Shown piece after piece: positions 1 through 64,000 of a stretch of 64,000 bases of DNA. This DNA comes from Myxococcota bacterium (GTDB lineage Bacteria > Myxococcota_A > Bradymonadia > UBA7976 > UBA1532). A program made the translations under genes and the position numbers. Location of the stretch: positions 1-64,000 of the forward strand of contig CAUJDF010000003.1 of NCBI GenBank assembly GCA_963169045.1. Reading direction: 5' to 3'. The number at the start of each line of letters is the position of its first letter. Position 1 is the stretch's first letter. A model generated the notes under the pieces. The model searched no databases. It saw nothing but the letters and a program-made list of their open reading frames with translations, and was not told where the DNA came from.

Positions 1-1
1 G

Positions 2-1102
2 CGCGTGAAGCGCTCGCATGCGCTGTGGAACGGTCCGATCGAATGCCGGCTGCTGCGCATCGATCTCGGCGCTGCCGGTGCGCGGCGCGCGGCACCCGGT
101 CCCGGCCTGCGCGCGCCGGATCCACTGCTCGCCGACACCGAGGGCGCGCGCATGTTCGCGAACCGGCTGCGCAAGAACATCGAGCGCCTGGACAAGCGCG
201 CCCGGCGCGAGGACGTGAGCTGCCTGCGCCTCTACGACGCCGACATGCCCGAGTACGCCTTCGCGATCGACCGCTACCTCGAGGCTGACGGCGCTTCGCA
301 GCACCTCTACGTGCAGGAGTACGAGGCGCCGGCCAGCATCGAGGCCGCTGCCGTGCGCAAACGGCGCGGCGAGGTGCTGGCGGTGCTGCCGGCGGCCGCC
401 GGGGTGCCGCCGGAGCGCATCCACCTGCGCACCCGCCGGCGCCAGCGCGGCACGGCGCAGTATGAGAAGGAGGCCGAGCGCGGGGCGAGCTGCATCGTGC
501 AGGAGGGCGGTTGCCGCTTCGAGGTGAACTTCAGCGATTACCTCGACACCGGCCTGTTCCTCGACCATCGCCCCCTGCGGCTGCACGTCGGGCGGGAGGC
601 GGCGGGTCGGCGCTTCCTCAATCTGTTCTGCTACACGGCGGCGTTCACGGTGCACGCGGCGGCGGGGGGCGCGCGCGCCACCACGAGCGTGGATCTCTCG
701 AACACATACCTCGATTGGGCGCGCGACAACCTGTCGCTCAACGGCCTCACGGGGCCCGAGCACCGGCTCGTGCGCGCCGACGTGCGGCAGTTCCTCGACG
801 AGGCCGCGCGTCGCGGAGAGACCTACGATCGGGTGGTGATCGATCCGCCGACGTTCTCGCGCAGCAAGAAGACCGAGACCGATCTCGACCTGCAGCGCGA
901 CCACGTGGCGCTGCTCCAGGCGGTGCTGCGCCTCGTGCCGGCGGGCGGGGTGGTCTGGTTCTCGACGAACAACCGGCGTTTCCGCCTCGACGAAGCCGCG
1001 TTCGCCGGCGCGGTCGCCGAGGACGTCAGCGAGTGGAGCATCCCGCCCGACTTCCGCGACCGCCGCATCCACCGGTGCTTCCGGCTCCTGCGGCCTACTT
1101 GA
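2..1102 (+). CDS. rlmL: 23S rRNA methyltransferase, RlmK part of an RlmKL-type protein (5' truncated by window)
   Basis: SAM-dependent methyltransferase acting on 23S rRNA in the cytoplasm. The visible protein aligns by eye with the C-terminal (RlmK, m7G2069) half of E. coli RlmKL. Shared stretches are ANRLRKN, RLYDADMPEYAFAIDRY, VQEYEAP, DYLDTGLFLDHR (RNA/active-site segment), FLNLFCYTAAFTVHAA (SAM motif I) and VIDPPTFSRSK (catalytic DPP[TF] motif). The first residues, WNGPIECRLL, look like the end of the preceding RlmL (m2G2445) domain. The frame is open to the window edge, so the GTG at 5 is probably internal and the gene continues upstream. The stop overlaps the convergent lipoprotein gene by 8 bp. 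Confidence is high for the family; the double-domain form is inferred because the N-terminal half is not visible. Confidence 0.9.
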   Translation, partial: RVKRSHALWNGPIECRLLRIDLGAAGARRAAPGPGLRAPDPLLADTEGARMFANRLRKNIERLDKRARREDVSCLRLYDADMPEYAFAIDRYLEADGASQHLYVQEYEAPASIEAAAVRKRRGEVLAVLPAAAGVPPERIHLRTRRRQRGTAQYEKEAERGASCIVQEGGCRFEVNFSDYLDTGLFLDHRPLRLHVGREAAGRRFLNLFCYTAAFTVHAAAGGARATTSVDLSNTYLDWARDNLSLNGLTGPEHRLVRADVRQFLDEAARRGETYDRVVIDPPTFSRSKKTETDLDLQRDHVALLQAVLRLVPAGGVVWFSTNNRRFRLDEAAFAGAVAEDVSEWSIPPDFRDRRIHRCFRLLRPT

Positions 1103-1718
1103 GGAACGTCGGCACGTTCTGGGCGCAGGCGGTCTTGAACGCCGGCAGCAGGTCCACGGCCTCGGCGTCGAGCGTCGCGTGGCAGGTGAAGTACTTCTCG
1201 GCGCCGTCCTTCCAGCGCGCGGCGGCGAGATAGACCTTCTTGTCGTCCTTGGGCTTCGCGACGAGCAGCTTGCCGGTGGGGGCGGTGAGCGCCTGCTCCT
1301 CGAGGATCTCCCAGCGCGTGGCGTCGCGGAACTGACCCAGGTCGACCTTCTCGGCGACGGCGGCCCAGTCCTTCGGCTCGCACATGCCGTCGCAGTTCGT
1401 GCCGACCTTGTACTTCGTCATGAAGCCGAGGTTCGACCCTTCGGGCGGCTCGAAGGAGCCGGGGATGAAGCCCGCCTTCCAGCCCTTGGGGACGGCGGCG
1501 ACGATCTTCTCTTTGTCGAGCGTCTGTGCCTCGAACTCGATCGTGGCGCCGGCGGGGCGGGCGGCGTTGACGGCGGCGAGCGCCTGCGTGAAGTCGGTCG
1601 CGGGGGCTTCGGCCTGCTTCTCGGCCTTCTTCTCGCCGCCGGCGGGGGCGGCGCCCCGGTCACAGCCGGCGACACAGCCGGCGACGGCGAGCAACGCGAT
1701 CAGGGGTAGCGTGCGCAT
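1095..1718 (-). CDS. Small secreted lipoprotein, unknown function
   Basis: A 207-aa protein with a type II signal peptide (MRTLPLIALLAVAGCVAGC), so probably membrane-anchored. The mature part has an Ala/Lys/Glu-rich linker, then a compact domain with three Cys (TNCDGMC and FTC) and the phrase VPKGWKAGFIPGSFEPP. No family recognised. The start at 1718 is chosen over the longer frame (to 1847) because an AGGAGG ribosome site lies just upstream and the signal peptide begins there. It is convergent with, and overlaps, the rRNA methyltransferase gene by 8 bp, and is divergent from the lipoprotein at 1841. Confidence 0.85.
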   Translation of the reverse strand: MRTLPLIALLAVAGCVAGCDRGAAPAGGEKKAEKQAEAPATDFTQALAAVNAARPAGATIEFEAQTLDKEKIVAAVPKGWKAGFIPGSFEPPEGSNLGFMTKYKVGTNCDGMCEPKDWAAVAEKVDLGQFRDATRWEILEEQALTAPTGKLLVAKPKDDKKVYLAAARWKDGAEKYFTCHATLDAEAVDLLPAFKTACAQNVPTFLK

Positions 1719-1840
1719 CGGGTCCTCCTTGGGCGCGACACACTGACAGCGGGGGTCGGGGGGCGCAAGGGCGCGGTGACGGTTTTTGCACCCTGGCAGG
1801 CGTGCGGCGGATGCCAAGAAGCCTGACAGAAGGAGGACGC

Positions 1841-3271
1841 ATGGCACGCTCGTGGGGCGGAGTTCTCGTGGCGGCCGCGACGCTCGCGCTGGCCGGATGC
1901 ATCGAATCGGTCGAGTCGGAGGCAGGCGCCGTCGACGCCGACGCGGCGGTCGCGCTGCTGGCGCCCGACGCGGCGTGGGCGATGCCCGACGCGGCGCGGG
2001 CGTCCGACGCCGCGCCGGCGTCCGACGCGGGCGCGCCGGATGACATCGACGCGGCGGGGTCGGGCGGCGACGGGCAGGCCGCCCGGCCCTGTCTCGTCGT
2101 CGCGCCGGAGCGCCTGGACTTCGCCGCGACGCGCATCGGCTCCACCTCCGGCCGGACGATCCGACTCGAGGGCTGCGGCGGCCGGGGCGTCGTCGTCGAC
2201 GAGGTGCGCGTCGAGGGCGATCCGCTCGGCGTGTTCGCGGTCGGCGCGGCGACGCCGATCCAGGTGTTGCCCGGCGGCGCCGCCGAGCTCGACGTGCGCT
2301 TCACGCCGGTGGCGACCGAGCCGTTCGCGGCGCGCCTCGTCCTGCGACACGACGCCTGCGACGACCCGGCCGGGTGCCTCGCCGAGGTGGCGCTCGCCGG
2401 GCGAGGGTCGGGGGCGCGTCCACCGGAACCCCGCGTCGAGCAAGGCGAAATGGACGTGGCCCCGCTCGACGTCGTCACGCTCGACGGCAGCGCGTCGGTC
2501 CCCGGCGAGCTGGGCATCACCGCCTGGCACTGGACGGTCGTCGCGCGACCGGCGGGCTCGACGTCGCAGCCGGCGGAGCGCTTCACGACCCCGCGCCGCC
2601 CGCAGGACGGCCGCGTCGACGACGATCCCGCCACGCCCACCGCGCAGTTCTTCGTCGACCTGGCCGGCGAGTACACGATCGAGCTGCGCGTCGGGGACGC
2701 CGCCGGCATGCCAACCGACGCGGCGTTCGCGACGCTGCTCATCCGCGCCCGCCCGGGCGAGGACATCCACGTGCAGCTCGTCTGGAATACGCCGGGCGAC
2801 GCGGACCAGACCGACCCGGAAGGCACCGACGTCGACCTGCACTTCCTGCATCCGACGGCGCGCGGCTGGGGCGTCTCGCCGCTCGACACCTACTTCGCCA
2901 ACTGGAGCCCCGACTGGGGGCGGCAGGGGGATCCCCTGGACGATCCGTCGCTCGACATCGACGACGTCGACGGCGCCGGTCCCGAGAACATCAACCTCGA
3001 CAACCCCGAGGACACGTCGCAGTTCGACGCGTGCTACCGCGTCGGCGCGCACTACTTCCGCGGCGAGAACCACGTCGGCGGGGGCACGTACGGGCCGTCC
3101 GACGCCACGGTGCGCATCTACCTCGGCGGCGAGCTCGCCTACGAGAAGACGCGCACGCTCGACGCGACCGACAACTTCTGGTTCGCGGCCGAGGTGTGCT
3201 GGACCGACGCGGAGCGGCGCGTGATCGACGTCGACCGCTTCTATGAGACGGTCCCGATCGAGATGCCGTGA
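1841..3271 (+). CDS. Large lipoprotein, anchor-D-like and PKD-like domains (paralogue A)
   Basis: A 476-aa exported lipoprotein (signal peptide ending LALAGC) with a strong AAGGAGG site before ATG 1841. After the Cys comes a low-complexity Asp/Ala linker (residues ~25-80). Next is an immunoglobulin-like choice-of-anchor-D/ASH-type domain (LDFAATRIGS...VLPGGAAELDVRFTP, ~85-185). Then follows a PKD-like domain (LDVVTLDGSAS...AGEYTIELRV, ~205-300). A ~170-residue C-terminal domain starts GEDIHVQLVW and contains DVDLHFLHP, many Asp/Asn and NLDNPEDTS. The next gene has the same layout and near-identical C-terminal phrases, so the two are paralogues. The acidic loops suggest metal binding, but this is inference. 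Function unknown. Confidence 0.9.
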   Translation: MARSWGGVLVAAATLALAGCIESVESEAGAVDADAAVALLAPDAAWAMPDAARASDAAPASDAGAPDDIDAAGSGGDGQAARPCLVVAPERLDFAATRIGSTSGRTIRLEGCGGRGVVVDEVRVEGDPLGVFAVGAATPIQVLPGGAAELDVRFTPVATEPFAARLVLRHDACDDPAGCLAEVALAGRGSGARPPEPRVEQGEMDVAPLDVVTLDGSASVPGELGITAWHWTVVARPAGSTSQPAERFTTPRRPQDGRVDDDPATPTAQFFVDLAGEYTIELRVGDAAGMPTDAAFATLLIRARPGEDIHVQLVWNTPGDADQTDPEGTDVDLHFLHPTARGWGVSPLDTYFANWSPDWGRQGDPLDDPSLDIDDVDGAGPENINLDNPEDTSQFDACYRVGAHYFRGENHVGGGTYGPSDATVRIYLGGELAYEKTRTLDATDNFWFAAEVCWTDAERRVIDVDRFYETVPIEMP

Positions 3272-3329
3272 ACGGGCTTGTCGGCGTCCGCTTCGCGGAG
3301 TCATGATGCGCGGCTCCGGAGGGATTGTC

Positions 3330-4949
3330 ATGCGTGTGTCCGTGCCTGCCATCCTTGTGCTGCTGGTCGCGGCGTGCACCGCCGACAACGAGGGGCAGCG
3401 GCTGTCCGCGGTCGGGCAGTCGTGCGCGCGCACCGCCGATTGTGTCGCGGAGGCGGTGTGCCTCGGCGCAGTCTGCGTGGTCGAAGGGGACGTCGACGGT
3501 GGCCCCGACGAGGAGGACGGCGGCGGCGCAGGCGCTGACGCGGGTGGCGGCGGCGGCGCGGGCGGCGGCGGCGGCGGTGCGGGTGGCGGCGCTGACAGTG
3601 GCATCAGCGGCGCGGGTGGCGGCGGCGGCGCGGGCGGCGGCGGTGGCGGCGGCGCCGGTGGCGGCGCGGGCGGCGGCGGCGCGGTCGAGCCGGGGCGGCC
3701 CTGCCTCCGCGTGACCCCGGAGTCGCGCGAGTACCCCGCCACCATGGTCGGCCGCACCGACCGGCGGCCCTTGGCGCTCGAGAGCTGCGGCGGCGCGCCG
3801 GTCGAGATCCGCCGCGTCTACCTCAAGGAAGGCACGAGCCCCGCGTTCGGCCTGCCCGACGCGCCCGACCTCCCGTTGGTGCTGCCGCCGGCCACGCCGG
3901 GCGAGCCGCTTCCGTCCCGCAACTTCGACGTCTCGTTCACGCCGCCCGACCGCGAGGTCTACGGCGGCACCGTCGTCATCGAGAGCGACGACCCGGCGAC
4001 GTGCACCGACGCCGCGCGCCCCGAGTCGTGCGTCGTCGAGGTGCCGCTCGTCGGCCGCGGCGTCCACAACCGGTGCCCCGTGCCGGTCGCCGCCGAGACC
4101 GAGCTCGACGTCCTGCCGCTCGATGTCGTGACGCTCGACGGCAGCGAGTCCCACGACCCCGACGGCCAGGTGGTGCGATACCGCTGGGTGGTGGTGGCGA
4201 GGCCCGCGGGGTCGACGCAGGCGCCCGCCGAGGGCTTCCAGAATCCGCGACGGCCGCAGGACGGCCATCGCCCCGACGACGAGGCGACGCCCGAGGCGCA
4301 GCTCTTCATCGACCTCGCCGGCGAGTACGTCGTCGAGCTGCACGTCACCGACAACCTCGAGACGGAGGCGCCGTCCGACGTGTGCCCCGAACCGCTGGCG
4401 CGGGTCACGATCCGCGCGGTGCCCGGCGAGGACATCCACGTCCAGCTCGTCTGGGACACGCCGGGCGATCCGAACCAGACCGACCACGAAGGCGCCGACG
4501 TCGACCTGCACTTCCTGCATCCGCAGGCGCGCGCCTGGGCCGTCGCGCCGCTCGACTGCTACTTCGCCAATGCCCAGCCCGACTGGGGGCGGCGCGGGGT
4601 CCCCGACGACGACCCGTCGCTCGACATCGACGACATCGACGGCGCGGGGCCCGAGAACGTCAACCTCGACAACCCCGAGGACACCAGCGCGTTCGGGAAC
4701 GGCTACCACGTCGGCGCCCACTACTTCCGGGCGGAGAACTTCATCAACGGTCGCGGCTGGGGGCCGAGCGACGTCACCGCCCGCATCTACCTCGGCGGCC
4801 AGCTCGCCTACGAGAAGGCCCGCCGCCTGGAGACCACCGAGAACTTCTGGCACGCGGCCCAGATCCGCTGGACGGCGGCCGAGCGCGTGGTCGTCGACAT
4901 CGACCGCTTCTACCAGATGGTCCCCCGGATGGTCCCCGGCGCGCCCTGA
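3330..4949 (+). CDS. Large lipoprotein, anchor-D-like and PKD-like domains (paralogue B)
   Basis: A 539-aa lipoprotein, tandem paralogue of the preceding gene (58-bp gap). Signal peptide MRVSVPAILVLLVAACT. The start at 3330 has GGAGGG upstream; ATG 3303 is an alternative. After the Cys there is a short Cys-containing segment (SCARTADCVAEAVC), then a Gly-rich linker of GGGGGAGG type (~residues 65-125). The anchor-D-like domain (SREYPATMVGRTDRRPLALESCGG), the PKD-like domain (LDVVTLDGSESHDPDGQ, a better PKD match than in paralogue A) and the same GEDIHVQLVW...DVDLHFLHP domain follow. Linkers differ completely between the paralogues while the domains are conserved, as expected for flexible stalks holding a functional head. 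Ligand unknown. Confidence 0.9.
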   Translation: MRVSVPAILVLLVAACTADNEGQRLSAVGQSCARTADCVAEAVCLGAVCVVEGDVDGGPDEEDGGGAGADAGGGGGAGGGGGGAGGGADSGISGAGGGGGAGGGGGGGAGGGAGGGGAVEPGRPCLRVTPESREYPATMVGRTDRRPLALESCGGAPVEIRRVYLKEGTSPAFGLPDAPDLPLVLPPATPGEPLPSRNFDVSFTPPDREVYGGTVVIESDDPATCTDAARPESCVVEVPLVGRGVHNRCPVPVAAETELDVLPLDVVTLDGSESHDPDGQVVRYRWVVVARPAGSTQAPAEGFQNPRRPQDGHRPDDEATPEAQLFIDLAGEYVVELHVTDNLETEAPSDVCPEPLARVTIRAVPGEDIHVQLVWDTPGDPNQTDHEGADVDLHFLHPQARAWAVAPLDCYFANAQPDWGRRGVPDDDPSLDIDDIDGAGPENVNLDNPEDTSAFGNGYHVGAHYFRAENFINGRGWGPSDVTARIYLGGQLAYEKARRLETTENFWHAAQIRWTAAERVVVDIDRFYQMVPRMVPGAP

Positions 4950-5087
4950 CGGCGCCGGAAATCCACCCCCGCCCTCCACGAAAAACCGTCGGTGCCCCGC
5001 GAGACATGCCGATGGGCTGGGCCGCGCGCCGGCGGCACGGAACTTGCGGATGCCGCGCGCAGTGGCGGCAACGGTGGAGGCACGGCC

Positions 5088-8000
5088 ATGAGACGGTGGT
5101 GGCTGGGGGTGGCGATGGCGGCGCTCGGCGCCTGTGACGACGGCAGCAGCGTGGGCGGAGGCGGCGCGCCGCCGCCCGACGAGAAGCCGGCCGCCGGGAC
5201 GCTGCGCCTCGAGGAGCGCGAGATCGCCGCCCGCCCCGACGGCGCGCGCACCCACGTCGACCTCGTGCTGCACCGCACCGGCGGCGTCACCATCGAGGGA
5301 CGCGCGAAGGTCGAAGTGCTCCGACTCTCGGACGGCGCCGTCGTCGCCACCGGTGACGCCCCGTTCACCGCCGACGCCGCCGCGAACCCCGTCACGATCC
5401 CCGTCGACTTCCAGCCCGACGCGGCGACGCCCGGCGGCCGCGCCGACTACGTCCTGCTGTACCGCGTGGAGTGGGACGACGACGCGCTCTGGGGCCGCCG
5501 CTCGCTCTTCACCGCCCAGCCGCCGAGCGAGGCCCAGCTCGTCGGTCCGGACCACTTCCGCACGGGCGCGGCGTCGTTCGTGCGCGTGATCGCCCGCGAT
5601 CCGCGCACCGGCCGCGCGCTGCCCGACGTGCCCGTCTCGCTCTCGCTCGAGCGCGAGGACGCCGAGCCGGTCGCGCTGCCGGGGGGCGTGACCGACGCCA
5701 TCGGCCAGGCGGCGCTGCCGGTGCAGTTCGACGACGCGCAGGTGGGCGACGCCCGCCTCGTCGTACGGCTCGAGGCGCCCGACGGCCCGCAGGAGATCCG
5801 CGCCAACGTCGCCGTCGAGCGCGCGACGAAGGTGCTGCTGACCACCGACAAGCCGCTCTACCAGCCCGGCCAGACGATCCACCTGCGCGCGCTGGCGCTG
5901 CGCCGCCCGGCGCTCACGCCCGACGCGGACCAGCCGCTCGTCTTCGAGGTCTACGACGGCAAGGGCAACACGCTCGACCGCCAGACGATCGAGACCGACG
6001 GCCATGGCATCGCGGCGACGACGTTCCGCATCGCGGGCGAGGTCAACACGGGCGCGTGGCGGCTCGTGGCGAAGATCGGCGACATCACGACGGAGAAGAC
6101 CGTCACCGTCGATCGCTACGCCCTGCCGAAGTACGACGTCGACGTGAACCTCGACCAGGAGGTCTACCTCGCCGGCAGCCAGCTCGAGGGCAGCATCGCG
6201 CTGCGTTACTTCTTCGGCGAGCCGGTGCGCGGCGGCCACGTGACCGTCGTCGGCGCGACGCTCGACACCGGGCGCACGCCGTTCGCCGAGGTGCAGGGCG
6301 CGACGAACGACGACGGCCTCTTCCGGTTCACGATGCGCCTGCCCGACTACGTCGTCGGGCTGCCGCTCGAGCAGGGCGGCGGGCTCGTCGAGCTCGGCAT
6401 CACCGCCACCGATACCGCCGGCCAGGAGCGCCAGGTCGCGCGCACGCTGCGCATCGCCAAGGCCGCGCTCGAGGTGGCGGTCGTGCCGGAGAGCGGCGAG
6501 ATCGCGCCCGGCCTCGTCAACGAGCTGCTCGTGCGCAGCCTCGACGCGACGGGGCGGCCGGTAGCGGCGCGGCACGAGCTCTCCATCCTCGACGGCGGCG
6601 GCAACGCCTTGCCCGCCAAGGAGTTCGAGACCGATCGCGACGGCCTCGCGCGCGTCGCCATCCCGGTGGCGGGCGAGCGTCTGCAGCTGCGCGTGGTGAG
6701 CACCGACGCCGACGGCCACCGCGTCGAGAACGCCTTCGAGTTCTTCGCCGGCGTCGGCCGGGCCGAGGGCGCGGTGCTCGTGCGCCCCGAGCGCGCGCTG
6801 TACCGCGTCGGCGAGACGCTGAACGTCGACGTGCTGGTCGACGGGGCGCCCGACCGCGTCTATCTCGACGTGGTCCGCGCGGGGCAGACGGTGCTGACGA
6901 GCATCCTGACGCCGGACGCGCAGGGGCGGGCCCGCTACGCGCTCGACCTGGCCGCCGACCACGCGGGCGCGCTCGAGATCGACGCCTACTACCTCGCGCA
7001 GGGCAGCTCGCTGCGGCGCGACCGCGCGAGCGTGTACGTGGAGCCCGCCGACGCGCTGCGCATCGCCGTGCGGACGGACCGGCCGCAGTACGCGCCCGGC
7101 GAGGAGGCGCGGCTCACCTTCGAGGTGACCGACGGCCAGGGCCAAGGAAGCGCCGCCGCGCTCGGCCTGAACATCGTCGACGAGGCCGTGTTCGGGCTCA
7201 TGGAGTTCCGGCCGGGCCTCGAGAAGGCCTACTTCCAGATCGAGTCGGAGCTGGCGCAGCCGCGGTACCAGATCGGCGTCCCGGACCTCGCCACGCTGGC
7301 GTCGGACCCGGCGGCGGCCGACGACCCGGTGCGGCAGGCGGAGGCGAAGCTGCTGTTCGCCGCCGGCGGCCTGCCGCCCGCGGGCCTCTCGATCAACACC
7401 TTCGCGCTGGCGCAGTCGGAGGCGCAGGCGCTGGTGAAGCCCGCGGTGCAGCGGCTCGCGACGGCCTTCGTCGAGGCGCTGCGCGGCGAGGTGAGCGCCG
7501 GGCGCGTCGACGCGGCGGGCCTCGGCGACCTCGTGGCCTCCGGGTTCGCGTCGTCCTACGACCCGTGGGGCAAGCCGATCGAGGCGCGGCTCATGGGCGA
7601 CCAGCTCGTCGTCACGTCGCTCGGCCCCGACGAGGCCGCGGGCACGCCCGACGACATCCGCTTCGAGTTCCCGCTGTACCTGGTGCTGTACGGCGAGCAG
7701 GTGGACCGGGACTTCGACGACGACGGTGCCAACGGCCCGTTCCCGGCGCCGCCCGAGGCGGGGGGCGGCGGCGGCGCGGGCGGCGGTCCGGCGGGCAACG
7801 GCGGCGGCGCGCCGCGGGTGCGCCGCAACTTCCCGGAGACGCTCTTCGTCGAGCCGGCGCTGATCACCGACGGCCAGGGCCGCGCCGAGATCACGGTGCC
7901 GCTCGCCGACAGCATCACGACGTGGCGCCTCTCGGCGATGGCCAACTCCGCCGAGGGCCTGCTCGGCTCGACGGACGCGGGCGTGCGCGTGTTCCAGGAC

Positions 8001-9908
8001 TTCTTCGTCGACCTCGACGTGCCGGCGACGCTGACGCGCGGCGACGAGTACGGCGTGCCGGTGGCCCTCTACAACTACGCCGACGCGCCGCAGACCGTGC
8101 GCCTCCAGGTGCAGGCGGGCGACTGGTACGAGCTGCTCGGACCGGTGGAGCAGGAGGTGGACCTCGGTCCGGGCGAGGTGCGCGGCGTGCGCCTGCCCAT
8201 CCGCGTGCAGCGCGTCGGCCTGCACGAGCTCACCGTGTTCGCCATCGGCGACCGCCTGCAGGACGCGGTGGCGCGCGCCGTCCGCGTCGAGCCCGACGGG
8301 CAGAAGGTCGAGACGGCCACCACCGGCCGCCTCGAGGGCAACATCTCGCGCGCGGTCACCCTGCCGGCGGACGCCGTCGAAGGATCGGGCCGCCTGATCG
8401 TGAAGCTGTACCCCGGTCTGTTCGCGACGGTGGTCGAGGGCCTCGACGGTCTGTTGTCGATGCCGTCGGGCTGCTTCGAGCAGACCTCGGCGACGACGTG
8501 GCCCAACGTGCTCGTCACGAAGTACATGCGCGAGAGCGGCACGGTCACGCCGGAGATCGACGTCCGCGCCAGCGAGTTCATCAACACCGGCTACCAGCGC
8601 CTGCTCACGTTCGAGGTGCAGGGCGGCGGCTTCGAGTGGTTCGGCAGCCCGCCGGCCCACGTGGTGCTCACCGCCTACGGCCTGCTCGAGTTCACCGACA
8701 TGGCGACGGTGCGCACGGTGGACGCGGCGATGATCGATCGCACGCGGGCGTGGCTGCTGGCGCAGCAGAAGGCCGACGGGCACTGGGAGATCGCGCAGCG
8801 CGGCCTCGACGAGACGGGCAACCTCACCGACCCCGTGGCCGTGACCGCGTACGTGGCGTTCGCGCTGGCGGCGGCCGGCGAGCGCGGCGAGCCGCTCGAC
8901 CGCGCGCGCGGCTACCTCGAGGCGCGGCTCGAAGGGATGGGCACCTACACGCTGGCGCTGTTCGCGAACTTCATGGCCGCCTACCAGCCGAACGGCCCGC
9001 TGACGGGACGCATCATCGCCGAGCTGGCGCGGCGGGTGTCGGAGACGGTCGAGGGCGATCTGTCGCGCTGGGAGACCGACGAACAGACGACGACCTACGG
9101 CGGCGGCGAGTACGCGTGGATCGAGACGACGGCGCTCGCGACGCACGCGCTGCTCGTGGTCGGCGCCCACCCCGACGTGGCGCAGGCGGCGCTCAACTGG
9201 CTCGTGTCGAAGAAGAGCCCGGGCGGCAACTGGGGCTCGACGGCGGGCACGGTGTGGACGATCAAGTGCATGCTGCGCGCGCTCTCCGGCGGGCGCGACG
9301 AGCGCGCCGACGCCACGATCACCGTGCGCTTCGACGGCCAGCAGCAGGCGAGCTTCCGCGTGACGCCCGACAACGCGGATGTCATGCGTCAGGCGGATCT
9401 GTCGGCGCTGCTGGTCCCCGGCCAGGAGCACCTCGTCGAGATCGCGATCGAGGGCCAGGGCAACCTGCAGTACGGCATCGTCGAGGGCCACCATCAGCCG
9501 TGGGCCGAGGCGCCGCCCGCCGAGGGGCCGCTCAGCATCACGGTGGAGTACGACCGCACGCAGCTCGCGGTCGACGACACCGTGATGGCCACGGTCACCA
9601 TCGCCAACAACGACCTCGCGTTCGCCGACATGGTGATGGTCGACCTGGGCATCCCGCCCGGCTTCGACCTGATGACGGCCGATCTCGACGCGCTGCGCGA
9701 CGCGGGGGTGTTCCGCCGTCACGAGCACACCGAGCGGCAGCTGCTGCTCTACTTCGACGTGGTGCGCCCCGAGCGCCCGCTCACCTTCCAGTACCGCCTC
9801 GTCGCGCGGGATCCCATCCGCGCGCAGGCGCCGCGCAGCCGGATCTACAGCTACTACAACGCCGACGTGGGCGCCGACGCCGAGCCGATCGAGTTCGAGG
9901 TGCAGTGA
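5088..9908 (+). CDS. Alpha-2-macroglobulin family lipoprotein with thioester motif
   Basis: A 1606-aa surface or periplasmic protease trap. The start at 5088 has GGTGGAGG upstream and gives a lipoprotein signal (MRRWWLGVAMAALGAC). Macroglobulin repeats follow; the MG2-like domain begins LTTDKPLYQPGQ at ~residue 248. A Gly-rich stretch (~890-905) sits where a bait or linker is expected. The A2M core follows (NFPETLFVEPALITDGQGRA, ITTWRLSAMA). The thioester site is GCFEQ with Cys1129 (codon at 8472) and keeps the C-x-E-Q signature. The alpha-helical thioester domain continues as LTAYGLLEFTDMA, then a C-terminal receptor-like domain. In many bacteria an A2M gene neighbours penicillin-binding protein PbpC; none is here. 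Directly downstream of the two domain-rich lipoproteins, with which it may be co-expressed. Confidence 0.95.
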   Translation: MRRWWLGVAMAALGACDDGSSVGGGGAPPPDEKPAAGTLRLEEREIAARPDGARTHVDLVLHRTGGVTIEGRAKVEVLRLSDGAVVATGDAPFTADAAANPVTIPVDFQPDAATPGGRADYVLLYRVEWDDDALWGRRSLFTAQPPSEAQLVGPDHFRTGAASFVRVIARDPRTGRALPDVPVSLSLEREDAEPVALPGGVTDAIGQAALPVQFDDAQVGDARLVVRLEAPDGPQEIRANVAVERATKVLLTTDKPLYQPGQTIHLRALALRRPALTPDADQPLVFEVYDGKGNTLDRQTIETDGHGIAATTFRIAGEVNTGAWRLVAKIGDITTEKTVTVDRYALPKYDVDVNLDQEVYLAGSQLEGSIALRYFFGEPVRGGHVTVVGATLDTGRTPFAEVQGATNDDGLFRFTMRLPDYVVGLPLEQGGGLVELGITATDTAGQERQVARTLRIAKAALEVAVVPESGEIAPGLVNELLVRSLDATGRPVAARHELSILDGGGNALPAKEFETDRDGLARVAIPVAGERLQLRVVSTDADGHRVENAFEFFAGVGRAEGAVLVRPERALYRVGETLNVDVLVDGAPDRVYLDVVRAGQTVLTSILTPDAQGRARYALDLAADHAGALEIDAYYLAQGSSLRRDRASVYVEPADALRIAVRTDRPQYAPGEEARLTFEVTDGQGQGSAAALGLNIVDEAVFGLMEFRPGLEKAYFQIESELAQPRYQIGVPDLATLASDPAAADDPVRQAEAKLLFAAGGLPPAGLSINTFALAQSEAQALVKPAVQRLATAFVEALRGEVSAGRVDAAGLGDLVASGFASSYDPWGKPIEARLMGDQLVVTSLGPDEAAGTPDDIRFEFPLYLVLYGEQVDRDFDDDGANGPFPAPPEAGGGGGAGGGPAGNGGGAPRVRRNFPETLFVEPALITDGQGRAEITVPLADSITTWRLSAMANSAEGLLGSTDAGVRVFQDFFVDLDVPATLTRGDEYGVPVALYNYADAPQTVRLQVQAGDWYELLGPVEQEVDLGPGEVRGVRLPIRVQRVGLHELTVFAIGDRLQDAVARAVRVEPDGQKVETATTGRLEGNISRAVTLPADAVEGSGRLIVKLYPGLFATVVEGLDGLLSMPSGCFEQTSATTWPNVLVTKYMRESGTVTPEIDVRASEFINTGYQRLLTFEVQGGGFEWFGSPPAHVVLTAYGLLEFTDMATVRTVDAAMIDRTRAWLLAQQKADGHWEIAQRGLDETGNLTDPVAVTAYVAFALAAAGERGEPLDRARGYLEARLEGMGTYTLALFANFMAAYQPNGPLTGRIIAELARRVSETVEGDLSRWETDEQTTTYGGGEYAWIETTALATHALLVVGAHPDVAQAALNWLVSKKSPGGNWGSTAGTVWTIKCMLRALSGGRDERADATITVRFDGQQQASFRVTPDNADVMRQADLSALLVPGQEHLVEIAIEGQGNLQYGIVEGHHQPWAEAPPAEGPLSITVEYDRTQLAVDDTVMATVTIANNDLAFADMVMVDLGIPPGFDLMTADLDALRDAGVFRRHEHTERQLLLYFDVVRPERPLTFQYRLVARDPIRAQAPRSRIYSYYNADVGADAEPIEFEVQ

Positions 9909-9985
9909 CGCGCCGGGAGGCCCTCGGGGGCCGACCGGCGGGGCGCAGCCCGGTGCCCAGAGGCGCGCCGGGAACGCGCGGCGGG

Positions 9986-10200
9986 GCGCGGGGTGCCGTC
10001 GGAAGGCACGCCGGGGGTGCCACGTGGTGCGCGTGGTGGCCGCGGAAGCATTGCGGCGGCGCCCCGCGATGCGCGTGGGGCGCTCGGAAGGCCCTCGCGG
10101 CGCACCCCGTGGCGCGCGTGGCGGCGCCGTAAGCACTGCGGCGGCGCCCCGCGAGGCGCGGGGTGCCGTCGGGAGGCCTTCGCAGCGCACCCCGCGCGGG
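9986..10200. repeat. Degenerate ~85-bp direct repeats in an intergenic region
   Basis: The 317 bp between the A2M gene and 10227 hold two full and one partial imperfect copies of one unit: 9986-10068, 10069-10153 and 10154-~10200. Shared blocks in order are GCGCGGGGTGCCGTCGG, AGGC, GCACCCCG/GTGCC, GTGGCGCGCGTGG, then AAGCA(T/C)TGCGGCGGCGCC and CCGCG. Copies 1 and 2 end in the same 17-base block (TGCGGCGGCGCCCCGCG). The region lacks a credible gene. The repeat could belong to a dispersed family, but only this cluster is visible here. Confidence 0.7.
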
Positions 10201-10206
10201 TTTTTC
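10190..10206 (+). terminator. Possible weak terminator after the A2M gene
   Basis: A short palindrome CCCGCGCGGG is followed directly by TTTTT. The stem is short (about 4-5 bp), so it would be weak unless it pairs further with the flanking CCCC/GGGG bases. It lies between the A2M gene and the convergent gene at 10227, where a terminator is expected. Confidence 0.3.
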
Positions 10207-10226
10207 GGGGATCGAGCGCCTTCGCG

Positions 10227-11330
10227 TCAGGGCATGGCGGCGGGGGGCGCCGCCCGAGGGCGCTCGGCGGTGCACGCGCGGCGCAGCTCGGCGGCGAGGT
10301 CGCGCGGCATCGCGCGCGGGCGCTGCGGGAAGGCGTCGAAGTAGTCGTCGGCGGCGCAGGCGCCGAGCTGGCGGCCGAAGGCGGCGCCGCTCGGGCGGCC
10401 CGCGTGGCGGCGGCTGGCCATGCCGAGCAGGCGCGGGACCAGCTCGAGCGCGGCGCGCTCCCGCTCGTCGCCCATGAGCGCGAAGGCCCAGAGCGAGGTG
10501 GCGAAGCGGTCGCGCGAGAGCGCCGCCTCCTCGAGCACGTGCGTCGCGAACGTCGCCGGCCAGCACCCGGCGGCGGGCGGCGCGTCGTCCGGCCAGGGCG
10601 TCCGCCCGTCGGCCAGCGCGTCGAGCCAGGGCGCGAACGCCGTGCCCGGACCGCAGGCCAGCGGCGAGGCCAATGCCGCGCCACGCAGGCGCGTCGCGTC
10701 GAGCACCGCGCGGCCGTGCACGTCGCGCGAGAGGCTGACGTGCCACGCGAGCCCGGTGGCGCGGACGGCGGCGCCCACCGAGGTCATCCACGCCTCGCCC
10801 TTCGCGACGCGCAGCGCGATCTCCGGCCCCTCGCTCGGGCGGGCGACGCAGTCCGTGAAGCGCAGGCCGGCGTTCGTCGCCAGGCCGATCAGGACCGCGC
10901 ACAGCGGACCGCGCACCTCGGTCGTCTTCGTCGCCTTCGCCTCGATCCGGGCGACGTTCTCCGCGGCGGCGATCGTCAGCAGGCGGTGTTTCGCGTCCCA
11001 GGACCAGCGGTGGCCGTCGCGCGCCTTGGGGTTGCCGCCGGAGACCTCGGCCACGCGCGGATCGGCGAAGGACCGCGCGGGGCCGTCGCGCGACTGGCGG
11101 TCGAGCTGCGGGGCGAACTCGGCGGGATCCGTCCACGCCTCGTCCCAGAAGTAGATGAAGTCCGAGGCGGCCGTCCGGGTGAGGGTGAACGTCGACCACG
11201 GCGTCGCCGCGGTGTCCCGGAGGTGGTCGACGCGCTGTCGCGTCTGCAGCGCCCCGAGCGGGACGGTGTCGGCGCGCGCGGCCGACCAGGCCAGCGCGAG
11301 GGTGGCGACGAGGGCGGCGCGGGTCAGCAT
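10227..11330 (-). CDS. Secreted protein of unknown function, coupled to FG-GAP lipoprotein
   Basis: A 367-aa protein with a Sec signal peptide (MLTRAALVATLALAWSAARA). No lipobox, so probably periplasmic or outer-surface. No family recognised. Visible features are five or six scattered Cys (for example RFTDCVARP, LACGPG, AAGCW), several Trp, and a C-terminus rich in Arg/Ala/Pro. The start ATG at 11330 overlaps the stop of the upstream gene by 7 nt (ATGCTGA), which implies translational coupling and a shared role with that lipoprotein. The frame runs far upstream on the minus strand, but only the part from 11330 has a signal peptide. Confidence 0.85.
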   Translation of the reverse strand: MLTRAALVATLALAWSAARADTVPLGALQTRQRVDHLRDTAATPWSTFTLTRTAASDFIYFWDEAWTDPAEFAPQLDRQSRDGPARSFADPRVAEVSGGNPKARDGHRWSWDAKHRLLTIAAAENVARIEAKATKTTEVRGPLCAVLIGLATNAGLRFTDCVARPSEGPEIALRVAKGEAWMTSVGAAVRATGLAWHVSLSRDVHGRAVLDATRLRGAALASPLACGPGTAFAPWLDALADGRTPWPDDAPPAAGCWPATFATHVLEEAALSRDRFATSLWAFALMGDERERAALELVPRLLGMASRRHAGRPSGAAFGRQLGACAADDYFDAFPQRPRAMPRDLAAELRRACTAERPRAAPPAAMP

Positions 11331-13567
11331 CCTTGCACCAGGAGCGTCGTCCAGTTGTTGCGCTCGGCGCACTCGGCGTTGCGGTCCATCACTGCGCCGA
11401 CGCCGGGGTTGGTGTCGACGAGGACGTGGACCACCGTCGGTGCCATGGGCGGCATGAGCCAGTCGCAGGCGACGACCTCCGCCTCGCCCGGCACGAGGCG
11501 GCGGGTGGTGCGCGTCGAGCAGACCTCCGTGCCGCCGGCGGCGGGGTCGCCGGCGAAGAACGAGACGACGATGCCGCCGGAGACCGGCTGCGCGCCGCGG
11601 TTCTGCACGCTGGCCGCGAGGCGCGCCGGGCCGCAGGCGTCGCGGGCGGTCGACGCGTCGGCGCGCACCGTCACGTCCGGCGCCTCGAGAGCCTTGTCCT
11701 GGGGCTGGGCGTTCTCGCGGAAGCTGTTGAACTTCTCCCAGTTGGCCTCCGGCCGCGCCGGCAGCGTGCCGTCGTCCTCGACGTTGGTGATCGAGTAGGC
11801 GTTCTGGTTCCAGATGGGACGGCTGTGCACCCAGCGGTCGGTGATGTCGCGCACGACGGTGATGCCCGACGTCTGTCGCGGGAGCGTGCCGGTGTCGGGA
11901 TCGGGGTCGACACACGCGAACCCGGGGTCGGATCCCACCACGATCTCCGAGTTGTAGTCGCCGTCGACGTCGAGGACGATCGGCGCCTCGATCAGCGTGC
12001 CGGTGGTGTTGGGCAGGGCGAGCAACACATCGCCGGTGGTGCCGTCGTACACCCGCAGGAAGCACTCGTCGTTGTAGACCACCTCGACCTTGCCGTCGCC
12101 CTCGAAGTCGAAGGTGGTCGAGCCGGTCGAGCCCGAGGACGTGTCGCGGACGGCCTTCGTCCAGCGGATGCCTTCGGCCTCGCAGTCGGCGGGCGGCGGA
12201 TCACCGACGCAGTCCTGGTCGAAGACCGCGTAGTTGTGGGAGCCGGCGCTGCCGATCTCGGGGCGGCCGTCGCCGTCGAAGTCGGCGACGTTCGGCGCGC
12301 CGCCGCCCCACATCGAGCCGGGGATGGCATACGGCCCGAAGATGACCGTGCCGTCGGTGCGCTGGATGCGGACGCGCGAGGTGCCGTGCACCACGGCCAG
12401 CTCGGGGCCCGGCGACTCGGGGTCGAAGTCGGCGACGGCGACGTGGCCCGCGCTCAGGCGGCGCATGGCCTCCGGGGTGACGTCGCGCATCTGGCTGTCG
12501 AAGATGCGGTTGCCGTAGAGGACCTCCTGCTGGCCGTCGCCGTCGATGTCGGCCACCACGGGGATGGGGCCGAAGCCCTGGGCGGGGCCGAGCGGCGACT
12601 GGCCGTGCAGGGAGCCGTCCTCGCCGTTGTAGGCGGTCGCGCCGACGATGACCTCGCCGCGGCCGTCGCCGTCGAGGTCGGCCACCGCGGGCGCCGAGGC
12701 GAGGCCGAGGACGCCGGCGGGCGCCGTCCACTGCAGCTCGAGGCTCTCGTCGAGCACGAAGAGCTGGCCGATGCCGCCGATGACGACGACCTCGTTCAGG
12801 CCGTCGCCGTCGACGTCGCCGGCGGCGATCGACGACTCGCCGCTCATCAGGACCGGCACCTCGGAGCGCATCTCGACGGTGCAGTCGTCGCCGCGGATGG
12901 CGACGACGCGGCCGCCGCTGACGAAGAGGATCGACGGCACCTCGTCGCCGTCGAGGTCGATGGCGATCGGCTGCATGCTGACGTCGCCCGAGCGCCACTG
13001 GCACTGCACCTCGGGGGAGAAGTCGCCCACCTGGATGGCGAGGCGGCAGCCGCCGTTGTTCTCGCCGCGGGGCTCGGCGGGGTAGGGCACGCAGCGGCCG
13101 TCGGCGCAGAAGGTGTCGCTGTGGCAGTCGTCGTCCGCGTCGCAGGCCGGCTCGCCGCAGACGCCGTCGGCGCACCACAGGCCGGCGGGGCAGGCCTCCA
13201 CGCCGTCGCACAGCCGGACGTGGTGCGGGCCCTCGCAGCCGACGACGGTGCCGGGGACGCAGCCGCAGGCGCCGTCGGTGCAGACCTCGCCGGCCGGGCA
13301 GGCCTCGCTCGTCCAGGCGCCGTCCTCGCCGCAGGTGGCGCGCGTCGTCCCGTCGTCGCAGCGGACCTCGCCCGCGGCGCAGCGCGGCGCGCCGTCGGGC
13401 AGCGCGCCGTCGAGGAACGCGACGTCGGGCGCGGCCATGTCGGGCGGCGGGGCCGCGTCGGAGAGGCCGACGGCGGCGTCGGCCGGGACGTCGTCGGACG
13501 ACGTGGAAGCGTCGTCGCAGGCCGAGGCGAGCAGGGCGGCGGCTGCCGCCACGAGGTACGGGCGCAT
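11324..13567 (-). CDS. FG-GAP/VCBS-type beta-propeller lipoprotein with CARDB-like tail
   Basis: A 747-aa lipoprotein (signal MRPYLVAAAAALLASAC). After an Asp/Ala linker comes a Cys-rich region of short EGF-like units (~residues 65-165: CAAGEVRCDDG, CPAGEVCTDGACGC, CPAGLWCADGVC). Seven calcium-binding loops of FG-GAP type follow: DLDGDEVPS, DVDGDGLNE, DLDGDGRGE, DIDGDGQQE, DFDGDGRPE, DFEGDGKVE and DVDGDYNSE. These predict a seven-bladed beta-propeller. The last ~130 residues (PDVTVRADAS...VQNRGAQPVSGG...CAERNNW) look like a CARDB adhesion domain. Probable surface binding protein. Coupled to the downstream gene at 10227 and divergent from 13709. Confidence 0.9.
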   Translation of the reverse strand: MRPYLVAAAAALLASACDDASTSSDDVPADAAVGLSDAAPPPDMAAPDVAFLDGALPDGAPRCAAGEVRCDDGTTRATCGEDGAWTSEACPAGEVCTDGACGCVPGTVVGCEGPHHVRLCDGVEACPAGLWCADGVCGEPACDADDDCHSDTFCADGRCVPYPAEPRGENNGGCRLAIQVGDFSPEVQCQWRSGDVSMQPIAIDLDGDEVPSILFVSGGRVVAIRGDDCTVEMRSEVPVLMSGESSIAAGDVDGDGLNEVVVIGGIGQLFVLDESLELQWTAPAGVLGLASAPAVADLDGDGRGEVIVGATAYNGEDGSLHGQSPLGPAQGFGPIPVVADIDGDGQQEVLYGNRIFDSQMRDVTPEAMRRLSAGHVAVADFDPESPGPELAVVHGTSRVRIQRTDGTVIFGPYAIPGSMWGGGAPNVADFDGDGRPEIGSAGSHNYAVFDQDCVGDPPPADCEAEGIRWTKAVRDTSSGSTGSTTFDFEGDGKVEVVYNDECFLRVYDGTTGDVLLALPNTTGTLIEAPIVLDVDGDYNSEIVVGSDPGFACVDPDPDTGTLPRQTSGITVVRDITDRWVHSRPIWNQNAYSITNVEDDGTLPARPEANWEKFNSFRENAQPQDKALEAPDVTVRADASTARDACGPARLAASVQNRGAQPVSGGIVVSFFAGDPAAGGTEVCSTRTTRRLVPGEAEVVACDWLMPPMAPTVVHVLVDTNPGVGAVMDRNAECAERNNWTTLLVQGC

Positions 13568-13639
13568 CGAGGACTCCCCGGGAACTTCGGAGACGAGGCT
13601 GCGACGTGAGACGGCACCGACGCAAGTCCTGCGGTTCCC

Positions 13640-13669
13640 TTGGACTTCCGGGGCCGTCGCACCGAGAAT
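13640..13669 (+). promoter_or_regulatory. Candidate sigma-70 promoter for the DUF962 gene
   Basis: TTGGAC at 13640-13645 and GAGAAT at 13664-13669, 18 bp apart and 39 bp before the ATG at 13709, in the 141-bp region between divergent genes. Pattern match only. Confidence 0.35.
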
Positions 13670-13708
13670 CCGCGGGACCGTACGGGACCATTCGGTCGAG
13701 GAGGGGAC

Positions 13709-14236
13709 ATGAAGTCGGCGAAGGAGATGGCGACGCTCGGCGGCGCGACGCTGGCGCTGCTCGCGGGGCGCAAGGTGACGGCGGCGACGCTGCTCGGCCG
13801 CGCGATGTGGTCGCTCGAGAAGCAGTGGCGGGCCAACCACCCGGAGTTCGAGGGCGGCATGAAGGCGCGCTGGGACGAGGCGGTGCGCTTCTACGAGCAG
13901 ACCCACCAGGACCCGACCAACCGCCTGCTGCACCAGATCGGCATCCCGATGATCGTCGGCGGCGCCGCCGGCCTCTTCATCTCGGCGCCGCTGCGGCCGC
14001 TGTGGGCCGTCTCCGCGAGCGCGTTCACCGTGGGCTGGGTGCTGAACTTCGTCGGGCACGGCATCTACGAGAAGAAGGCGCCGGCGTTCGCCGACGACCC
14101 GCTCGCCTTCGTCGCCGGACCGGCGTGGGACCTGATGCAGATGAAGGAGAAGCTCGCCGGCAAGAAGGCGCCCGCTGCGTCCGCCGGCACCGCCGACTGG
14201 GCCGCCTCCGCGAAGCTGCACGCCGTCGTCAACTGA
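13709..14236 (+). CDS. Mpo1-like / DUF962 membrane protein
   Basis: A 175-aa protein of the DUF962 family, whose yeast member Mpo1 is an iron-dependent dioxygenase in alpha-oxidation of 2-hydroxy fatty acids. Family marks seen: NRLLHQIGIPMIVGG with the first conserved His, hydrophobic membrane helices, and WVLNFVGHGIYEKKAPAFADDP with the second His (GH) and the E/P-A signature. The start at 13709 has a strong GAGGAGGGG site; the longer frame from 13640 lacks one. The next gene, an SDR, begins 1 nt after the stop, suggesting a two-gene operon in lipid metabolism. The enzymatic role is inferred from the yeast relative. Confidence 0.88.
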   Translation: MKSAKEMATLGGATLALLAGRKVTAATLLGRAMWSLEKQWRANHPEFEGGMKARWDEAVRFYEQTHQDPTNRLLHQIGIPMIVGGAAGLFISAPLRPLWAVSASAFTVGWVLNFVGHGIYEKKAPAFADDPLAFVAGPAWDLMQMKEKLAGKKAPAASAGTADWAASAKLHAVVN

Positions 14237-14237
14237 C

Positions 14238-14954
14238 GTGGCGGCCCTCGAAGGACAGGTCGCCATCGTCACCGGCGCGTCGCGCGGCATCGGGCGCGTC
14301 GTCGCCGAGCGGCTCGTGGCGCGCGGCGTCCGCGTCACGCTCGTCGGGCGCTCCGACGAGGTGGTGCAGGCCGCCCACGCGCTCGGCCCCGCCACGTTCG
14401 GCGCCCGCGCCGACGTGGCGGACGAGGCCGCCGTGCAGGCGGTGGTGCACGACACGATCGCGCGCTGGGGCGCCGTCGACCTGCTCGTGAACAACGCCGG
14501 CGCCGGCGTCTTCCGGCCCGTCGAGGAGACGGACCTCGCCACGTGGCGGCGCCTCTTCGACGTGAACGTCGTGGGCACGTTCCTGTGCGCGCGCGCCGTC
14601 GTCCCGCACATGAAGGCGCGCGGCCGCGGCACCATCGTCAACGTCGCGTCCGATGTCGGCCGGCGCACGTTCGCGAACGGCGCCGCCTACGTGGCCTCGA
14701 AGTACGCGGTGCGCGGCTTCAGCGGCTGCCTCGCCCAGGAGCTGCGGCCCCACGGCGTCCGCGTCACCACGCTGTGCCCCGGCCTCGTCGACACCTGGTT
14801 CAACGACGCGCAGCCCGGCGGCCCCGAGCGCGCGTGGTGGCTCCGCCCCGAGGACGTCGCCGAGGCCGTCTTGTACGTGGCCTCGGCGCCGCCGCACGTC
14901 GTCGTCGACGAGCTCGAGCTGCACCCCCTCCGGCAGGACTACCCCCGCTCCTAG
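14238..14954 (+). CDS. Short-chain dehydrogenase/reductase
   Basis: A 238-aa classical SDR oxidoreductase using NAD(P). Cofactor motif TGASRGIG at residues 12-19, NNAG at 85-88, catalytic Ser138, Tyr151 and Lys155 (YVASK). Starts with GTG one nucleotide after the DUF962 stop, so the two are probably co-translated. Substrate cannot be read from the sequence; the neighbouring lipid-type gene makes a hydroxy-acyl or fatty aldehyde substrate plausible. Its TAG stop lies in the left CTAG duplication of the adjacent MITE-like element. Confidence 0.93.
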   Translation: MAALEGQVAIVTGASRGIGRVVAERLVARGVRVTLVGRSDEVVQAAHALGPATFGARADVADEAAVQAVVHDTIARWGAVDLLVNNAGAGVFRPVEETDLATWRRLFDVNVVGTFLCARAVVPHMKARGRGTIVNVASDVGRRTFANGAAYVASKYAVRGFSGCLAQELRPHGVRVTTLCPGLVDTWFNDAQPGGPERAWWLRPEDVAEAVLYVASAPPHVVVDELELHPLRQDYPRS

Positions 14955-15114
14955 TGGGTTGCCCCCGAAGTTCGCGCGCCCGAGGCGCGAGCCATCGGCC
15001 CCCAGGGCAAGGCGGGCCGACGAACGCGTCGCCTTGTCCTACGCGGAGGAGGTCCAACGCAGACCTGGGGGCCGAGGGCCGCGACGAAGCGTGCGGAACT
15101 TCGGGGGCACCCCA
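14955..15114. mobile_element. MITE-like foldback element with CTAG target duplication
   Basis: A 160-bp non-coding element. Left end TGGGTTGCCCCCGAAGTTC (14955-14973) and right end GAACTTCGGGGGCACCCCA (15096-15114) are inverted repeats matching at 18 of 19 positions. It is flanked by CTAG on both sides (14951-14954 and 15115-15118). A second, perfect 12-bp inverted pair lies further in (TCGGCCCCCAGG at 14995-15006 and its complement at 15064-15075), so the whole element can fold into one imperfect stem with a loop of about 57 nt. No transposase inside. CTAG duplication is typical of some IS5-type elements; the parent element is not in the window. It may also act as a bidirectional terminator. 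Confidence 0.8.
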
Positions 15115-16536
15115 CTAGAGGATCCTCTTCAGCCAGCGCTGCTTGGTGGGCGTGTAGGGCGGGTACATCAGCGTCGGGTCGATGAGGGTCGGCTTGCGCA
15201 GCACCGCCTTGCGGTGGCTGAAGAGCTCGAACGAGTGGCGGCCGTGGTAGGCGCCCATGCCGCTCGGGCCGACGCCGCCGAAGGGCAGGCCGGGCACGGC
15301 GAGGTGCAGCCAGATGTGATTCACCGCGGCGCCGCCCGACGAGGTGCGCTCGAGCACGCGGTCCTGCGCGGCGCGGTCGGTCGAGAACACGTACAGCGCG
15401 AGCGGCTTGGGGCGTGCGTTGACGAACGCGATCGCCTCGTCGAGGTCGTCGACCGGCAGCACGGGCAGGATGGGGCCGAAGATCTCGTCGGCCATCACCG
15501 GCGAGTCGGCGGCGACGTCGCGCAGCACGGTCGGCGCCAGGTAGCGGTCGGCCTCGTCGTGCCGGCCGCCGGTGACGACGCGGCCGCTCGGCAGCAGCGC
15601 CGTGAGGCGGCGATGGTGGCGCGCGTTGACGATGCGGCCGTAGTCCGGGCTCCGCTGCGGGTCCTCGCCGTAGAACTCGCGGATCGTGCGCGACAGCGCG
15701 TCGAGCAGGTCGTCGTGCCGCTTGCGGTGCACGAGCACGTAGTCGGGCGCCACGCACGTCTGGCCGGCGTTGTACCACTTGCCGAGCGCGATGCGGCGCG
15801 CCGCGACGTCCAGGTCGACCGCGTCGTCGACGAGGCACGGGCTCTTGCCGCCGAGCTCCAGCGTGACCGGCGTGAGGTGCTTCGCCGCCGCCTCCATGAC
15901 GATGCGGCCGACCGCGCCGTTGCCGGTGTAGAAGACGTGGTCGAAGCGCTCGGCCAGCAGCGCGGTCGAGACGGAGACGCCGCCCTCGACGACCTTCACC
16001 GCGTCGGGGTCGAGGTACTCGGGCAGGCGGCGCGCGAGCAGCGCCGAGGTGGCCGGCGCGACCTCGGACGGCTTGACCACGGCGCAGTTGCCGGCGGCGA
16101 GGGCGCCGACGAGCGGTCCCACCGCCAGCTGGAAGGGGTAGTTCCACGGCGCGATGACGAGCACGACGCCGAGCGGCTCGCGCACGATGCGGCTCGTGCC
16201 GGGCTGCACCAGCATCGTCGTCGGCACGCGCTCCGGCTTCATCCACGCGGCGAGCTGCTTGCGCGTGTGGGACGCCTCGTTGGCGGTGAACGAGATCTCG
16301 GCGCTGTAGGCCTCGATGTGCGGCTTGCCGAGGTCCTCGCGGAGCGCCTCGGCGATCTCGTCCTCGCGCTCCTTGCACAGGCGCGCGATGCCGTCGAGCT
16401 GGCGCAGGCGCCAGGCGATCGGGCGCGTCGCGCCGCTCTCGAACCGCGCGCGTGTCTCGCGGACGAGGCCGGGGACGGCGTCGACCGCGGCGGCGTCGGG
16501 GTTGGGTGTGATGCTGCGGCGGGGCTTCGGTGCCAT
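15115..16536 (-). CDS. Aldehyde dehydrogenase, class-3 type
   Basis: A 473-aa NAD(P)-dependent aldehyde dehydrogenase; the length and the hydrophobic C-terminal tail (LMYPPYTPTKQRWLKRIL) fit the fatty-aldehyde/coniferyl-aldehyde group. Motifs: PWNYPF at 130-135, catalytic Glu227 in ELGGKSP, catalytic Cys261 in NAGQTCVAPDYV, EIFGPILPV and PFGGVGPSGMG. The start at 16536 is chosen because the upstream part of the long frame (to 16707) is not conserved-looking and GGGAGGGAC precedes the ATG. Convergent with the SDR gene; its TAG stop lies in the right-hand CTAG next to the MITE. A shared aldehyde/lipid pathway with the SDR and DUF962 genes is possible. Confidence 0.93.
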   Translation of the reverse strand: MAPKPRRSITPNPDAAAVDAVPGLVRETRARFESGATRPIAWRLRQLDGIARLCKEREDEIAEALREDLGKPHIEAYSAEISFTANEASHTRKQLAAWMKPERVPTTMLVQPGTSRIVREPLGVVLVIAPWNYPFQLAVGPLVGALAAGNCAVVKPSEVAPATSALLARRLPEYLDPDAVKVVEGGVSVSTALLAERFDHVFYTGNGAVGRIVMEAAAKHLTPVTLELGGKSPCLVDDAVDLDVAARRIALGKWYNAGQTCVAPDYVLVHRKRHDDLLDALSRTIREFYGEDPQRSPDYGRIVNARHHRRLTALLPSGRVVTGGRHDEADRYLAPTVLRDVAADSPVMADEIFGPILPVLPVDDLDEAIAFVNARPKPLALYVFSTDRAAQDRVLERTSSGGAAVNHIWLHLAVPGLPFGGVGPSGMGAYHGRHSFELFSHRKAVLRKPTLIDPTLMYPPYTPTKQRWLKRIL

Positions 16537-16678
16537 GGCGGGGTCCCTCCCGGACGAAGTCGAACGAACCGCGCGGATGCTACTGCGCGTGATGGGCGGG
16601 CGCGAGCGGGGAACGCCCGATCCGGCGGGCCTGCACGCGACCCTGGAAATCCTCGCCCGAGCCGGTAAGGTGCGGGGC

Positions 16679-17626
16679 GTGAACGACGTCGTCGACCCCC
16701 GCGGCACCGCCTTCGAGCTCTACCGACTCCTGCGCGACATCGATCCGGCGCGAATGCGCGTGCAGCTCGAGACGGGCGTGCGGCAGCGCGTCGACGCCCT
16801 CCGGGCGCGCGTCCGGGCGCTCGCCGAAGCGGCGCCGAGCGGCGCGGTGCGCGAGCGCTTCCGCGAGCTGGCCCACCTGCTCGAGAGCGGCGCGCCGTCG
16901 CTGGCGAACGGCGGCGAGCGGTTCGCCGCGGCGTGCCACGAGCTGCGCGCCGCGCTCGTGCCGGCCTACGAGCGCCTCGCCGCGAGCCTGGCCAACCTCG
17001 ACATCCACGTGCCGTCGCTGCGGCCGACCAACTACAAGCGCAACGCGTTCCACGTGCTGACGGGGCTGGCGATCCTCGTGCTCATCCAGCACGGGCTGGG
17101 TCCGACCGGTCTCATCGTCGCCGCGGGCCTGTTCGCCGGCACGTTCTGGTCGCTCGAGATCGGGCGCCGGTTCTCGCCGCGGCTCAACGCGGCGCTGCTG
17201 CGGTTCTTCCGCCACGTGGCGCACCCGCACGAAGCGTGGCGCGTGAACTCGAGCACCTGGTTCGGCACCGCCATGGTGGTGCTGGCGCTGATGCGCGAGC
17301 CGATGGCGGCCTCCGTGGCGGTCGTGGTGATGGGCTTCGGCGATCCGGCGGCGGCGCTCGTCGGCCGGCGCTACGGCCGCGTCAAGCTGCTGAACGGGCG
17401 CTCGCTCGAGGGCTCGCTCACGTTCTTCGCGGTGGGCTTCGCCGCCGGGCTCGCGGTGCTCACGGCCTACGCCGACTTCCCCTGGGGCCCGCGCCTCGCG
17501 CTCGCCGCCGCGGCGGCGCTCACCGGCGCGGTCGCCGAGCTCGTCAGCCGCCGCGTCGACGACAACCTGAGCGTGCCGATCTCGGCGGCGCTCGGCTTCC
17601 TCGCCGTGCGGTCCGTCCTGCTCTGA
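16679..17626 (+). CDS. Polyprenol/diacylglycerol kinase-like membrane protein (SEC59/CDP-DAG family)
   Basis: A 315-aa protein. The N-terminal ~115 residues are soluble and helical. The rest has about six membrane segments (for example LTGLAILVLIQHGLGPTGLIVAAGLFAG) and the signature GFGDPAAALVGRRYGR...LNGRSLEGSLTFF...AELVSRRVDDNLSVPI, typical of the dolichol kinase/phosphatidate cytidylyltransferase fold (CTP-dependent lipid phosphorylation). The start is set at GTG 16679, which leaves a normal divergent promoter region. An ATG at 16535 would overlap the divergent aldehyde dehydrogenase start codon; ATG 16577 and 16592 are other options. Exact lipid substrate unknown. Confidence 0.85.
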   Translation: MNDVVDPRGTAFELYRLLRDIDPARMRVQLETGVRQRVDALRARVRALAEAAPSGAVRERFRELAHLLESGAPSLANGGERFAAACHELRAALVPAYERLAASLANLDIHVPSLRPTNYKRNAFHVLTGLAILVLIQHGLGPTGLIVAAGLFAGTFWSLEIGRRFSPRLNAALLRFFRHVAHPHEAWRVNSSTWFGTAMVVLALMREPMAASVAVVVMGFGDPAAALVGRRYGRVKLLNGRSLEGSLTFFAVGFAAGLAVLTAYADFPWGPRLALAAAAALTGAVAELVSRRVDDNLSVPISAALGFLAVRSVLL

Positions 17627-17632
17627 ACGACG

Positions 17633-18793
17633 TCAGTCCTCCGCGAAGGGACGAAGACCGCGGGCGCGCGCGGGGTGGCGCAGCTTGGCGAGGGCCTGGG
17701 CCTCGATCTGACGGATGCGCTCGCGCGTCACGCCGAAGCGCCGGCCGATCTCCTCGAGCGTCAGCGCCTCGTCGCGGTCGATGCCGAAACGGAGCGAGAG
17801 CACCTCGCGCTCGCGCGGCGACAGCGCGGCCATCTGGTCGCGCGTCTGCTCGGCGAGCTCGCGCGCGATCAGCGCCGCCGACGGCGCCTCCGACTCGGGA
17901 TCGGCGATGAGATCGCCGAGGGTGGCGTCCTTGTCCTCGCCGACCGGCGCCTCGAGCGACAGCACGCCGCGCGCCCAGTCCGCGACCTCGTCGATCCGCG
18001 CCACCGGCACGTCCATGTCGGCGGCGATCTCCGCGTTCGTCGGCTCGCGGTGCAGCCGCTGGGCGAGCCCGGCGCGGACGCGGGCGACCCGGCCGACGAG
18101 ATCGACCGTGTGCACCGGCAGGCGGATGGTGCGCGCGTGGTGCGCGAGCGCGCGGGTGATCGCCTGGCGGATCCACCACACCGCGTACGTCGAGAACTTG
18201 TTGCCGAGCGCGTAATCGAACTTGCTCGCCGCCGTCATCAGGCCGAGGTTGCCCTCCTGGACGAGGTCGAGGAAGGGCATACCGCGATCGCGGTACCGGC
18301 GCGCCATCCAGAGCACGAGCCGCAGGTTGCGCTGGACGAGGTCGGCGCGCGCGGCGGCGACCTTGCGCTCGCCGCGGCGGACGGCGACGTGCAGGGCGCG
18401 CAGCGCGGCGGCCGTCATGCCGGCTTCGGCTTCGATCTCGCGGACGCGCGCGGGATCGCCGCGCGCGTCGTCCAGGCCGCGGGCGAGCACGTCGATCCGG
18501 CTCGCGACGGCGTCGACGTCCTCGGGGCGGACCTCGGCGTCGCGCCCGAGACCCATTCGCTCCGCGATCGGCGTGCCTTCGACCGCCGCGGTCACCTCGC
18601 GCGTGCCCGCCTCGATGCGCCGCCCGGCGCGAGCCTCGTCCTCGCGGGTCATCCGCGGGAACGACGCCACCATGCGCCGGTAGTCGGCGACGCTGTCCGC
18701 CGGCGCGTCGGGATCGCGCGCCTTCGGCACGTCGGCGAGCCAGCGGGCGTCGCGCGCGACGGGGGGCGGGAGGGTCCTTTCCACAGGGTTCAT
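17633..18793 (-). CDS. RNA polymerase sigma-70 family factor, group 2-like
   Basis: A 386-aa sigma factor directing RNA polymerase to promoters. A short region-1.2-like part lies at ~35-70. Region 2 at ~150-222 (LVQRNLRLVLWMARRYRDRGMPFLDLVQEGN, KFSTYAVWWIRQAI) has the -10 recognition helix and RpoD-like residues. Region 3 covers ~228-300. Region 4 at ~320-380 has the helix-turn-helix TLEEIGRRFGVTRERIRQIE. It lacks region 1.1 and the long non-conserved insert of primary RpoD, so it is probably an alternative factor like myxobacterial SigB/SigC types. The start ATG 18793 is followed directly by acidic/proline residues; the frame upstream to 19015 is not credible. It is convergent with the membrane protein gene, 6 bp apart. 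Confidence 0.93.
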   Translation of the reverse strand: MNPVERTLPPPVARDARWLADVPKARDPDAPADSVADYRRMVASFPRMTREDEARAGRRIEAGTREVTAAVEGTPIAERMGLGRDAEVRPEDVDAVASRIDVLARGLDDARGDPARVREIEAEAGMTAAALRALHVAVRRGERKVAAARADLVQRNLRLVLWMARRYRDRGMPFLDLVQEGNLGLMTAASKFDYALGNKFSTYAVWWIRQAITRALAHHARTIRLPVHTVDLVGRVARVRAGLAQRLHREPTNAEIAADMDVPVARIDEVADWARGVLSLEAPVGEDKDATLGDLIADPESEAPSAALIARELAEQTRDQMAALSPREREVLSLRFGIDRDEALTLEEIGRRFGVTRERIRQIEAQALAKLRHPARARGLRPFAED

Positions 18794-18888
18794 GCGCTCG
18801 ACCTGGAAGGATGAATGATCGGAGGTCGCGCGGGGTGACCCTCGGGCGACCTCCTGGTGGGATTCCCGACGGCGAGGATGGGTTGCCC

Positions 18889-19194
18889 CTACTCCTCGCA
18901 GGCGCCGCCCCGCTTGGGGGTGCCGCCGCGCCACAGGTCGATCAAGAGGCGCTTCCAGCCCGGCTTCGCGACGTCGAGCAGGCGCCGGAAGGGGGTCTTC
19001 TTGGTCTCGGGGCACCGGTCGCAGGCGTCGCCGATGCCATCGCCGTCGGTGTCGCGCTGGTCCGGATCCACGACCTTCTTGCAGACGTCACAGGCGTCGC
19101 CGACGCCGTCGCCGTCGAGCTGGTGGTGATCCCCGTCGCCGTCGCGTCCCGGCGCCCCCTTGCAGTCGACGACGCGGGGACCCTCGCCGTCCAC
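18889..19194 (-). pseudogene. Thrombospondin type-3 repeat fragment, no N-terminus
   Basis: The minus strand encodes two calcium-binding TSP3-type units (DGDGVGDACDVC and DTDGDGIGDACDRCP) and a ~45-residue basic tail ending GGACEE. Such repeats normally sit in large secreted proteins, but here no signal peptide exists in any nearby frame. The open frame runs to 19401, overlapping the DUF488 gene. GTG 19194 is the only mild start candidate, with a GGGGGAG right against it. Best read as the 3' remnant of a lost surface-protein gene. The rest of 18794-19312 shows nothing else. Confidence 0.45.
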
Positions 19195-19312
19195 CTCCCC
19201 CGCCGTTCGATGGCGGTGAGGCAGTGGCGGTCGTGACCGCGATGGGCAGATCTGCGGAATGTGGAGACACCGATGGGCCCTCGGTGGATGCCATCGGGGA
19301 GGTATCGTGGGG

Positions 19313-19888
19313 ATGGCATCACCGGGGACCGTCGCGCATCCTCCGCTGTGCGACGGACGTCCGCTTCCCGTGACGATTCTGCGCACGATCGGACACGGCA
19401 CGCTCTCCGCCGAGGACTTCCTCGCGCTCGTCCGCGGCGCGGGCGTCGAGGTCGTCGCCGACGTGCGCCGCTTTCCCGGCAGCCGGCGCCATCCCCACTT
19501 CGCGCGCGACGCGATGGAGGCGTGGCTGCCCGCCGGAGACGTCGCCTACCGCTGGATGCCCGACCTCGGCGGTCGGCGCCGGCCCTCCGCGGACTCCCCC
19601 CACGTCGCCTTGCGGAACGCGCAGTTCCGCGCCTACGCCGACCACATGGCGTCGCCGGCGTTCCGCGCCGCGCTCGCCGAGCTGCTGGCGCTCGCGGACG
19701 CGCGCCCGACCGCGATGCTGTGCGCCGAGTCGCTGTGGTGGCGGTGCCACCGCCGCCTCGTCGCCGACCACGTCACGCTCGTCGACGGCGGGACGATCGA
19801 GCACCTGCTCCACGACGGCCGCCTCGCGCCGCACGCGGTCACGCCGGGCGCGCGCCGCGAGGGCGACCGCGTCGTCTACGACGGCTGA
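19313..19888 (+). CDS. DUF488 family protein
   Basis: A 191-aa cytoplasmic protein of the DUF488 family (function unproven). Marks seen: TIGHGTLSAEDFLALV, VVADVRRFPGSRRHPHF, WMPDLGG, and LCAESLWWRCHRRLVADHV with the conserved CxE and CHR residues that probably form the active or metal site. ATG 19313 is preferred because GGGAGG lies 9-10 nt upstream. GTG 19370 would give the more usual family N-terminus (VTILRTIGHG) but has no ribosome site. The stop overlaps the convergent gene at 19876 by 13 bp. Confidence 0.85.
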   Translation: MASPGTVAHPPLCDGRPLPVTILRTIGHGTLSAEDFLALVRGAGVEVVADVRRFPGSRRHPHFARDAMEAWLPAGDVAYRWMPDLGGRRRPSADSPHVALRNAQFRAYADHMASPAFRAALAELLALADARPTAMLCAESLWWRCHRRLVADHVTLVDGGTIEHLLHDGRLAPHAVTPGARREGDRVVYDG

Positions 19889-20247
19889 CGCAGGACGCGG
19901 TGCACCGCCCAGATGGCCCAGAAGTCGAAGGCGCGCTCGGGGCTGCACGTCGCGAGCGCGCGCGGCTCGAGCGTCTCCCGGTAGAGGGCGCCGAGGTGGC
20001 CGCCGGCGGCCCCCAGGCGGTCGAGCGCGGCGGTGACACGCTTGTCGTAGGCGACGATCTGCGGCAGCGGGAGCGCGCGCCAGCGGTCCTCGGCCTGCGC
20101 GTGCAGGTCGTCGAAGTCCCGCTGAAGCTGTTGGGCGCGTGCGCGGTCGACGGCGCCGAGGCGGCCGCGCTCCTCCTCGAAGTCGAAGACGGTCAGTTCG
20201 AGCGCCCAGTCGTTGAGGCGCGCGGCCGCGGCGAGGATCTCGTCCAT
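19876..20247 (-). CDS. Small helical hypothetical protein
   Basis: A 123-aa protein with no signal peptide, largely helical and charged, with Trp/Phe clusters (NDWALELTVFDFEEE, AFDFWAIWAVHRVL). No family recognised. It is convergent with DUF488 (13-bp overlap) and divergent from the gene at 20313. The start ATG 20247 is chosen because the frame upstream to 20352 would overlap the divergent gene. Codon use follows that of the surrounding genes. Confidence 0.7.
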   Translation of the reverse strand: MDEILAAAARLNDWALELTVFDFEEERGRLGAVDRARAQQLQRDFDDLHAQAEDRWRALPLPQIVAYDKRVTAALDRLGAAGGHLGALYRETLEPRALATCSPERAFDFWAIWAVHRVLRQPS

Positions 20248-20312
20248 CGGGGGAGCGTCGCACGAGCGGGCGCTCGACGTCGCGGGGCGGCGGTGGCATA
20301 CCATGCCGTTCG

Positions 20313-20954
20313 ATGAGCGACGAGGCACCGGACCGTCCCCGCGAGGGCGCACGAGGGGCAGGGTCAGCGGTCGTCGGCGTCGTCGAGCACGGCAACTCGG
20401 CGGTGCTCGTCACGCTGGCGTCAGGCGGCGCCCTCCTCGATCGCCGACGCGTCGACCTCACCGTCGGCCTGCCGACGCACCCGCACCACCACGAGGGGTC
20501 GTGGGCGGTCGGCCGCTACCTGAACACGCCCGGCGCGCGGCCGATCTCGCTGGCGGAGGCGGTGGCGCTCGTCGAGCGCGTGCGCGCGTCCGCCGCGGAG
20601 GGCGCGCGCGCAGCGCTCGAGGCGCTCGCCGGCGCGGTGGCGGCGCCGATCGGCGGCATCGCCCTGCGCGGATGCCCCGCGCTGCCGCCGACGACGGCGC
20701 AGCGCATCGCCGACAACCGCGCGCAGACGTACGCCGACTCCGTCATGTACCGGCAGGCGCTGGCGACCGCGGCCGAGGCCCGCGGCTGGACCGTGCGCTG
20801 GTACGACCGCGACGCCGTGTTCCGGGAGGCGGCCGCCGCGCTCGGCGGCGAAGACGTCGACGCCGTCCTGCGCGCGATGGGGCGGTCGATCGGGCCGCCG
20901 TGGCAGGCCGCCCACAAGCTGGCGGCGGCGGCAGCGCTCGCGGCCTTTCGGTAG
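20313..20954 (+). CDS. Conserved hypothetical protein (HGNSAVLVTL...THPHHHEGSW)
   Basis: A 213-aa soluble protein with no recognised catalytic domain. The central part has a distinctive run VEHGNSAVLVTL, DLTVGLPTHPHHHEGSWAVGRYL (clustered His plus Glu), then ADSVMYRQALATAAEARGW and WYDRDAVF. The clustered His could bind metal, but this is inference. No clear ribosome site before ATG 20313. The following DUF6946-like gene begins almost directly after it in another frame. Confidence 0.75.
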   Translation: MSDEAPDRPREGARGAGSAVVGVVEHGNSAVLVTLASGGALLDRRRVDLTVGLPTHPHHHEGSWAVGRYLNTPGARPISLAEAVALVERVRASAAEGARAALEALAGAVAAPIGGIALRGCPALPPTTAQRIADNRAQTYADSVMYRQALATAAEARGWTVRWYDRDAVFREAAAALGGEDVDAVLRAMGRSIGPPWQAAHKLAAAAALAAFR

Positions 20955-20970
20955 GCGGCGGCCGGCGGCG

Positions 20971-21621
20971 CGGGCGTGGCTCGCCGTCGAGAGCCCGGCG
21001 CTGCCGGCGGAGGTCGCGGCGGCGCTCGCGAGCCATCCTCGCTTCGGGCGTGTCGAGGGGTGGGAGGCGCATCCCGAGGCGCGGCTGCGCTTCGACGGGC
21101 GGCGTGGAGAGCCACGCAACACGGACCTGCTCGTCCGGGCGCGCGACGCGCACGGGCCCTTCTCGATGGCGGTCGAAGCCAAGGCCGACGAGCCGTTCGA
21201 CCGGCCCGTGTCGGCGGTCCTGGCCTCCGCGGTGAAGCGCCGCGCGGCGAACGAACGCTCCGGCGGCGTCGCGCGCGTCGAGTGGCTGCTGGCGACGCTG
21301 TTCGGCGGCTCGCCGGCGGAGGCGGCGCTCGCGGCCCTGCGGTACCAGCTGCTCACGGCGACCGCCGGGGCCGTCGCCGAGGCGGCGCGCGCGGGCGTCG
21401 GGCGCGTCGTGGTGCTCGTCCACGAGCTCCGGACGCCGAAGACGATCGGCGCGCGGCTCGCGCGCAACCAGGCCGACCTCGACGCGTTCGTGCGGCGCCT
21501 GTCGAACGGCGCCGTCCCATCGGTCGGGGCACGCGAGGTGCGCGGTCCGATTCGCTTGCCGGCGCCGTCGGCGTCGGGGGTGGAGCTGTTCGTCGGGAAG
21601 GCGCGGCGCGACGTCGTCTGA
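20971..21621 (+). CDS. DUF6946-like protein lacking a standard start codon
   Basis: The protein-like reading frame resembles the DUF6946 group: WLAVESPALPAEVAAAL, EPRNTDLLV, MAVEAKADEPFDRPV (acidic/Lys cluster reminiscent of a nuclease core), RYQLLTATAGAVAEAA and VVVLVHEL. Similarity begins by ~20971, but the only ATG in frame is 21166, which would remove the conserved EPRNTDLLV segment. The frame is open further upstream inside the previous gene without ATG, GTG or TTG. Either a rare start such as CTG 21001 is used or the 5' end was damaged by a frameshift. Function unknown; the nuclease-like reading is inference. Confidence 0.6.
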   Translation, partial: RAWLAVESPALPAEVAAALASHPRFGRVEGWEAHPEARLRFDGRRGEPRNTDLLVRARDAHGPFSMAVEAKADEPFDRPVSAVLASAVKRRAANERSGGVARVEWLLATLFGGSPAEAALAALRYQLLTATAGAVAEAARAGVGRVVVLVHELRTPKTIGARLARNQADLDAFVRRLSNGAVPSVGAREVRGPIRLPAPSASGVELFVGKARRDVV

Positions 21622-21723
21622 CCGGGCGCTCCGATGCAGCGGGGGTCGCGAGCGGACGTCGTCGCCGCCGCGGGCTTGAGCGGGACCTCGAGGCCCCATA
21701 TCGTCAAGGGACACGGAGGTCCC

Positions 21724-23187
21724 ATGTCTGCACGCGTGGTCGTCGCCCTGTGGGTGTTGCTCGCGGGGTGCGCCGCCGACGAGCCGGCGCGCCAGATCGC
21801 GGCGGACGCCGCCGCGTCGGACGGCGACGCGGCGCGCGGAGACGCGACGCCCCTCGACGCGCCGCCCGACGCTGCGCTCGCAGACGCCGCGCCGCCCGAC
21901 GCTGCGCTCGCAGACGCCGCGCCGCCCGACGCCGCCGCGCCGGCCTGCGCGACGCCCGTCCGCGCCGCGCCGATCGCCAGCGCGACCGGCGTCTGGCAGT
22001 GGGTGCCGATCGGCGGCATGCGGTGCGCCGACGGCAGCGCGACGGGCATCGGCCTGAACCGCGCGCCCGACGGCGCCCGCCGGCTCTTCGTCTACCTCGC
22101 CGGCGGCGGCGCGTGCTGGGACGAGGCGAGCTGCTACCGGAACGGCAGCGCCGCGTTCATCGAGGGCGGCTTCGACGCCGGCGACTTCGCGCAGCTCGGG
22201 CTCACCGGCTCGTGGTTCTTCGACCGCGCGAACCGCGACAACCCGTTCGCGGACCACCACCACGTCTTCGTGCCGTACTGCACGGGCGACCTGCACGCGG
22301 GCGACCGCGTGGCAGCCTACGGCGGCCGGGCGACGCACCACGTGGGCGCGGTCAACTACGAGGTGCTGCTGGCGCGGCTGGCGGCGACGTTCCCCGACGT
22401 CGAGCGCGTGGTCGTCTCGGGCGGCAGCGCCGGCGGCTACGGCGCGCTGTTCAACGCCGCGCGGACGCGGGCGGCCTTCCCGTGCGCCCGGGTCGACGTC
22501 GTCGACGATTCGGGGCCGCCGCTGCCGCCGCCGCACCTGCCGCCGGCGTTGCAGGCGACGTGGAGCGAGGCCTGGAACCTGCCCGCCACGCTCCCGCCCG
22601 GCTGTCCCGGGTGCGTCGCCGACTGGTCGCGCCTCGTGCCGGAGCACCTCGCGGCGCAGCCGGCCGCGCGCGTCGCCTTGCTCACGACCATGCGCGACGG
22701 CGTGATCGCGGCCTACATGGGGCTGACCGGCGACGCGACGGAGCGCGGCGTCCGCGGGCTCGTCGACGCGGTGGCGGCGCCGCGCTTCGGCGCGTTCCTC
22801 GTCGAGGGCGACGGGCACGTCCTCCTCGGCTCGCATGCGGTCTCCGACGGGCAGAGCGTGCCCGCGTGGCTGCGGGCGATGCAGGCCGACGAGCCCGCGT
22901 GGGGCACGGTCGGCCCCGATCCGCTGCCTGCGTGCAGCACCCTCGCCGATTGCGGCGCGTGCGCCGTGTGCGCGGCCCAGGGGCCGTGCCAGCCGCAGTT
23001 CCGCGCCTGCGAGGCCCGGGGCGGCTGCGTCGACGCCGTCGTCTGCGCGCTCCAGTGCCCCGGCGAAGACGCGACGTGCATCACGCGGTGCGCCGCGCTG
23101 GCGCCCGACGCCGGCGACCAGGCGGCCGCCCTCTACGTGTGCGCGCGCTGCCAGCAGTGCCCCGACGACTGTGGGCGCTGCCCATAG
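21724..23187 (+). CDS. Pectinacetylesterase/NOTUM-like lipoprotein hydrolase
   Basis: A 487-aa lipoprotein (MSARVVVALWVLLAGC; GGAGGT before ATG 21724). After an Asp/Ala/Pro linker comes a serine hydrolase of the pectinacetylesterase/NOTUM family. It has the oxyanion segment YLAGGGACWDEASCY, the partner of NOTUM's EGGGWC, and the nucleophile Ser235 in VSGGSAGGYGA. DDSG at ~260 and GDGHVLLGS at ~360 are candidate Asp and His. The family removes acyl or acetyl groups from polysaccharides or proteins. The C-terminal ~90 residues form an extra Cys-rich tail (about 18 Cys) not in the core family, perhaps a disulfide-bonded binding module. The substrate is unknown. Confidence 0.88.
   Translation: MSARVVVALWVLLAGCAADEPARQIAADAAASDGDAARGDATPLDAPPDAALADAAPPDAALADAAPPDAAAPACATPVRAAPIASATGVWQWVPIGGMRCADGSATGIGLNRAPDGARRLFVYLAGGGACWDEASCYRNGSAAFIEGGFDAGDFAQLGLTGSWFFDRANRDNPFADHHHVFVPYCTGDLHAGDRVAAYGGRATHHVGAVNYEVLLARLAATFPDVERVVVSGGSAGGYGALFNAARTRAAFPCARVDVVDDSGPPLPPPHLPPALQATWSEAWNLPATLPPGCPGCVADWSRLVPEHLAAQPAARVALLTTMRDGVIAAYMGLTGDATERGVRGLVDAVAAPRFGAFLVEGDGHVLLGSHAVSDGQSVPAWLRAMQADEPAWGTVGPDPLPACSTLADCGACAVCAAQGPCQPQFRACEARGGCVDAVVCALQCPGEDATCITRCAALAPDAGDQAAALYVCARCQQCPDDCGRCP
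21871..21930 (+). repeat. Exact 30-bp tandem duplication in lipoprotein linker
   Basis: Two identical 30-bp copies (21871-21900 and 21901-21930) encode AALADAAPPD twice in the linker just after the signal peptide of the NOTUM-like lipoprotein. Zero divergence points to recent slippage or recombination. Confidence 0.9.
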
Positions 23188-23238
23188 GGGGGGGCGCCGG
23201 CTCGACACGGCGGCGGCGATTCTGCGACCCTGCCGCGT

Positions 23239-24834
23239 ATGCGTTGGATTTGGTTGCGGAATCTGGCAGCGCCGTGCGCCGTGCTGTGCGCCACCCTCAC
23301 GCTCCCGGCATGCGGCGGGGACGACGCGGGCGGCGCGGGGGCCGACGCGGCGCCGGTGACGCTGGACGCGGCGGCGCCCGATGGTGCGGCACCCGATGGC
23401 GCGGCGCCGGACGCGGCGGCGCTCGATGGCGCGGCGCCGGACGCGGCAGCGCCCGACGCCGCTCTCGCGGACGCGGCGGCGCCCGACGCCGCCGTCCCCG
23501 CCTGCGCCTTTCCGGCGCCGCGGCTCGGCGACTCGCCCGAAGCGGTGGCGCTCGCGGCCGCGCCGGCCCGCTGCGGACAGCCGGCGCACGCGTGGCTCGA
23601 CGATCCCGCGGCCGGCGAGATCACGGGCACCGCCGACGTGCTCCGCTTCCCGGCCGCGCTGCTGCAGGGCGTCCTCGCGCAGCAGGGCATCCCGGTGCCG
23701 CGCCCGCTCGCGCACGACGTCGTCGCCCGGCAGATCGCCTACCGCACGCAGGACCGCGGCGCGCCCATCGTCGCCACCGCGCTCGTCGCCACGCCCACGG
23801 ACCTGCCGGCGGGGGCGTCGCCGCCGATCATGCTCGTCCTGCACGGGACGACGGGCTTCAACGACAGCTGCGCGGCGACCGACACGATCGAGTGGCGCGC
23901 GCTCGCGGCGTTCTGGGCCTCGCTCGGCTACATCGCGGTCGCCCCGGACTTCATCGGCATGCGCGCGTTCGGGGAGCCGACGGGCTTCCCGCACCCGTAC
24001 CTCGTCGGGCAGCCGACGGCGATCGCCTCGCTCGACGCGGTGCGCGCGGTCGGCCGCATGGCCGCCGCCGGCGACCTCGAGGGCGTCTGCCCGTCGCCGC
24101 GCGTCCTGCTCTTCGGCGGCTCCCAGGGTGGCCACGCCGCCCTCTGGGTCGACCGCCTGGCCCCCTACTATGCGCCGGAGCTCGAGATGCTCGGCGGCGC
24201 CGCCACCGTGCCGCCCGCCGATCTGCTCGGCGAGATCGACCGGGCGCTCGGCGTCTTCGTGGACGCCACCGCCAACACCCTGGCGTACCTCGCGACCGCC
24301 GCGCCCTGGTACGGCGCCGGCGACCGCCTCGACGAGGTGCTGACGCCCGCCGCCCGGGACCTCGCGGCGCGGGCCCTGGCGGCGGACTGCCGCGACGGCA
24401 TCGACATCGACCTCGATCAGTACGACGAGCTGGCCGAGGTGTACACGCAGCCCCTGCTCGACGCCGCCGCCGGGGACGTCCTCGGATCGTTCGGCGACTG
24501 GGGCTGCATGATCGCGGAGGACGGCTTGACGACCACGTCGATCGCTCGCCTCGGGCGCGACTCGCCCTCCTACGGCGTGCTGTTCGTCGTCGGCAGCGAA
24601 GACGACCTCGTCCACACGCCCACCGAGCGCGCCGCCTACGAGACGCTGTGCGCGATGGGCGCACCGCTCCAGTTCCTCGAGTGCGCCGACGCGGGCCACG
24701 GCCCGGCCACGTTCTACGCCCTCCCGGAGATCGTGCGCTTCGTCGACGCGCGCGCGGCGGGGGCGCCGTTCACCCGCCCGGCGTGCGTCGCGCCGGCGCC
24801 CGTCCGCTGCGAGGGCACCCCCGCCGCTCCCTGA
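23239..24834 (+). CDS. Secreted lipase-like alpha/beta hydrolase lipoprotein
   Basis: A 531-aa lipoprotein (signal ending LTLPAC, Cys25) with a ~65-residue Asp/Ala linker rich in APDGAAPDAA units. The catalytic part resembles the secretory lipase (LIP) branch of alpha/beta hydrolases: HGTTGFNDSC for the oxyanion region, nucleophile Ser295 in FGGSQGG, a candidate acid in VVGSEDDLVHTP and His in DAGHGPA. Six or more Cys suggest disulfides outside the cytoplasm. It lies 51 bp after the NOTUM-like gene; both are surface hydrolases with the same linker style, so a joint role in degrading prey or polymer material is plausible. No clear ribosome site at 23239. Confidence 0.85.
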   Translation: MRWIWLRNLAAPCAVLCATLTLPACGGDDAGGAGADAAPVTLDAAAPDGAAPDGAAPDAAALDGAAPDAAAPDAALADAAAPDAAVPACAFPAPRLGDSPEAVALAAAPARCGQPAHAWLDDPAAGEITGTADVLRFPAALLQGVLAQQGIPVPRPLAHDVVARQIAYRTQDRGAPIVATALVATPTDLPAGASPPIMLVLHGTTGFNDSCAATDTIEWRALAAFWASLGYIAVAPDFIGMRAFGEPTGFPHPYLVGQPTAIASLDAVRAVGRMAAAGDLEGVCPSPRVLLFGGSQGGHAALWVDRLAPYYAPELEMLGGAATVPPADLLGEIDRALGVFVDATANTLAYLATAAPWYGAGDRLDEVLTPAARDLAARALAADCRDGIDIDLDQYDELAEVYTQPLLDAAAGDVLGSFGDWGCMIAEDGLTTTSIARLGRDSPSYGVLFVVGSEDDLVHTPTERAAYETLCAMGAPLQFLECADAGHGPATFYALPEIVRFVDARAAGAPFTRPACVAPAPVRCEGTPAAP

Positions 24835-24876
24835 CCGGCGGTCGCCGTCGAGCGGTGGTGCTGATACGCTCGCGCG

Positions 24877-25866
24877 ATGAAACGAAAGCTGGCGATCGCC
24901 GTGTGGCTCGCGCTGGCGCCGGGGGCGGCGTCGGCGTGCTTGTGGGACTACGACACCCTGAAGACGGAGCGGGCGCGCTTCCCCGACGCGCTCGAGCTGA
25001 TCACGGGACGATTCCCGAGGCACTCCAAGGCGTTCTACGAGTGGCGCGCCGCCGACCGCCGCGCGCGCCTCGAGAAGACGCCGGACGATCCCGCGCTGTA
25101 CGACGACCTGTCGGTGGCGCTCGAGAAGCTCGGCCGCGGCGAAGAGGCGATCGAGGTGGCGCGGCAGGCGGAGGCGAAGTGGCCCGACCGCTACGAGGTG
25201 CAGGCGAACCTGGGGACGTTCCTGCTCCACGCCGGCCGCTTCGAGGAGGGACTGAGACACATCGACCGCGCGCTGCAGATCAATCCCGACGCGCACTTCG
25301 GCCGCGAGGTGTATCAGAAGGCGCTCGTCGAGTACCTGATCGCGAAGGGCGGCCCGAAGCCGTCGCTGCCGCTGGCGACGGCGGACGAGATGGGCAGATT
25401 GTCGGGTGATTTCGCGAAGTTCCTCGCCGCGCGGCTGCCGGGCGCGCCGGCGAAGCTGCCGGCGGCGGCGCGCAAGCGCGCGCTGAAGGGCGTGCTCGGC
25501 ATGATGCGCTTCGGCAACCACGACTCGCCGATCCTGCTCGAGGCGGCGGCGCACCTGCTGAGCGACGACCCCTTCCAGCACAAGGAGGACGCGAAGCAGC
25601 TGGCGGCGCGCGCCTACCTGCGGGCGGCGCAGGCGCGGCCCGAGTCGGCGGAGGCCTACCGCGCGCTGGCCGCGGCGGTGATGAAGACGCAGACCGCGCG
25701 CCGCGAGCAGCCGATGCCGCTCGCCCGGATCGAAGAGGCCCTCGCTGCCGAGCTCGTCGTGGCCGAGCGCGAGGCCGCGGCGGTGGTCGCCGACGAGGCG
25801 AGGTGGATCGCCGAGGGCGTCGACGTCGACGCGGCGTTCGCGCGCAAGTATCTGCGCAAGCGCTGA
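24877..25866 (+). CDS. Secreted tetratricopeptide-repeat protein
   Basis: A 329-aa protein with a Sec signal peptide (MKRKLAIAVWLALAPGAASA) and mature start CLWDYDTL. The phrase LELITGRFPRHSKAFYEWR precedes TPR units at ~70-150 (DDPALYDDLSVALEKLGRGEEAIEVARQA, YEVQANLGTFLLHAGRFEEGLRHIDRAL). The rest is helical and charged and ends KYLRKR. TPRs imply a periplasmic scaffold for protein contacts. The Cys directly after the likely cleavage site could be lipidated although the lipobox (ASAC) is only moderate. No partner can be named; it is 42 bp after the lipase gene. Confidence 0.85.
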   Translation: MKRKLAIAVWLALAPGAASACLWDYDTLKTERARFPDALELITGRFPRHSKAFYEWRAADRRARLEKTPDDPALYDDLSVALEKLGRGEEAIEVARQAEAKWPDRYEVQANLGTFLLHAGRFEEGLRHIDRALQINPDAHFGREVYQKALVEYLIAKGGPKPSLPLATADEMGRLSGDFAKFLAARLPGAPAKLPAAARKRALKGVLGMMRFGNHDSPILLEAAAHLLSDDPFQHKEDAKQLAARAYLRAAQARPESAEAYRALAAAVMKTQTARREQPMPLARIEEALAAELVVAEREAAAVVADEARWIAEGVDVDAAFARKYLRKR

Positions 25867-25992
25867 CGCCCGGAGCGATTGCGCTTGCCGGCTGCGCCCG
25901 CTTTGCGATTCAGTCGCGCCATGCATGTCTCGATGGGACGCCGGCGCGGGGCGCCGCTCCACGGCGCGCCGCGCCGGACGGCGACGACGTCG

Positions 25993-27780
25993 ATGCGCGC
26001 GGCTCTCCTCGCGCTCGGCCTGCTCGGGTGCGACGACGGCGCGTCCGGGGACGCGGCGGCTGCCGACGCGGCGCCTGGGGACGCGGCGGCTGCCGACGCG
26101 GCGCCCGGGGACGCGGCGCCCGCCGACGCGGCGCCCGCCGACGCGGCGCCCGCCGACGCGGCGCCCGCCGACGCGGCGCCCGACGCCCACGTGGAGCCGG
26201 CGCGCGGCGCACCCTGCGAGGAGGCCGACGTCGCGGCGCGCCGACCGGTCCGCCCCGCGCCGACGTGCTTCTGCCGGGTGCCCGCGCAGTGTCCGACGAT
26301 CGAGGACGCGCTCGGCCGCCTGCCACCCGGCGACGCGGCGGCGACCGTCTGTCTCGCGGCGGGTGACCACGCCGCGCCGCGACACATCCCCGGCTCGGTC
26401 GTCCTGCAGGGCGCCGGCGCCGACGCGACGCGGTTGCTCGCGGGCGGATGCGGCGGCGCCGACGACGTGGGCACGCGCCTCGCCATCGGCGCGACCATCC
26501 GGTTCGCCGATCTCGCCCTCGTGCCGAGCGAGGGCGGCGGGGCGTGCGGGCGCGGGATCCTCGACGCGCGGACGGACGGCCGGCTCGAGCTGTCCGGCGT
26601 GCGCGTGTCGGGTTTCGCCACCGCCGTCGCCACCGACTTCGCGCGTCCGGCAGCGGCGGCGACCACGCTCGTCGTGGAGGCGTCGGTGTTCGCGGGCAAC
26701 GGGGCGCCGCCGGTCGCGGGCCGGCGGCCGCAGGTGGCCGACCTCGCCAACCGGGGGGCGATCCTCTGGACGCGGGGCGACGTCGAGATCACCGACTCGC
26801 TCGTGTACGGCAGCGGCTGGGGGCGTCCGCTGGCCACGGACGGCGCCGCGGCCGTGGGCCTCACCCGGACGTGCGTGCGCGACAACGCGGCCGGCGCCTC
26901 CGTCCGCGGGGGGCTTGGCGGGGCGGTCCCGACGGTCCTCGAGGTCGCCGCGTCGGTCTTCCGCGGCCACGTCGACGTGCGCGAGGCCGCCGACGGCAGC
27001 GAGGTGCCGAACGCCGCGCTCGAGGCGGTGAACGCGACGGCGGGCGTTCGCGGGAGCGCCTTCCTCGACAACCGCCTGGCGGTCTTCGCGGGCGACGGCC
27101 GCCTCGAGCTCGAGTCCGACAACGTCCTGGCCGTCGACGCGGGCAGGCTCGGCGCCGAGACCCTGGGCATCGCCAGCCGGTGCGCCGACGTCACGGTGCG
27201 CGCCGGCGGCCTGCGCCTCTCCGGCACTTCGCTGGCCGGACTGCTCGCGTCGGGCATGGTGAGCCGCGAGCCCGCGCGGCCGTGCCCGCAGCCGCCGCTG
27301 CTCGACGTCCGCGGCGCCGACCTGTGCCCCGCCGCGGGCGCCGCGATCGCCGTGGGGCAGGGGCGCGCGCTGATCGTGATGAACGGCTTCTGCCCGACGA
27401 CCGACTTCGGCGTGCTGTCCTGGGGGGGCCAGGTCGTGCTGGCCGGTGGGAACACGTTCGCGCCGGACATCCCCGAGGCTCTCCACGTCGAGGCCGACGA
27501 CGTCGCGTCGCTGCCCGGCTTCGGCGCGGAGGTGCTCGTCGGTGCGGCGTCGCGCCCCGACGCGGCCGTGCGCGCGGGGCTCTCCGGCGCCGGGGCCGAG
27601 GCCGTGCGCGCGTGCGACGCGGACTGCGCGGCGGCGCTCGCGGCGGCGTGGCAGCTCGATCCCGCGGCGCTACAGGCGCCCGGCCTCGCCGGGGACGTGC
27701 TGCCCGTCACCCAGGCGAGCGACTTCCGCGCCACGGCGCTGTTCGAGGCCGCGTTGGCCGGCGCGGCCGGGGCGCCGTGA
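25993..27780 (+). CDS. Beta-helix-like lipoprotein
   Basis: A 595-aa lipoprotein (MRAALLALGLLGC). The linker is built of Gly/Ala-Asp-Ala-Ala-Pro units. The rest has the look of a right-handed parallel beta-helix of pectin-lyase type: CPTIEDALGRLPPGDAAATVCLAAGDH is a typical entry motif, followed by repeated short strands (LELSGVRVSGFATAV, VEASVFAGNG, EVAASVFRGHV). No catalytic residues can be assigned. The start at 25993 is chosen for a normal signal peptide; ATG 25921 or TTG 25879 would add a long basic leader. Its stop overlaps the next start (GTGA), so it is first in a four-gene coupled unit. Confidence 0.82.
   Translation: MRAALLALGLLGCDDGASGDAAAADAAPGDAAAADAAPGDAAPADAAPADAAPADAAPADAAPDAHVEPARGAPCEEADVAARRPVRPAPTCFCRVPAQCPTIEDALGRLPPGDAAATVCLAAGDHAAPRHIPGSVVLQGAGADATRLLAGGCGGADDVGTRLAIGATIRFADLALVPSEGGGACGRGILDARTDGRLELSGVRVSGFATAVATDFARPAAAATTLVVEASVFAGNGAPPVAGRRPQVADLANRGAILWTRGDVEITDSLVYGSGWGRPLATDGAAAVGLTRTCVRDNAAGASVRGGLGGAVPTVLEVAASVFRGHVDVREAADGSEVPNAALEAVNATAGVRGSAFLDNRLAVFAGDGRLELESDNVLAVDAGRLGAETLGIASRCADVTVRAGGLRLSGTSLAGLLASGMVSREPARPCPQPPLLDVRGADLCPAAGAAIAVGQGRALIVMNGFCPTTDFGVLSWGGQVVLAGGNTFAPDIPEALHVEADDVASLPGFGAEVLVGAASRPDAAVRAGLSGAGAEAVRACDADCAAALAAAWQLDPAALQAPGLAGDVLPVTQASDFRATALFEAALAGAAGAP
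26121..26180 (+). repeat. 15-bp tandem repeat, four exact copies, in lipoprotein linker
   Basis: Four exact copies of CGCCGACGCGGCGCC encode Ala-Asp-Ala-Ala-Pro units; degenerate copies precede them. In frame, so copy-number change would only alter linker length. Confidence 0.9.
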
Positions 27781-29330
27781 GCGGGCCGCGCGCTCCTGAG
27801 GGCGCGGGCCGGTGCGGCGCAGACGCCACGAACGCGCGCTGGGCGCTCCTGCTGGCGCTCGCGGGCTGTGGCGTGAACGACCCCGCGCCGGCGGACGCCG
27901 TGCGGACGGACGCCGGGTCCGTCGACGCGTCGCCCGCCGACGCGTCGCCCACCGACGCGTCGCCCACCGACGCTTCGCCCGCCGACATGGCCCCGGCAGA
28001 CGCGGCCCCAGTCGATGCGTCGCCACCGGACGCGTTCCCGCCGCCACCCGGCGTGGGCGACGACTGCCGCGACGATCGGGACTGCGCCGCCACGGGTCTG
28101 ACCTGCCTCGGCCCGGAGCGCACCACGTTCGGCGCGCCGCTCGGTCGCGGCCGCTGCGCGAGGCCGTGCGCGGGCGACGACGCCGACTGTCCGCTCGGCG
28201 CCGTCTGCGGGCTGCCGATCGACGGCGCCGCGCTCTGGTGCACGCCGCAGTGCCTGCCCGCGGCCGACGGCCCCGGAGACTGCCGCGCGCCCGATGACCA
28301 GTGCCACGCTTCGGGCGCCTGTCGGCCTCGCTGCGCCGACGACGCGACGTGCCGCCTCGACGGCTCGGGCGACGTCTGCGATCCGGTCCTGCAGGCGTGC
28401 GTTAACCCCGGCGGCCCGGGCGGCGACGGCGAGGCGTGCGCCGGCGACGGCGACTGCGGCCGCTTGCGCCGCTGCGTCCAGGGGTTCTGCACGATCGGCG
28501 GGTGCGCGCTCGGCGGCGATCGGGCGTGCGGTCCCGCGAGCGTCTGCGTCCCGGTGACCTACCCGGGCGACGGCCGCCGCCACGGATCCGAGTGCCGGCC
28601 GCGCTGCGATCTCGCCGCGCCCGCGAGCTGCCGGGCGTTCGGCATGCGTTGCCTCGCGCCCGAGTCGAACGGGCTCGGCGAAGCGGCGGACGCCGCGTGC
28701 GGCGGGACCGCCGTCGCCTTTTCGGGCCGCGTCGCCGTCGGCGACCCGGGCTGCGTGCGCGACGCCGACTGCGCGCCCGCCCTCGACCAGGGCGCCTGCG
28801 TCGAGGGCCGCTGCGGCACGCTGCCCGGCGCCTGCCGCAACCCGGCGCTGCGCGCGGCGGGCGTGTGTGGCGACGAGGGCCTCTGCGCCTCGCCCGGGGG
28901 CGCGTTCGGGCCGGTGACGTTCACCTGCGCGCGCCGCTGTTCGGTCGAGGCGGCGCGGGACGGCGCGTCCGGCTGCGCGGCGGGTGACGGCTGCCACCCG
29001 CTGCTCGCCGGCGGCGACGTCGGCGTGTGCCGGCCGAGCTGCGTCCTCGACGCGGACGCGGCGCAGGTCTGCGCGAGCGGGCCGGGCGCGTTGGCGGGCG
29101 GCTGCGACGTGGACGCCGGGGGCTGCGCCGTCAACGTCCCGTGCGACCCGGACCGCCCGGACGAGTGCCTCGCGGCGGGACTGCGCTGCCATCCGGTCCG
29201 CAGCGACGTCGCGAGCCTCGGGGCGCGTGGCGTGTGCCGCGAGCCGTGCACCGTCCTGCCCGAGGCGATGTGCCCCGAGGGCGCCGCCGCCTGCGATCCC
29301 GTCACCGGCACCTGCCCCGTGGATCTCTGA
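27777..29330 (+). CDS. Cys-rich lipoprotein
   Basis: A 517-aa lipoprotein starting at GTG 27777, which overlaps the previous stop (GTGA). The leader has ~20 polar residues before the hydrophobic WALLLALAGC. A linker of SPADASPTDAS type follows. The mature domain holds about 60 Cys in repeated units such as CRDDRDCAATGLTCLG, CAGDGDCGRLRRCVQGFC and CVRDADCAPALDQGACVEGRC, as in the disulfide-rich surface proteins of myxobacteria. No enzyme motif. It ends 6 bp before the kinase gene, so it may be the extracellular sensor or ligand for that system; this is inference from position only. Confidence 0.87.
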   Translation: MSGPRAPEGAGRCGADATNARWALLLALAGCGVNDPAPADAVRTDAGSVDASPADASPTDASPTDASPADMAPADAAPVDASPPDAFPPPPGVGDDCRDDRDCAATGLTCLGPERTTFGAPLGRGRCARPCAGDDADCPLGAVCGLPIDGAALWCTPQCLPAADGPGDCRAPDDQCHASGACRPRCADDATCRLDGSGDVCDPVLQACVNPGGPGGDGEACAGDGDCGRLRRCVQGFCTIGGCALGGDRACGPASVCVPVTYPGDGRRHGSECRPRCDLAAPASCRAFGMRCLAPESNGLGEAADAACGGTAVAFSGRVAVGDPGCVRDADCAPALDQGACVEGRCGTLPGACRNPALRAAGVCGDEGLCASPGGAFGPVTFTCARRCSVEAARDGASGCAAGDGCHPLLAGGDVGVCRPSCVLDADAAQVCASGPGALAGGCDVDAGGCAVNVPCDPDRPDECLAAGLRCHPVRSDVASLGARGVCREPCTVLPEAMCPEGAAACDPVTGTCPVDL

Positions 29331-29336
29331 GGCGCG

Positions 29337-35311
<5,975 letters not shown>

Positions 35312-35317
35312 AGCGAA

Positions 35318-35743
35318 TCAATCGTCTTCGGAGAGCGACCCCTCGCCCGCGGTGAGGCGGATGGCGACGAACGAGGCGGCGGCGAGCAGCGCCACGCCGG
35401 CGATCAGCGCGGTCGTGCGCCCGGGGCTGAAGGTCTGGACCTCGGCGACGACGACCTCGTTGCGGTCGAGCAGCACGCCCTGCTCCGGCCCCACGATGCG
35501 GTCGTCGACGATCTGGAACGCGAACGGCGTGAGGCGGTGGCGCTCGCCCGCGGTCGACGTGAGCAACAGCGGCGTCGTCGGATCGACCGTCACCTCGCAC
35601 CCGGCGCACGCCTCGCCGGCCACCGTCCGCTCGCTCCGCCGGCCGGGGGCCGCCGTCAGCGCGTCGAGTTGCGCCAGCGGGAGCTGTTGCGTGCTGTAGC
35701 ACCCCGTGAGCAGGGCCGCGCAAAGGACGCCTCGCCACCTCAT
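35318..35743 (-). CDS. Small lipoprotein with C-terminal membrane segment
   Basis: A 141-aa lipoprotein (MRWRGVLCAALLTGC; GGGAGGTG site). It has a CAGCEV motif, a short beta-rich domain (VTVDPTTPLLLTSTAGERHRLTPF) and one hydrophobic helix near the C-terminus (TTALIAGVALLAAASFVAIRL). Last gene of the ten-gene minus-strand operon; its start overlaps the stop of the preceding gene by 4 nt (ATGA). No family recognised. Confidence 0.82.
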   Translation of the reverse strand: MRWRGVLCAALLTGCYSTQQLPLAQLDALTAAPGRRSERTVAGEACAGCEVTVDPTTPLLLTSTAGERHRLTPFAFQIVDDRIVGPEQGVLLDRNEVVVAEVQTFSPGRTTALIAGVALLAAASFVAIRLTAGEGSLSEDD

Positions 35744-36936
35744 CGCCCACCTCCCGCGGTGACCTCGAACGGAACCTCGATCGACGGTCGGCTCGAGCCC
35801 GGCGAGCCGGTCAGGCGCGCGGTGTCGACCACGAGCCGTCCCGTCAGGCGCAGCAGGCCGTCGGGCAGCCCCTCGCCGGGCACATCGACCGTCAGCCAGC
35901 CGGCCGCCATCGCCGGCACGCCGGTGCGCGCGACGTCCGTGACGGCGTCGTCGTCGGGCAGGCGCAGGTACGCGCCGCCCGAGGCGCAGGCCGCCTCGCC
36001 GAAGGCGGCGTCGTCGGCCGCGGTGAGCGCGCTCGTCGCGAGCACGGCGAACACCAGCGGCTCGTCGGCGTCGATGGTGGCGTCGGGGCCCGGACGCAGC
36101 GCCCAGACCAGGCGCGCCCCCGCGTCGTCCGGCACCTTCTGCAGCGCGCCGAGCAGGCCCGGCGCGCCGAACGGCGCGTTGAGCGCCTGCTCGAGCGCCC
36201 GCCGCGCCGGGGCGAAGTCGGCCACCGGCTCCGGCGCCAGCGGGTACACGCCGCCGCGCAGCGCCACGTACGACCACGCCTGCGCGGGCTCCCGGCCCTC
36301 GTCGCGCCCGACGAGCGCCCCGAGCGTCTCGGCGTAGAGCCCGACGAGGCGATCGCCGGGATCGGCGGCCCCCCAGAGGCGCGGAAGGCAAGAGCCGTCG
36401 TCGCACACCTGGTCGCGCCCGCAGCGGCCGCCGCAGTCGTCCGACGGATCGACGCACGCGGGCGCGCCGCTGGTGTCGGCGACGCACACCGCGCCCTCGT
36501 CGCAGCAGCCGGAGGCCGCCGTGCAACGCCCGGATCCGGGACCGGCGCACGGCCGCGCATTGCAGTGCCCGTCCCAGCGCGCCACCGGCGCCGCCCCGCA
36601 GGCCGCGGCGGAGCGGTCGAGGACGGCGGCCGGCAGGCCCTCGGGCGTGGCGCGCCAGGCGACGTCGACGGTGTCCGTCTCGACGTCCGCTCCGTCGGCC
36701 CGCAGCGCGAGCAGGCGCACCGCGCCGTCGGGCAGCGACGCCTCGCGCGCGTCGGAGAGGCGGAATCCGCGCCGGTGCTGGTCGTACAGCGCCACGAACA
36801 GGCGGACGCCCCCGCCGTCGCACGTCCGCTGCGCCCCCGTGACGACCGCGCCGCCGAGCACCGGCGCCTCGACGTCGAAGACGGCGGCGGTCTGGCAGCC
36901 GGCCGCGAGGGCGGCGGCGCCCAGGATCCAACGCAT
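35740..36936 (-). CDS. Cys-rich lipoprotein of unknown function
   Basis: A 398-aa lipoprotein (MRWILGAAALAAGC). The N-terminal ~120 residues are beta-rich (VRLFVALYDQHRRGFRLSDAREASLPDGAVRLLAL). A Cys-rich insert at ~124-185 (CNARPCAGPGSGRCTAASGCCDEGAVC, CGGRCGRDQVCDDGSC) is followed by a mixed domain with WSYVALRGGVYPLAPEP. No enzyme motifs. It starts 3 bp after the upstream gene's stop and overlaps the downstream gene by 4 nt, so it is an inner gene of the ten-gene operon. Confidence 0.85.
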   Translation of the reverse strand: MRWILGAAALAAGCQTAAVFDVEAPVLGGAVVTGAQRTCDGGGVRLFVALYDQHRRGFRLSDAREASLPDGAVRLLALRADGADVETDTVDVAWRATPEGLPAAVLDRSAAACGAAPVARWDGHCNARPCAGPGSGRCTAASGCCDEGAVCVADTSGAPACVDPSDDCGGRCGRDQVCDDGSCLPRLWGAADPGDRLVGLYAETLGALVGRDEGREPAQAWSYVALRGGVYPLAPEPVADFAPARRALEQALNAPFGAPGLLGALQKVPDDAGARLVWALRPGPDATIDADEPLVFAVLATSALTAADDAAFGEAACASGGAYLRLPDDDAVTDVARTGVPAMAAGWLTVDVPGEGLPDGLLRLTGRLVVDTARLTGSPGSSRPSIEVPFEVTAGGGR

Positions 36937-36939
36937 CGC

Positions 36940-38196
36940 TCACTCCTTCCCGACGCAGTCGTAGCGGGCCTGCTCGACGTCGAAGGCGCAGCGAAGGCCG
37001 CGGGCCGCGCAGTCGGCCTCCATCACGCGCTGGTCGTTGCAGTACCGCAGGACGTTCGCATCGCACTGCCCGCCGACGGAGACGAGGCCGCAGCCGGCGC
37101 GCTCCTCGCAGTCGGGATCGCAGTCGCTGCCATGGGTGCACGCCGGTGAGACGTCGGTGTCACAGCCGTCCGCCGGCCGGAACTCGGGCACGGGATCGAA
37201 CGGCGGCGGGTCGCGCAGGGCGGACGCGTCGCGAAACGCGCAGGCGCCGAAGGAGTTGCCGTCCGCGCCCGTCGCCTCCCCGCAGAAGAACCCTTGGGGG
37301 CAGTCGCGGTCGTCGTCGCAGGACTCGCTGCAGTAACGTTGCCCGCGATCCCCCAGCTGGAATCCGACGCAGCCGGCGGCCTGCTCGGCGGTGACGCGGG
37401 TGCCGGTCCGGAACTGCAGCGACGGGAAACACGCGATGCCGGTCTCCTCGTTCGTGCGCCTCGCGACGCTTCCCCTGCACGAGAACCCTGACGGGCAGCT
37501 GCGGTCGGCGCACCTGCTTCCCTCGGGAATCGGCGAGCACTGATAGCGGGACCTGGTGCCCAGGACGTGGTTGCAGCGCAGGCCGGGGCCGCAGTGGAGA
37601 TTGGACTCGCACTGGTCGCCGGCGCGGCCGCCGACGATCGGCATGCAGTAGCCGTCCAGGCGTCCGGTCAAGCTCTCGAGCGGCTCCCGGTAGAGAAGCG
37701 CGCACACCTCGCCGCGCCCGCAGGGGTCCCTCAGGTTGCAGCGCGCCTGGCACAGATGCCCGCCCTCGGGCGGGGGGACGGCGTTCACGCACACGCGCTT
37801 GTCGCTGTCCTTGGTGCAGGTGACGAGCTCGATGGTCCGCCCGTCGTCGCGCCTGCAGACCGTGGTCCGATGCTCGAGGCGGTAGGGCACCCGCTCGTTG
37901 GTCTGCACGTCGCGGACGGTGCCCTCCTCGACGAGCTCGCGCCCCGCGCCGCAGGCGACCACCGCGATCTCGCCTTCGCCGCACGGCCGCTGGCACGCGT
38001 CGGAGCACCCGTCGCCGTCGTCGCCGTTGGCGCCGTCGTCGCACTCCTCGCCGTCCTCGACCTCGGCGTTGCCGCACACGGGCCGCAGGCGCACCACCAC
38101 GCCGCCCGCGTCGGCCACCTCGACGCCGCCCACGCTCAGGTCGTCCTTGCAGCCGACGAGCGCGACGAGCGCGCCGGCGGCGATCCTCACTCGCAT
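36940..38196 (-). CDS. Cys-rich lipoprotein with myxobacterial disulfide repeat
   Basis: A 418-aa lipoprotein (MRVRIAAGALVALVGC). Residues ~42-75 match the Myxococcus cysteine-rich repeat (VCGNAEVEDGEECDDG, DGDGCSDACQ), a motif often found in myxobacterial surface proteins and associated with sorting in some of them. About 40 more Cys follow in small units (CGRGEVCALL, CGPGLRCNHVLG, CPSGFSCRG, CPQGFFCGEATG, CDANVLRYC). No catalytic signature. Its start overlaps the stop of the upstream gene by 10 nt. Confidence 0.88.
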   Translation of the reverse strand: MRVRIAAGALVALVGCKDDLSVGGVEVADAGGVVVRLRPVCGNAEVEDGEECDDGANGDDGDGCSDACQRPCGEGEIAVVACGAGRELVEEGTVRDVQTNERVPYRLEHRTTVCRRDDGRTIELVTCTKDSDKRVCVNAVPPPEGGHLCQARCNLRDPCGRGEVCALLYREPLESLTGRLDGYCMPIVGGRAGDQCESNLHCGPGLRCNHVLGTRSRYQCSPIPEGSRCADRSCPSGFSCRGSVARRTNEETGIACFPSLQFRTGTRVTAEQAAGCVGFQLGDRGQRYCSESCDDDRDCPQGFFCGEATGADGNSFGACAFRDASALRDPPPFDPVPEFRPADGCDTDVSPACTHGSDCDPDCEERAGCGLVSVGGQCDANVLRYCNDQRVMEADCAARGLRCAFDVEQARYDCVGKE

Positions 38197-38879
38197 CGTC
38201 CCGTCTCCTCGTCGCAGGCCAGGTATCGGCAGTCCTCGGGGCCGGCGCAGCGGGCGCCCTCGTCGCCGCGGCCGCGCCGATGGCACACCCGGCTCCACCC
38301 CGTGTCCCAGCAGCCCTCGCCGTCGCCGCACCCGTCGTCGCACGCGGGGCGCGTGGCCGCGGCCACGCACGCCGACATGCACGAGCCCGGCGCGCCTGCG
38401 AGCCGGCCGTCGGCCATCGCCGGCAGCGGCGTGCTCTCGAAGACCGCGGCGGGGAAGGTCGCCCGCACGCGATCGTCGTCGTCGAAGAGCAGGAGCGCGT
38501 CCGGGCCGCATTCGACCCGTGCCGACGTCGTGCGCGCGCTGCAGTCGCGGCCGCCGAAGGCGTTGCGCGGGCACTCCACCCACGTCAGCTCGCCCACCGA
38601 GGCATCCAGGCGCGCGGCCGCCGACGGCGTGAACGTCGCCTGGCCGATGAAGCGCAGCAGCGCGGCGTGCGGCTCGAACGCGCGCGCGCTCTCGCGGCCG
38701 CACGTCAGCGCGCAGCCGAGCGCCTCGGCGTACGCCCCCTCGACGCACCGCAGGTAGAAGCGCTGCGCCGCCGTCGGCGGCGCATCGTAGGTGTCGGGCG
38801 CCTCCACGACGACGCAGCCGCCGAGCGCGAGCAGCCCCGAGAGGGCGGCGCGTCGTGCGATGGCTCGCCGGGCGCTCAC
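38187..38879 (-). CDS. Lipoprotein of unknown function
   Basis: A 230-aa lipoprotein starting at GTG 38879 (overlapping the preceding stop, GTGA) with signal ALSGLLALGGC. The mature N-terminal half is helical (RFYLRCVEGAYAEALGCALTCGRESARAF) with paired Cys. The C-terminal part is Cys-rich (CDDGCGDGEGCWDTGWSRVC, CAGPEDCRYLACDEETGRC), resembling the tails of its operon neighbours. Overlaps the next gene by 10 nt. No family recognised. Confidence 0.83.
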   Translation of the reverse strand: MSARRAIARRAALSGLLALGGCVVVEAPDTYDAPPTAAQRFYLRCVEGAYAEALGCALTCGRESARAFEPHAALLRFIGQATFTPSAAARLDASVGELTWVECPRNAFGGRDCSARTTSARVECGPDALLLFDDDDRVRATFPAAVFESTPLPAMADGRLAGAPGSCMSACVAAATRPACDDGCGDGEGCWDTGWSRVCHRRGRGDEGARCAGPEDCRYLACDEETGRCE

Positions 38880-39631
38880 GGCGCACCGCCCGGGATGACC
38901 GGCGCCGGGCCGAAGTACGGCCGCGGCTGCACGGGATCGTCGTCGCCGCCGAGGGCCGCCCACAGCACCGACGTCAGGAGCAGCGCGCCGCCGCCCGCGG
39001 CGAGCCCCCACGCGACGTGCTGGTGCTGCGTGTAGTCGTCGCGCGCCCGGCCGTGGGCGACGCGATCGCCGCGCGCCTCCGCCTCGGCCATCGCGCGCCG
39101 CGGATCGTCGGCGAGCTCGTCGACCACCAGCACCCCGGCGAGCGCCCCGGCGCCGAGCGCGCCGACGATCCACGGTCCCGCGCCCGGTCCGGTGGGCTCG
39201 ACCGGCAGCAGCACCGGCGCGTCGATGCGCGCGGGCAGCGGCGCCATCTCCGGCACGTCGAGCACCGGATCGCAGCGCAGGTCGAGACGGACGGCCAGCA
39301 GACGCCGCTCGGCGGCCCACAGCGCGTCGGCGTCCGCCGGCTGGATCCGCGCTTCCGCGGCGAGCGCGTCGGCGGCGACGCACCGGCGCGGCTTCGCGGG
39401 GGTGGGGGGGGCCACGTCCACGGGCACCGCCCCCGGCGGCATCCCATCGGCGCCGGACGACTCATCGGGCATCCCGTCGTCAACGGCCGGCGCCGCCTCC
39501 TCGGCCGCCGGCATGTCCTCGGCCGCCGGCATGTCCTCGGCCGCGGGTTCCGTTGCCGGCTGCGCGGCGGCGACGACCGGCAGCGCGAGCGCCGCCAGCC
39601 ACGCGGACGGTCGCAAGAGGCGCCGGGCCAT
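38876..39631 (-). CDS. Exported protein with two hydrophobic segments
   Basis: A 251-aa protein with a Sec signal peptide (LAALALPVVAAAQ). Then an acidic linker with the sixfold residue unit AEDMPA repeated (18-bp DNA repeat at 39501-39536). A short helical domain with two Cys follows (RRCVAADALAAEARIQPADADALWAAERRLLAVRLDLRC). Two hydrophobic stretches near the end (PWIVGALGAGALAGVLVV and WGLAAGGGALLLTSVLWAAL) could be membrane helices. Its start overlaps the preceding gene's stop by 1 nt (TGATG). Probable envelope scaffold or anchor; no family recognised. Confidence 0.82.
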   Translation of the reverse strand: MARRLLRPSAWLAALALPVVAAAQPATEPAAEDMPAAEDMPAAEEAAPAVDDGMPDESSGADGMPPGAVPVDVAPPTPAKPRRCVAADALAAEARIQPADADALWAAERRLLAVRLDLRCDPVLDVPEMAPLPARIDAPVLLPVEPTGPGAGPWIVGALGAGALAGVLVVDELADDPRRAMAEAEARGDRVAHGRARDDYTQHQHVAWGLAAGGGALLLTSVLWAALGGDDDPVQPRPYFGPAPVIPGGAP

Positions 39632-39903
39632 CACGGCGCCTCCGGCGCCGCGGGCGCCTCCGCCGGGCGCGCCGTCTGCTGCAGCTCGGGCAACAGCGAG
39701 CGTCGCAGCGCGAACAGACGGTCGAACACCGCCCGCTGCCGCGCCGACACCCACTCCGCCGACGGCTTCACCTTGGCGCCGGTCACGTCCAGCTCGCCGA
39801 AGTCGTAGAACTTCGTGCGCGTGGTCTCCGCGGCTGGCGCCTCCTGCGCGCGCGCCGCGGCGCAGGTCGAAGCGAGGACCAGGAGCGCGAACAGAGGCTT
39901 CAT
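39631..39903 (-). CDS. Small periplasmic protein, FYDFGELDVTG motif
   Basis: A 90-aa protein with a signal peptide (MKPLFALLVLASTCAAARA). The mature part is dominated by one compact phrase, TKFYDFGELDVTGAKVKP, then ARQRAVFDRLFALRRSLLPEL. A motif of this type occurs in small or modular envelope proteins of gliding myxobacteria as I remember them, but I cannot name an orthologue with confidence. It overlaps both neighbours (ATGA with the TPR gene, TGATG with the next), so it is surely co-translated. Confidence 0.82.
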   Translation of the reverse strand: MKPLFALLVLASTCAAARAQEAPAAETTRTKFYDFGELDVTGAKVKPSAEWVSARQRAVFDRLFALRRSLLPELQQTARPAEAPAAPEAP

Positions 39904-41330
39904 GGCGTGTCTCCTGCCTTGGGCGCGTCGTCCGCGGGACAGACCGCGGAGAGCGTGCTGCGGAACGAGGTGATCTCATCGCCGTACCAGGTGCCGTCGA
40001 AGGCCCAGCGCTGCCACTCCTGTCCCATCGAAGGCAGGCGCAGCTCGGGCGGCGTCTCGTCGGACGCGCCGGCGAGGATGGCATCCTCCAGCCGCTCGCC
40101 CTGGGCCTCGAGCACGTCGATCTGCAGCTCGGACGCGGCGACGTCGAGCCGCGCGAGGTCGGTGGCCACCGCGCGCACCGCCGCCCGCAGGCCGCTCGCG
40201 AGGCGCACGTCGGCGACGGCCTCGAGCCGCCCGGCCAGCGCCGCCACCGGCGCCGCCTCGCCCACGCGCCGGGCCTCGGCCCGCAGGGCCTCGAGCGCCC
40301 GAGCCTCCCGCCGCACCGCCGGATGCCGCAGCACGAGCGCCGCCACGTCGACCGGCAGCGTCCGCACCCGCGCCCGCACCTCGGCGGCGTCGAGGCCCGG
40401 CTCCGCGTCGAGCGCCGCCGCCAGGCGCGTCACCGGCGCCAGGTGGGCCAGGTACTGGTGCCGCAGCTCGTCGAGCGCGACGCGGCTCTCGGCGTAGCGG
40501 CACAGCGACTGGTACGCCGCCGCCTCGACGAGCCGCAGCTCCGGCCCCGCCGGGTGCAGGACCGCCGGCGCCCGCGCCGCGTGCACGGCCCCGAGCGCCC
40601 GCTGCGGCTCGCCGGCCATCAGGAACACCCAGGCCGTCTCGAACGCCCCGGCGACCTGCTCCTGCGCCTCGAGCGGCAGCCGGCGGTAGTAGTACTGCGC
40701 CACCGCCAGCTGCTGCAGCTCGCCGGTCGCCGTGCCCACCTCGTAGAACACGCGCCCGAGCCCGAGCAGCGCCACGCGCCGCGCCTGCCGCACGACGTCG
40801 TGACGGTGGTGGGGCGAGACGTCGGCCTCCTCGATCGCCTGCTGGAAGTCGCGGGCGGCGCGCGTGAAGTCGCGGCTCCTGCCGGAGACCGCCGCCACGC
40901 CGAGCAGCACGCGCGCCGCCGGGAAGACCACCGTGCCCGGCGGCACGAGTTGCAGTTGCACCGTGGCGGCCACCGGATCGCCCGCCTGCAGGAACGCCGC
41001 GCCCGCCAGCCACGCCTTCAGGGCGCGCTGGTTGTCGGTCAGCCCCAGGTCGGGCACCGCGGCCAGCTTGACGAGGCTCGCCGGCACCGGCGGCCGCGCG
41101 TCGAGGGACAGCGGGAACGCCTCGAGCGCGGCGCCGAAGTCCTCGGGGCGGCCGTTCTCGAGCAGCAACGCCTCCACGAGGGCGCCCGTGGCCAGCGTCG
41201 GCGCGTCCGCCTCCGACAGCGCGCGGGCCAGCTCGAGGCGCGTGCCGGGCGACGCGCTCCACCGCTCGAGGCGCGCGGGATCGGCGCCGAGCAGACCGAC
41301 GACGACGCTCAACAACGCCGCGAGGCTCAC
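39900..41330 (-). CDS. TPR-type envelope protein, possibly gliding-machinery related
   Basis: A 476-aa helical repeat protein starting at GTG 41330 (GTGA overlap with the barrel gene). The leader VSLAALLSVVVGLLGA is a likely signal peptide. TPR-like helices run through most of it (for example ARRVALLGLGRVFYEVGTATGELQQLAVAQYYYRRL and AFETAWVFLMAGEPQRALGAVHAAR). The C-terminus WQRWAFDGTWYGDEITSFRSTLSAVC resembles the Trp-rich end with a final Cys seen in TPR proteins of Myxococcus-type gliding (Glt/Agl) systems. Position after two outer-membrane barrels recalls the gltB-gltA-gltC order. Homology is by eye and the assignment is tentative. Confidence 0.85.
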   Translation of the reverse strand: MSLAALLSVVVGLLGADPARLERWSASPGTRLELARALSEADAPTLATGALVEALLLENGRPEDFGAALEAFPLSLDARPPVPASLVKLAAVPDLGLTDNQRALKAWLAGAAFLQAGDPVAATVQLQLVPPGTVVFPAARVLLGVAAVSGRSRDFTRAARDFQQAIEEADVSPHHRHDVVRQARRVALLGLGRVFYEVGTATGELQQLAVAQYYYRRLPLEAQEQVAGAFETAWVFLMAGEPQRALGAVHAARAPAVLHPAGPELRLVEAAAYQSLCRYAESRVALDELRHQYLAHLAPVTRLAAALDAEPGLDAAEVRARVRTLPVDVAALVLRHPAVRREARALEALRAEARRVGEAAPVAALAGRLEAVADVRLASGLRAAVRAVATDLARLDVAASELQIDVLEAQGERLEDAILAGASDETPPELRLPSMGQEWQRWAFDGTWYGDEITSFRSTLSAVCPADDAPKAGDTP

Positions 41331-41896
41331 AGCCGCGCCCCCAGGCCGAGGCGCAGCTCCGCGCCGAGGTTGACGGCGTCGTCGCGCCGCATCGTGACCA
41401 CCCCGCGGCCATCGAGCCGCGCGAAGAACACCGCGCCGAAGAGCACGTCGAAGCCGGCCACCGCGAAGCCCGAGGGCGAGGTGGAGGCGCCGCCGTCCCG
41501 GGACGCGAAGCCGCGCGCGCCCGCGCCCAGGCCGGCCGACGCCGCGAAGCCGCCCGCCGGCAGGTGCAGCAGCGCCGTCTTGCCTTCGAGGAAGACATGC
41601 CGCGCCGCGAGCTCCGCCGTCCACGTCGTGCGGTCGGCGATGGGATCGTCCGGGTCGACCAATGCCTCGTCCTGCATGAACTCGAAGAGGCTCGAGGACG
41701 TGCTCAGATCGCGGCGGTACGTCCCATCGAGCTCGAGCGACCAGCGTCGCCCGACCGGCACCGACAGGAAGCCGCCGACCATGTATTCGGTGTGCAGCGG
41801 TCGCGAGGGCTCGATGCCGCCGTACGCGCCGAAGCGCCAGGGCTCGGCCGCCGCCACCGTCGGCGCCAGCAGCGCCGCGAACACCAGCGCCCTCAT
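41327..41896 (-). CDS. Outer-membrane beta-barrel protein (GltA/GltB-like layout), second
   Basis: A 189-aa protein with signal peptide MRALVFAALLAPTVAAA and alternating hydrophobic/polar strands ending in an aromatic or hydrophobic-basic tail (LGAELRLGLGARL). It fits the outer-membrane beta-barrel type common in myxobacteria: an early strand YMVGGFLSVPVGRRWSLELDGTY, then a glycine-rich series. GGGAGGTG precedes the ATG. Overlaps the first barrel gene by 4 nt and the TPR gene by 4 nt. Likely forms a pore or platform with its neighbour. Confidence 0.82.
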   Translation of the reverse strand: MRALVFAALLAPTVAAAEPWRFGAYGGIEPSRPLHTEYMVGGFLSVPVGRRWSLELDGTYRRDLSTSSSLFEFMQDEALVDPDDPIADRTTWTAELAARHVFLEGKTALLHLPAGGFAASAGLGAGARGFASRDGGASTSPSGFAVAGFDVLFGAVFFARLDGRGVVTMRRDDAVNLGAELRLGLGARL

Positions 41897-42585
41897 CGCA
41901 CACCTCCCAGCGGACCGCCGAAGTAGTGAGCGATCCCGATCGAAAGCTCCGTCGGCATCAGGACGCCGCCCCCCGTTCGCTGGAACATGCTTTGCCGCAC
42001 CTCGAGCCGCAGGCTGTGCGCCTCGCCCGTGTGCGCCTCGAGGCCGAAGCCGAACATGGCTTCCGCGCGCGGCGCGATGGCATCGTCCGCGTCGCGCGCC
42101 GCCAGCGCCCCGAAGCCCGCCAGGAGCGCCCCGCGCACGTGCAGGACCGAGCCGTCGGCGACGCGTCCCTTCAGCGACAGCAGCGTCCACGCCGTGTCGA
42201 GCTGCGCGCGGGCCACCGGATGGTCCGTGAGCGCCACGCGCGCGCCGCCCGCGTCGGCGGTGGCCGCGCGCAGGTCGCGGTCGACGGACAGCCGGTCCAT
42301 GTAGGACAGCGACAGCTCGAGGTCGAACGCTTCGTTCAGGAAGCGTCCCACGCGCAACCCCATCGGAAAGAACGCGACGAACGGATCGTTGGGGACCATC
42401 GCCGCGAACGCCGTCAGCCGCCAGCGTCCGGCGCGCTCGTACGGCAGTTGCTGCACCACCTCGAGATCGGGGGCCGCCGTCCAGGGCCGGGGCGGCGTCG
42501 GCTCCGCGTCGTCGGCCTGCTGCGCGGCGGCGAGGCCGGACCAGGCGAGCGCGAGCGAGAGCGGGAGGGCGAACCGGACGCTCAT
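41893..42585 (-). CDS. Outer-membrane beta-barrel protein (GltA/GltB-like layout), first
   Basis: A 230-aa protein with signal peptide ALPLSLALAWSGLAAAQ and a beta-barrel body. Typical strands are FFPMGLRVGRFLNEAFDLELSLSYM, HVRGALLAGFGAL, AMFGFGLEAHTGEAHSLRLEV and a final LSIGIAHYFGG ending before a short tail. The strand pattern fits the myxobacterial outer-membrane barrel family (paired paralogues in gliding clusters). The two barrels here share layout more than sequence. A GGAGA site precedes ATG 42585. Second gene of the ten-gene operon. Confidence 0.83.
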   Translation of the reverse strand: MSVRFALPLSLALAWSGLAAAQQADDAEPTPPRPWTAAPDLEVVQQLPYERAGRWRLTAFAAMVPNDPFVAFFPMGLRVGRFLNEAFDLELSLSYMDRLSVDRDLRAATADAGGARVALTDHPVARAQLDTAWTLLSLKGRVADGSVLHVRGALLAGFGALAARDADDAIAPRAEAMFGFGLEAHTGEAHSLRLEVRQSMFQRTGGGVLMPTELSIGIAHYFGGPLGGVR

Positions 42586-42613
42586 GTCGTTCTCCGGTGA
42601 AGGGGCGGCACGC

Positions 42614-43567
42614 TCAGTCTTCCTGGCAGACCCGGCAGGAGTCGTCGCGGCAGTGATAGATGGCGAGCAGGTCGTCGACGCCCTGGCTCCACATGCGACC
42701 GCAGTCCTGGAAGCACGCCTCGCTGCCGTCGCACTCGCCGATGCACTCGAGCAGGCTGCCGCACGAGGCGTTCTCGCCGCAGGCCTGCAGCTCGTCCGCG
42801 CACTCCGCGCGCATGCAGGCGTTGCATTCGTTCTCGGGCGGCGCCTGGGACGAGTGCGCCTCGAGCCACGCCTCGCGGCCGGCGCCGCACGCCTCGACCG
42901 ACTGGTAGAGCACGGTCGGGCCGTCGTCGATGTCCGCCGAGAGGACGTACGCGCCGCCCGACTCGAATGGCACCGATCCTTCGAGCACGACCTGGCCGTC
43001 GTGGCGGAGCTCGATGTCCTCCGCGGCGCGGACCGACGTGCACGACGTGCACTCCGCGGTCTCGGCCCGGAGCTCGCGGCCGCCGACGACGAGCGTGAGC
43101 TCGATCGACTGCCCCTCGAGCTCGAGGTTGTTGCAGAACGTGACGGTGACCCCGCCGTCGTCGCTGCCGCCGGCACCGCCGCCGAAGCCGCCGGCGCCGC
43201 CGTCGCGGCCGCCGCCGCCGAAGCCGCCGGCGCGGCCGCCACGGCTGCGACCGTCGTCGTCGCGGGAGCCGCCGCCGCCCGCCGGCGGGTCCGCGGGACA
43301 ATACGAGACACACGCGCCGAGGTTGTTCCGGTTCAGCGTGGAGACGCACTCGTCGTGGGGCGACGCCGCCGTGGCGCTGATCTCCCCGCACTGGACGTAG
43401 CAGTCATCGGCGGCCTGGGCGCCCGCCAGGTCGCCGACGCAGCCGCAGACGGCGGCGCACTGCCCGCCGCCCCCGTCGTCGTCGGCCGCGCAACCACCGG
43501 CGACGAACGCGAACATGATGCACGCGAACACGGGGACGAGTCCCCGCGAGGACCGACGACCAGCCAT
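42614..43567 (-). CDS. Cys-rich lipoprotein with Gly-rich linker, first gene of operon
   Basis: A 317-aa lipoprotein (MAGRRSSRGLVPVFACIMFAFVAGGC; GGGGGTGG site). An N-terminal Cys cluster (CAAVCGCVGDLAGAQAADDCYVQCGE) is separated by a GGFGGGG/DGG linker from a beta-domain (VTVTFCNNLELEGQSIELTLVVGGRELRAE) and a C-terminal Cys-helical domain (CNACMRAECADELQACGENASCGSLLECIGEC), a spacing common in myxobacterial secreted proteins. It starts the operon that runs without a gap above 28 bp to 35318, so any promoter should lie within 43568-43794. Confidence 0.87.
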   Translation of the reverse strand: MAGRRSSRGLVPVFACIMFAFVAGGCAADDDGGGGQCAAVCGCVGDLAGAQAADDCYVQCGEISATAASPHDECVSTLNRNNLGACVSYCPADPPAGGGGSRDDDGRSRGGRAGGFGGGGRDGGAGGFGGGAGGSDDGGVTVTFCNNLELEGQSIELTLVVGGRELRAETAECTSCTSVRAAEDIELRHDGQVVLEGSVPFESGGAYVLSADIDDGPTVLYQSVEACGAGREAWLEAHSSQAPPENECNACMRAECADELQACGENASCGSLLECIGECDGSEACFQDCGRMWSQGVDDLLAIYHCRDDSCRVCQED

Positions 43568-43794
43568 GAGCCACCCCCAGCGATGAGCGTTGAGACAACA
43601 CGCCGCGACTTCGTTGTCAACGGACGACGAACGGACGCATTGCGGGCGGCGTGCCAACGCCCCACGGACGCCCCGGCCCGCGTGCTGCGGCGGCGGGCGG
43701 ACCCGCGACCGGGCGTTCGAACGCCGCCCCGAACGTTCGAGGGCGTTCGGGGTGACCGCGCGCGCGGCCGCGCATCCCATCCCCGGAGGCGCCG

Positions 43795-44160
43795 ATGGAC
43801 GTGGAGCGGCTGATCGGCTGGACCGGCGTGGCGGTCGACGTCGCCGGCGTGGCGGTGATGGTGGCCGGCGCGGCGGTCGCGATGGCGCTCTATGCGCGGG
43901 CGCTCGTGTCCGGCGCGCCCCGCGAGGACGCGTACCGCCGCCTCCGCGAGAACGTCGGCCGCGCCATCCTGCTCGGCCTCGAGCTGCTGGTCGCCGCCGA
44001 CATCATCGAGACGGTGGCCGTGCACCCCGACCTGAACAGCGTCGCCGTGCTCGGCGGCCTCGTGATCATCCGGACGTTCCTGAGCGTGGCGCTGGCGGTC
44101 GAGCTGGAAGGGACGTGGCCGTGGCGGCGGGCCGGCAAGCGGACCGCGCCGCCGCCCTGA
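43795..44160 (+). CDS. DUF1622 family membrane protein
   Basis: A 121-aa inner-membrane protein with three hydrophobic segments. The family signature is complete: YRRLRENVGRAILLGLELLVAADIIETVAV, SVAVLGGLVIIRTFLSVALAVELEGTWPW. Biochemical role unknown. CCGGAGG precedes the ATG. The stop directly abuts the convergent gene's stop at 44161, with no room for a terminator between them. Confidence 0.92.
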   Translation: MDVERLIGWTGVAVDVAGVAVMVAGAAVAMALYARALVSGAPREDAYRRLRENVGRAILLGLELLVAADIIETVAVHPDLNSVAVLGGLVIIRTFLSVALAVELEGTWPWRRAGKRTAPPP

Positions 44161-45456
44161 TCACTCCTCGGCAGGCATGTCGCGCAGCCAGCGCGCGGCG
44201 AGCGGCGAGAGCGACAGCGCGTCGAGTCGCGCGCGGACCTCCGCGGGCGGGCGCTCCTGCCGCCTCCAGAGCCCGGTGAGGGTCTGGGTGGCGCGCAGGC
44301 GGTTGAGCGGGTCGAGCGCGGTGTCCTCGGCGAGCGCCTTCAGGTCGGCCTCGAACACGCCGGCGCGCCCGCTCTCGTTCATGGCGCGCGCGAGGCGCCA
44401 CGGATCGATCTCGCGCGCCCGCGCCGGCTCGCTCTCGTAGCGGAGCACCAGCCCGCGCAGGAAGCGGCGCGTGTCGATGCCCGCCTCGTCGAGCGCGCGC
44501 ACCTCGGTCGGGTGCGCGGCCTCGCCGAAGCTCGAGTAGACCATCCGTGGGAACTGGTCGCCCATGATGTCGACCTGCAGCTGCAGGAAGCAGCCGATGC
44601 GCCCCTCGCGGAAGCACAGCGCCGCGTACTCGCGTGCGACCTGGCTCGGCGCCGAGTCCATCGAGCAGCGCGCGACGGGCCGGAATCGCCGGTACAGCTC
44701 GATGGCGCGGTCGCCCCGGCCGTGATCGGCGAGGAAGCGCGCCGCCTCGCCGAGGCGCCAGTCCGAGTTGCCCAGCTTCTCGAGCGGGAAGGCCAACAGC
44801 GCCGCCACGCCGGCCTTCGGATCGCGCCGCATCGCCGCCTCGACCTCGCGCCACGCCGCGTCGGTGGCCGCGTCGGCCTCGCCCCCGCCGAAGTCGGCCT
44901 CGCCCGCATACACCGGCGGGTCGGCGGCGAGCAGCGCCGTCGCGTACACCCAGTCGAGCCGCGCCTCGCCCGACGGCGCCGCGGACGCCGACGACGGCGC
45001 GGCGAGGGCCACCGCGACGTCGTCGGTCACGAACAGCCCCGGCGCGGGCCGCTGCCAGTCGCGATGCCACTGCAGCGCCTTCAGCGCGGGCGACCGGATG
45101 GGCACCGGCGCGCCGCGGTCGATCACGAGCCAGGCATCGTCGGCCTGCGTCGTCGCTGACTTCGCCAGCCACGCGAACACTTCGCCCGCGTCCTGCCCTG
45201 CCGCGAGGCGCTTTGCCACCTGCGCGCCGATGCCGCGCCGCTCGACGACGTACACGCGCCCGCTCAGCAAGTCGTGCGGCCGCGCCCGCGCCTCCCAGTA
45301 GGCGCGGAACGCCTCCGGCGCCGGCCACCGCCACGGCACCTTCTCGCCGCCGCCCGACGGCGGCAGCTGCACGAACGAAGCCGCCGGGAACGGCGCCGGA
45401 CCGCCCGCCGCGACCGCCGGCGCCAGCGCCAGCCACAGAGCGACGATGCGTCGCAT
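44161..45456 (-). CDS. Secreted protein of unknown function
   Basis: A 431-aa protein with a Sec signal peptide (MRRIVALWLALAPAVAA) and AGAGGAGGTG before ATG 45456. The N-terminal half has WRWPAPEAFRAYWEARARPHDLLSGRVYVVERRGIGAQVAKRLAAGQ and DDAWLVIDRGAPVPI. The C-terminal half is helical, TPR-like in rhythm (GEAARFLADHGRGDRAIELYRRF, EYAALCFREGRIGCFLQLQ). No family recognised. It is monocistronic; the long non-coding repeat region lies upstream. Confidence 0.83.
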   Translation of the reverse strand: MRRIVALWLALAPAVAAGGPAPFPAASFVQLPPSGGGEKVPWRWPAPEAFRAYWEARARPHDLLSGRVYVVERRGIGAQVAKRLAAGQDAGEVFAWLAKSATTQADDAWLVIDRGAPVPIRSPALKALQWHRDWQRPAPGLFVTDDVAVALAAPSSASAAPSGEARLDWVYATALLAADPPVYAGEADFGGGEADAATDAAWREVEAAMRRDPKAGVAALLAFPLEKLGNSDWRLGEAARFLADHGRGDRAIELYRRFRPVARCSMDSAPSQVAREYAALCFREGRIGCFLQLQVDIMGDQFPRMVYSSFGEAAHPTEVRALDEAGIDTRRFLRGLVLRYESEPARAREIDPWRLARAMNESGRAGVFEADLKALAEDTALDPLNRLRATQTLTGLWRRQERPPAEVRARLDALSLSPLAARWLRDMPAEE

Positions 45457-46272
45457 CGACCACCTCCTCTCTCCGCCCGGAGAGGAGACAACGCGCGGCG
45501 CGCGAGGTTCCGTCTGCCTGCGACAGGTCGAAGTCCCGCGCGGCGACGGCGCGCCCGGCGACGCCTCCGTCGGAACCGGTGGAGCGCGCGGTCCGCGTCG
45601 ACGCGACCCCGCGCCGCCGGATCGCCGTCTGCCGGATCGCCGTCTGCCGGATCGCCGTCTGCCGGATTGTCCGGCACGCCTGCCGGACCGCCCGGGAGGC
45701 CTGCCGGATCGCCCGGGAGGTCTGCCGGACGGCCCGGAACGTCTGCCGGATCGCCCGGAACGTCTGCCGGATCGCCCGGGAGGTCTGCCGGATCGCCCGG
45801 GAGGTCTGCCGGACGACAACCAGGCTTGCCGAGCCGGCGGGCGCCTGCCGGATGCAGCCGGCACGTCGATCTTCCAGCCCGGCTGAAATCGACGGCGGCG
45901 CGTCGGGGCCCGACCGCCGCCCGGCAGGCGTCGACCGCGGCGCGACAGCCTCCGCGGCCGGCGCGGCAGACGTTTCTTGCCGTCCGACAGACCCGGGCCC
46001 CGTCCGACAGACCCACACCGGCCCGGCAAGGCCTCACCCACCAAACGCCCCGGCGTCGCCCGGCACGCCGTTCCATCCCGCGCCGTGGGGGTCCGCTGAT
46101 CGCAGTGCGCACGAATCTCGGCCCAGGACCTGCGCGGCGAGCTCCATCCACGTCCACGTTCTCGGCCGGCGGACTCCGCCCGCCATGGCGGCGGCGCACC
46201 CTCGCCGTGTGCACACCCGCGGCCGTTCGCGTGTTGAATCGCGCGTGTCCCGGCAGGCGGGGAGGGGGTCCC
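45457..46272. other. 816-bp intergenic region with repeats
   Basis: Between the divergent genes at 45456 and 46273. Besides the minisatellite it holds further GC-rich short repeats: CCGTCCGACAGACCC twice at 45987-46017 and scattered TGCCGG/CCGGCA words between 45830 and 46030. I see no convincing gene, RNA or promoter in 45809-46272. Repeat words resemble the array reversed (CCGGCAG versus CTGCCGG), so decayed inverted copies are possible. Confidence 0.6.
45617..45808. repeat. 15/21-bp minisatellite array
   Basis: Ten head-to-tail units: three of 15 bp (CCGGATCGCCGTCTG, 45617-45661), then seven of 21 bp (45662-45808). The 21-bp units have the same CCGGATCGCC start and (G)CCTG/GTCTG end with 6 extra bases, CGGGAG or CGGAAC, in the middle. 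Because both lengths are multiples of 3, all frames stay open (the minus strand reads RQTSRAI-type heptads), but no signal peptide, ribosome site or conserved domain supports a gene. Confidence 0.85.
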
Positions 46273-46946
46273 ATGCACAGGGTGCTCGAAGGGGAGCGGC
46301 TCGGACGCATCGCCGCGCGCGTGACGGTGGGTGTCTCGCTGGCGCTGGCGGGCTGCTTCGCCTCGGAGACCGCCGGCGACGCCGCGCAGGCGCCCGATGG
46401 CGGGATGCCGGACGCCGCGGTCGACGCGGCACGCGGTGATGCGTTCGTCGCGGGCGACGCGGCCGGACCCCGCGATGGGCACGTGTCGACGGACGCCGGC
46501 GCGTCCGATGGGGCGCCGGCCGACGTGACGCCGAGGCCGTCCGACGCGGCGGCGCCCGACGCATCCGGCTGTCCATCCCCCGCGCGGATCTCGTGGGCCT
46601 GTTCGGCAGCCGGCCCGACGAGCTCTCGTGGCTCGGCCCCTTCGCCGCCGTCCACGCGCTCGAGCTCGAGGTCGCCGCCGACTGGACGGCGACGCGCGGC
46701 GGCGTCACCACCCGGCTCCGGGCCCGCACCGCACGCCGCTCCGGCTTCGCCCTTGCCGAAGAGCGCGCCCCGATCACGCTCGAGCATGCCAGCGCCACCG
46801 ACGGCCGCTGGCACGCGACGGCGCCGCCCGACGCGCTCGCCCTCGACGACTACGTCTTCCGCCTGGACGGACCGGCGGCCCTCGTGGCCCACGTCGAGAA
46901 GGAGAGCGGCACGGTGCGCGTCGACGTCGCCTGCGCCCGCGACTGA
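46273..46946 (+). pseudogene. Frameshifted lipoprotein
   Basis: A GGGAGGGGG site and ATG 46273 start a lipoprotein (VTVGVSLALAGC) with an Asp/Ala linker up to DAAAPDASG. The frame then becomes nonsense, while a different frame continues with normal protein sequence: ADLVGLFGSRPDELSWLGPF, VHALELEVAADWTATRGG, ending DVACARD at 46946. The switch lies at or near the C run at 46577-46581; one more C would restore one continuous frame of about 225 residues. Either a real frameshift or a homopolymer reading error. Product would be a secreted beta-rich protein of unknown function. Confidence 0.7.
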
Positions 46947-47085
46947 TCCCGCGCGGCCGGCGGGCGGTCGGCCGGACGCCCGATGAGTCGCGTGCCAGCA
47001 TGACTCGCTCGGGCGCGCACATGACATGCCGCCCGCCGACATCGTGTTAGAGTCGCCGCCACCGACGGTCCTGCGGGAGGACGAC

Positions 47086-48552
47086 ATGTCGATTCGGGCG
47101 GCGGCCCTCGCCGCAGCGTGGGTCCTGATCGCCTTCGCCTCGCCGGCGAAGGCGAGCTCCCAACAGGGGGAGTGGTCCGAGTGGCGCGTCATCTACGGCG
47201 ACGACGAGGCCGGGCTCGACGTGAGCCTGCGGTGGGGCTCCTTCGAGTACGACGGCGGGATGCATTCCGTCCACGCGCGCTTCCGCAAGCGCGGCCTCGG
47301 CGACGAGAAGTTCGAGGTCACGATCGAGTGCCTCCACGCCGACGGCAAGACGCAGAACTGGTGGATGTTGGCCGACGTGCCGCCGGGGGAGGTGGTCACG
47401 AGCGGTGGCTGGTTCTCGATCTGCGCGGATCTCGGCCGCGTCCGGGTGAAGAAGGTGGAGCCACCCGCCTCGCCCTCCGGCGGCGCCGGGATGCCCGGCA
47501 CGGGCGTCGGGACGCTGACGTTCGAGGGCAAGAAGCCGCCTCCGCCCGATCGCACGCAGGCGCTGACGAAGGAGCTCGAAGCGCTGCGCCGCCAGCAGGA
47601 AGAGCTGAAGAAGCGGCAGGAGGAGCATCGGCGCCAGCAGGAGCAGCGCCGGCAGCAGGAGGCGCGGGAGCGCGCCGATCGGCAGGCGGCGCAGCAGGCC
47701 GAGGAGGCGCGGCGGCGGGCCCAGGCGGAGGCGACGGCGCGCGCGGAGGCCGAACACCGGTACCGGGCGCACGTGGTCGCGGCGGAGCGATACGACGCGC
47801 GCGCGCAGGCGGCGTTGCGCACCGGCCGCGGCGACGCGGTCCAGGTCCAGCTGCAGGCGGAGCTCGCGCGCATCCAGGCCGCGGGGGCGCGGGGTCGGCC
47901 GGCGACCGCGCAGGAGATGCTGGCCGAGCAGCAGGCCGGCCAGGCGCGCATCCAGCAGACCATGCAGGCCGGCGCCGAAGGGCTGCAGCGCATCTTCGAC
48001 GAGCAGGCCGCGCGCGACGCACGCCGCGAGGCGCTCGAGGAGGCGGAGGCGGCGCATCGGGCGCGGGCCGAGGACGACCGCGCCGCGCGGCGCGCGGTGG
48101 CGGCCGACGCGCGGGCGCGGGCCGAGGCGGCGCGGGAGGGGAGCCGCGACCAGGCGGCGCTCCGGCCGACCGGACCGGCGACCGCGCTGCTGCTCCCCGT
48201 GTACGACGCCACCGGCGCCGCGCCCTCCGCGCGTCTGTCGCGGATCTCCGCGGTGCTGGCATCCGACGCCGGCGGCGACCTCCGCGTGCTCGGGCCGGCG
48301 GGCAGCGCCTGCGCCGACGCGACCTGCGCGCTCGCGGCGGGTGGCGCGATCGGGGCCGAGAAGGTGTTGTGGACGGCGCTCTCCGGCGCGGGCGCGCGGT
48401 GCGTGCTCGCCGCGGCGCTCTACGACGTGTCCGCGTTCACCGTCCAGCGCGCGCGCTCCGCGGAGGTGGCGTGCACCGACGAGGCGCTCGAAGCCGGCGC
48501 GCGCGAGATCGCCCGGGGGCTGACGGCCGGGCTGGCGGAGGGCGGCCCGTGA
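47086..48552 (+). CDS. Exported coiled-coil protein of unknown function
   Basis: A 488-aa protein with signal peptide ALAAAWVLIAFASPAKA (GGGAGG site). The N-terminal domain (~25-130) is beta-rich: EWSEWRVIYGDDEAGLDVSLRWGSFEY, FEVTIECLHADGKTQNWW. A long charged coiled coil (~160-350; QEELKKRQEEHRRQQEQRRQQE) follows. The C-terminal ~110 residues form a compact domain (LLLPVYDATGA...CADATCALAAGGAIGAEKVLWTAL...CVLAAALYDV...CTDEALEAGAREIARGL). This last type recurs in deltaproteobacterial envelope proteins linked to PEGA proteins. The stop overlaps the next GTG (GTGA), so both proteins are made together. Confidence 0.87.
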   Translation: MSIRAAALAAAWVLIAFASPAKASSQQGEWSEWRVIYGDDEAGLDVSLRWGSFEYDGGMHSVHARFRKRGLGDEKFEVTIECLHADGKTQNWWMLADVPPGEVVTSGGWFSICADLGRVRVKKVEPPASPSGGAGMPGTGVGTLTFEGKKPPPPDRTQALTKELEALRRQQEELKKRQEEHRRQQEQRRQQEARERADRQAAQQAEEARRRAQAEATARAEAEHRYRAHVVAAERYDARAQAALRTGRGDAVQVQLQAELARIQAAGARGRPATAQEMLAEQQAGQARIQQTMQAGAEGLQRIFDEQAARDARREALEEAEAAHRARAEDDRAARRAVAADARARAEAAREGSRDQAALRPTGPATALLLPVYDATGAAPSARLSRISAVLASDAGGDLRVLGPAGSACADATCALAAGGAIGAEKVLWTALSGAGARCVLAAALYDVSAFTVQRARSAEVACTDEALEAGAREIARGLTAGLAEGGP

Positions 48553-51500
48553 TCGGTGTGTGGGCCGCGATGGCGATCGTCCTCGGGGCGCCGACGACGC
48601 TCGAGTGCCTGCCGCGGGGCGCGACGGTCCGCCTGCCCGGCGGCGCGGCGCAGAAGTGCGGCGGCGCGGTGGCGCTCCCGGGGAGCGGCGCGCTGCGCGT
48701 CGAGGCGCCGGGCTACGAGACCGTCGAGCGACCGGCGACCCCGCCGCCGGATGGGGCGCTGCGCGTCGCGCTGTCGCCCGAGCTGGCGCGCCTCGACATC
48801 GAGGTCGGCGGGCCGGGCGAGGCGCGCGTCGGCGGCGACCTGCGGTACCCGCTGCCGGTCCGCGACGTCGCGCTGCTGCCGGGTCGCGTCGACCTCGTCG
48901 TCAAGCGACCGGGCTGCCCCGACTGGCGCGAGCACGTGGCCGTCGATCCCGGCGGCCGGGTGCGCGTCGAGGCGGGGAAGGACTGCGCGCTGGAACTGAC
49001 CGAATCCGGCGCCGAGGGCCGACCGCTGGGCGGCGTCTCGATCCTGACGTCGTCGCCCGCCCAGGTGGTCTTCCGCGGGGCCGTGGTGGCGCGCACGCCG
49101 CTCACGACGCGCGCGGTCCCAGAAGGCGAGTACGCCTTCACGTTGCGCTTCGAGGGACACCCCGACGAGCGGCTCGAGATGGTGGTGCGGCGCGGAGAGT
49201 CGGTGACCGAAACCGTGGAGCTGGTGCCGGTCGAAGCCGGGCCGTCGGTGGCCAAGGCCGAGGACGCCGCGGACGAGGACGCCGCCGCGACGGCGGGCGC
49301 GGCGGCAACCGCGGTGAGCGTGGCGGCACCGGCGGCGGCGGCCGCGGGCGCGGCGGCACCGGCGGCGAAGGCGACCGCGGCGGCGCCCGCGCCGGCGCCA
49401 GGCGCGGCGGCGCCCACGGCGGCGCCAGGCGCGGCGGCACCGGGCGCGAAACCGAGCGCGGGCGCGACGGCGACCGCGCCGGCGCCCGTCAATGCCTGCG
49501 TGGCCTTCGACGCGCCGGTGCGACGCTCCACCGCCGCGCGTCTGGCGCGTCTCGAGTGCGGCGAGGCCGAGGGCGCGAGCGAGGCGGAGCGGGCCGCCTG
49601 CGAGCGAGCGCGGGCCGCCGTCGACGACGCGATCGCCCGGGGCGATCTGGCCGCCGCCTACGCGGCGTGGTGGACCGAAGCACCGCGCAAGGGCGCCGGC
49701 GCCCCCCTGCCGCGCGGCGCGGATCGCGCCTTCGCGCGCGAGGCCGAAGCGACCCGGCGCGAGGCCGCTTCGCCACGGGTCGTCGCCTACGGCGCGCTGG
49801 CGAAGCGCGCGGTCCTCGGCGACGGCCGCGGGGCGGCGGCCCTCGTGCCCGACCTCGAGGCCGCCTTGTGCGCGAGCGGCCAGCGACTGAACGAGCGCGC
49901 CGCCGCCGCGCGGGACTGGAACGCCCTCGGCGAGGTCGCGGGCGCCCTCGCGTGGATCGAGCGGGCGAGGCGCGGCCCCGATCCGTCGCCCGAGCCCGCG
50001 CCCGTCGCCGCGCTCGCCCGGCGCGGCGCCCGCGGCGGATACGCCCGCGACGCGACGGCGTGGGCGGACCTCGAGCGGAGCGGACCCGAGAGCCTGCGGG
50101 TCGTCGCCGGGCGCGCCCGGACGCTGGCCGCCCTCGAAGCGGTGCGCGCGGCGCAGCAGGAGGTCGCCTCCGGCCGGCACGCGGCAGCGGCGGGGACGCT
50201 CGCGCGCGCGCGCGCCCTCGATCCGGAGACGCCGGAGGTGGCCGCGGCGGTCGAGGCGCTCGCGCCGAAGATCGCGTCGGCGCGCGCCCGTCACCTGAAG
50301 GCCCTCGCGACCGCCGCCGATCCGAGGGCCCTGCACCGCGAGACGCTCGCCATCGACGCCATCGACGCGATCTGCGGCGGACCGGCGTCCTCCCTGGCAC
50401 CCGAGGTCCGCGCGGCGTCGCTCGCCGACCTCGAGGCCGTCGCCACGGGGGGCCTGGCCGCGGCGTGGGAGCGCGCGGCGGGCCTGCGCACCGAGGGGGC
50501 CGACCACCTCGAGGCCGCGAAGGCGCGTCTGTCGAGGCTCGTATGGGACTGGGCGCTGCGCGAGGTAAAGCGCCTGCGGGGCGCGCGCGCGTTCGTCGAA
50601 GCCGAGTCGCGCGCCCGCGCCGTCCTCGAGCGGCTCCCCGGCGACGAGGCGCTACAGGCCGCGGCCGACGACGTCGCGTCGCTGGCCCGCGCCGAGCGGG
50701 TCGCGCGCGCCGAGGCGCTGCTGCGCGCCGGCCACGTGGCCCTCGGCCTGCTCACCCTGCGCTTCGACGCGCGCATCACCCAGGCCGACCGGGACCACGT
50801 GCTCGCGATGGCGGCGCCGCTCGTCGCCGCGTACGAGGCGCGCCTGCGCCCGGCGCCGGTACTCGTCGCGGTCGACCCCTTCGCGGCGCGGACGGCGGCG
50901 GTGATCGACCTCGAGGCGCTCCCCACCGGCGGCATCCGCGTCGGCGCCGGCGCGCCGGAGGCCGCGCCCCTGCATCCGGTGACGCTGCGGGTGCGCGTCG
51001 TCGAGCTCCGCAACGATCCCGCGCGGCGGACCCAGGTCGAGTCGGCGACGTCGCGCTACGTGGCCGGGCGCATCCAGGTGTCGAACCCGGCGAAGGCCGA
51101 GTGCGAGCAGCGGGTCATGGAGCTCGAGGGGCAGCTCGCCGAGGCGAGGTCGTCCTACGACGAGGCCTATTACGAGTACACCCAGTGCATGGAGTCGGCG
51201 CGCAACGCCGCGAGCGCTGGCGCCGGGTGGGCGGCCCTGGCCGGTGCCACGGTCTGCACGGCGGCCCACACGGCCTTGGGAACGATGGTGGAGGACACCG
51301 CCCGCGAGCTGCGCGACGAGCGCGGCGAGTGCGGGCGCACGCCCGACGTCATCCAGGAGGAGCAGTGGGCCGAGATGCCGTACTCGGTCGAGACGTGGGG
51401 CCTCGACGCCGCAGCGCACCTCGAGGTGACGCTCCTCGACGGGGACCACGTGCTGTGGACGAAATCCATCGACGCGCGCATCGCCGAGACCGACCGCGTC

Positions 51501-51833
51501 GTCGCCGGACAGCCCCAGTTCGACATCCCGGAGGACACCAACGACCTGCCGGGGACCGCCCGGGTCGAGGCCCGTCTGCTGGAGTCGCTGCGGGCGGGGC
51601 TGGCGGCGGCCCTGGCCGAGGGGGCGGGGCAGGCGTGGCGCGCGATCCGCCGGTCCGCCGACGCGGCGCCCGACGAGACGGCGCGTCGCGAGCGGCTCGC
51701 GCGGCTCGTCCTCCTCGCGGAGGGGCTCGACACGCCCGGCCCGGAGCTCGAGGCGCAGGTGCGCGAAGTGCTCGCCGCCGTCCCGTCCTGGACGTCGGGC
51801 GCGCAGGAGGCCGCGGCCGCCCCGCCGAAGTGA
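48549..51833 (+). CDS. Large PEGA-like repeat protein
   Basis: A 1094-aa protein starting at GTG 48549 inside the previous stop, with a short hydrophobic leader (VIGVWAAMAIVLGAPT). The first ~230 residues contain PEGA-type beta units (ALRVEAPGYETVERPATPP, VVARTPLTTRAVPEGEYAFTLRFEGHPDE). An Ala/Pro/Gly linker (~235-310) follows. The middle ~310-780 is helical and Ala/Arg-rich with TPR-like rhythm. The C-terminal ~300 residues have a beta-domain (HPVTLRVRVVELRNDPARRTQVESATSRYVAG), a Cys-containing coiled coil and LEVTLLDGDHVLWTKSI. Probably a periplasmic scaffold working with the coiled-coil partner. No enzyme motif. Confidence 0.87.
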   Translation: MIGVWAAMAIVLGAPTTLECLPRGATVRLPGGAAQKCGGAVALPGSGALRVEAPGYETVERPATPPPDGALRVALSPELARLDIEVGGPGEARVGGDLRYPLPVRDVALLPGRVDLVVKRPGCPDWREHVAVDPGGRVRVEAGKDCALELTESGAEGRPLGGVSILTSSPAQVVFRGAVVARTPLTTRAVPEGEYAFTLRFEGHPDERLEMVVRRGESVTETVELVPVEAGPSVAKAEDAADEDAAATAGAAATAVSVAAPAAAAAGAAAPAAKATAAAPAPAPGAAAPTAAPGAAAPGAKPSAGATATAPAPVNACVAFDAPVRRSTAARLARLECGEAEGASEAERAACERARAAVDDAIARGDLAAAYAAWWTEAPRKGAGAPLPRGADRAFAREAEATRREAASPRVVAYGALAKRAVLGDGRGAAALVPDLEAALCASGQRLNERAAAARDWNALGEVAGALAWIERARRGPDPSPEPAPVAALARRGARGGYARDATAWADLERSGPESLRVVAGRARTLAALEAVRAAQQEVASGRHAAAAGTLARARALDPETPEVAAAVEALAPKIASARARHLKALATAADPRALHRETLAIDAIDAICGGPASSLAPEVRAASLADLEAVATGGLAAAWERAAGLRTEGADHLEAAKARLSRLVWDWALREVKRLRGARAFVEAESRARAVLERLPGDEALQAAADDVASLARAERVARAEALLRAGHVALGLLTLRFDARITQADRDHVLAMAAPLVAAYEARLRPAPVLVAVDPFAARTAAVIDLEALPTGGIRVGAGAPEAAPLHPVTLRVRVVELRNDPARRTQVESATSRYVAGRIQVSNPAKAECEQRVMELEGQLAEARSSYDEAYYEYTQCMESARNAASAGAGWAALAGATVCTAAHTALGTMVEDTARELRDERGECGRTPDVIQEEQWAEMPYSVETWGLDAAAHLEVTLLDGDHVLWTKSIDARIAETDRVVAGQPQFDIPEDTNDLPGTARVEARLLESLRAGLAAALAEGAGQAWRAIRRSADAAPDETARRERLARLVLLAEGLDTPGPELEAQVREVLAAVPSWTSGAQEAAAAPPK

Positions 51834-52095
51834 TGCGGCCACGCGGCTTGCTGCCGCCGCCGCCTGCTCGTGGTACCGCATCGCGTCAGCCGGTGGCCCG
51901 CGCGCCGTCGCCGCGACCGTTCCCCGCGGCGCTGGCCGACCCCGCCTGAGGCCGGCGCGCCCGGCGACGAGCGCTCACCGACGCGATCGTGCGATGCCTG
52001 GAGGGCGTCGCTCGGGACCGTGTAGAAAGCGGACGCGCATCGGCGTCGAGTCGGCGAAGATGCGCCGATTGCGCGTCGACGAAGAGGAGAGATCC

Positions 52096-52755
52096 TTGCC
52101 CCTGCTGACGGTCAGAACGCTGTGCGAAGAAGCGCACGCGTTCTCCAAGGCCGAGAGCGTCCATCCCGAGCCCTCGCTGTACGGAACCACCGACGGAAAG
52201 GCGATCGGAACGTACCTGGAGCACAAGTTCCGCGCCTATCTCACCGCATGCGGCTACGTCTACGAGCTCGGAAATGCCGCCAGCGGGCTCGACTTCCCCG
52301 GCCTGGCGGTCGACCTCAAGGTCACGAGCATCAGGCAACCGCAGTCGTCCTGTCCCTTTCGTTCGATCAGACAGAAGGTGTTCGGTCTCGGCTACTCCCT
52401 CCTCGTCTTCGTCTATGAGAAGTCCGACGACCACGCGAACCGTTCCGCCCTCCTGCGCATGACGGACACGATCTTCGTCGAGGCATCGCGCACGGCCGAC
52501 TTCCAGATGACCCGGGGCCTTCGCCGGATCCTCGACGAAGAGGGGAACGAAGATGATCTCATGGCCTTCATGGCCGAGCGCTCGCTGACGACCGATGAGC
52601 ACGAGCTGAGGGCGCTGGCAGCGGAGATCCTCGTGAGGAGACCCGAGCAGGGCTACCTGACGATCTCGCCCGCGCTCCAGTGGCGACTTCAGTACAAGCG
52701 CGTCATCGACCACGCGGGCGCCGTGGACGGCGTCCAGTCCGTCTTCAGGGGGTGA
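52096..52755 (+). CDS. Type II restriction endonuclease (PD-(D/E)XK type)
   Basis: A 219-aa nuclease cutting unmodified foreign DNA. The core LYGTTDGKAIGTYLEHKF is followed by GLDFPGLAVDLKVTS with Asp66, Asp73 and Lys75 as the likely PD-(D/E)XK metal site. QPQSSCPF and FGLGYSLLVFVYEK come next. The start is set at TTG 52096, which has AGAGGAGAG at proper spacing and gives a natural N-terminus (PLLTVRTL); ATG 52060 has no ribosome site. The stop overlaps or abuts the methyltransferase gene, giving a compact R-M unit. Base composition is clearly lower in GC than flanking genes, a sign of transfer. Recognition sequence not deducible. Confidence 0.85.
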   Translation: MPLLTVRTLCEEAHAFSKAESVHPEPSLYGTTDGKAIGTYLEHKFRAYLTACGYVYELGNAASGLDFPGLAVDLKVTSIRQPQSSCPFRSIRQKVFGLGYSLLVFVYEKSDDHANRSALLRMTDTIFVEASRTADFQMTRGLRRILDEEGNEDDLMAFMAERSLTTDEHELRALAAEILVRRPEQGYLTISPALQWRLQYKRVIDHAGAVDGVQSVFRG

Positions 52756-52760
52756 GCGCG

Positions 52761-54197
52761 ATGAGCGCCCAGGCGCGCCGGATCGAGTTCGGGGACTTTC
52801 AGACGTCGGACGTCCTCGCGCTCGAGGTCTGCCGACGGGTGGCGGCCATGGGCATCCGCCCCGAAGTCGTCGTCGAGCCGACCTGTGGCGTCGGCGCGTT
52901 CGTCCTCGCCGCCTCGGAGGTGTTCCCGACCGCTCGGGAGATCCTCGGTGTCGAGATCAACGAGCAGTCCCTCGACGTCCTTCGACAGCGGCTGGCCGTG
53001 CATCCGACGAGGGCACGGGTCAGCCTGTCGCGCGCGGACTTCTTCGCGACCGACTGGAGAAGCGAGCTCGCACAGCGCCCGGGTCGGGTCCTGGTCGTCG
53101 GCAATCTTCCGTGGGTGACGAACTCCGCGCAGGGACTCATCGGCGGCACGAACCTCCCCGAGAAGCGGAACTTCCTCGGACGCAGCGGCCTGGACGCGAT
53201 CACGGGGAAGGCCAACTTCGACATTTCAGAGTGGATGCTGTTGGAAGTGATGGAGTGGCTGAGGGCGCGCGAGGGCGACGTCGCCGTTCTCGTCAAGACC
53301 GCCGTCGCTCGCAAGGTCCTGGCGCACGCCGAACGGAGGCGGGTGGGCCTCCGCGACGCATCCATCATCGGCATCGACGCGAAGCGGGAGTTCGGCGTCT
53401 CCGTCGACGCCTCTCTCCTCGTCATGCGTTTTTCGACCGCCGGCACGAACTGCTACGACTACTCCGTCCTTCCAGGCCTCGACTCGGAGTCGGGACGGCG
53501 GATGGGGCACAGAATGGGCCTGAGCGTCGGCGATCTCGAAGCCTTCGAGGGGCATCGGCACCTCGTCGGGCAGGCCCCGCAGAAGTGGCGTTCCGGAGTG
53601 AAGCACGATGCTTCGGCAGTGATGGAGCTGACTCGGACGCCTCGAGGTCTCGAGAATGGCCTCGGAGAGCCGGTTCGACTCGAGCCGGATCACCTGTTTC
53701 CCCTGCTCAAAGGGTCCGACATCGGGTCCGGCAAGGCGTGGCGCGGGCGATTCGTTCTCGTCCCGCAGCGACGGGTCGGCGAGTCGACGGAACCTCTCCG
53801 CGCATCGGCGCCGCTGACGTGGAGTTACCTCGAGCGCCACGCCGACCGATTGGACGGCAGGGCGAGCAGGGTCTACGCGAAGAACCCGCGCTTCTCGATC
53901 TTCGGCGTCGGCGACTATGCCTTCCGACCTTGGCGGATCGCGATCTGCGGTCTCTACAAGCACTTGCGGTTCCGCAAGGTCGGTCCCATCGAAGGCCGGC
54001 CCGTGATGTTCGACGATACGGTCTACTACATCTCCTTCGACGATGAGGCAGATGCCTCACGCGCGTGGGATGCACTGACGTCGAAGCCTGCGCAGTCTCT
54101 CCTCTCCTCGCTCGTCTTCTGGGACGAGAAGCGGCCCGTGAAGGCCTCGGTCCTGAACCTCGTGAACTGGACGAAGGTCGGGGCCGCGCGCGACTGA
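52761..54197 (+). CDS. DNA adenine methyltransferase of a type II R-M system
   Basis: A 478-aa class I DNA methyltransferase, probably N6-adenine, protecting host sites from the upstream endonuclease. SAM motif I is VVEPTCGVGAF (~37-47) and the acidic motif II is GVEINEQ. The catalytic motif IV reads GNLPW (Asn115-Trp118), a variant of N-P-P-[YFW] with Leu in the second position. The C-terminal half (~240-478) is the target-recognition part. The start at ATG 52761 has AGGGGGTGA upstream; GTG 52752, overlapping the nuclease stop, is possible. Codon use and GC match the nuclease gene and not the neighbours, so the pair was likely acquired together. Confidence 0.9.
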   Translation: MSAQARRIEFGDFQTSDVLALEVCRRVAAMGIRPEVVVEPTCGVGAFVLAASEVFPTAREILGVEINEQSLDVLRQRLAVHPTRARVSLSRADFFATDWRSELAQRPGRVLVVGNLPWVTNSAQGLIGGTNLPEKRNFLGRSGLDAITGKANFDISEWMLLEVMEWLRAREGDVAVLVKTAVARKVLAHAERRRVGLRDASIIGIDAKREFGVSVDASLLVMRFSTAGTNCYDYSVLPGLDSESGRRMGHRMGLSVGDLEAFEGHRHLVGQAPQKWRSGVKHDASAVMELTRTPRGLENGLGEPVRLEPDHLFPLLKGSDIGSGKAWRGRFVLVPQRRVGESTEPLRASAPLTWSYLERHADRLDGRASRVYAKNPRFSIFGVGDYAFRPWRIAICGLYKHLRFRKVGPIEGRPVMFDDTVYYISFDDEADASRAWDALTSKPAQSLLSSLVFWDEKRPVKASVLNLVNWTKVGAARD

Positions 54198-54400
54198 CCC
54201 TGCCCGCGCCGGCGGCGCCCGCCGCCGACGACGGCTGATCCCGCCTTCGCCCCCCGCCTCACCGCCACGCGGGCCGCGAGGATCACCGCGGCGAACGCGG
54301 CCCCGCCGCATCCGTGCGCGAAACGCTTGCGCCGAGTCGCCCCGCGTGCCACTCACCGCCCCCGTCGTCGCCCCACGCGCTCGACTCGGGAAGGTGCTCC

Positions 54401-55342
54401 ATGAAGCGTTGCGCCCTGACCCTCGCGCTCGCCGCCTGCGGCGCCCCTACCGAAGAGAAGCCCGCCGGCAGCGTCGAGGGCCTCGCCTTCGACCCCGGCA
54501 AGGCGGACCAGGCCGGCCCGTTCCAGGGCGACCTGGCGCTCGGCCAGGCCGTCCGCGGCACGCTGTCGCGTCGCGCGCCCTTCCACGTCTGGCGCCTCGA
54601 GCTGCCCGACGGCGGCGATCTGCGCCTCGACCTCCAGGGCGGGCGCCGGGACGACACCTTCGTCGCCTTCTTCAAGGTCGTGCAGGGCGTGGCGATCGAG
54701 GTCGACGCGAGCGACCACTGCGAGGGCGGCCGCAACAGTGACGCATGCCTCGACGCGTCGGTGGACGGCGGGACGTACTTCGTCCTCGCGACGACCTGGC
54801 AGTTCGCGGCGCTCCGCCGGCCCGACAACGCGCGCTACGGGCTCGAGGCGCGCTGCGTCGGCGGGGCCTGCGCCGGCCCGGTGACCTGCGGCATCCGTGG
54901 CCTCGCGCCGTGCCCCGAGGGCGAGTACTGCGACTTCGACGACGCGGCCTGCGGCGCCGCCGGCGTGCCCGGCGTCTGCCGTCCGCGCCCCGAGCTCTGC
55001 GATGCGTCGAATGCGCCGGTCTGCGGCTGCGACGGCCGGTCGTACGACAGCGACTGCGCGGCGGCGGCCGCCGGCGTCGACGCGGGGGCTTGCGGCGGCG
55101 GCGAGGGGGCGACGTGCGGTGGCATCGCCGCCCTCGTCTGCGCGCCGGGCCTCGCCTGCGACTACAGCCGCAATGTCGGCTGCTTCATCGCCGACGTGGC
55201 GGGCGTCTGCGTGGCCGAGCGCGAGATCCTCTGCACGGCCCACTACGCGCCGGTGTGCGGCTGTGACGGCCTGACCTACCGCAATGACTGCCTGCGGCGC
55301 GCCGCGGGCGTCGCCCTGGACCACGCGGGGGCTTGCGGGTAG
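54401..55342 (+). CDS. Lipoprotein with two Kazal-type protease inhibitor domains
   Basis: A 313-aa lipoprotein (MKRCALTLALAAC; AAGGTG site). Residues ~20-155 form a beta-domain of the pre-peptidase C-terminal type (GTLSRRAPFHVWRLELPDGGDLRLDLQGG). Two Kazal-like domains follow, each with the signature PVCGCDG: the first around SNAPVCGCDGRSYDSDC, the second HYAPVCGCDGLTYRNDC. Both keep the C-x-C-D-G core and the later Cys. Kazal domains block serine proteases by inserting a loop. An exported inhibitor could protect the cell surface from its own or prey proteases. It lies 70 bp before mrpA but is functionally unrelated by content. Confidence 0.9.
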   Translation: MKRCALTLALAACGAPTEEKPAGSVEGLAFDPGKADQAGPFQGDLALGQAVRGTLSRRAPFHVWRLELPDGGDLRLDLQGGRRDDTFVAFFKVVQGVAIEVDASDHCEGGRNSDACLDASVDGGTYFVLATTWQFAALRRPDNARYGLEARCVGGACAGPVTCGIRGLAPCPEGEYCDFDDAACGAAGVPGVCRPRPELCDASNAPVCGCDGRSYDSDCAAAAAGVDAGACGGGEGATCGGIAALVCAPGLACDYSRNVGCFIADVAGVCVAEREILCTAHYAPVCGCDGLTYRNDCLRRAAGVALDHAGACG

Positions 55343-55411
55343 GGTCGCGGCGCAGGTCGTGAGACGCTGCGCCCGGGCATTTCGGGCGGATTCGGAGGCG
55401 TTCGCCCCGTC

Positions 55412-58315
55412 ATGTCGCTCTTCGCGCTGCTGCTCCTCCCGTTCGCCGGCAGCCTGCTCACCGCGGTGCTGCCGACGCGCGCCCGCACCGCGCTCGCGGC
55501 CTGCGCGGGGCTCGTCGCGGCCGTCGCCGCGGCCCGGGTCGTCAGCCTCTATCCGCAGATCCGCGACGGCGGCGTGATCCGCGAGACGGTGTCGTGGGTG
55601 CCTTCGCTCGGCCTCGACCTGACCCTGCGCGTCGACGGCTTCGCGTGGATGTTCGCCCTGCTCGTCACCGTCATCGGGGCGCTCGTCTGTCTCTACGCGC
55701 GCTACTACATGTCGCCCGACGACCCGGTGGCCCGCTTCTACGCGTTCTTCCTCGCCTTCATGGGGGCGATGCTCGGCGTCGTCTTCTCGGGCAACCTGGT
55801 GCAGCTCGTCGTCTTCTGGGAGCTGACGAGCGTCGTCTCGTTCCTGCTCATCGGCTATTGGCACCACCACGTGGACGCGCGCCGCGGCGCGCGCATGGCG
55901 CTGACGGTGACCGGCGCGGGCGGGCTCGCGCTGCTCGGCGGCGTCCTCGTCCTCGGCCACATCGTCGGCAGCTACGACCTCGACGTCGTCCTCGGCTCCG
56001 GCGCCCTCATCCGCAGCCACGCGCTCTATCCGGTGGCGCTCGTGCTCGTCGTCGTCGGCGCGCTGACGAAGAGCGCCCAGTTCCCGTTCCACTTCTGGCT
56101 GCCGCGGGCGATGGCGGCGCCGACGCCGGTGTCCGCCTATCTGCACTCGGCGACGATGGTGAAGGCCGGCGTCTTCCTGCTCGCGCGACTCTGGCCGGTG
56201 CTCTCGGGCACGGAGTGGTGGTTCTGGCTACTGTGCGGCGCGGGGGCCTCGACGCTCCTGCTCGGCGCCTTCATCGCCATGTTCCAGAACGATCTCAAGC
56301 GGGTCCTCGCGTTCTCGACGATCAGCCACCTCGGGCTGATCACGCTGCTCTTCGGGCTCAACAGCCCGCTCGCGGCGGTCGCGGGTGTCTTTCACATCAT
56401 GAACCACGCGACGTTCAAGGCCTCGCTGTTCATGGCGGCGGGCATCGTCGACCACGAGACGGGCACGCGCGACATCCGCCGGCTCAACGGCCTGATGCGG
56501 TCGATGCCGCGCACGGGGACGCTGGCGCTCGTGGCGAGCGGCGCGATGGCCGGCGTCCCGCTCCTCAACGGCTTCCTCTCGAAGGAGATGTTCTTCGCCG
56601 AGGCCGTCTTCCTGACGGCGCACCCGACGGTCGAGGTGGGACTGCCGCTGCTCGCCACCCTCGCCGGGGTCTTCGCCGTCGTGTACTCGCTGCGCTTCGG
56701 CTACGAGATCTTCTTCGGCGAGCCGTCGACCGACCTGCCCCGGCACCCCGAGGAGCCGCCCGGGTGGATGCTCAAGCCCGTCGAGCTGCTCGTCGTCGCG
56801 TGCCTCGTCGTCGGCGTCGCGCCTTCGATCTCGATCGGGCCGTTGCTCGCGGCGGCGGCGCGCCCCGTCGTCGGCGGCGACCTGCCCGAGTACCACCTCG
56901 CCGTCTGGCACGGTTTCGGCGCGCCGCTCGTCATGAGCCTGCTCGCCATCGTCGGCGGCGTCGTCGGCTACCTCTGGCTGCGCAGCCACCAGCGCAGCGG
57001 CCGCCTCAACGAGACGCCGTTCTTCGAGCGCTTCAACGGCCGGCGGCTGTTCGAGAGCGGGCTCGTGACGGCCACGCGCCTCGCCCGCCGGGCCCTGCGC
57101 CTCGTCAGCTCCCGGCGGCTGCAGGCGCAGATGTTCACCATCATCGGAGTGGCGATCCTGCTCGCGCTGCTCGCGGCCCGCGGCGTCCCGCTCGTCTGGG
57201 GCGACCGGGAGCGCCTGCCGGCGTCCCACGAGTTCGTGCTGCTGTGGGTCATCGGCATGGTGTGCGCGGTCGGCGCCGCGGTCATGGCGAAGTTCCACCG
57301 CCTCGTCGCGACCACGCTGATGGGCGGCGCCGGCCTCGTCACCGCGCTGACGTTCCTGTGGTTCTCGGCGCCCGACCTGGCGCTGACGCAGCTCGTCGTC
57401 GAGGTCGTCACGACCATCCTGTTCCTGCTCGGGCTGCGCTGGCTGCCGATGCGACTGCACGACCCGTCGCGGCGGACGACGATGCGCGACCGCGTCCGGC
57501 GCGGCCGCGACCTGCTGCTCGCCGTCGGCGCCGGCGCCGGTCTCGCGGCGCTCTCCTATGCGCTGCTGACCCGGCCCGCGCCGCAGAGCATCTCGCCGTT
57601 CTTCCTCGACCGCGCGCTGCCCGAGGGCGGCGGGACGAACGTGGTCAACGTGATGCTCGTCGACTTCCGCGCGTTCGACACCATCGGCGAGATCACCGTC
57701 CTCGGCGCCGTCGCGCTCACCGTCTACGCGCTCCTGCGCCGCTTCCGGCCCCCCGCCGAGAGCATCGGACGGCCGCAACAGCAGCGGGTGCTGCCGTCGG
57801 ACGTCGTGACCGACCTCGTCAAGCCGCGGGCCACCGGCGAGCGGGCCGGCGGCTACATGATGGTGCCGGCGACCATCGCGCGCCTCCTGCTGCCGTTCTC
57901 GTTCGTGGTCGCCGCGCACTTCCTGCTGCGCGGGCACAACGAGCCGGGCGGCGGCTTCGTGGCGGGCCTGGTGGTCGCGATCGCGTACCTCACGCAGTAC
58001 GTCTTCTCCGGGACGCGCTGGGCGGAGGGGCGCGCGCACCTGTTGCCGCCGCGCTGGATCGCCGTCGGGCTGCTGCTCGCGGCGACGACCGGCCTCGGGG
58101 CGGTCGCGGTCGGCTATCCCTTCCTGACGTCCCACACCGCCCACTTCACGCTGCCGCTCGTCGGCGAGGTGCACCTGCCGAGCGCCATGTTCTTCGACCT
58201 CGGCGTCTTCGCGGTGGTCGTGGGGGCGACGCTCCTCATCCTCACCGCGCTCGCGCACCAGTCGATCCGCGCGCACCGGCCGCCCGCCCCGAACAAGCGC
58301 ACGGAGGCGTCCTAG
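55412..58315 (+). CDS. mrpA: Na+/H+ antiporter Mrp subunit A fused to subunit B
   Basis: A 967-aa inner-membrane protein. The first ~800 residues are MrpA (NuoL-like; FWELTSVVSFLLIGYWHHH, KSAQFPFHFWLPRAMAAPTPVSAYLHSATMVKAGVFLLARLWP, NDLKRVLAFSTISHLG), with the conserved Lys and His of the proton path. The ~140-residue C-terminal part is MrpB (HFLLRGHNEPGGGFVAGLVVAIAYL). The seven-subunit Mrp complex exchanges Na+ (or K+) for protons and supports salt and pH tolerance. First gene of the operon 55412-61380; GGAGG lies upstream of the ATG. Confidence 0.96.
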   Translation: MSLFALLLLPFAGSLLTAVLPTRARTALAACAGLVAAVAAARVVSLYPQIRDGGVIRETVSWVPSLGLDLTLRVDGFAWMFALLVTVIGALVCLYARYYMSPDDPVARFYAFFLAFMGAMLGVVFSGNLVQLVVFWELTSVVSFLLIGYWHHHVDARRGARMALTVTGAGGLALLGGVLVLGHIVGSYDLDVVLGSGALIRSHALYPVALVLVVVGALTKSAQFPFHFWLPRAMAAPTPVSAYLHSATMVKAGVFLLARLWPVLSGTEWWFWLLCGAGASTLLLGAFIAMFQNDLKRVLAFSTISHLGLITLLFGLNSPLAAVAGVFHIMNHATFKASLFMAAGIVDHETGTRDIRRLNGLMRSMPRTGTLALVASGAMAGVPLLNGFLSKEMFFAEAVFLTAHPTVEVGLPLLATLAGVFAVVYSLRFGYEIFFGEPSTDLPRHPEEPPGWMLKPVELLVVACLVVGVAPSISIGPLLAAAARPVVGGDLPEYHLAVWHGFGAPLVMSLLAIVGGVVGYLWLRSHQRSGRLNETPFFERFNGRRLFESGLVTATRLARRALRLVSSRRLQAQMFTIIGVAILLALLAARGVPLVWGDRERLPASHEFVLLWVIGMVCAVGAAVMAKFHRLVATTLMGGAGLVTALTFLWFSAPDLALTQLVVEVVTTILFLLGLRWLPMRLHDPSRRTTMRDRVRRGRDLLLAVGAGAGLAALSYALLTRPAPQSISPFFLDRALPEGGGTNVVNVMLVDFRAFDTIGEITVLGAVALTVYALLRRFRPPAESIGRPQQQRVLPSDVVTDLVKPRATGERAGGYMMVPATIARLLLPFSFVVAAHFLLRGHNEPGGGFVAGLVVAIAYLTQYVFSGTRWAEGRAHLLPPRWIAVGLLLAATTGLGAVAVGYPFLTSHTAHFTLPLVGEVHLPSAMFFDLGVFAVVVGATLLILTALAHQSIRAHRPPAPNKRTEAS

Positions 58316-58660
58316 ATGGAGGCCCTGCTCGCGCTCGTCATCGGCGTCCTCGGCGGCGCGGCGGTCTGGCTCGTCCTGCGCCCGCGCACCTTCCAGGTGA
58401 TCATGGGCCTGGCGCTGCTGTCGTACGCGGTGAACCTCTTCATCTTCAGCGTCGGCAGCCTCTTCCTCGACCGCCCGCCGATCGTGCGACCCGGCGTGCC
58501 CACCGATCTCGGCCACTACACCGACCCCATGCCGCAGTCGCTCGTCCTGACGGCAATCGTCATCGGCTTCGCGACGACGGCGCTCTTCCTCGTCGTGTTG
58601 CTGGCCTCGCGCGGCCTCGCCGGCACGGACCACGTCGACGGGCCGAGGGGGGAGCCGTGA
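58316..58660 (+). CDS. mrpC: Na+/H+ antiporter Mrp subunit C
   Basis: A 114-aa NuoK-like membrane protein with three helices, starting directly after the mrpA stop. Signature: IMGLALLSYAVNLFIFSVGSL and DPMPQSLVLTAIVIGFATTALFLVVLL (family DPLPQALVLTAIVI type). Required for assembly of the Mrp complex with MrpA and MrpD. Its stop overlaps mrpD (GTGA). Confidence 0.95.
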   Translation: MEALLALVIGVLGGAAVWLVLRPRTFQVIMGLALLSYAVNLFIFSVGSLFLDRPPIVRPGVPTDLGHYTDPMPQSLVLTAIVIGFATTALFLVVLLASRGLAGTDHVDGPRGEP

Positions 58661-60273
58661 GCCTGGGGCACCTCGTCGCCGTGCCCGTCGTCCTGCCGCT
58701 CGTGACGGCGGCGCTGCTCGTGCTGCTCGGCGAGAAGCGGCGGCGCGCCCGGACGCTCCTCAACGTCGGTGCGACGCTGGCCGGCCTCGCCGTGGCGGCG
58801 ACCCTGTTGTGGCGCATCGACGCGGGCGGCGTGCCGGGCGCGATCGGCGTGTACCTCGGCTCGAACTGGGAGGCGCCGTTCGGCGTCGTGCTCGTCGCCG
58901 ACCGGCTCACGGCGCTCATGCTGGCGCTCGTGGGCGTCGTCGGCTTCGGCGTCGCCCTCTACGCCGAGGCCGGCTGGCACCGCGCGGGCGTGTACTTCCA
59001 CCCGCTCTTCCAGATCCAGCTGATGGGGCTCAACGGCGCGTTCCTCACCGGAGATCTGTTCAACCTCTTCGTGTTCTTCGAGGTGATGCTCGCCGCCTCG
59101 TACGGCCTGCAGCTCCACGGGTCCGGCGGACCGCGGGTGGCGTCGGGTCTGCACTACATCGCGGTGAACCTGCTCGCGTCGTCGCTGTTCCTGGTCGGGC
59201 TCGCGACGATCTACGGCGTCATGGGCACGCTCACGATGGCCGACATCGCCGCGAAGCTCCCGTCCGTGCCCGCCGACGACCGCGGGCTCCTGCACGCGGG
59301 CATGGCCATCCTCGCGGTGGCGTTCCTCGTGAAGGCGGCGACCTGGCCGCTCAACGCCTGGCTCGTGCCCGCCTACACGGCGGCGAGCGCCCCGATCGCG
59401 GCGCTCTTCGCGCTGATGACGAAGGTGGGCGTCTATGTGCTGGTGCGCCTGTGGACGCTGTTCTTCTCGCACGGCGGCCCCTCCGACGACTTCGGCGGCC
59501 CCGTCCTGCTCTGCGGCGGCCTCGCGACCGTCGTGTTCGGCGCCCTCGGCCTCTTGTCCTCGCTGAGCCTCGGCCGCATCGCCGCCTTCTCGATCGTGGT
59601 GTCCTCGGGCACGCTGCTCTCGGCGCTCGGGATGGGGACCGCCGCCGTCACGTCGGCGGCGCTCTTCTATCTGGTGAGCGCGACGCTCGCGGTGAGCGCG
59701 CTCTTCCTGCTCGTCGAGCTCGTCGGACGCATGGGCGTCGACGGCCAGGGGCGGCTGTCCGACGTCGAGCCCGGCGAGGACACCAACCTCGACGACGAGG
59801 AGGTGCCGCTCGTCGGCCGCGCCTTCCCCGTCTCGATCGCGCTGCTGGGGCTGGCCTTCGTGTGCGCGGCGCTGATCGTCGCCGGCCTGCCGCCGCTCGC
59901 GGGCTTCCTCGCGAAGGTCGCGCTGCTGAGCGCCGTCCTGCAGGCCGAGGCGCCCACCGCCGGCGCCTGGTGGATCCTCGCGCTGCTGCTCCTCTCGGGC
60001 TTCGTCGCCACGCTCTCCCTCTCGAGGGCGGGCATCCGGCACTTCTGGTCGACGGGCAACCGCCTCCCGCCCGACGTGAAGCTCGTCGAGGCGGTCCCGG
60101 TCGTCGCGCTCCTCGGCGCCTGCGTGCTGCTCACGGTGTACGCCGAGCCCGTCCTGCGCTTCACGGGCGCCACCGCCTCGGGGCTGCACGCGCCGGGGGC
60201 CTACATCGAAGCGGTGCTGACGACGAAACCCCGCCCGGGACCGACGCGCCCCGGGCCGGAGGGCGCGCCGTGA
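58657..60273 (+). CDS. mrpD: Na+/H+ antiporter Mrp subunit D
   Basis: A 538-aa NuoM/N-like membrane protein starting at GTG 58657, overlapping mrpC. Motifs: LNGAFLTGDLFNLFVFFEVMLAASYGL with the conserved Glu in helix 5, LVKAATWPLNAWLVPAYTAASAPIAALFALMTKVGVYVLVRLW with Lys and the second signature Lys, and LPPLAGFLAK. It forms the second ion-translocating unit of the complex. An acidic loop (DVEPGEDTNLDDEEVP) is typical of the subunit. The stop overlaps mrpE. Confidence 0.96.
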   Translation: MSLGHLVAVPVVLPLVTAALLVLLGEKRRRARTLLNVGATLAGLAVAATLLWRIDAGGVPGAIGVYLGSNWEAPFGVVLVADRLTALMLALVGVVGFGVALYAEAGWHRAGVYFHPLFQIQLMGLNGAFLTGDLFNLFVFFEVMLAASYGLQLHGSGGPRVASGLHYIAVNLLASSLFLVGLATIYGVMGTLTMADIAAKLPSVPADDRGLLHAGMAILAVAFLVKAATWPLNAWLVPAYTAASAPIAALFALMTKVGVYVLVRLWTLFFSHGGPSDDFGGPVLLCGGLATVVFGALGLLSSLSLGRIAAFSIVVSSGTLLSALGMGTAAVTSAALFYLVSATLAVSALFLLVELVGRMGVDGQGRLSDVEPGEDTNLDDEEVPLVGRAFPVSIALLGLAFVCAALIVAGLPPLAGFLAKVALLSAVLQAEAPTAGAWWILALLLLSGFVATLSLSRAGIRHFWSTGNRLPPDVKLVEAVPVVALLGACVLLTVYAEPVLRFTGATASGLHAPGAYIEAVLTTKPRPGPTRPGPEGAP

Positions 60274-60764
60274 CCGCCCTCGCGAAGCTGGCGCCCGCCC
60301 CGCTGCTCTCGGCGGCGCTGCTTGGCCTGTGGCTCGTGCTGGCGCGCTCCGCGAGCCTCGGCCACCTGCTCGTGGGGCTGGCGATCGCGCTCGCCGTGCC
60401 GCACCTCACCGCGAACCTGCGCCTGAAGGTGGTCGCGCGGCGCCCGCTGGTGGTCGTGCGCTACGTCCTGCGGGTCGGCGGCGACGTGGTGCGCTCGAAC
60501 CTCGAGGTGGGGAGGGGCGTCCTCGTGTGGCGTTGGCGTCGCCCGCAGTCGAGGTTCGTCGTGGTGCCGCTCGACCTGCGCGACCCGTTCGGCCTGGCGG
60601 TGCTGTCGATGGTGACGACGATCGTCCCGGGCACGGTCTGGTCGGAGCTGGCGATCGACCGCAGCGCCCTCTTGCTGCACGTGTGGGACGTCGACGAGGA
60701 GCGCGCCTTCATAGAGCGCTTCAAGGCGCGCTACGAGAGGCCGCTCATGGAGATCTTCGAGTGA
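60270..60764 (+). CDS. mrpE: Na+/H+ antiporter Mrp subunit E
   Basis: A 164-aa membrane protein starting at GTG 60270 inside the mrpD stop. N-terminal helices (LLSAALLGLWLVLARSAS, HLLVGLAIALAVPHLT) and a cytoplasmic domain with DVVRSNLEVGRGVLVWRW, SMVTTIVPGTVWSELAIDRSALLLHVWDVDEE, as in known MrpE. Needed for full antiport activity; overlaps mrpF. Confidence 0.95.
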   Translation: MTALAKLAPAPLLSAALLGLWLVLARSASLGHLLVGLAIALAVPHLTANLRLKVVARRPLVVVRYVLRVGGDVVRSNLEVGRGVLVWRWRRPQSRFVVVPLDLRDPFGLAVLSMVTTIVPGTVWSELAIDRSALLLHVWDVDEERAFIERFKARYERPLMEIFE

Positions 60765-61039
60765 GCCCGCTGCTGTCCGGCGCCATCGTCTTCACGCTCG
60801 GCTGCTATGCCGTCGCGTCGGTCTTGGTGCTCGTGCGGCTCGTCCGGGGACCCCGCGCCCAGGACCGCGTGTTCGCGCTCGACCTGCTCTACTTCCACGC
60901 GATGCTCGTCATGCTGGTCCTCGGCATCCGCCACCAGAGCGACGTGTACTTCGAGGCCGCCCTGCTGATCGCGCTCTTCAGCTTCGTGAGCTCTTCGGCG
61001 ATGGCGAAGTTCATCCTGCGCGGCGAGGTGATCGAATGA
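60761..61039 (+). CDS. mrpF: Na+/H+ antiporter Mrp subunit F
   Basis: A 92-aa three-helix membrane protein starting at GTG 60761, overlapping mrpE. Typical LVRLVRGPRAQDRVFALDLLYFHAMLVMLVLG (family GP-t--DRv-a-D) and a C-terminal FVSSSAMAKFILRGEVIE. Structural and possibly gating subunit of the antiporter. Confidence 0.95.
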   Translation: MSPLLSGAIVFTLGCYAVASVLVLVRLVRGPRAQDRVFALDLLYFHAMLVMLVLGIRHQSDVYFEAALLIALFSFVSSSAMAKFILRGEVIE

Positions 61040-61380
61040 GCCTCTGGGCCGAGGTGGCGGTCGCCGTGCTGCTCGTGTCGAGCGGGCTCTTCGTCCTCGT
61101 GTCGGCGCTCGGGTTCGCGCGCCTGCCCGACTTCTTCCTGCGCATGCACCCCCCGGCGCTCGCGTACACCGTCGGCAGCTGGTGCGTGAGCTTCGCCGGC
61201 GCGCTGTACTTCTCGCTGCTCGAGGGGCGTCTCGCGCTGCACCCGCTGCTGGTCATCGCCGCGCTCGGCGTCACGGTCCCCGTCACGACGCTGCTGCTGG
61301 CGCGCGTCGCGCTGTTCCGCCGCCGCGCCGCCGGCGCGCCCGACACGCCGCCGCCGCTCACGCCGCCGCGGGCGCCCTGA
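61036..61380 (+). CDS. mrpG: Na+/H+ antiporter Mrp subunit G
   Basis: A 114-aa three-helix membrane protein overlapping mrpF (ATGA). Signature LGFARLPDFFLRMHPPALAYTVGSWCVSFA, matching the family pattern of RLPD-y-R-HA. Last gene of the complete mrp operon. Confidence 0.95.
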   Translation: MSLWAEVAVAVLLVSSGLFVLVSALGFARLPDFFLRMHPPALAYTVGSWCVSFAGALYFSLLEGRLALHPLLVIAALGVTVPVTTLLLARVALFRRRAAGAPDTPPPLTPPRAP

Positions 61381-61441
61381 CGGACCCGCCCGGCGGACGA
61401 TCGGTTCGCGCGCTGCCGCGGATCGTGCCTATCCTGCGCCG

Positions 61442-64000
61442 ATGCGCCTCACCGTCCAGGTCTTCGTGCGCGCGCACCACGGCGGCCTCTTCACGATGGA
61501 GGTCGTCGGCGAGCCCGCGCTCTGCCTGCACACGCCCGACCTGGAGAAGGGCCGCGAGGAGCTGGCGCTCGCGCTCTGTGACCGCGTCGAGCGCACGCAC
61601 CCGCGGCTGCTCGGGCGCTACGCCGCGCCGGCGGGGCTCGCGCTGGAGACGGTCGAGGTGCCCGGCACGCTGCCGGTGGAGGGGCGCGAGGAGGCGCTGC
61701 CCGCGCCGGTCTCGGTGCTCGTCGCCCGCGACCGGCAGTGGCAGCGCCTGTGGCTGCCGCGATGGGACGTCCGACACTGGATCCCGGTCGGCGAGCCGCC
61801 CGCGGAGGCCGTGATCGCCTTCCTGCGGAAGCACTTCGAGCGCCTCGGCCCCGCCGAGCGGCTGGCGCGCCGCGTCGAGCGCCGCGAGTGGATCGAGACG
61901 CTCGAGATCGAGGCCGACCCGGCGCCGGCCGAGCGTTTCACCGGCAAGCGCCTCGGCGCCGACATGCTGCCCGAGCCGGCGCCGAAGGACGACGAGCCGC
62001 CCGAGGACGAGGCGCCGAAGAAGAAGAAGCGCCCGCCGACGCCGACGCTCGGGCGCGTCGGCGTGAACCTCTCGAAGCAGGCGGCGGCGCACGACCTCGA
62101 CCATGCCTTCGGCCGCGACGCGCCGCTGGCCGATCTCATCGCCCGGCTGCGCGCCCCGGGCGGCCTGGCGCTGGTGATCATCGGCGAGTCCGGCGTGGGC
62201 AAGACGGCGCTGCTCGACGAGCTCGTCCATCGCCTGCGCGCCGACGAGCACCTGAAGGACCGCCCGGTGTGGTTCGCCGATGCCAACCGCCTCGTGGCCG
62301 GCGACGGTGGCTTCGGCGAATGGCAGCGACAATGCCTCGACATCGCCCGCGAAGCCATCGACGCCGAAGCCATCTGGTACCTCGGCAATCCGCTGGCCCT
62401 GCTCGACGCCGGCAAGTCCGAGCACTCGGACCAGAACGTGGCGCAGGTGCTCAAGCCGTACCTCTCGGGCCGCGAGCTCACGGTCATCGCCGAGTGCACG
62501 CCGCGCGCGTGGGCGCAGGTGGAGCTGCGCGAGGCGGGCTTCGCGCGCCTGTTCGTGCCGTACCGTCTCGAGGAGCCGCCCCCGGCCGAGGCGCACGACA
62601 TCCTGGCCGCCGTCGCCCGCCAGCTGCGCGAGGACACCGGCGTCGAGCTGCGCCCCGACGGCCTGCGCGCGGTGGAGGATCTGGCCGAGCGCTTCCGCGG
62701 CGACCAGAGCCGCCTCGGCCACGCCGCCCACTTCCTGCGACGCGTCGTCGACGAGGCCGCGCTGCGCGCCGAGGGCCGCACCGTCGCGCTCGACCGCGGC
62801 GCCGTCGTCGACCGCTTCTGCGCCGAGACCGGCATGCCCGCGTTCCTGGTGCGCGACGACCTGCCGCTCGACCCCGACGCCCTGCACGCTCACTTCCGCG
62901 GCCGCCTCATCGGTCAGGACGAGGCCGTCCGCCGCATGACCGACCTCGTGGCGCTCGTGAAGGCCGGCCTCTCCGACGTGCGACGCCCGCTCGGCTCGTT
63001 CCTCTTCGTCGGCCCCACCGGCGTCGGCAAGACCGAGATGGCCAAGGCGCTCGCCGAGCTGCTCTTCGGCCGCGGGCGCGAGCATCTGTTGCGCTTCGAC
63101 ATGGGCGAGTTCGTGACCGCCGACAGCGTGCACCGCTTCCTCGGGGACGCCGGCCAGCCCGGCTCGCTGATCGCCCAGGTGCGCCGCTCGCCCTTCGCGG
63201 TGCTGCTGCTCGACGAGATCGAGAAGGCGCACCCGGCGCTCTTCGACGTGCTGCTGCAGGTGCTCGGCGAGGCGCGGTTGACCGACCAGGCCGGCCGCAC
63301 CGCGGACTTCCGCAACACCGTGGTCCTGATGACCTCGAACCTCGGCGTGGAGACGTTCCGGCGCAGCCCCGGCTTCGGCGGCGAGGCGCCCGGCTCGCTC
63401 ACCGAGCACTTCGTCGGCGAGGCGCGCCGCTTCTTCCGGCCCGAGCTGTTCAACCGCATCGACCACGTCGTGCCGTTCATGCCCCTCGAGCGGCAGGCCA
63501 TCGATCGCATCACCACGCGCGAGCTCGATGCCTTCCTCGGGCGTGAAGGCATCCGCCAGCGCGGCCTCGACGTGAGCCTCGAAGAGGGACTGCCCGACTG
63601 GCTGGCCGAGCGTGGCGTGGACCCGCGCTACGGCGCGCGGCCGCTGAAGCGCGTCATCGAGGCGCGGCTCGCGGCGCCGCTGGCGCGGTATCTGTCGGGC
63701 GCCGAGGCGACGCCGGCGGTGCGCGTGGAGACGGCGGACGACGCGCTGCGGTTCGTCGGACGGGACGCGCGCGCCGGCAGGGCGGCCGGCCGCGAGAAGC
63801 TGCGCCGGCAGCTGGCCGAGGTGGGCCGCGTGCGCCAGCAGCTCCAGCAGTGGCGCGCCTCGCAGCCCTACACCGACCTCGCCCACGGCCTGCGCCTGCT
63901 CGACCGCCTGACGCAGACGCGCGGCTTCTGGGACGACGCCGCCGCCGCCGACGCCCGCATGCGTCGCGCCGAGCCCGGCCGGCAGCTGCACCATGCCTTC
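61442..64000 (+). CDS. Clp-family double-AAA+ ATPase, 3' end cut by window
   Basis: At least 853 residues. The N-terminal ~235 residues do not look like the usual Clp N-domain: a beta-rich part (VQVFVRAHHGGLFTMEVVGEPALCLH) and an acidic/Lys-rich linker ending KKKKRPPTPTLGRVG. First AAA module ~240-460 with Walker A GESGVGKT. Second, ClpB-D2-like module ~490-760: LIGQDEAV, Walker A GPTGVGKTE, RFDMGEF, Walker B LLLDEIEKAHP, sensor-1 TSNLG, arginine finger region RPELFNRID, sensor-2 DPRYGARPLKR. No I-G-F/L tripeptide for ClpP docking is visible, so it is more ClpB/ClpV-like unfolding than degradation. C-terminal helical extension continues past the window. Start ATG 61442 follows mrpG by 61 bp. 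Confidence 0.9.
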   Translation, partial: MRLTVQVFVRAHHGGLFTMEVVGEPALCLHTPDLEKGREELALALCDRVERTHPRLLGRYAAPAGLALETVEVPGTLPVEGREEALPAPVSVLVARDRQWQRLWLPRWDVRHWIPVGEPPAEAVIAFLRKHFERLGPAERLARRVERREWIETLEIEADPAPAERFTGKRLGADMLPEPAPKDDEPPEDEAPKKKKRPPTPTLGRVGVNLSKQAAAHDLDHAFGRDAPLADLIARLRAPGGLALVIIGESGVGKTALLDELVHRLRADEHLKDRPVWFADANRLVAGDGGFGEWQRQCLDIAREAIDAEAIWYLGNPLALLDAGKSEHSDQNVAQVLKPYLSGRELTVIAECTPRAWAQVELREAGFARLFVPYRLEEPPPAEAHDILAAVARQLREDTGVELRPDGLRAVEDLAERFRGDQSRLGHAAHFLRRVVDEAALRAEGRTVALDRGAVVDRFCAETGMPAFLVRDDLPLDPDALHAHFRGRLIGQDEAVRRMTDLVALVKAGLSDVRRPLGSFLFVGPTGVGKTEMAKALAELLFGRGREHLLRFDMGEFVTADSVHRFLGDAGQPGSLIAQVRRSPFAVLLLDEIEKAHPALFDVLLQVLGEARLTDQAGRTADFRNTVVLMTSNLGVETFRRSPGFGGEAPGSLTEHFVGEARRFFRPELFNRIDHVVPFMPLERQAIDRITTRELDAFLGREGIRQRGLDVSLEEGLPDWLAERGVDPRYGARPLKRVIEARLAAPLARYLSGAEATPAVRVETADDALRFVGRDARAGRAAGREKLRRQLAEVGRVRQQLQQWRASQPYTDLAHGLRLLDRLTQTRGFWDDAAAADARMRRAEPGRQLHHAF

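Follow-up and report, generated by a model that had tools for sequence, protein, structure and literature searches.

The 160-bp hairpin that separates the convergent genes for an SDR protein and an aldehyde dehydrogenase (ALDH) in the stretch of DNA analysed here (64,000 nucleotides, referred to as the window) is very probably a MITE-like, non-autonomous mobile element, presumably inserted in a CTAG shared by the stop codons of the two genes. As judged by sequence comparison, the structured core of the element is retained in sequence and predicted shape across phyla, with differing ends. This conserved core, which was beyond the reach of the first-pass annotation of the window, is a more interesting feature than the insertion at the stop codons.

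The first-pass annotation had described a MITE-like foldback with 19-bp terminal repeats (18/19 matching), internal symmetry and a CTAG on either side, and arm pairing, folding and the flanking letters bear this out (see table). The outer arms, at 14951–14973 and 15096–15118, are 23 nt long and 96% complementary, or 19 nt with 18/19 matches when the CTAGs are excluded, and a second, inner pair of arms lies at 14991–15006 and 15064–15079. Folded as single-stranded DNA, the element has a free energy of −70.1 kcal/mol, against −40.4 ± 3.2 kcal/mol for shuffled sequences, and both strands also fold well as RNA. Open reading frames that cross or overlap the element include 14543–15118 (+) and 14951–16378 (−), with lengths of 191, 85 and 475 aa among others, as is expected where stops are rare (a palindrome at 75% GC); no coding function is apparent for the element.

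Table. Features of the SDR–ALDH locus and of the intervening element (window coordinates).
Feature	Position	Strand	Basis
SDR gene, PF00106, stop inside left CTAG	14238–14954	+	ORF call; Pfam
Left CTAG, presumed target-site duplication, holds SDR stop TAG	14951–14954		sequence; empty sites at class level
Hairpin element, non-autonomous, subfamily A, 160 bp	14955–15114	+	multicopy; fold z = −9.2
Left terminal inverted repeat TGGGTTGCCCCCGAAGTTC	14955–14973	+	arm pairing; ends family-wide
Structured core and its lower stem, 113 nt	14979–15091	+	covariance model R1, 79.9 bits; covariation
Internal loop 5' strand, AAGGCG-GGC-CGACGA, conserved	15009–15023	+	core pattern
Internal loop 3' strand, GAGGAG-GTC-CAACGC, conserved	15046–15060	+	core pattern
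Right terminal inverted repeat GAACTTCGGGGGCACCCCA	15096–15114	+	arm pairing; ends family-wide
Right CTAG, presumed target-site duplication, holds ALDH stop (minus strand)	15115–15118		sequence; empty sites at class level
Aldehyde dehydrogenase (ALDH) gene, PF00171, stop inside right CTAG	15115–16707	−	ORF call; Pfam

A genome search, as suggested in the first-pass annotation, confirmed that the element is dispersed and multicopy. The host genome (G000; 9.0 Mb, ∼75% GC, 109 contigs, 95% complete) contains about 15 near-full copies that are 82–98% identical, together with many partial or shorter derivatives, these counts being derived from sequence searches. Among 58 relatives, matches at the level of DNA similarity were confined to the sister genus, g9. 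A subfamily in genome G008 is 73% identical to the host element, and the elements of genome G012 mostly constitute a third subfamily with little in common beyond the core. The outer ends exist in several versions, and at times the left and right ends of a single copy are of different versions. Short host copies with similar ends but lacking the core (L020, L021, L024 and L028) have an internal junction in common, located at CCGAGG repeats, and stem either from a deletion derivative that is itself mobile or from deletion on several occasions; the core may therefore be unneeded for movement, unless it was lost through later deletions between the CCGAGG repeats. Additionally, a second core-bearing repeat (core AAGGCGAGTTTCGGTCGAAGGCGTGC), with weak R1 matches of ∼20 bits, is located beside host copies at L003 (1772–1882) and L019 (1594–1707). 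A search for a related element on plasmids returned none.

The tetranucleotide CTAG occurs only three times in the window, where base composition predicts 138 occurrences and a Markov model 25, and is so rare that its presence at both ends of the element is not due to chance. All three occurrences are at coding-like TAG stops, two of them being the flanks of the element. This restriction of CTAG to TAG stops accounts for the many copies that sit directly against a stop codon. Indeed, the exact coincidence noted at the SDR–ALDH copy recurs in many others, with the TAG stop of a neighbouring gene lying precisely within the flanking CNNG at 8 of 15 host loci (by an automatic frame call that is poor at some loci). 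Across ∼146 kb of the host genome, a sample in which element loci are overrepresented because of how it was drawn, coding-like stops account for 15 of the 23 distinct CTAGs, and many host copies are located at gene 3' ends. We infer that copies favour stop codons because CTAG is the target, and not through selection alone; target choice by itself could yield the coincidence, to which selection may add. Copies L057, L059 and L065 of genome G008 are apparently inside coding sequence.

To seek evidence for insertion, the sequences on either side of eight G008 copies were joined with the element removed, and relatives were searched for the joined sequences. Two G008 insertions flanked by CCAG on both sides have element-free counterparts with a single CCAG in G012 (L071 versus L165, and L057 versus L173), whereas a third pair, L072 (CCAG/CTAG) versus L197, is weaker; the alignments contain gaps near the element, so that only the immediate junctions are clear, and those of L067, L069, L059 and L064 were left out as too poor at the junction. 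These two empty sites in the sister genus indicate that insertion is precise and associated with a 4-bp duplication. Left and right tetranucleotides, which include CTAG, CCAG, CGAG and CTGG, are often one base apart, yet agree above the shuffled expectation (40 matching middle bases versus 33.1, p = 0.008; the pairs were assigned by eye, with some doubt about where certain boundaries lie). The duplicated CNNG may reflect either a 4-bp cut or a smaller stagger within a preferred CNNG.

At the SDR–ALDH locus, both gene stops were confirmed to lie in the flanking CTAGs (SDR TAG at 14952–14954; ALDH TAG at 15115–15117, minus strand). The proposal that insertion into a shared CTAG duplicated 4 bp stands as regards the mechanism, by virtue of the two sister-genus loci, but no empty orthologue of the copy itself was found: ALDH orthologues are present in four relatives (G006, G008, G010 and G012), and in G006 and G012, the two for which neighbours were listed, the neighbouring gene is not the SDR gene and hence offers no element-free CTAG for comparison. 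The ancestral shared CTAG is accordingly inferred rather than observed, and the copy presumably arose as in the sister genus, by duplication of CTAG. The hairpin would have entered the CTAG that held the TAG stops of both convergent genes, and duplication of the 4 bp would have left each gene with a separate stop codon. The further suggestion that the hairpin serves as terminator for both genes found no support, the element having neither a T-tract nor a terminator-like match, although it is possible that it blocks transcription at the locus.

The core motif, AAGGCG-nnn-CGACGA followed by GAGGAG-nnn-CAACGC, is found inside elements with different ends in several phyla. A degenerate form of the pattern recovered 83 stretches from a collection in which each bacterial and archaeal species is represented by one genome; their titles name Omnitrophota, Elusimicrobia, Planctomycetota, Gemmatimonadota, Fibrobacteria, Krumholzibacteriia, Myxococcales, Aquisalimonas and Oscillospiraceae; taxon names and purity are as deposited, as most are MAGs. 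The Myxococcales MAG record (L152) and L187, the latter from a genome in the phylum of the host, have the same element and locus. Covariance model R1 matched at least 87 of 284 sampled genomes of that phylum, with up to 13 candidates scored per genome, and gave a single match above noise in the window (next best 13.6 bits). Among 40 diverse copies, 16 of 23 pairs show compensatory change, and covariation of the core stems is 0.554, compared with 0.165 for shuffled and at most 0.127 for slid controls, a part of this being expected of any palindrome. That the core letters are invariant reflects in part how the copies were picked, with the pattern or a looser form of it. The pattern-free triplet on each side varies in a largely pair-preserving manner (for example CCC/GGG, CCG/CGG, CGC/GCG, GGC/GTC; CGA/GAG is commonest). 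Some elements of Omnitrophota, Elusimicrobia and Aquisalimonas have a second core in inverted orientation, with model matches in L105 and L114. Among the loci tested, no Rfam 15 match, either at gathering score or as a credible weaker one, was obtained at the element, an FMN riboswitch and one weak match both lying outside it. In Oscillospiraceae, a riboflavin synthase-like gene and a ribBA-like gene flank the element at L151, an FMN riboswitch lies ∼2 kb away, and L153 has the same downstream sequence. The core pattern was not found in viral contigs, nor was the core sequence or a description of the hairpin family found in openly licensed papers.

An autonomous relative with the same ends is a usual, albeit not universal, criterion for a MITE. 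The full-length insertion sequence with the element's ends that the first-pass annotation envisaged was not found in the host genome, in searches of five and of seven genomes, or at nine PF01609 loci (draft assemblies). In the genomes searched, these ends either stand singly or form short pairs and nothing longer: the pairs span ∼164 bp in three genomes whose titles name Fibrobacter, Gemmatimonas and Krumholzibacteriia, and ∼240–290 bp (366 bp in one case) in genomes of Omnitrophota and Elusimicrobia, where a few single ends also occur. Searches of G000, G008 and G012 for two transposase families, Y1 and PF01609, identified no mobilising enzyme. PF01609 transposases are present in all three, but none of the nine loci has paired ends like those of the element, the best ungapped alignments matching 11–16 of 16–21 bases. 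One such host locus, L213 (G000:C2:202707), has 19-bp inverted repeats, TAGGGCGTGTTTGGCAACC, over a span of 871 bp.

An IS5-like DDE transposase with a CTAG target and 4-bp duplication could move the ends in trans, the core being a passenger or an RNA of benefit to the host; this is a substantial possibility, if somewhat short of a probable one. The target duplicated by E. coli IS5 is Py-T-A-Pu, with CTAG the most frequent form (PMC5493358), making a DDE enzyme of similar target choice that acts in trans plausible, and the host genome does carry an insertion sequence of the PF01609 type that ends in the repeat given above. However, CCAG, CGAG and CTGG flanks do not fit YTAR, and a core that is a mere passenger would not be expected to persist across phyla. 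Transposition of a single strand, in the manner of REP/RAYT or IS200/IS605, would have a Y1 enzyme recognise the folded hairpin, the right tetranucleotide being part of what the element carries. The hairpin architecture is consistent with this, as is, weakly, the greater frequency of TA-centred tetranucleotides on the right flank (19/30) than on the left (11/30); however, right tetranucleotides vary within subfamily B, and a search of G000, G008 and G012 (drafts, 93–95% complete) gave no hit to Y1_Tnp (PF01797) at E ≤ 1e-8, rendering it very improbable.

A host role for the hairpin, as a structured regulatory RNA or a terminator retained at gene 3' ends, seems unlikely, albeit less so than a Y1 mechanism, given the strong covariation of the core stems and the 3'-end position of many host copies. 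Against it, both T-tract and terminator match are absent, some G008 copies appear to be located within coding sequence, and the cross-phylum set has neither a bias of core strand relative to neighbouring genes (31 usable loci; a rough result, since 28 others with a called ORF overlapping the element were set aside) nor a bias towards gene 3' ends (30/62 sides, from rough ORF calls). Least probable is that the cross-phylum matches are convergent GC-rich inverted repeats as opposed to one family: palindrome arms always pair, so that some apparent covariation is built in, but the conserved residues fall in internal loops without canonical pairing, the best match in the window outside the element is far below that of the element itself, and 197 of the 284 phylum genomes gave no model match among the candidates scored. 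Within the preferred interpretation of a mobile MITE-like hairpin, our favoured though tentative hypothesis is that a trans-acting factor that would aid spread of the element recognises the folded core, in the form of single-stranded DNA or RNA. More speculative, and somewhat doubtful, is the notion that mobile structured elements of this type make up a pan-bacterial class hitherto undescribed, with a conserved hairpin core containing tandem G-A-type internal loops, interchangeable ends, spread by an enzyme in trans, and CTAG as a safe stop-codon landing site in GC-rich hosts.

The element offers a simple route to near-harmless mobility, which is to target a tetranucleotide that is scarce outside stops in the host genome and then duplicate it. 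Moreover, a structured repeat that has no Rfam 15 counterpart at the loci tested, is common in one phylum and occurs in several others makes its function and its mobilising enzyme concrete questions. Of the known systems, REP/REPIN sequences with RAYT are likewise dispersed palindromes spread in trans, but here no Y1 match was obtained in the three main host genomes and a target duplication is seen. The 4-bp duplication and preference for CTAG are shared with E. coli IS5 (PMC5493358), which is itself autonomous; the IS5-superfamily elements at PF01609 loci of the three host genomes have other ends, and the IS5 preference leaves the CCAG and CGAG sites unexplained. CIR elements of Caulobacter and other alphaproteobacteria are intergenic repeats with a GANTC motif and, like the present element, have a secondary structure conserved across species (PMC2229807), although none of the 83 core-pattern titles names an alphaproteobacterium, and the two are set apart by description. 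A close parallel is with bacterial MITEs such as Correia/NEMIS, RUP, ERIC and YAPL (reviewed in PMC2229807 and PMC10969869), which are short, non-coding, mostly intergenic and present in many copies with terminal inverted repeats and target duplication; the element has the corresponding terminal repeats (18/19), dispersed copies and, at the level of its family, target-site duplication (sister-genus empty sites; p = 0.008). It differs from them in that no autonomous partner with its ends was found in the genomes searched, and in having a structured core that is common to several phyla while the ends differ.
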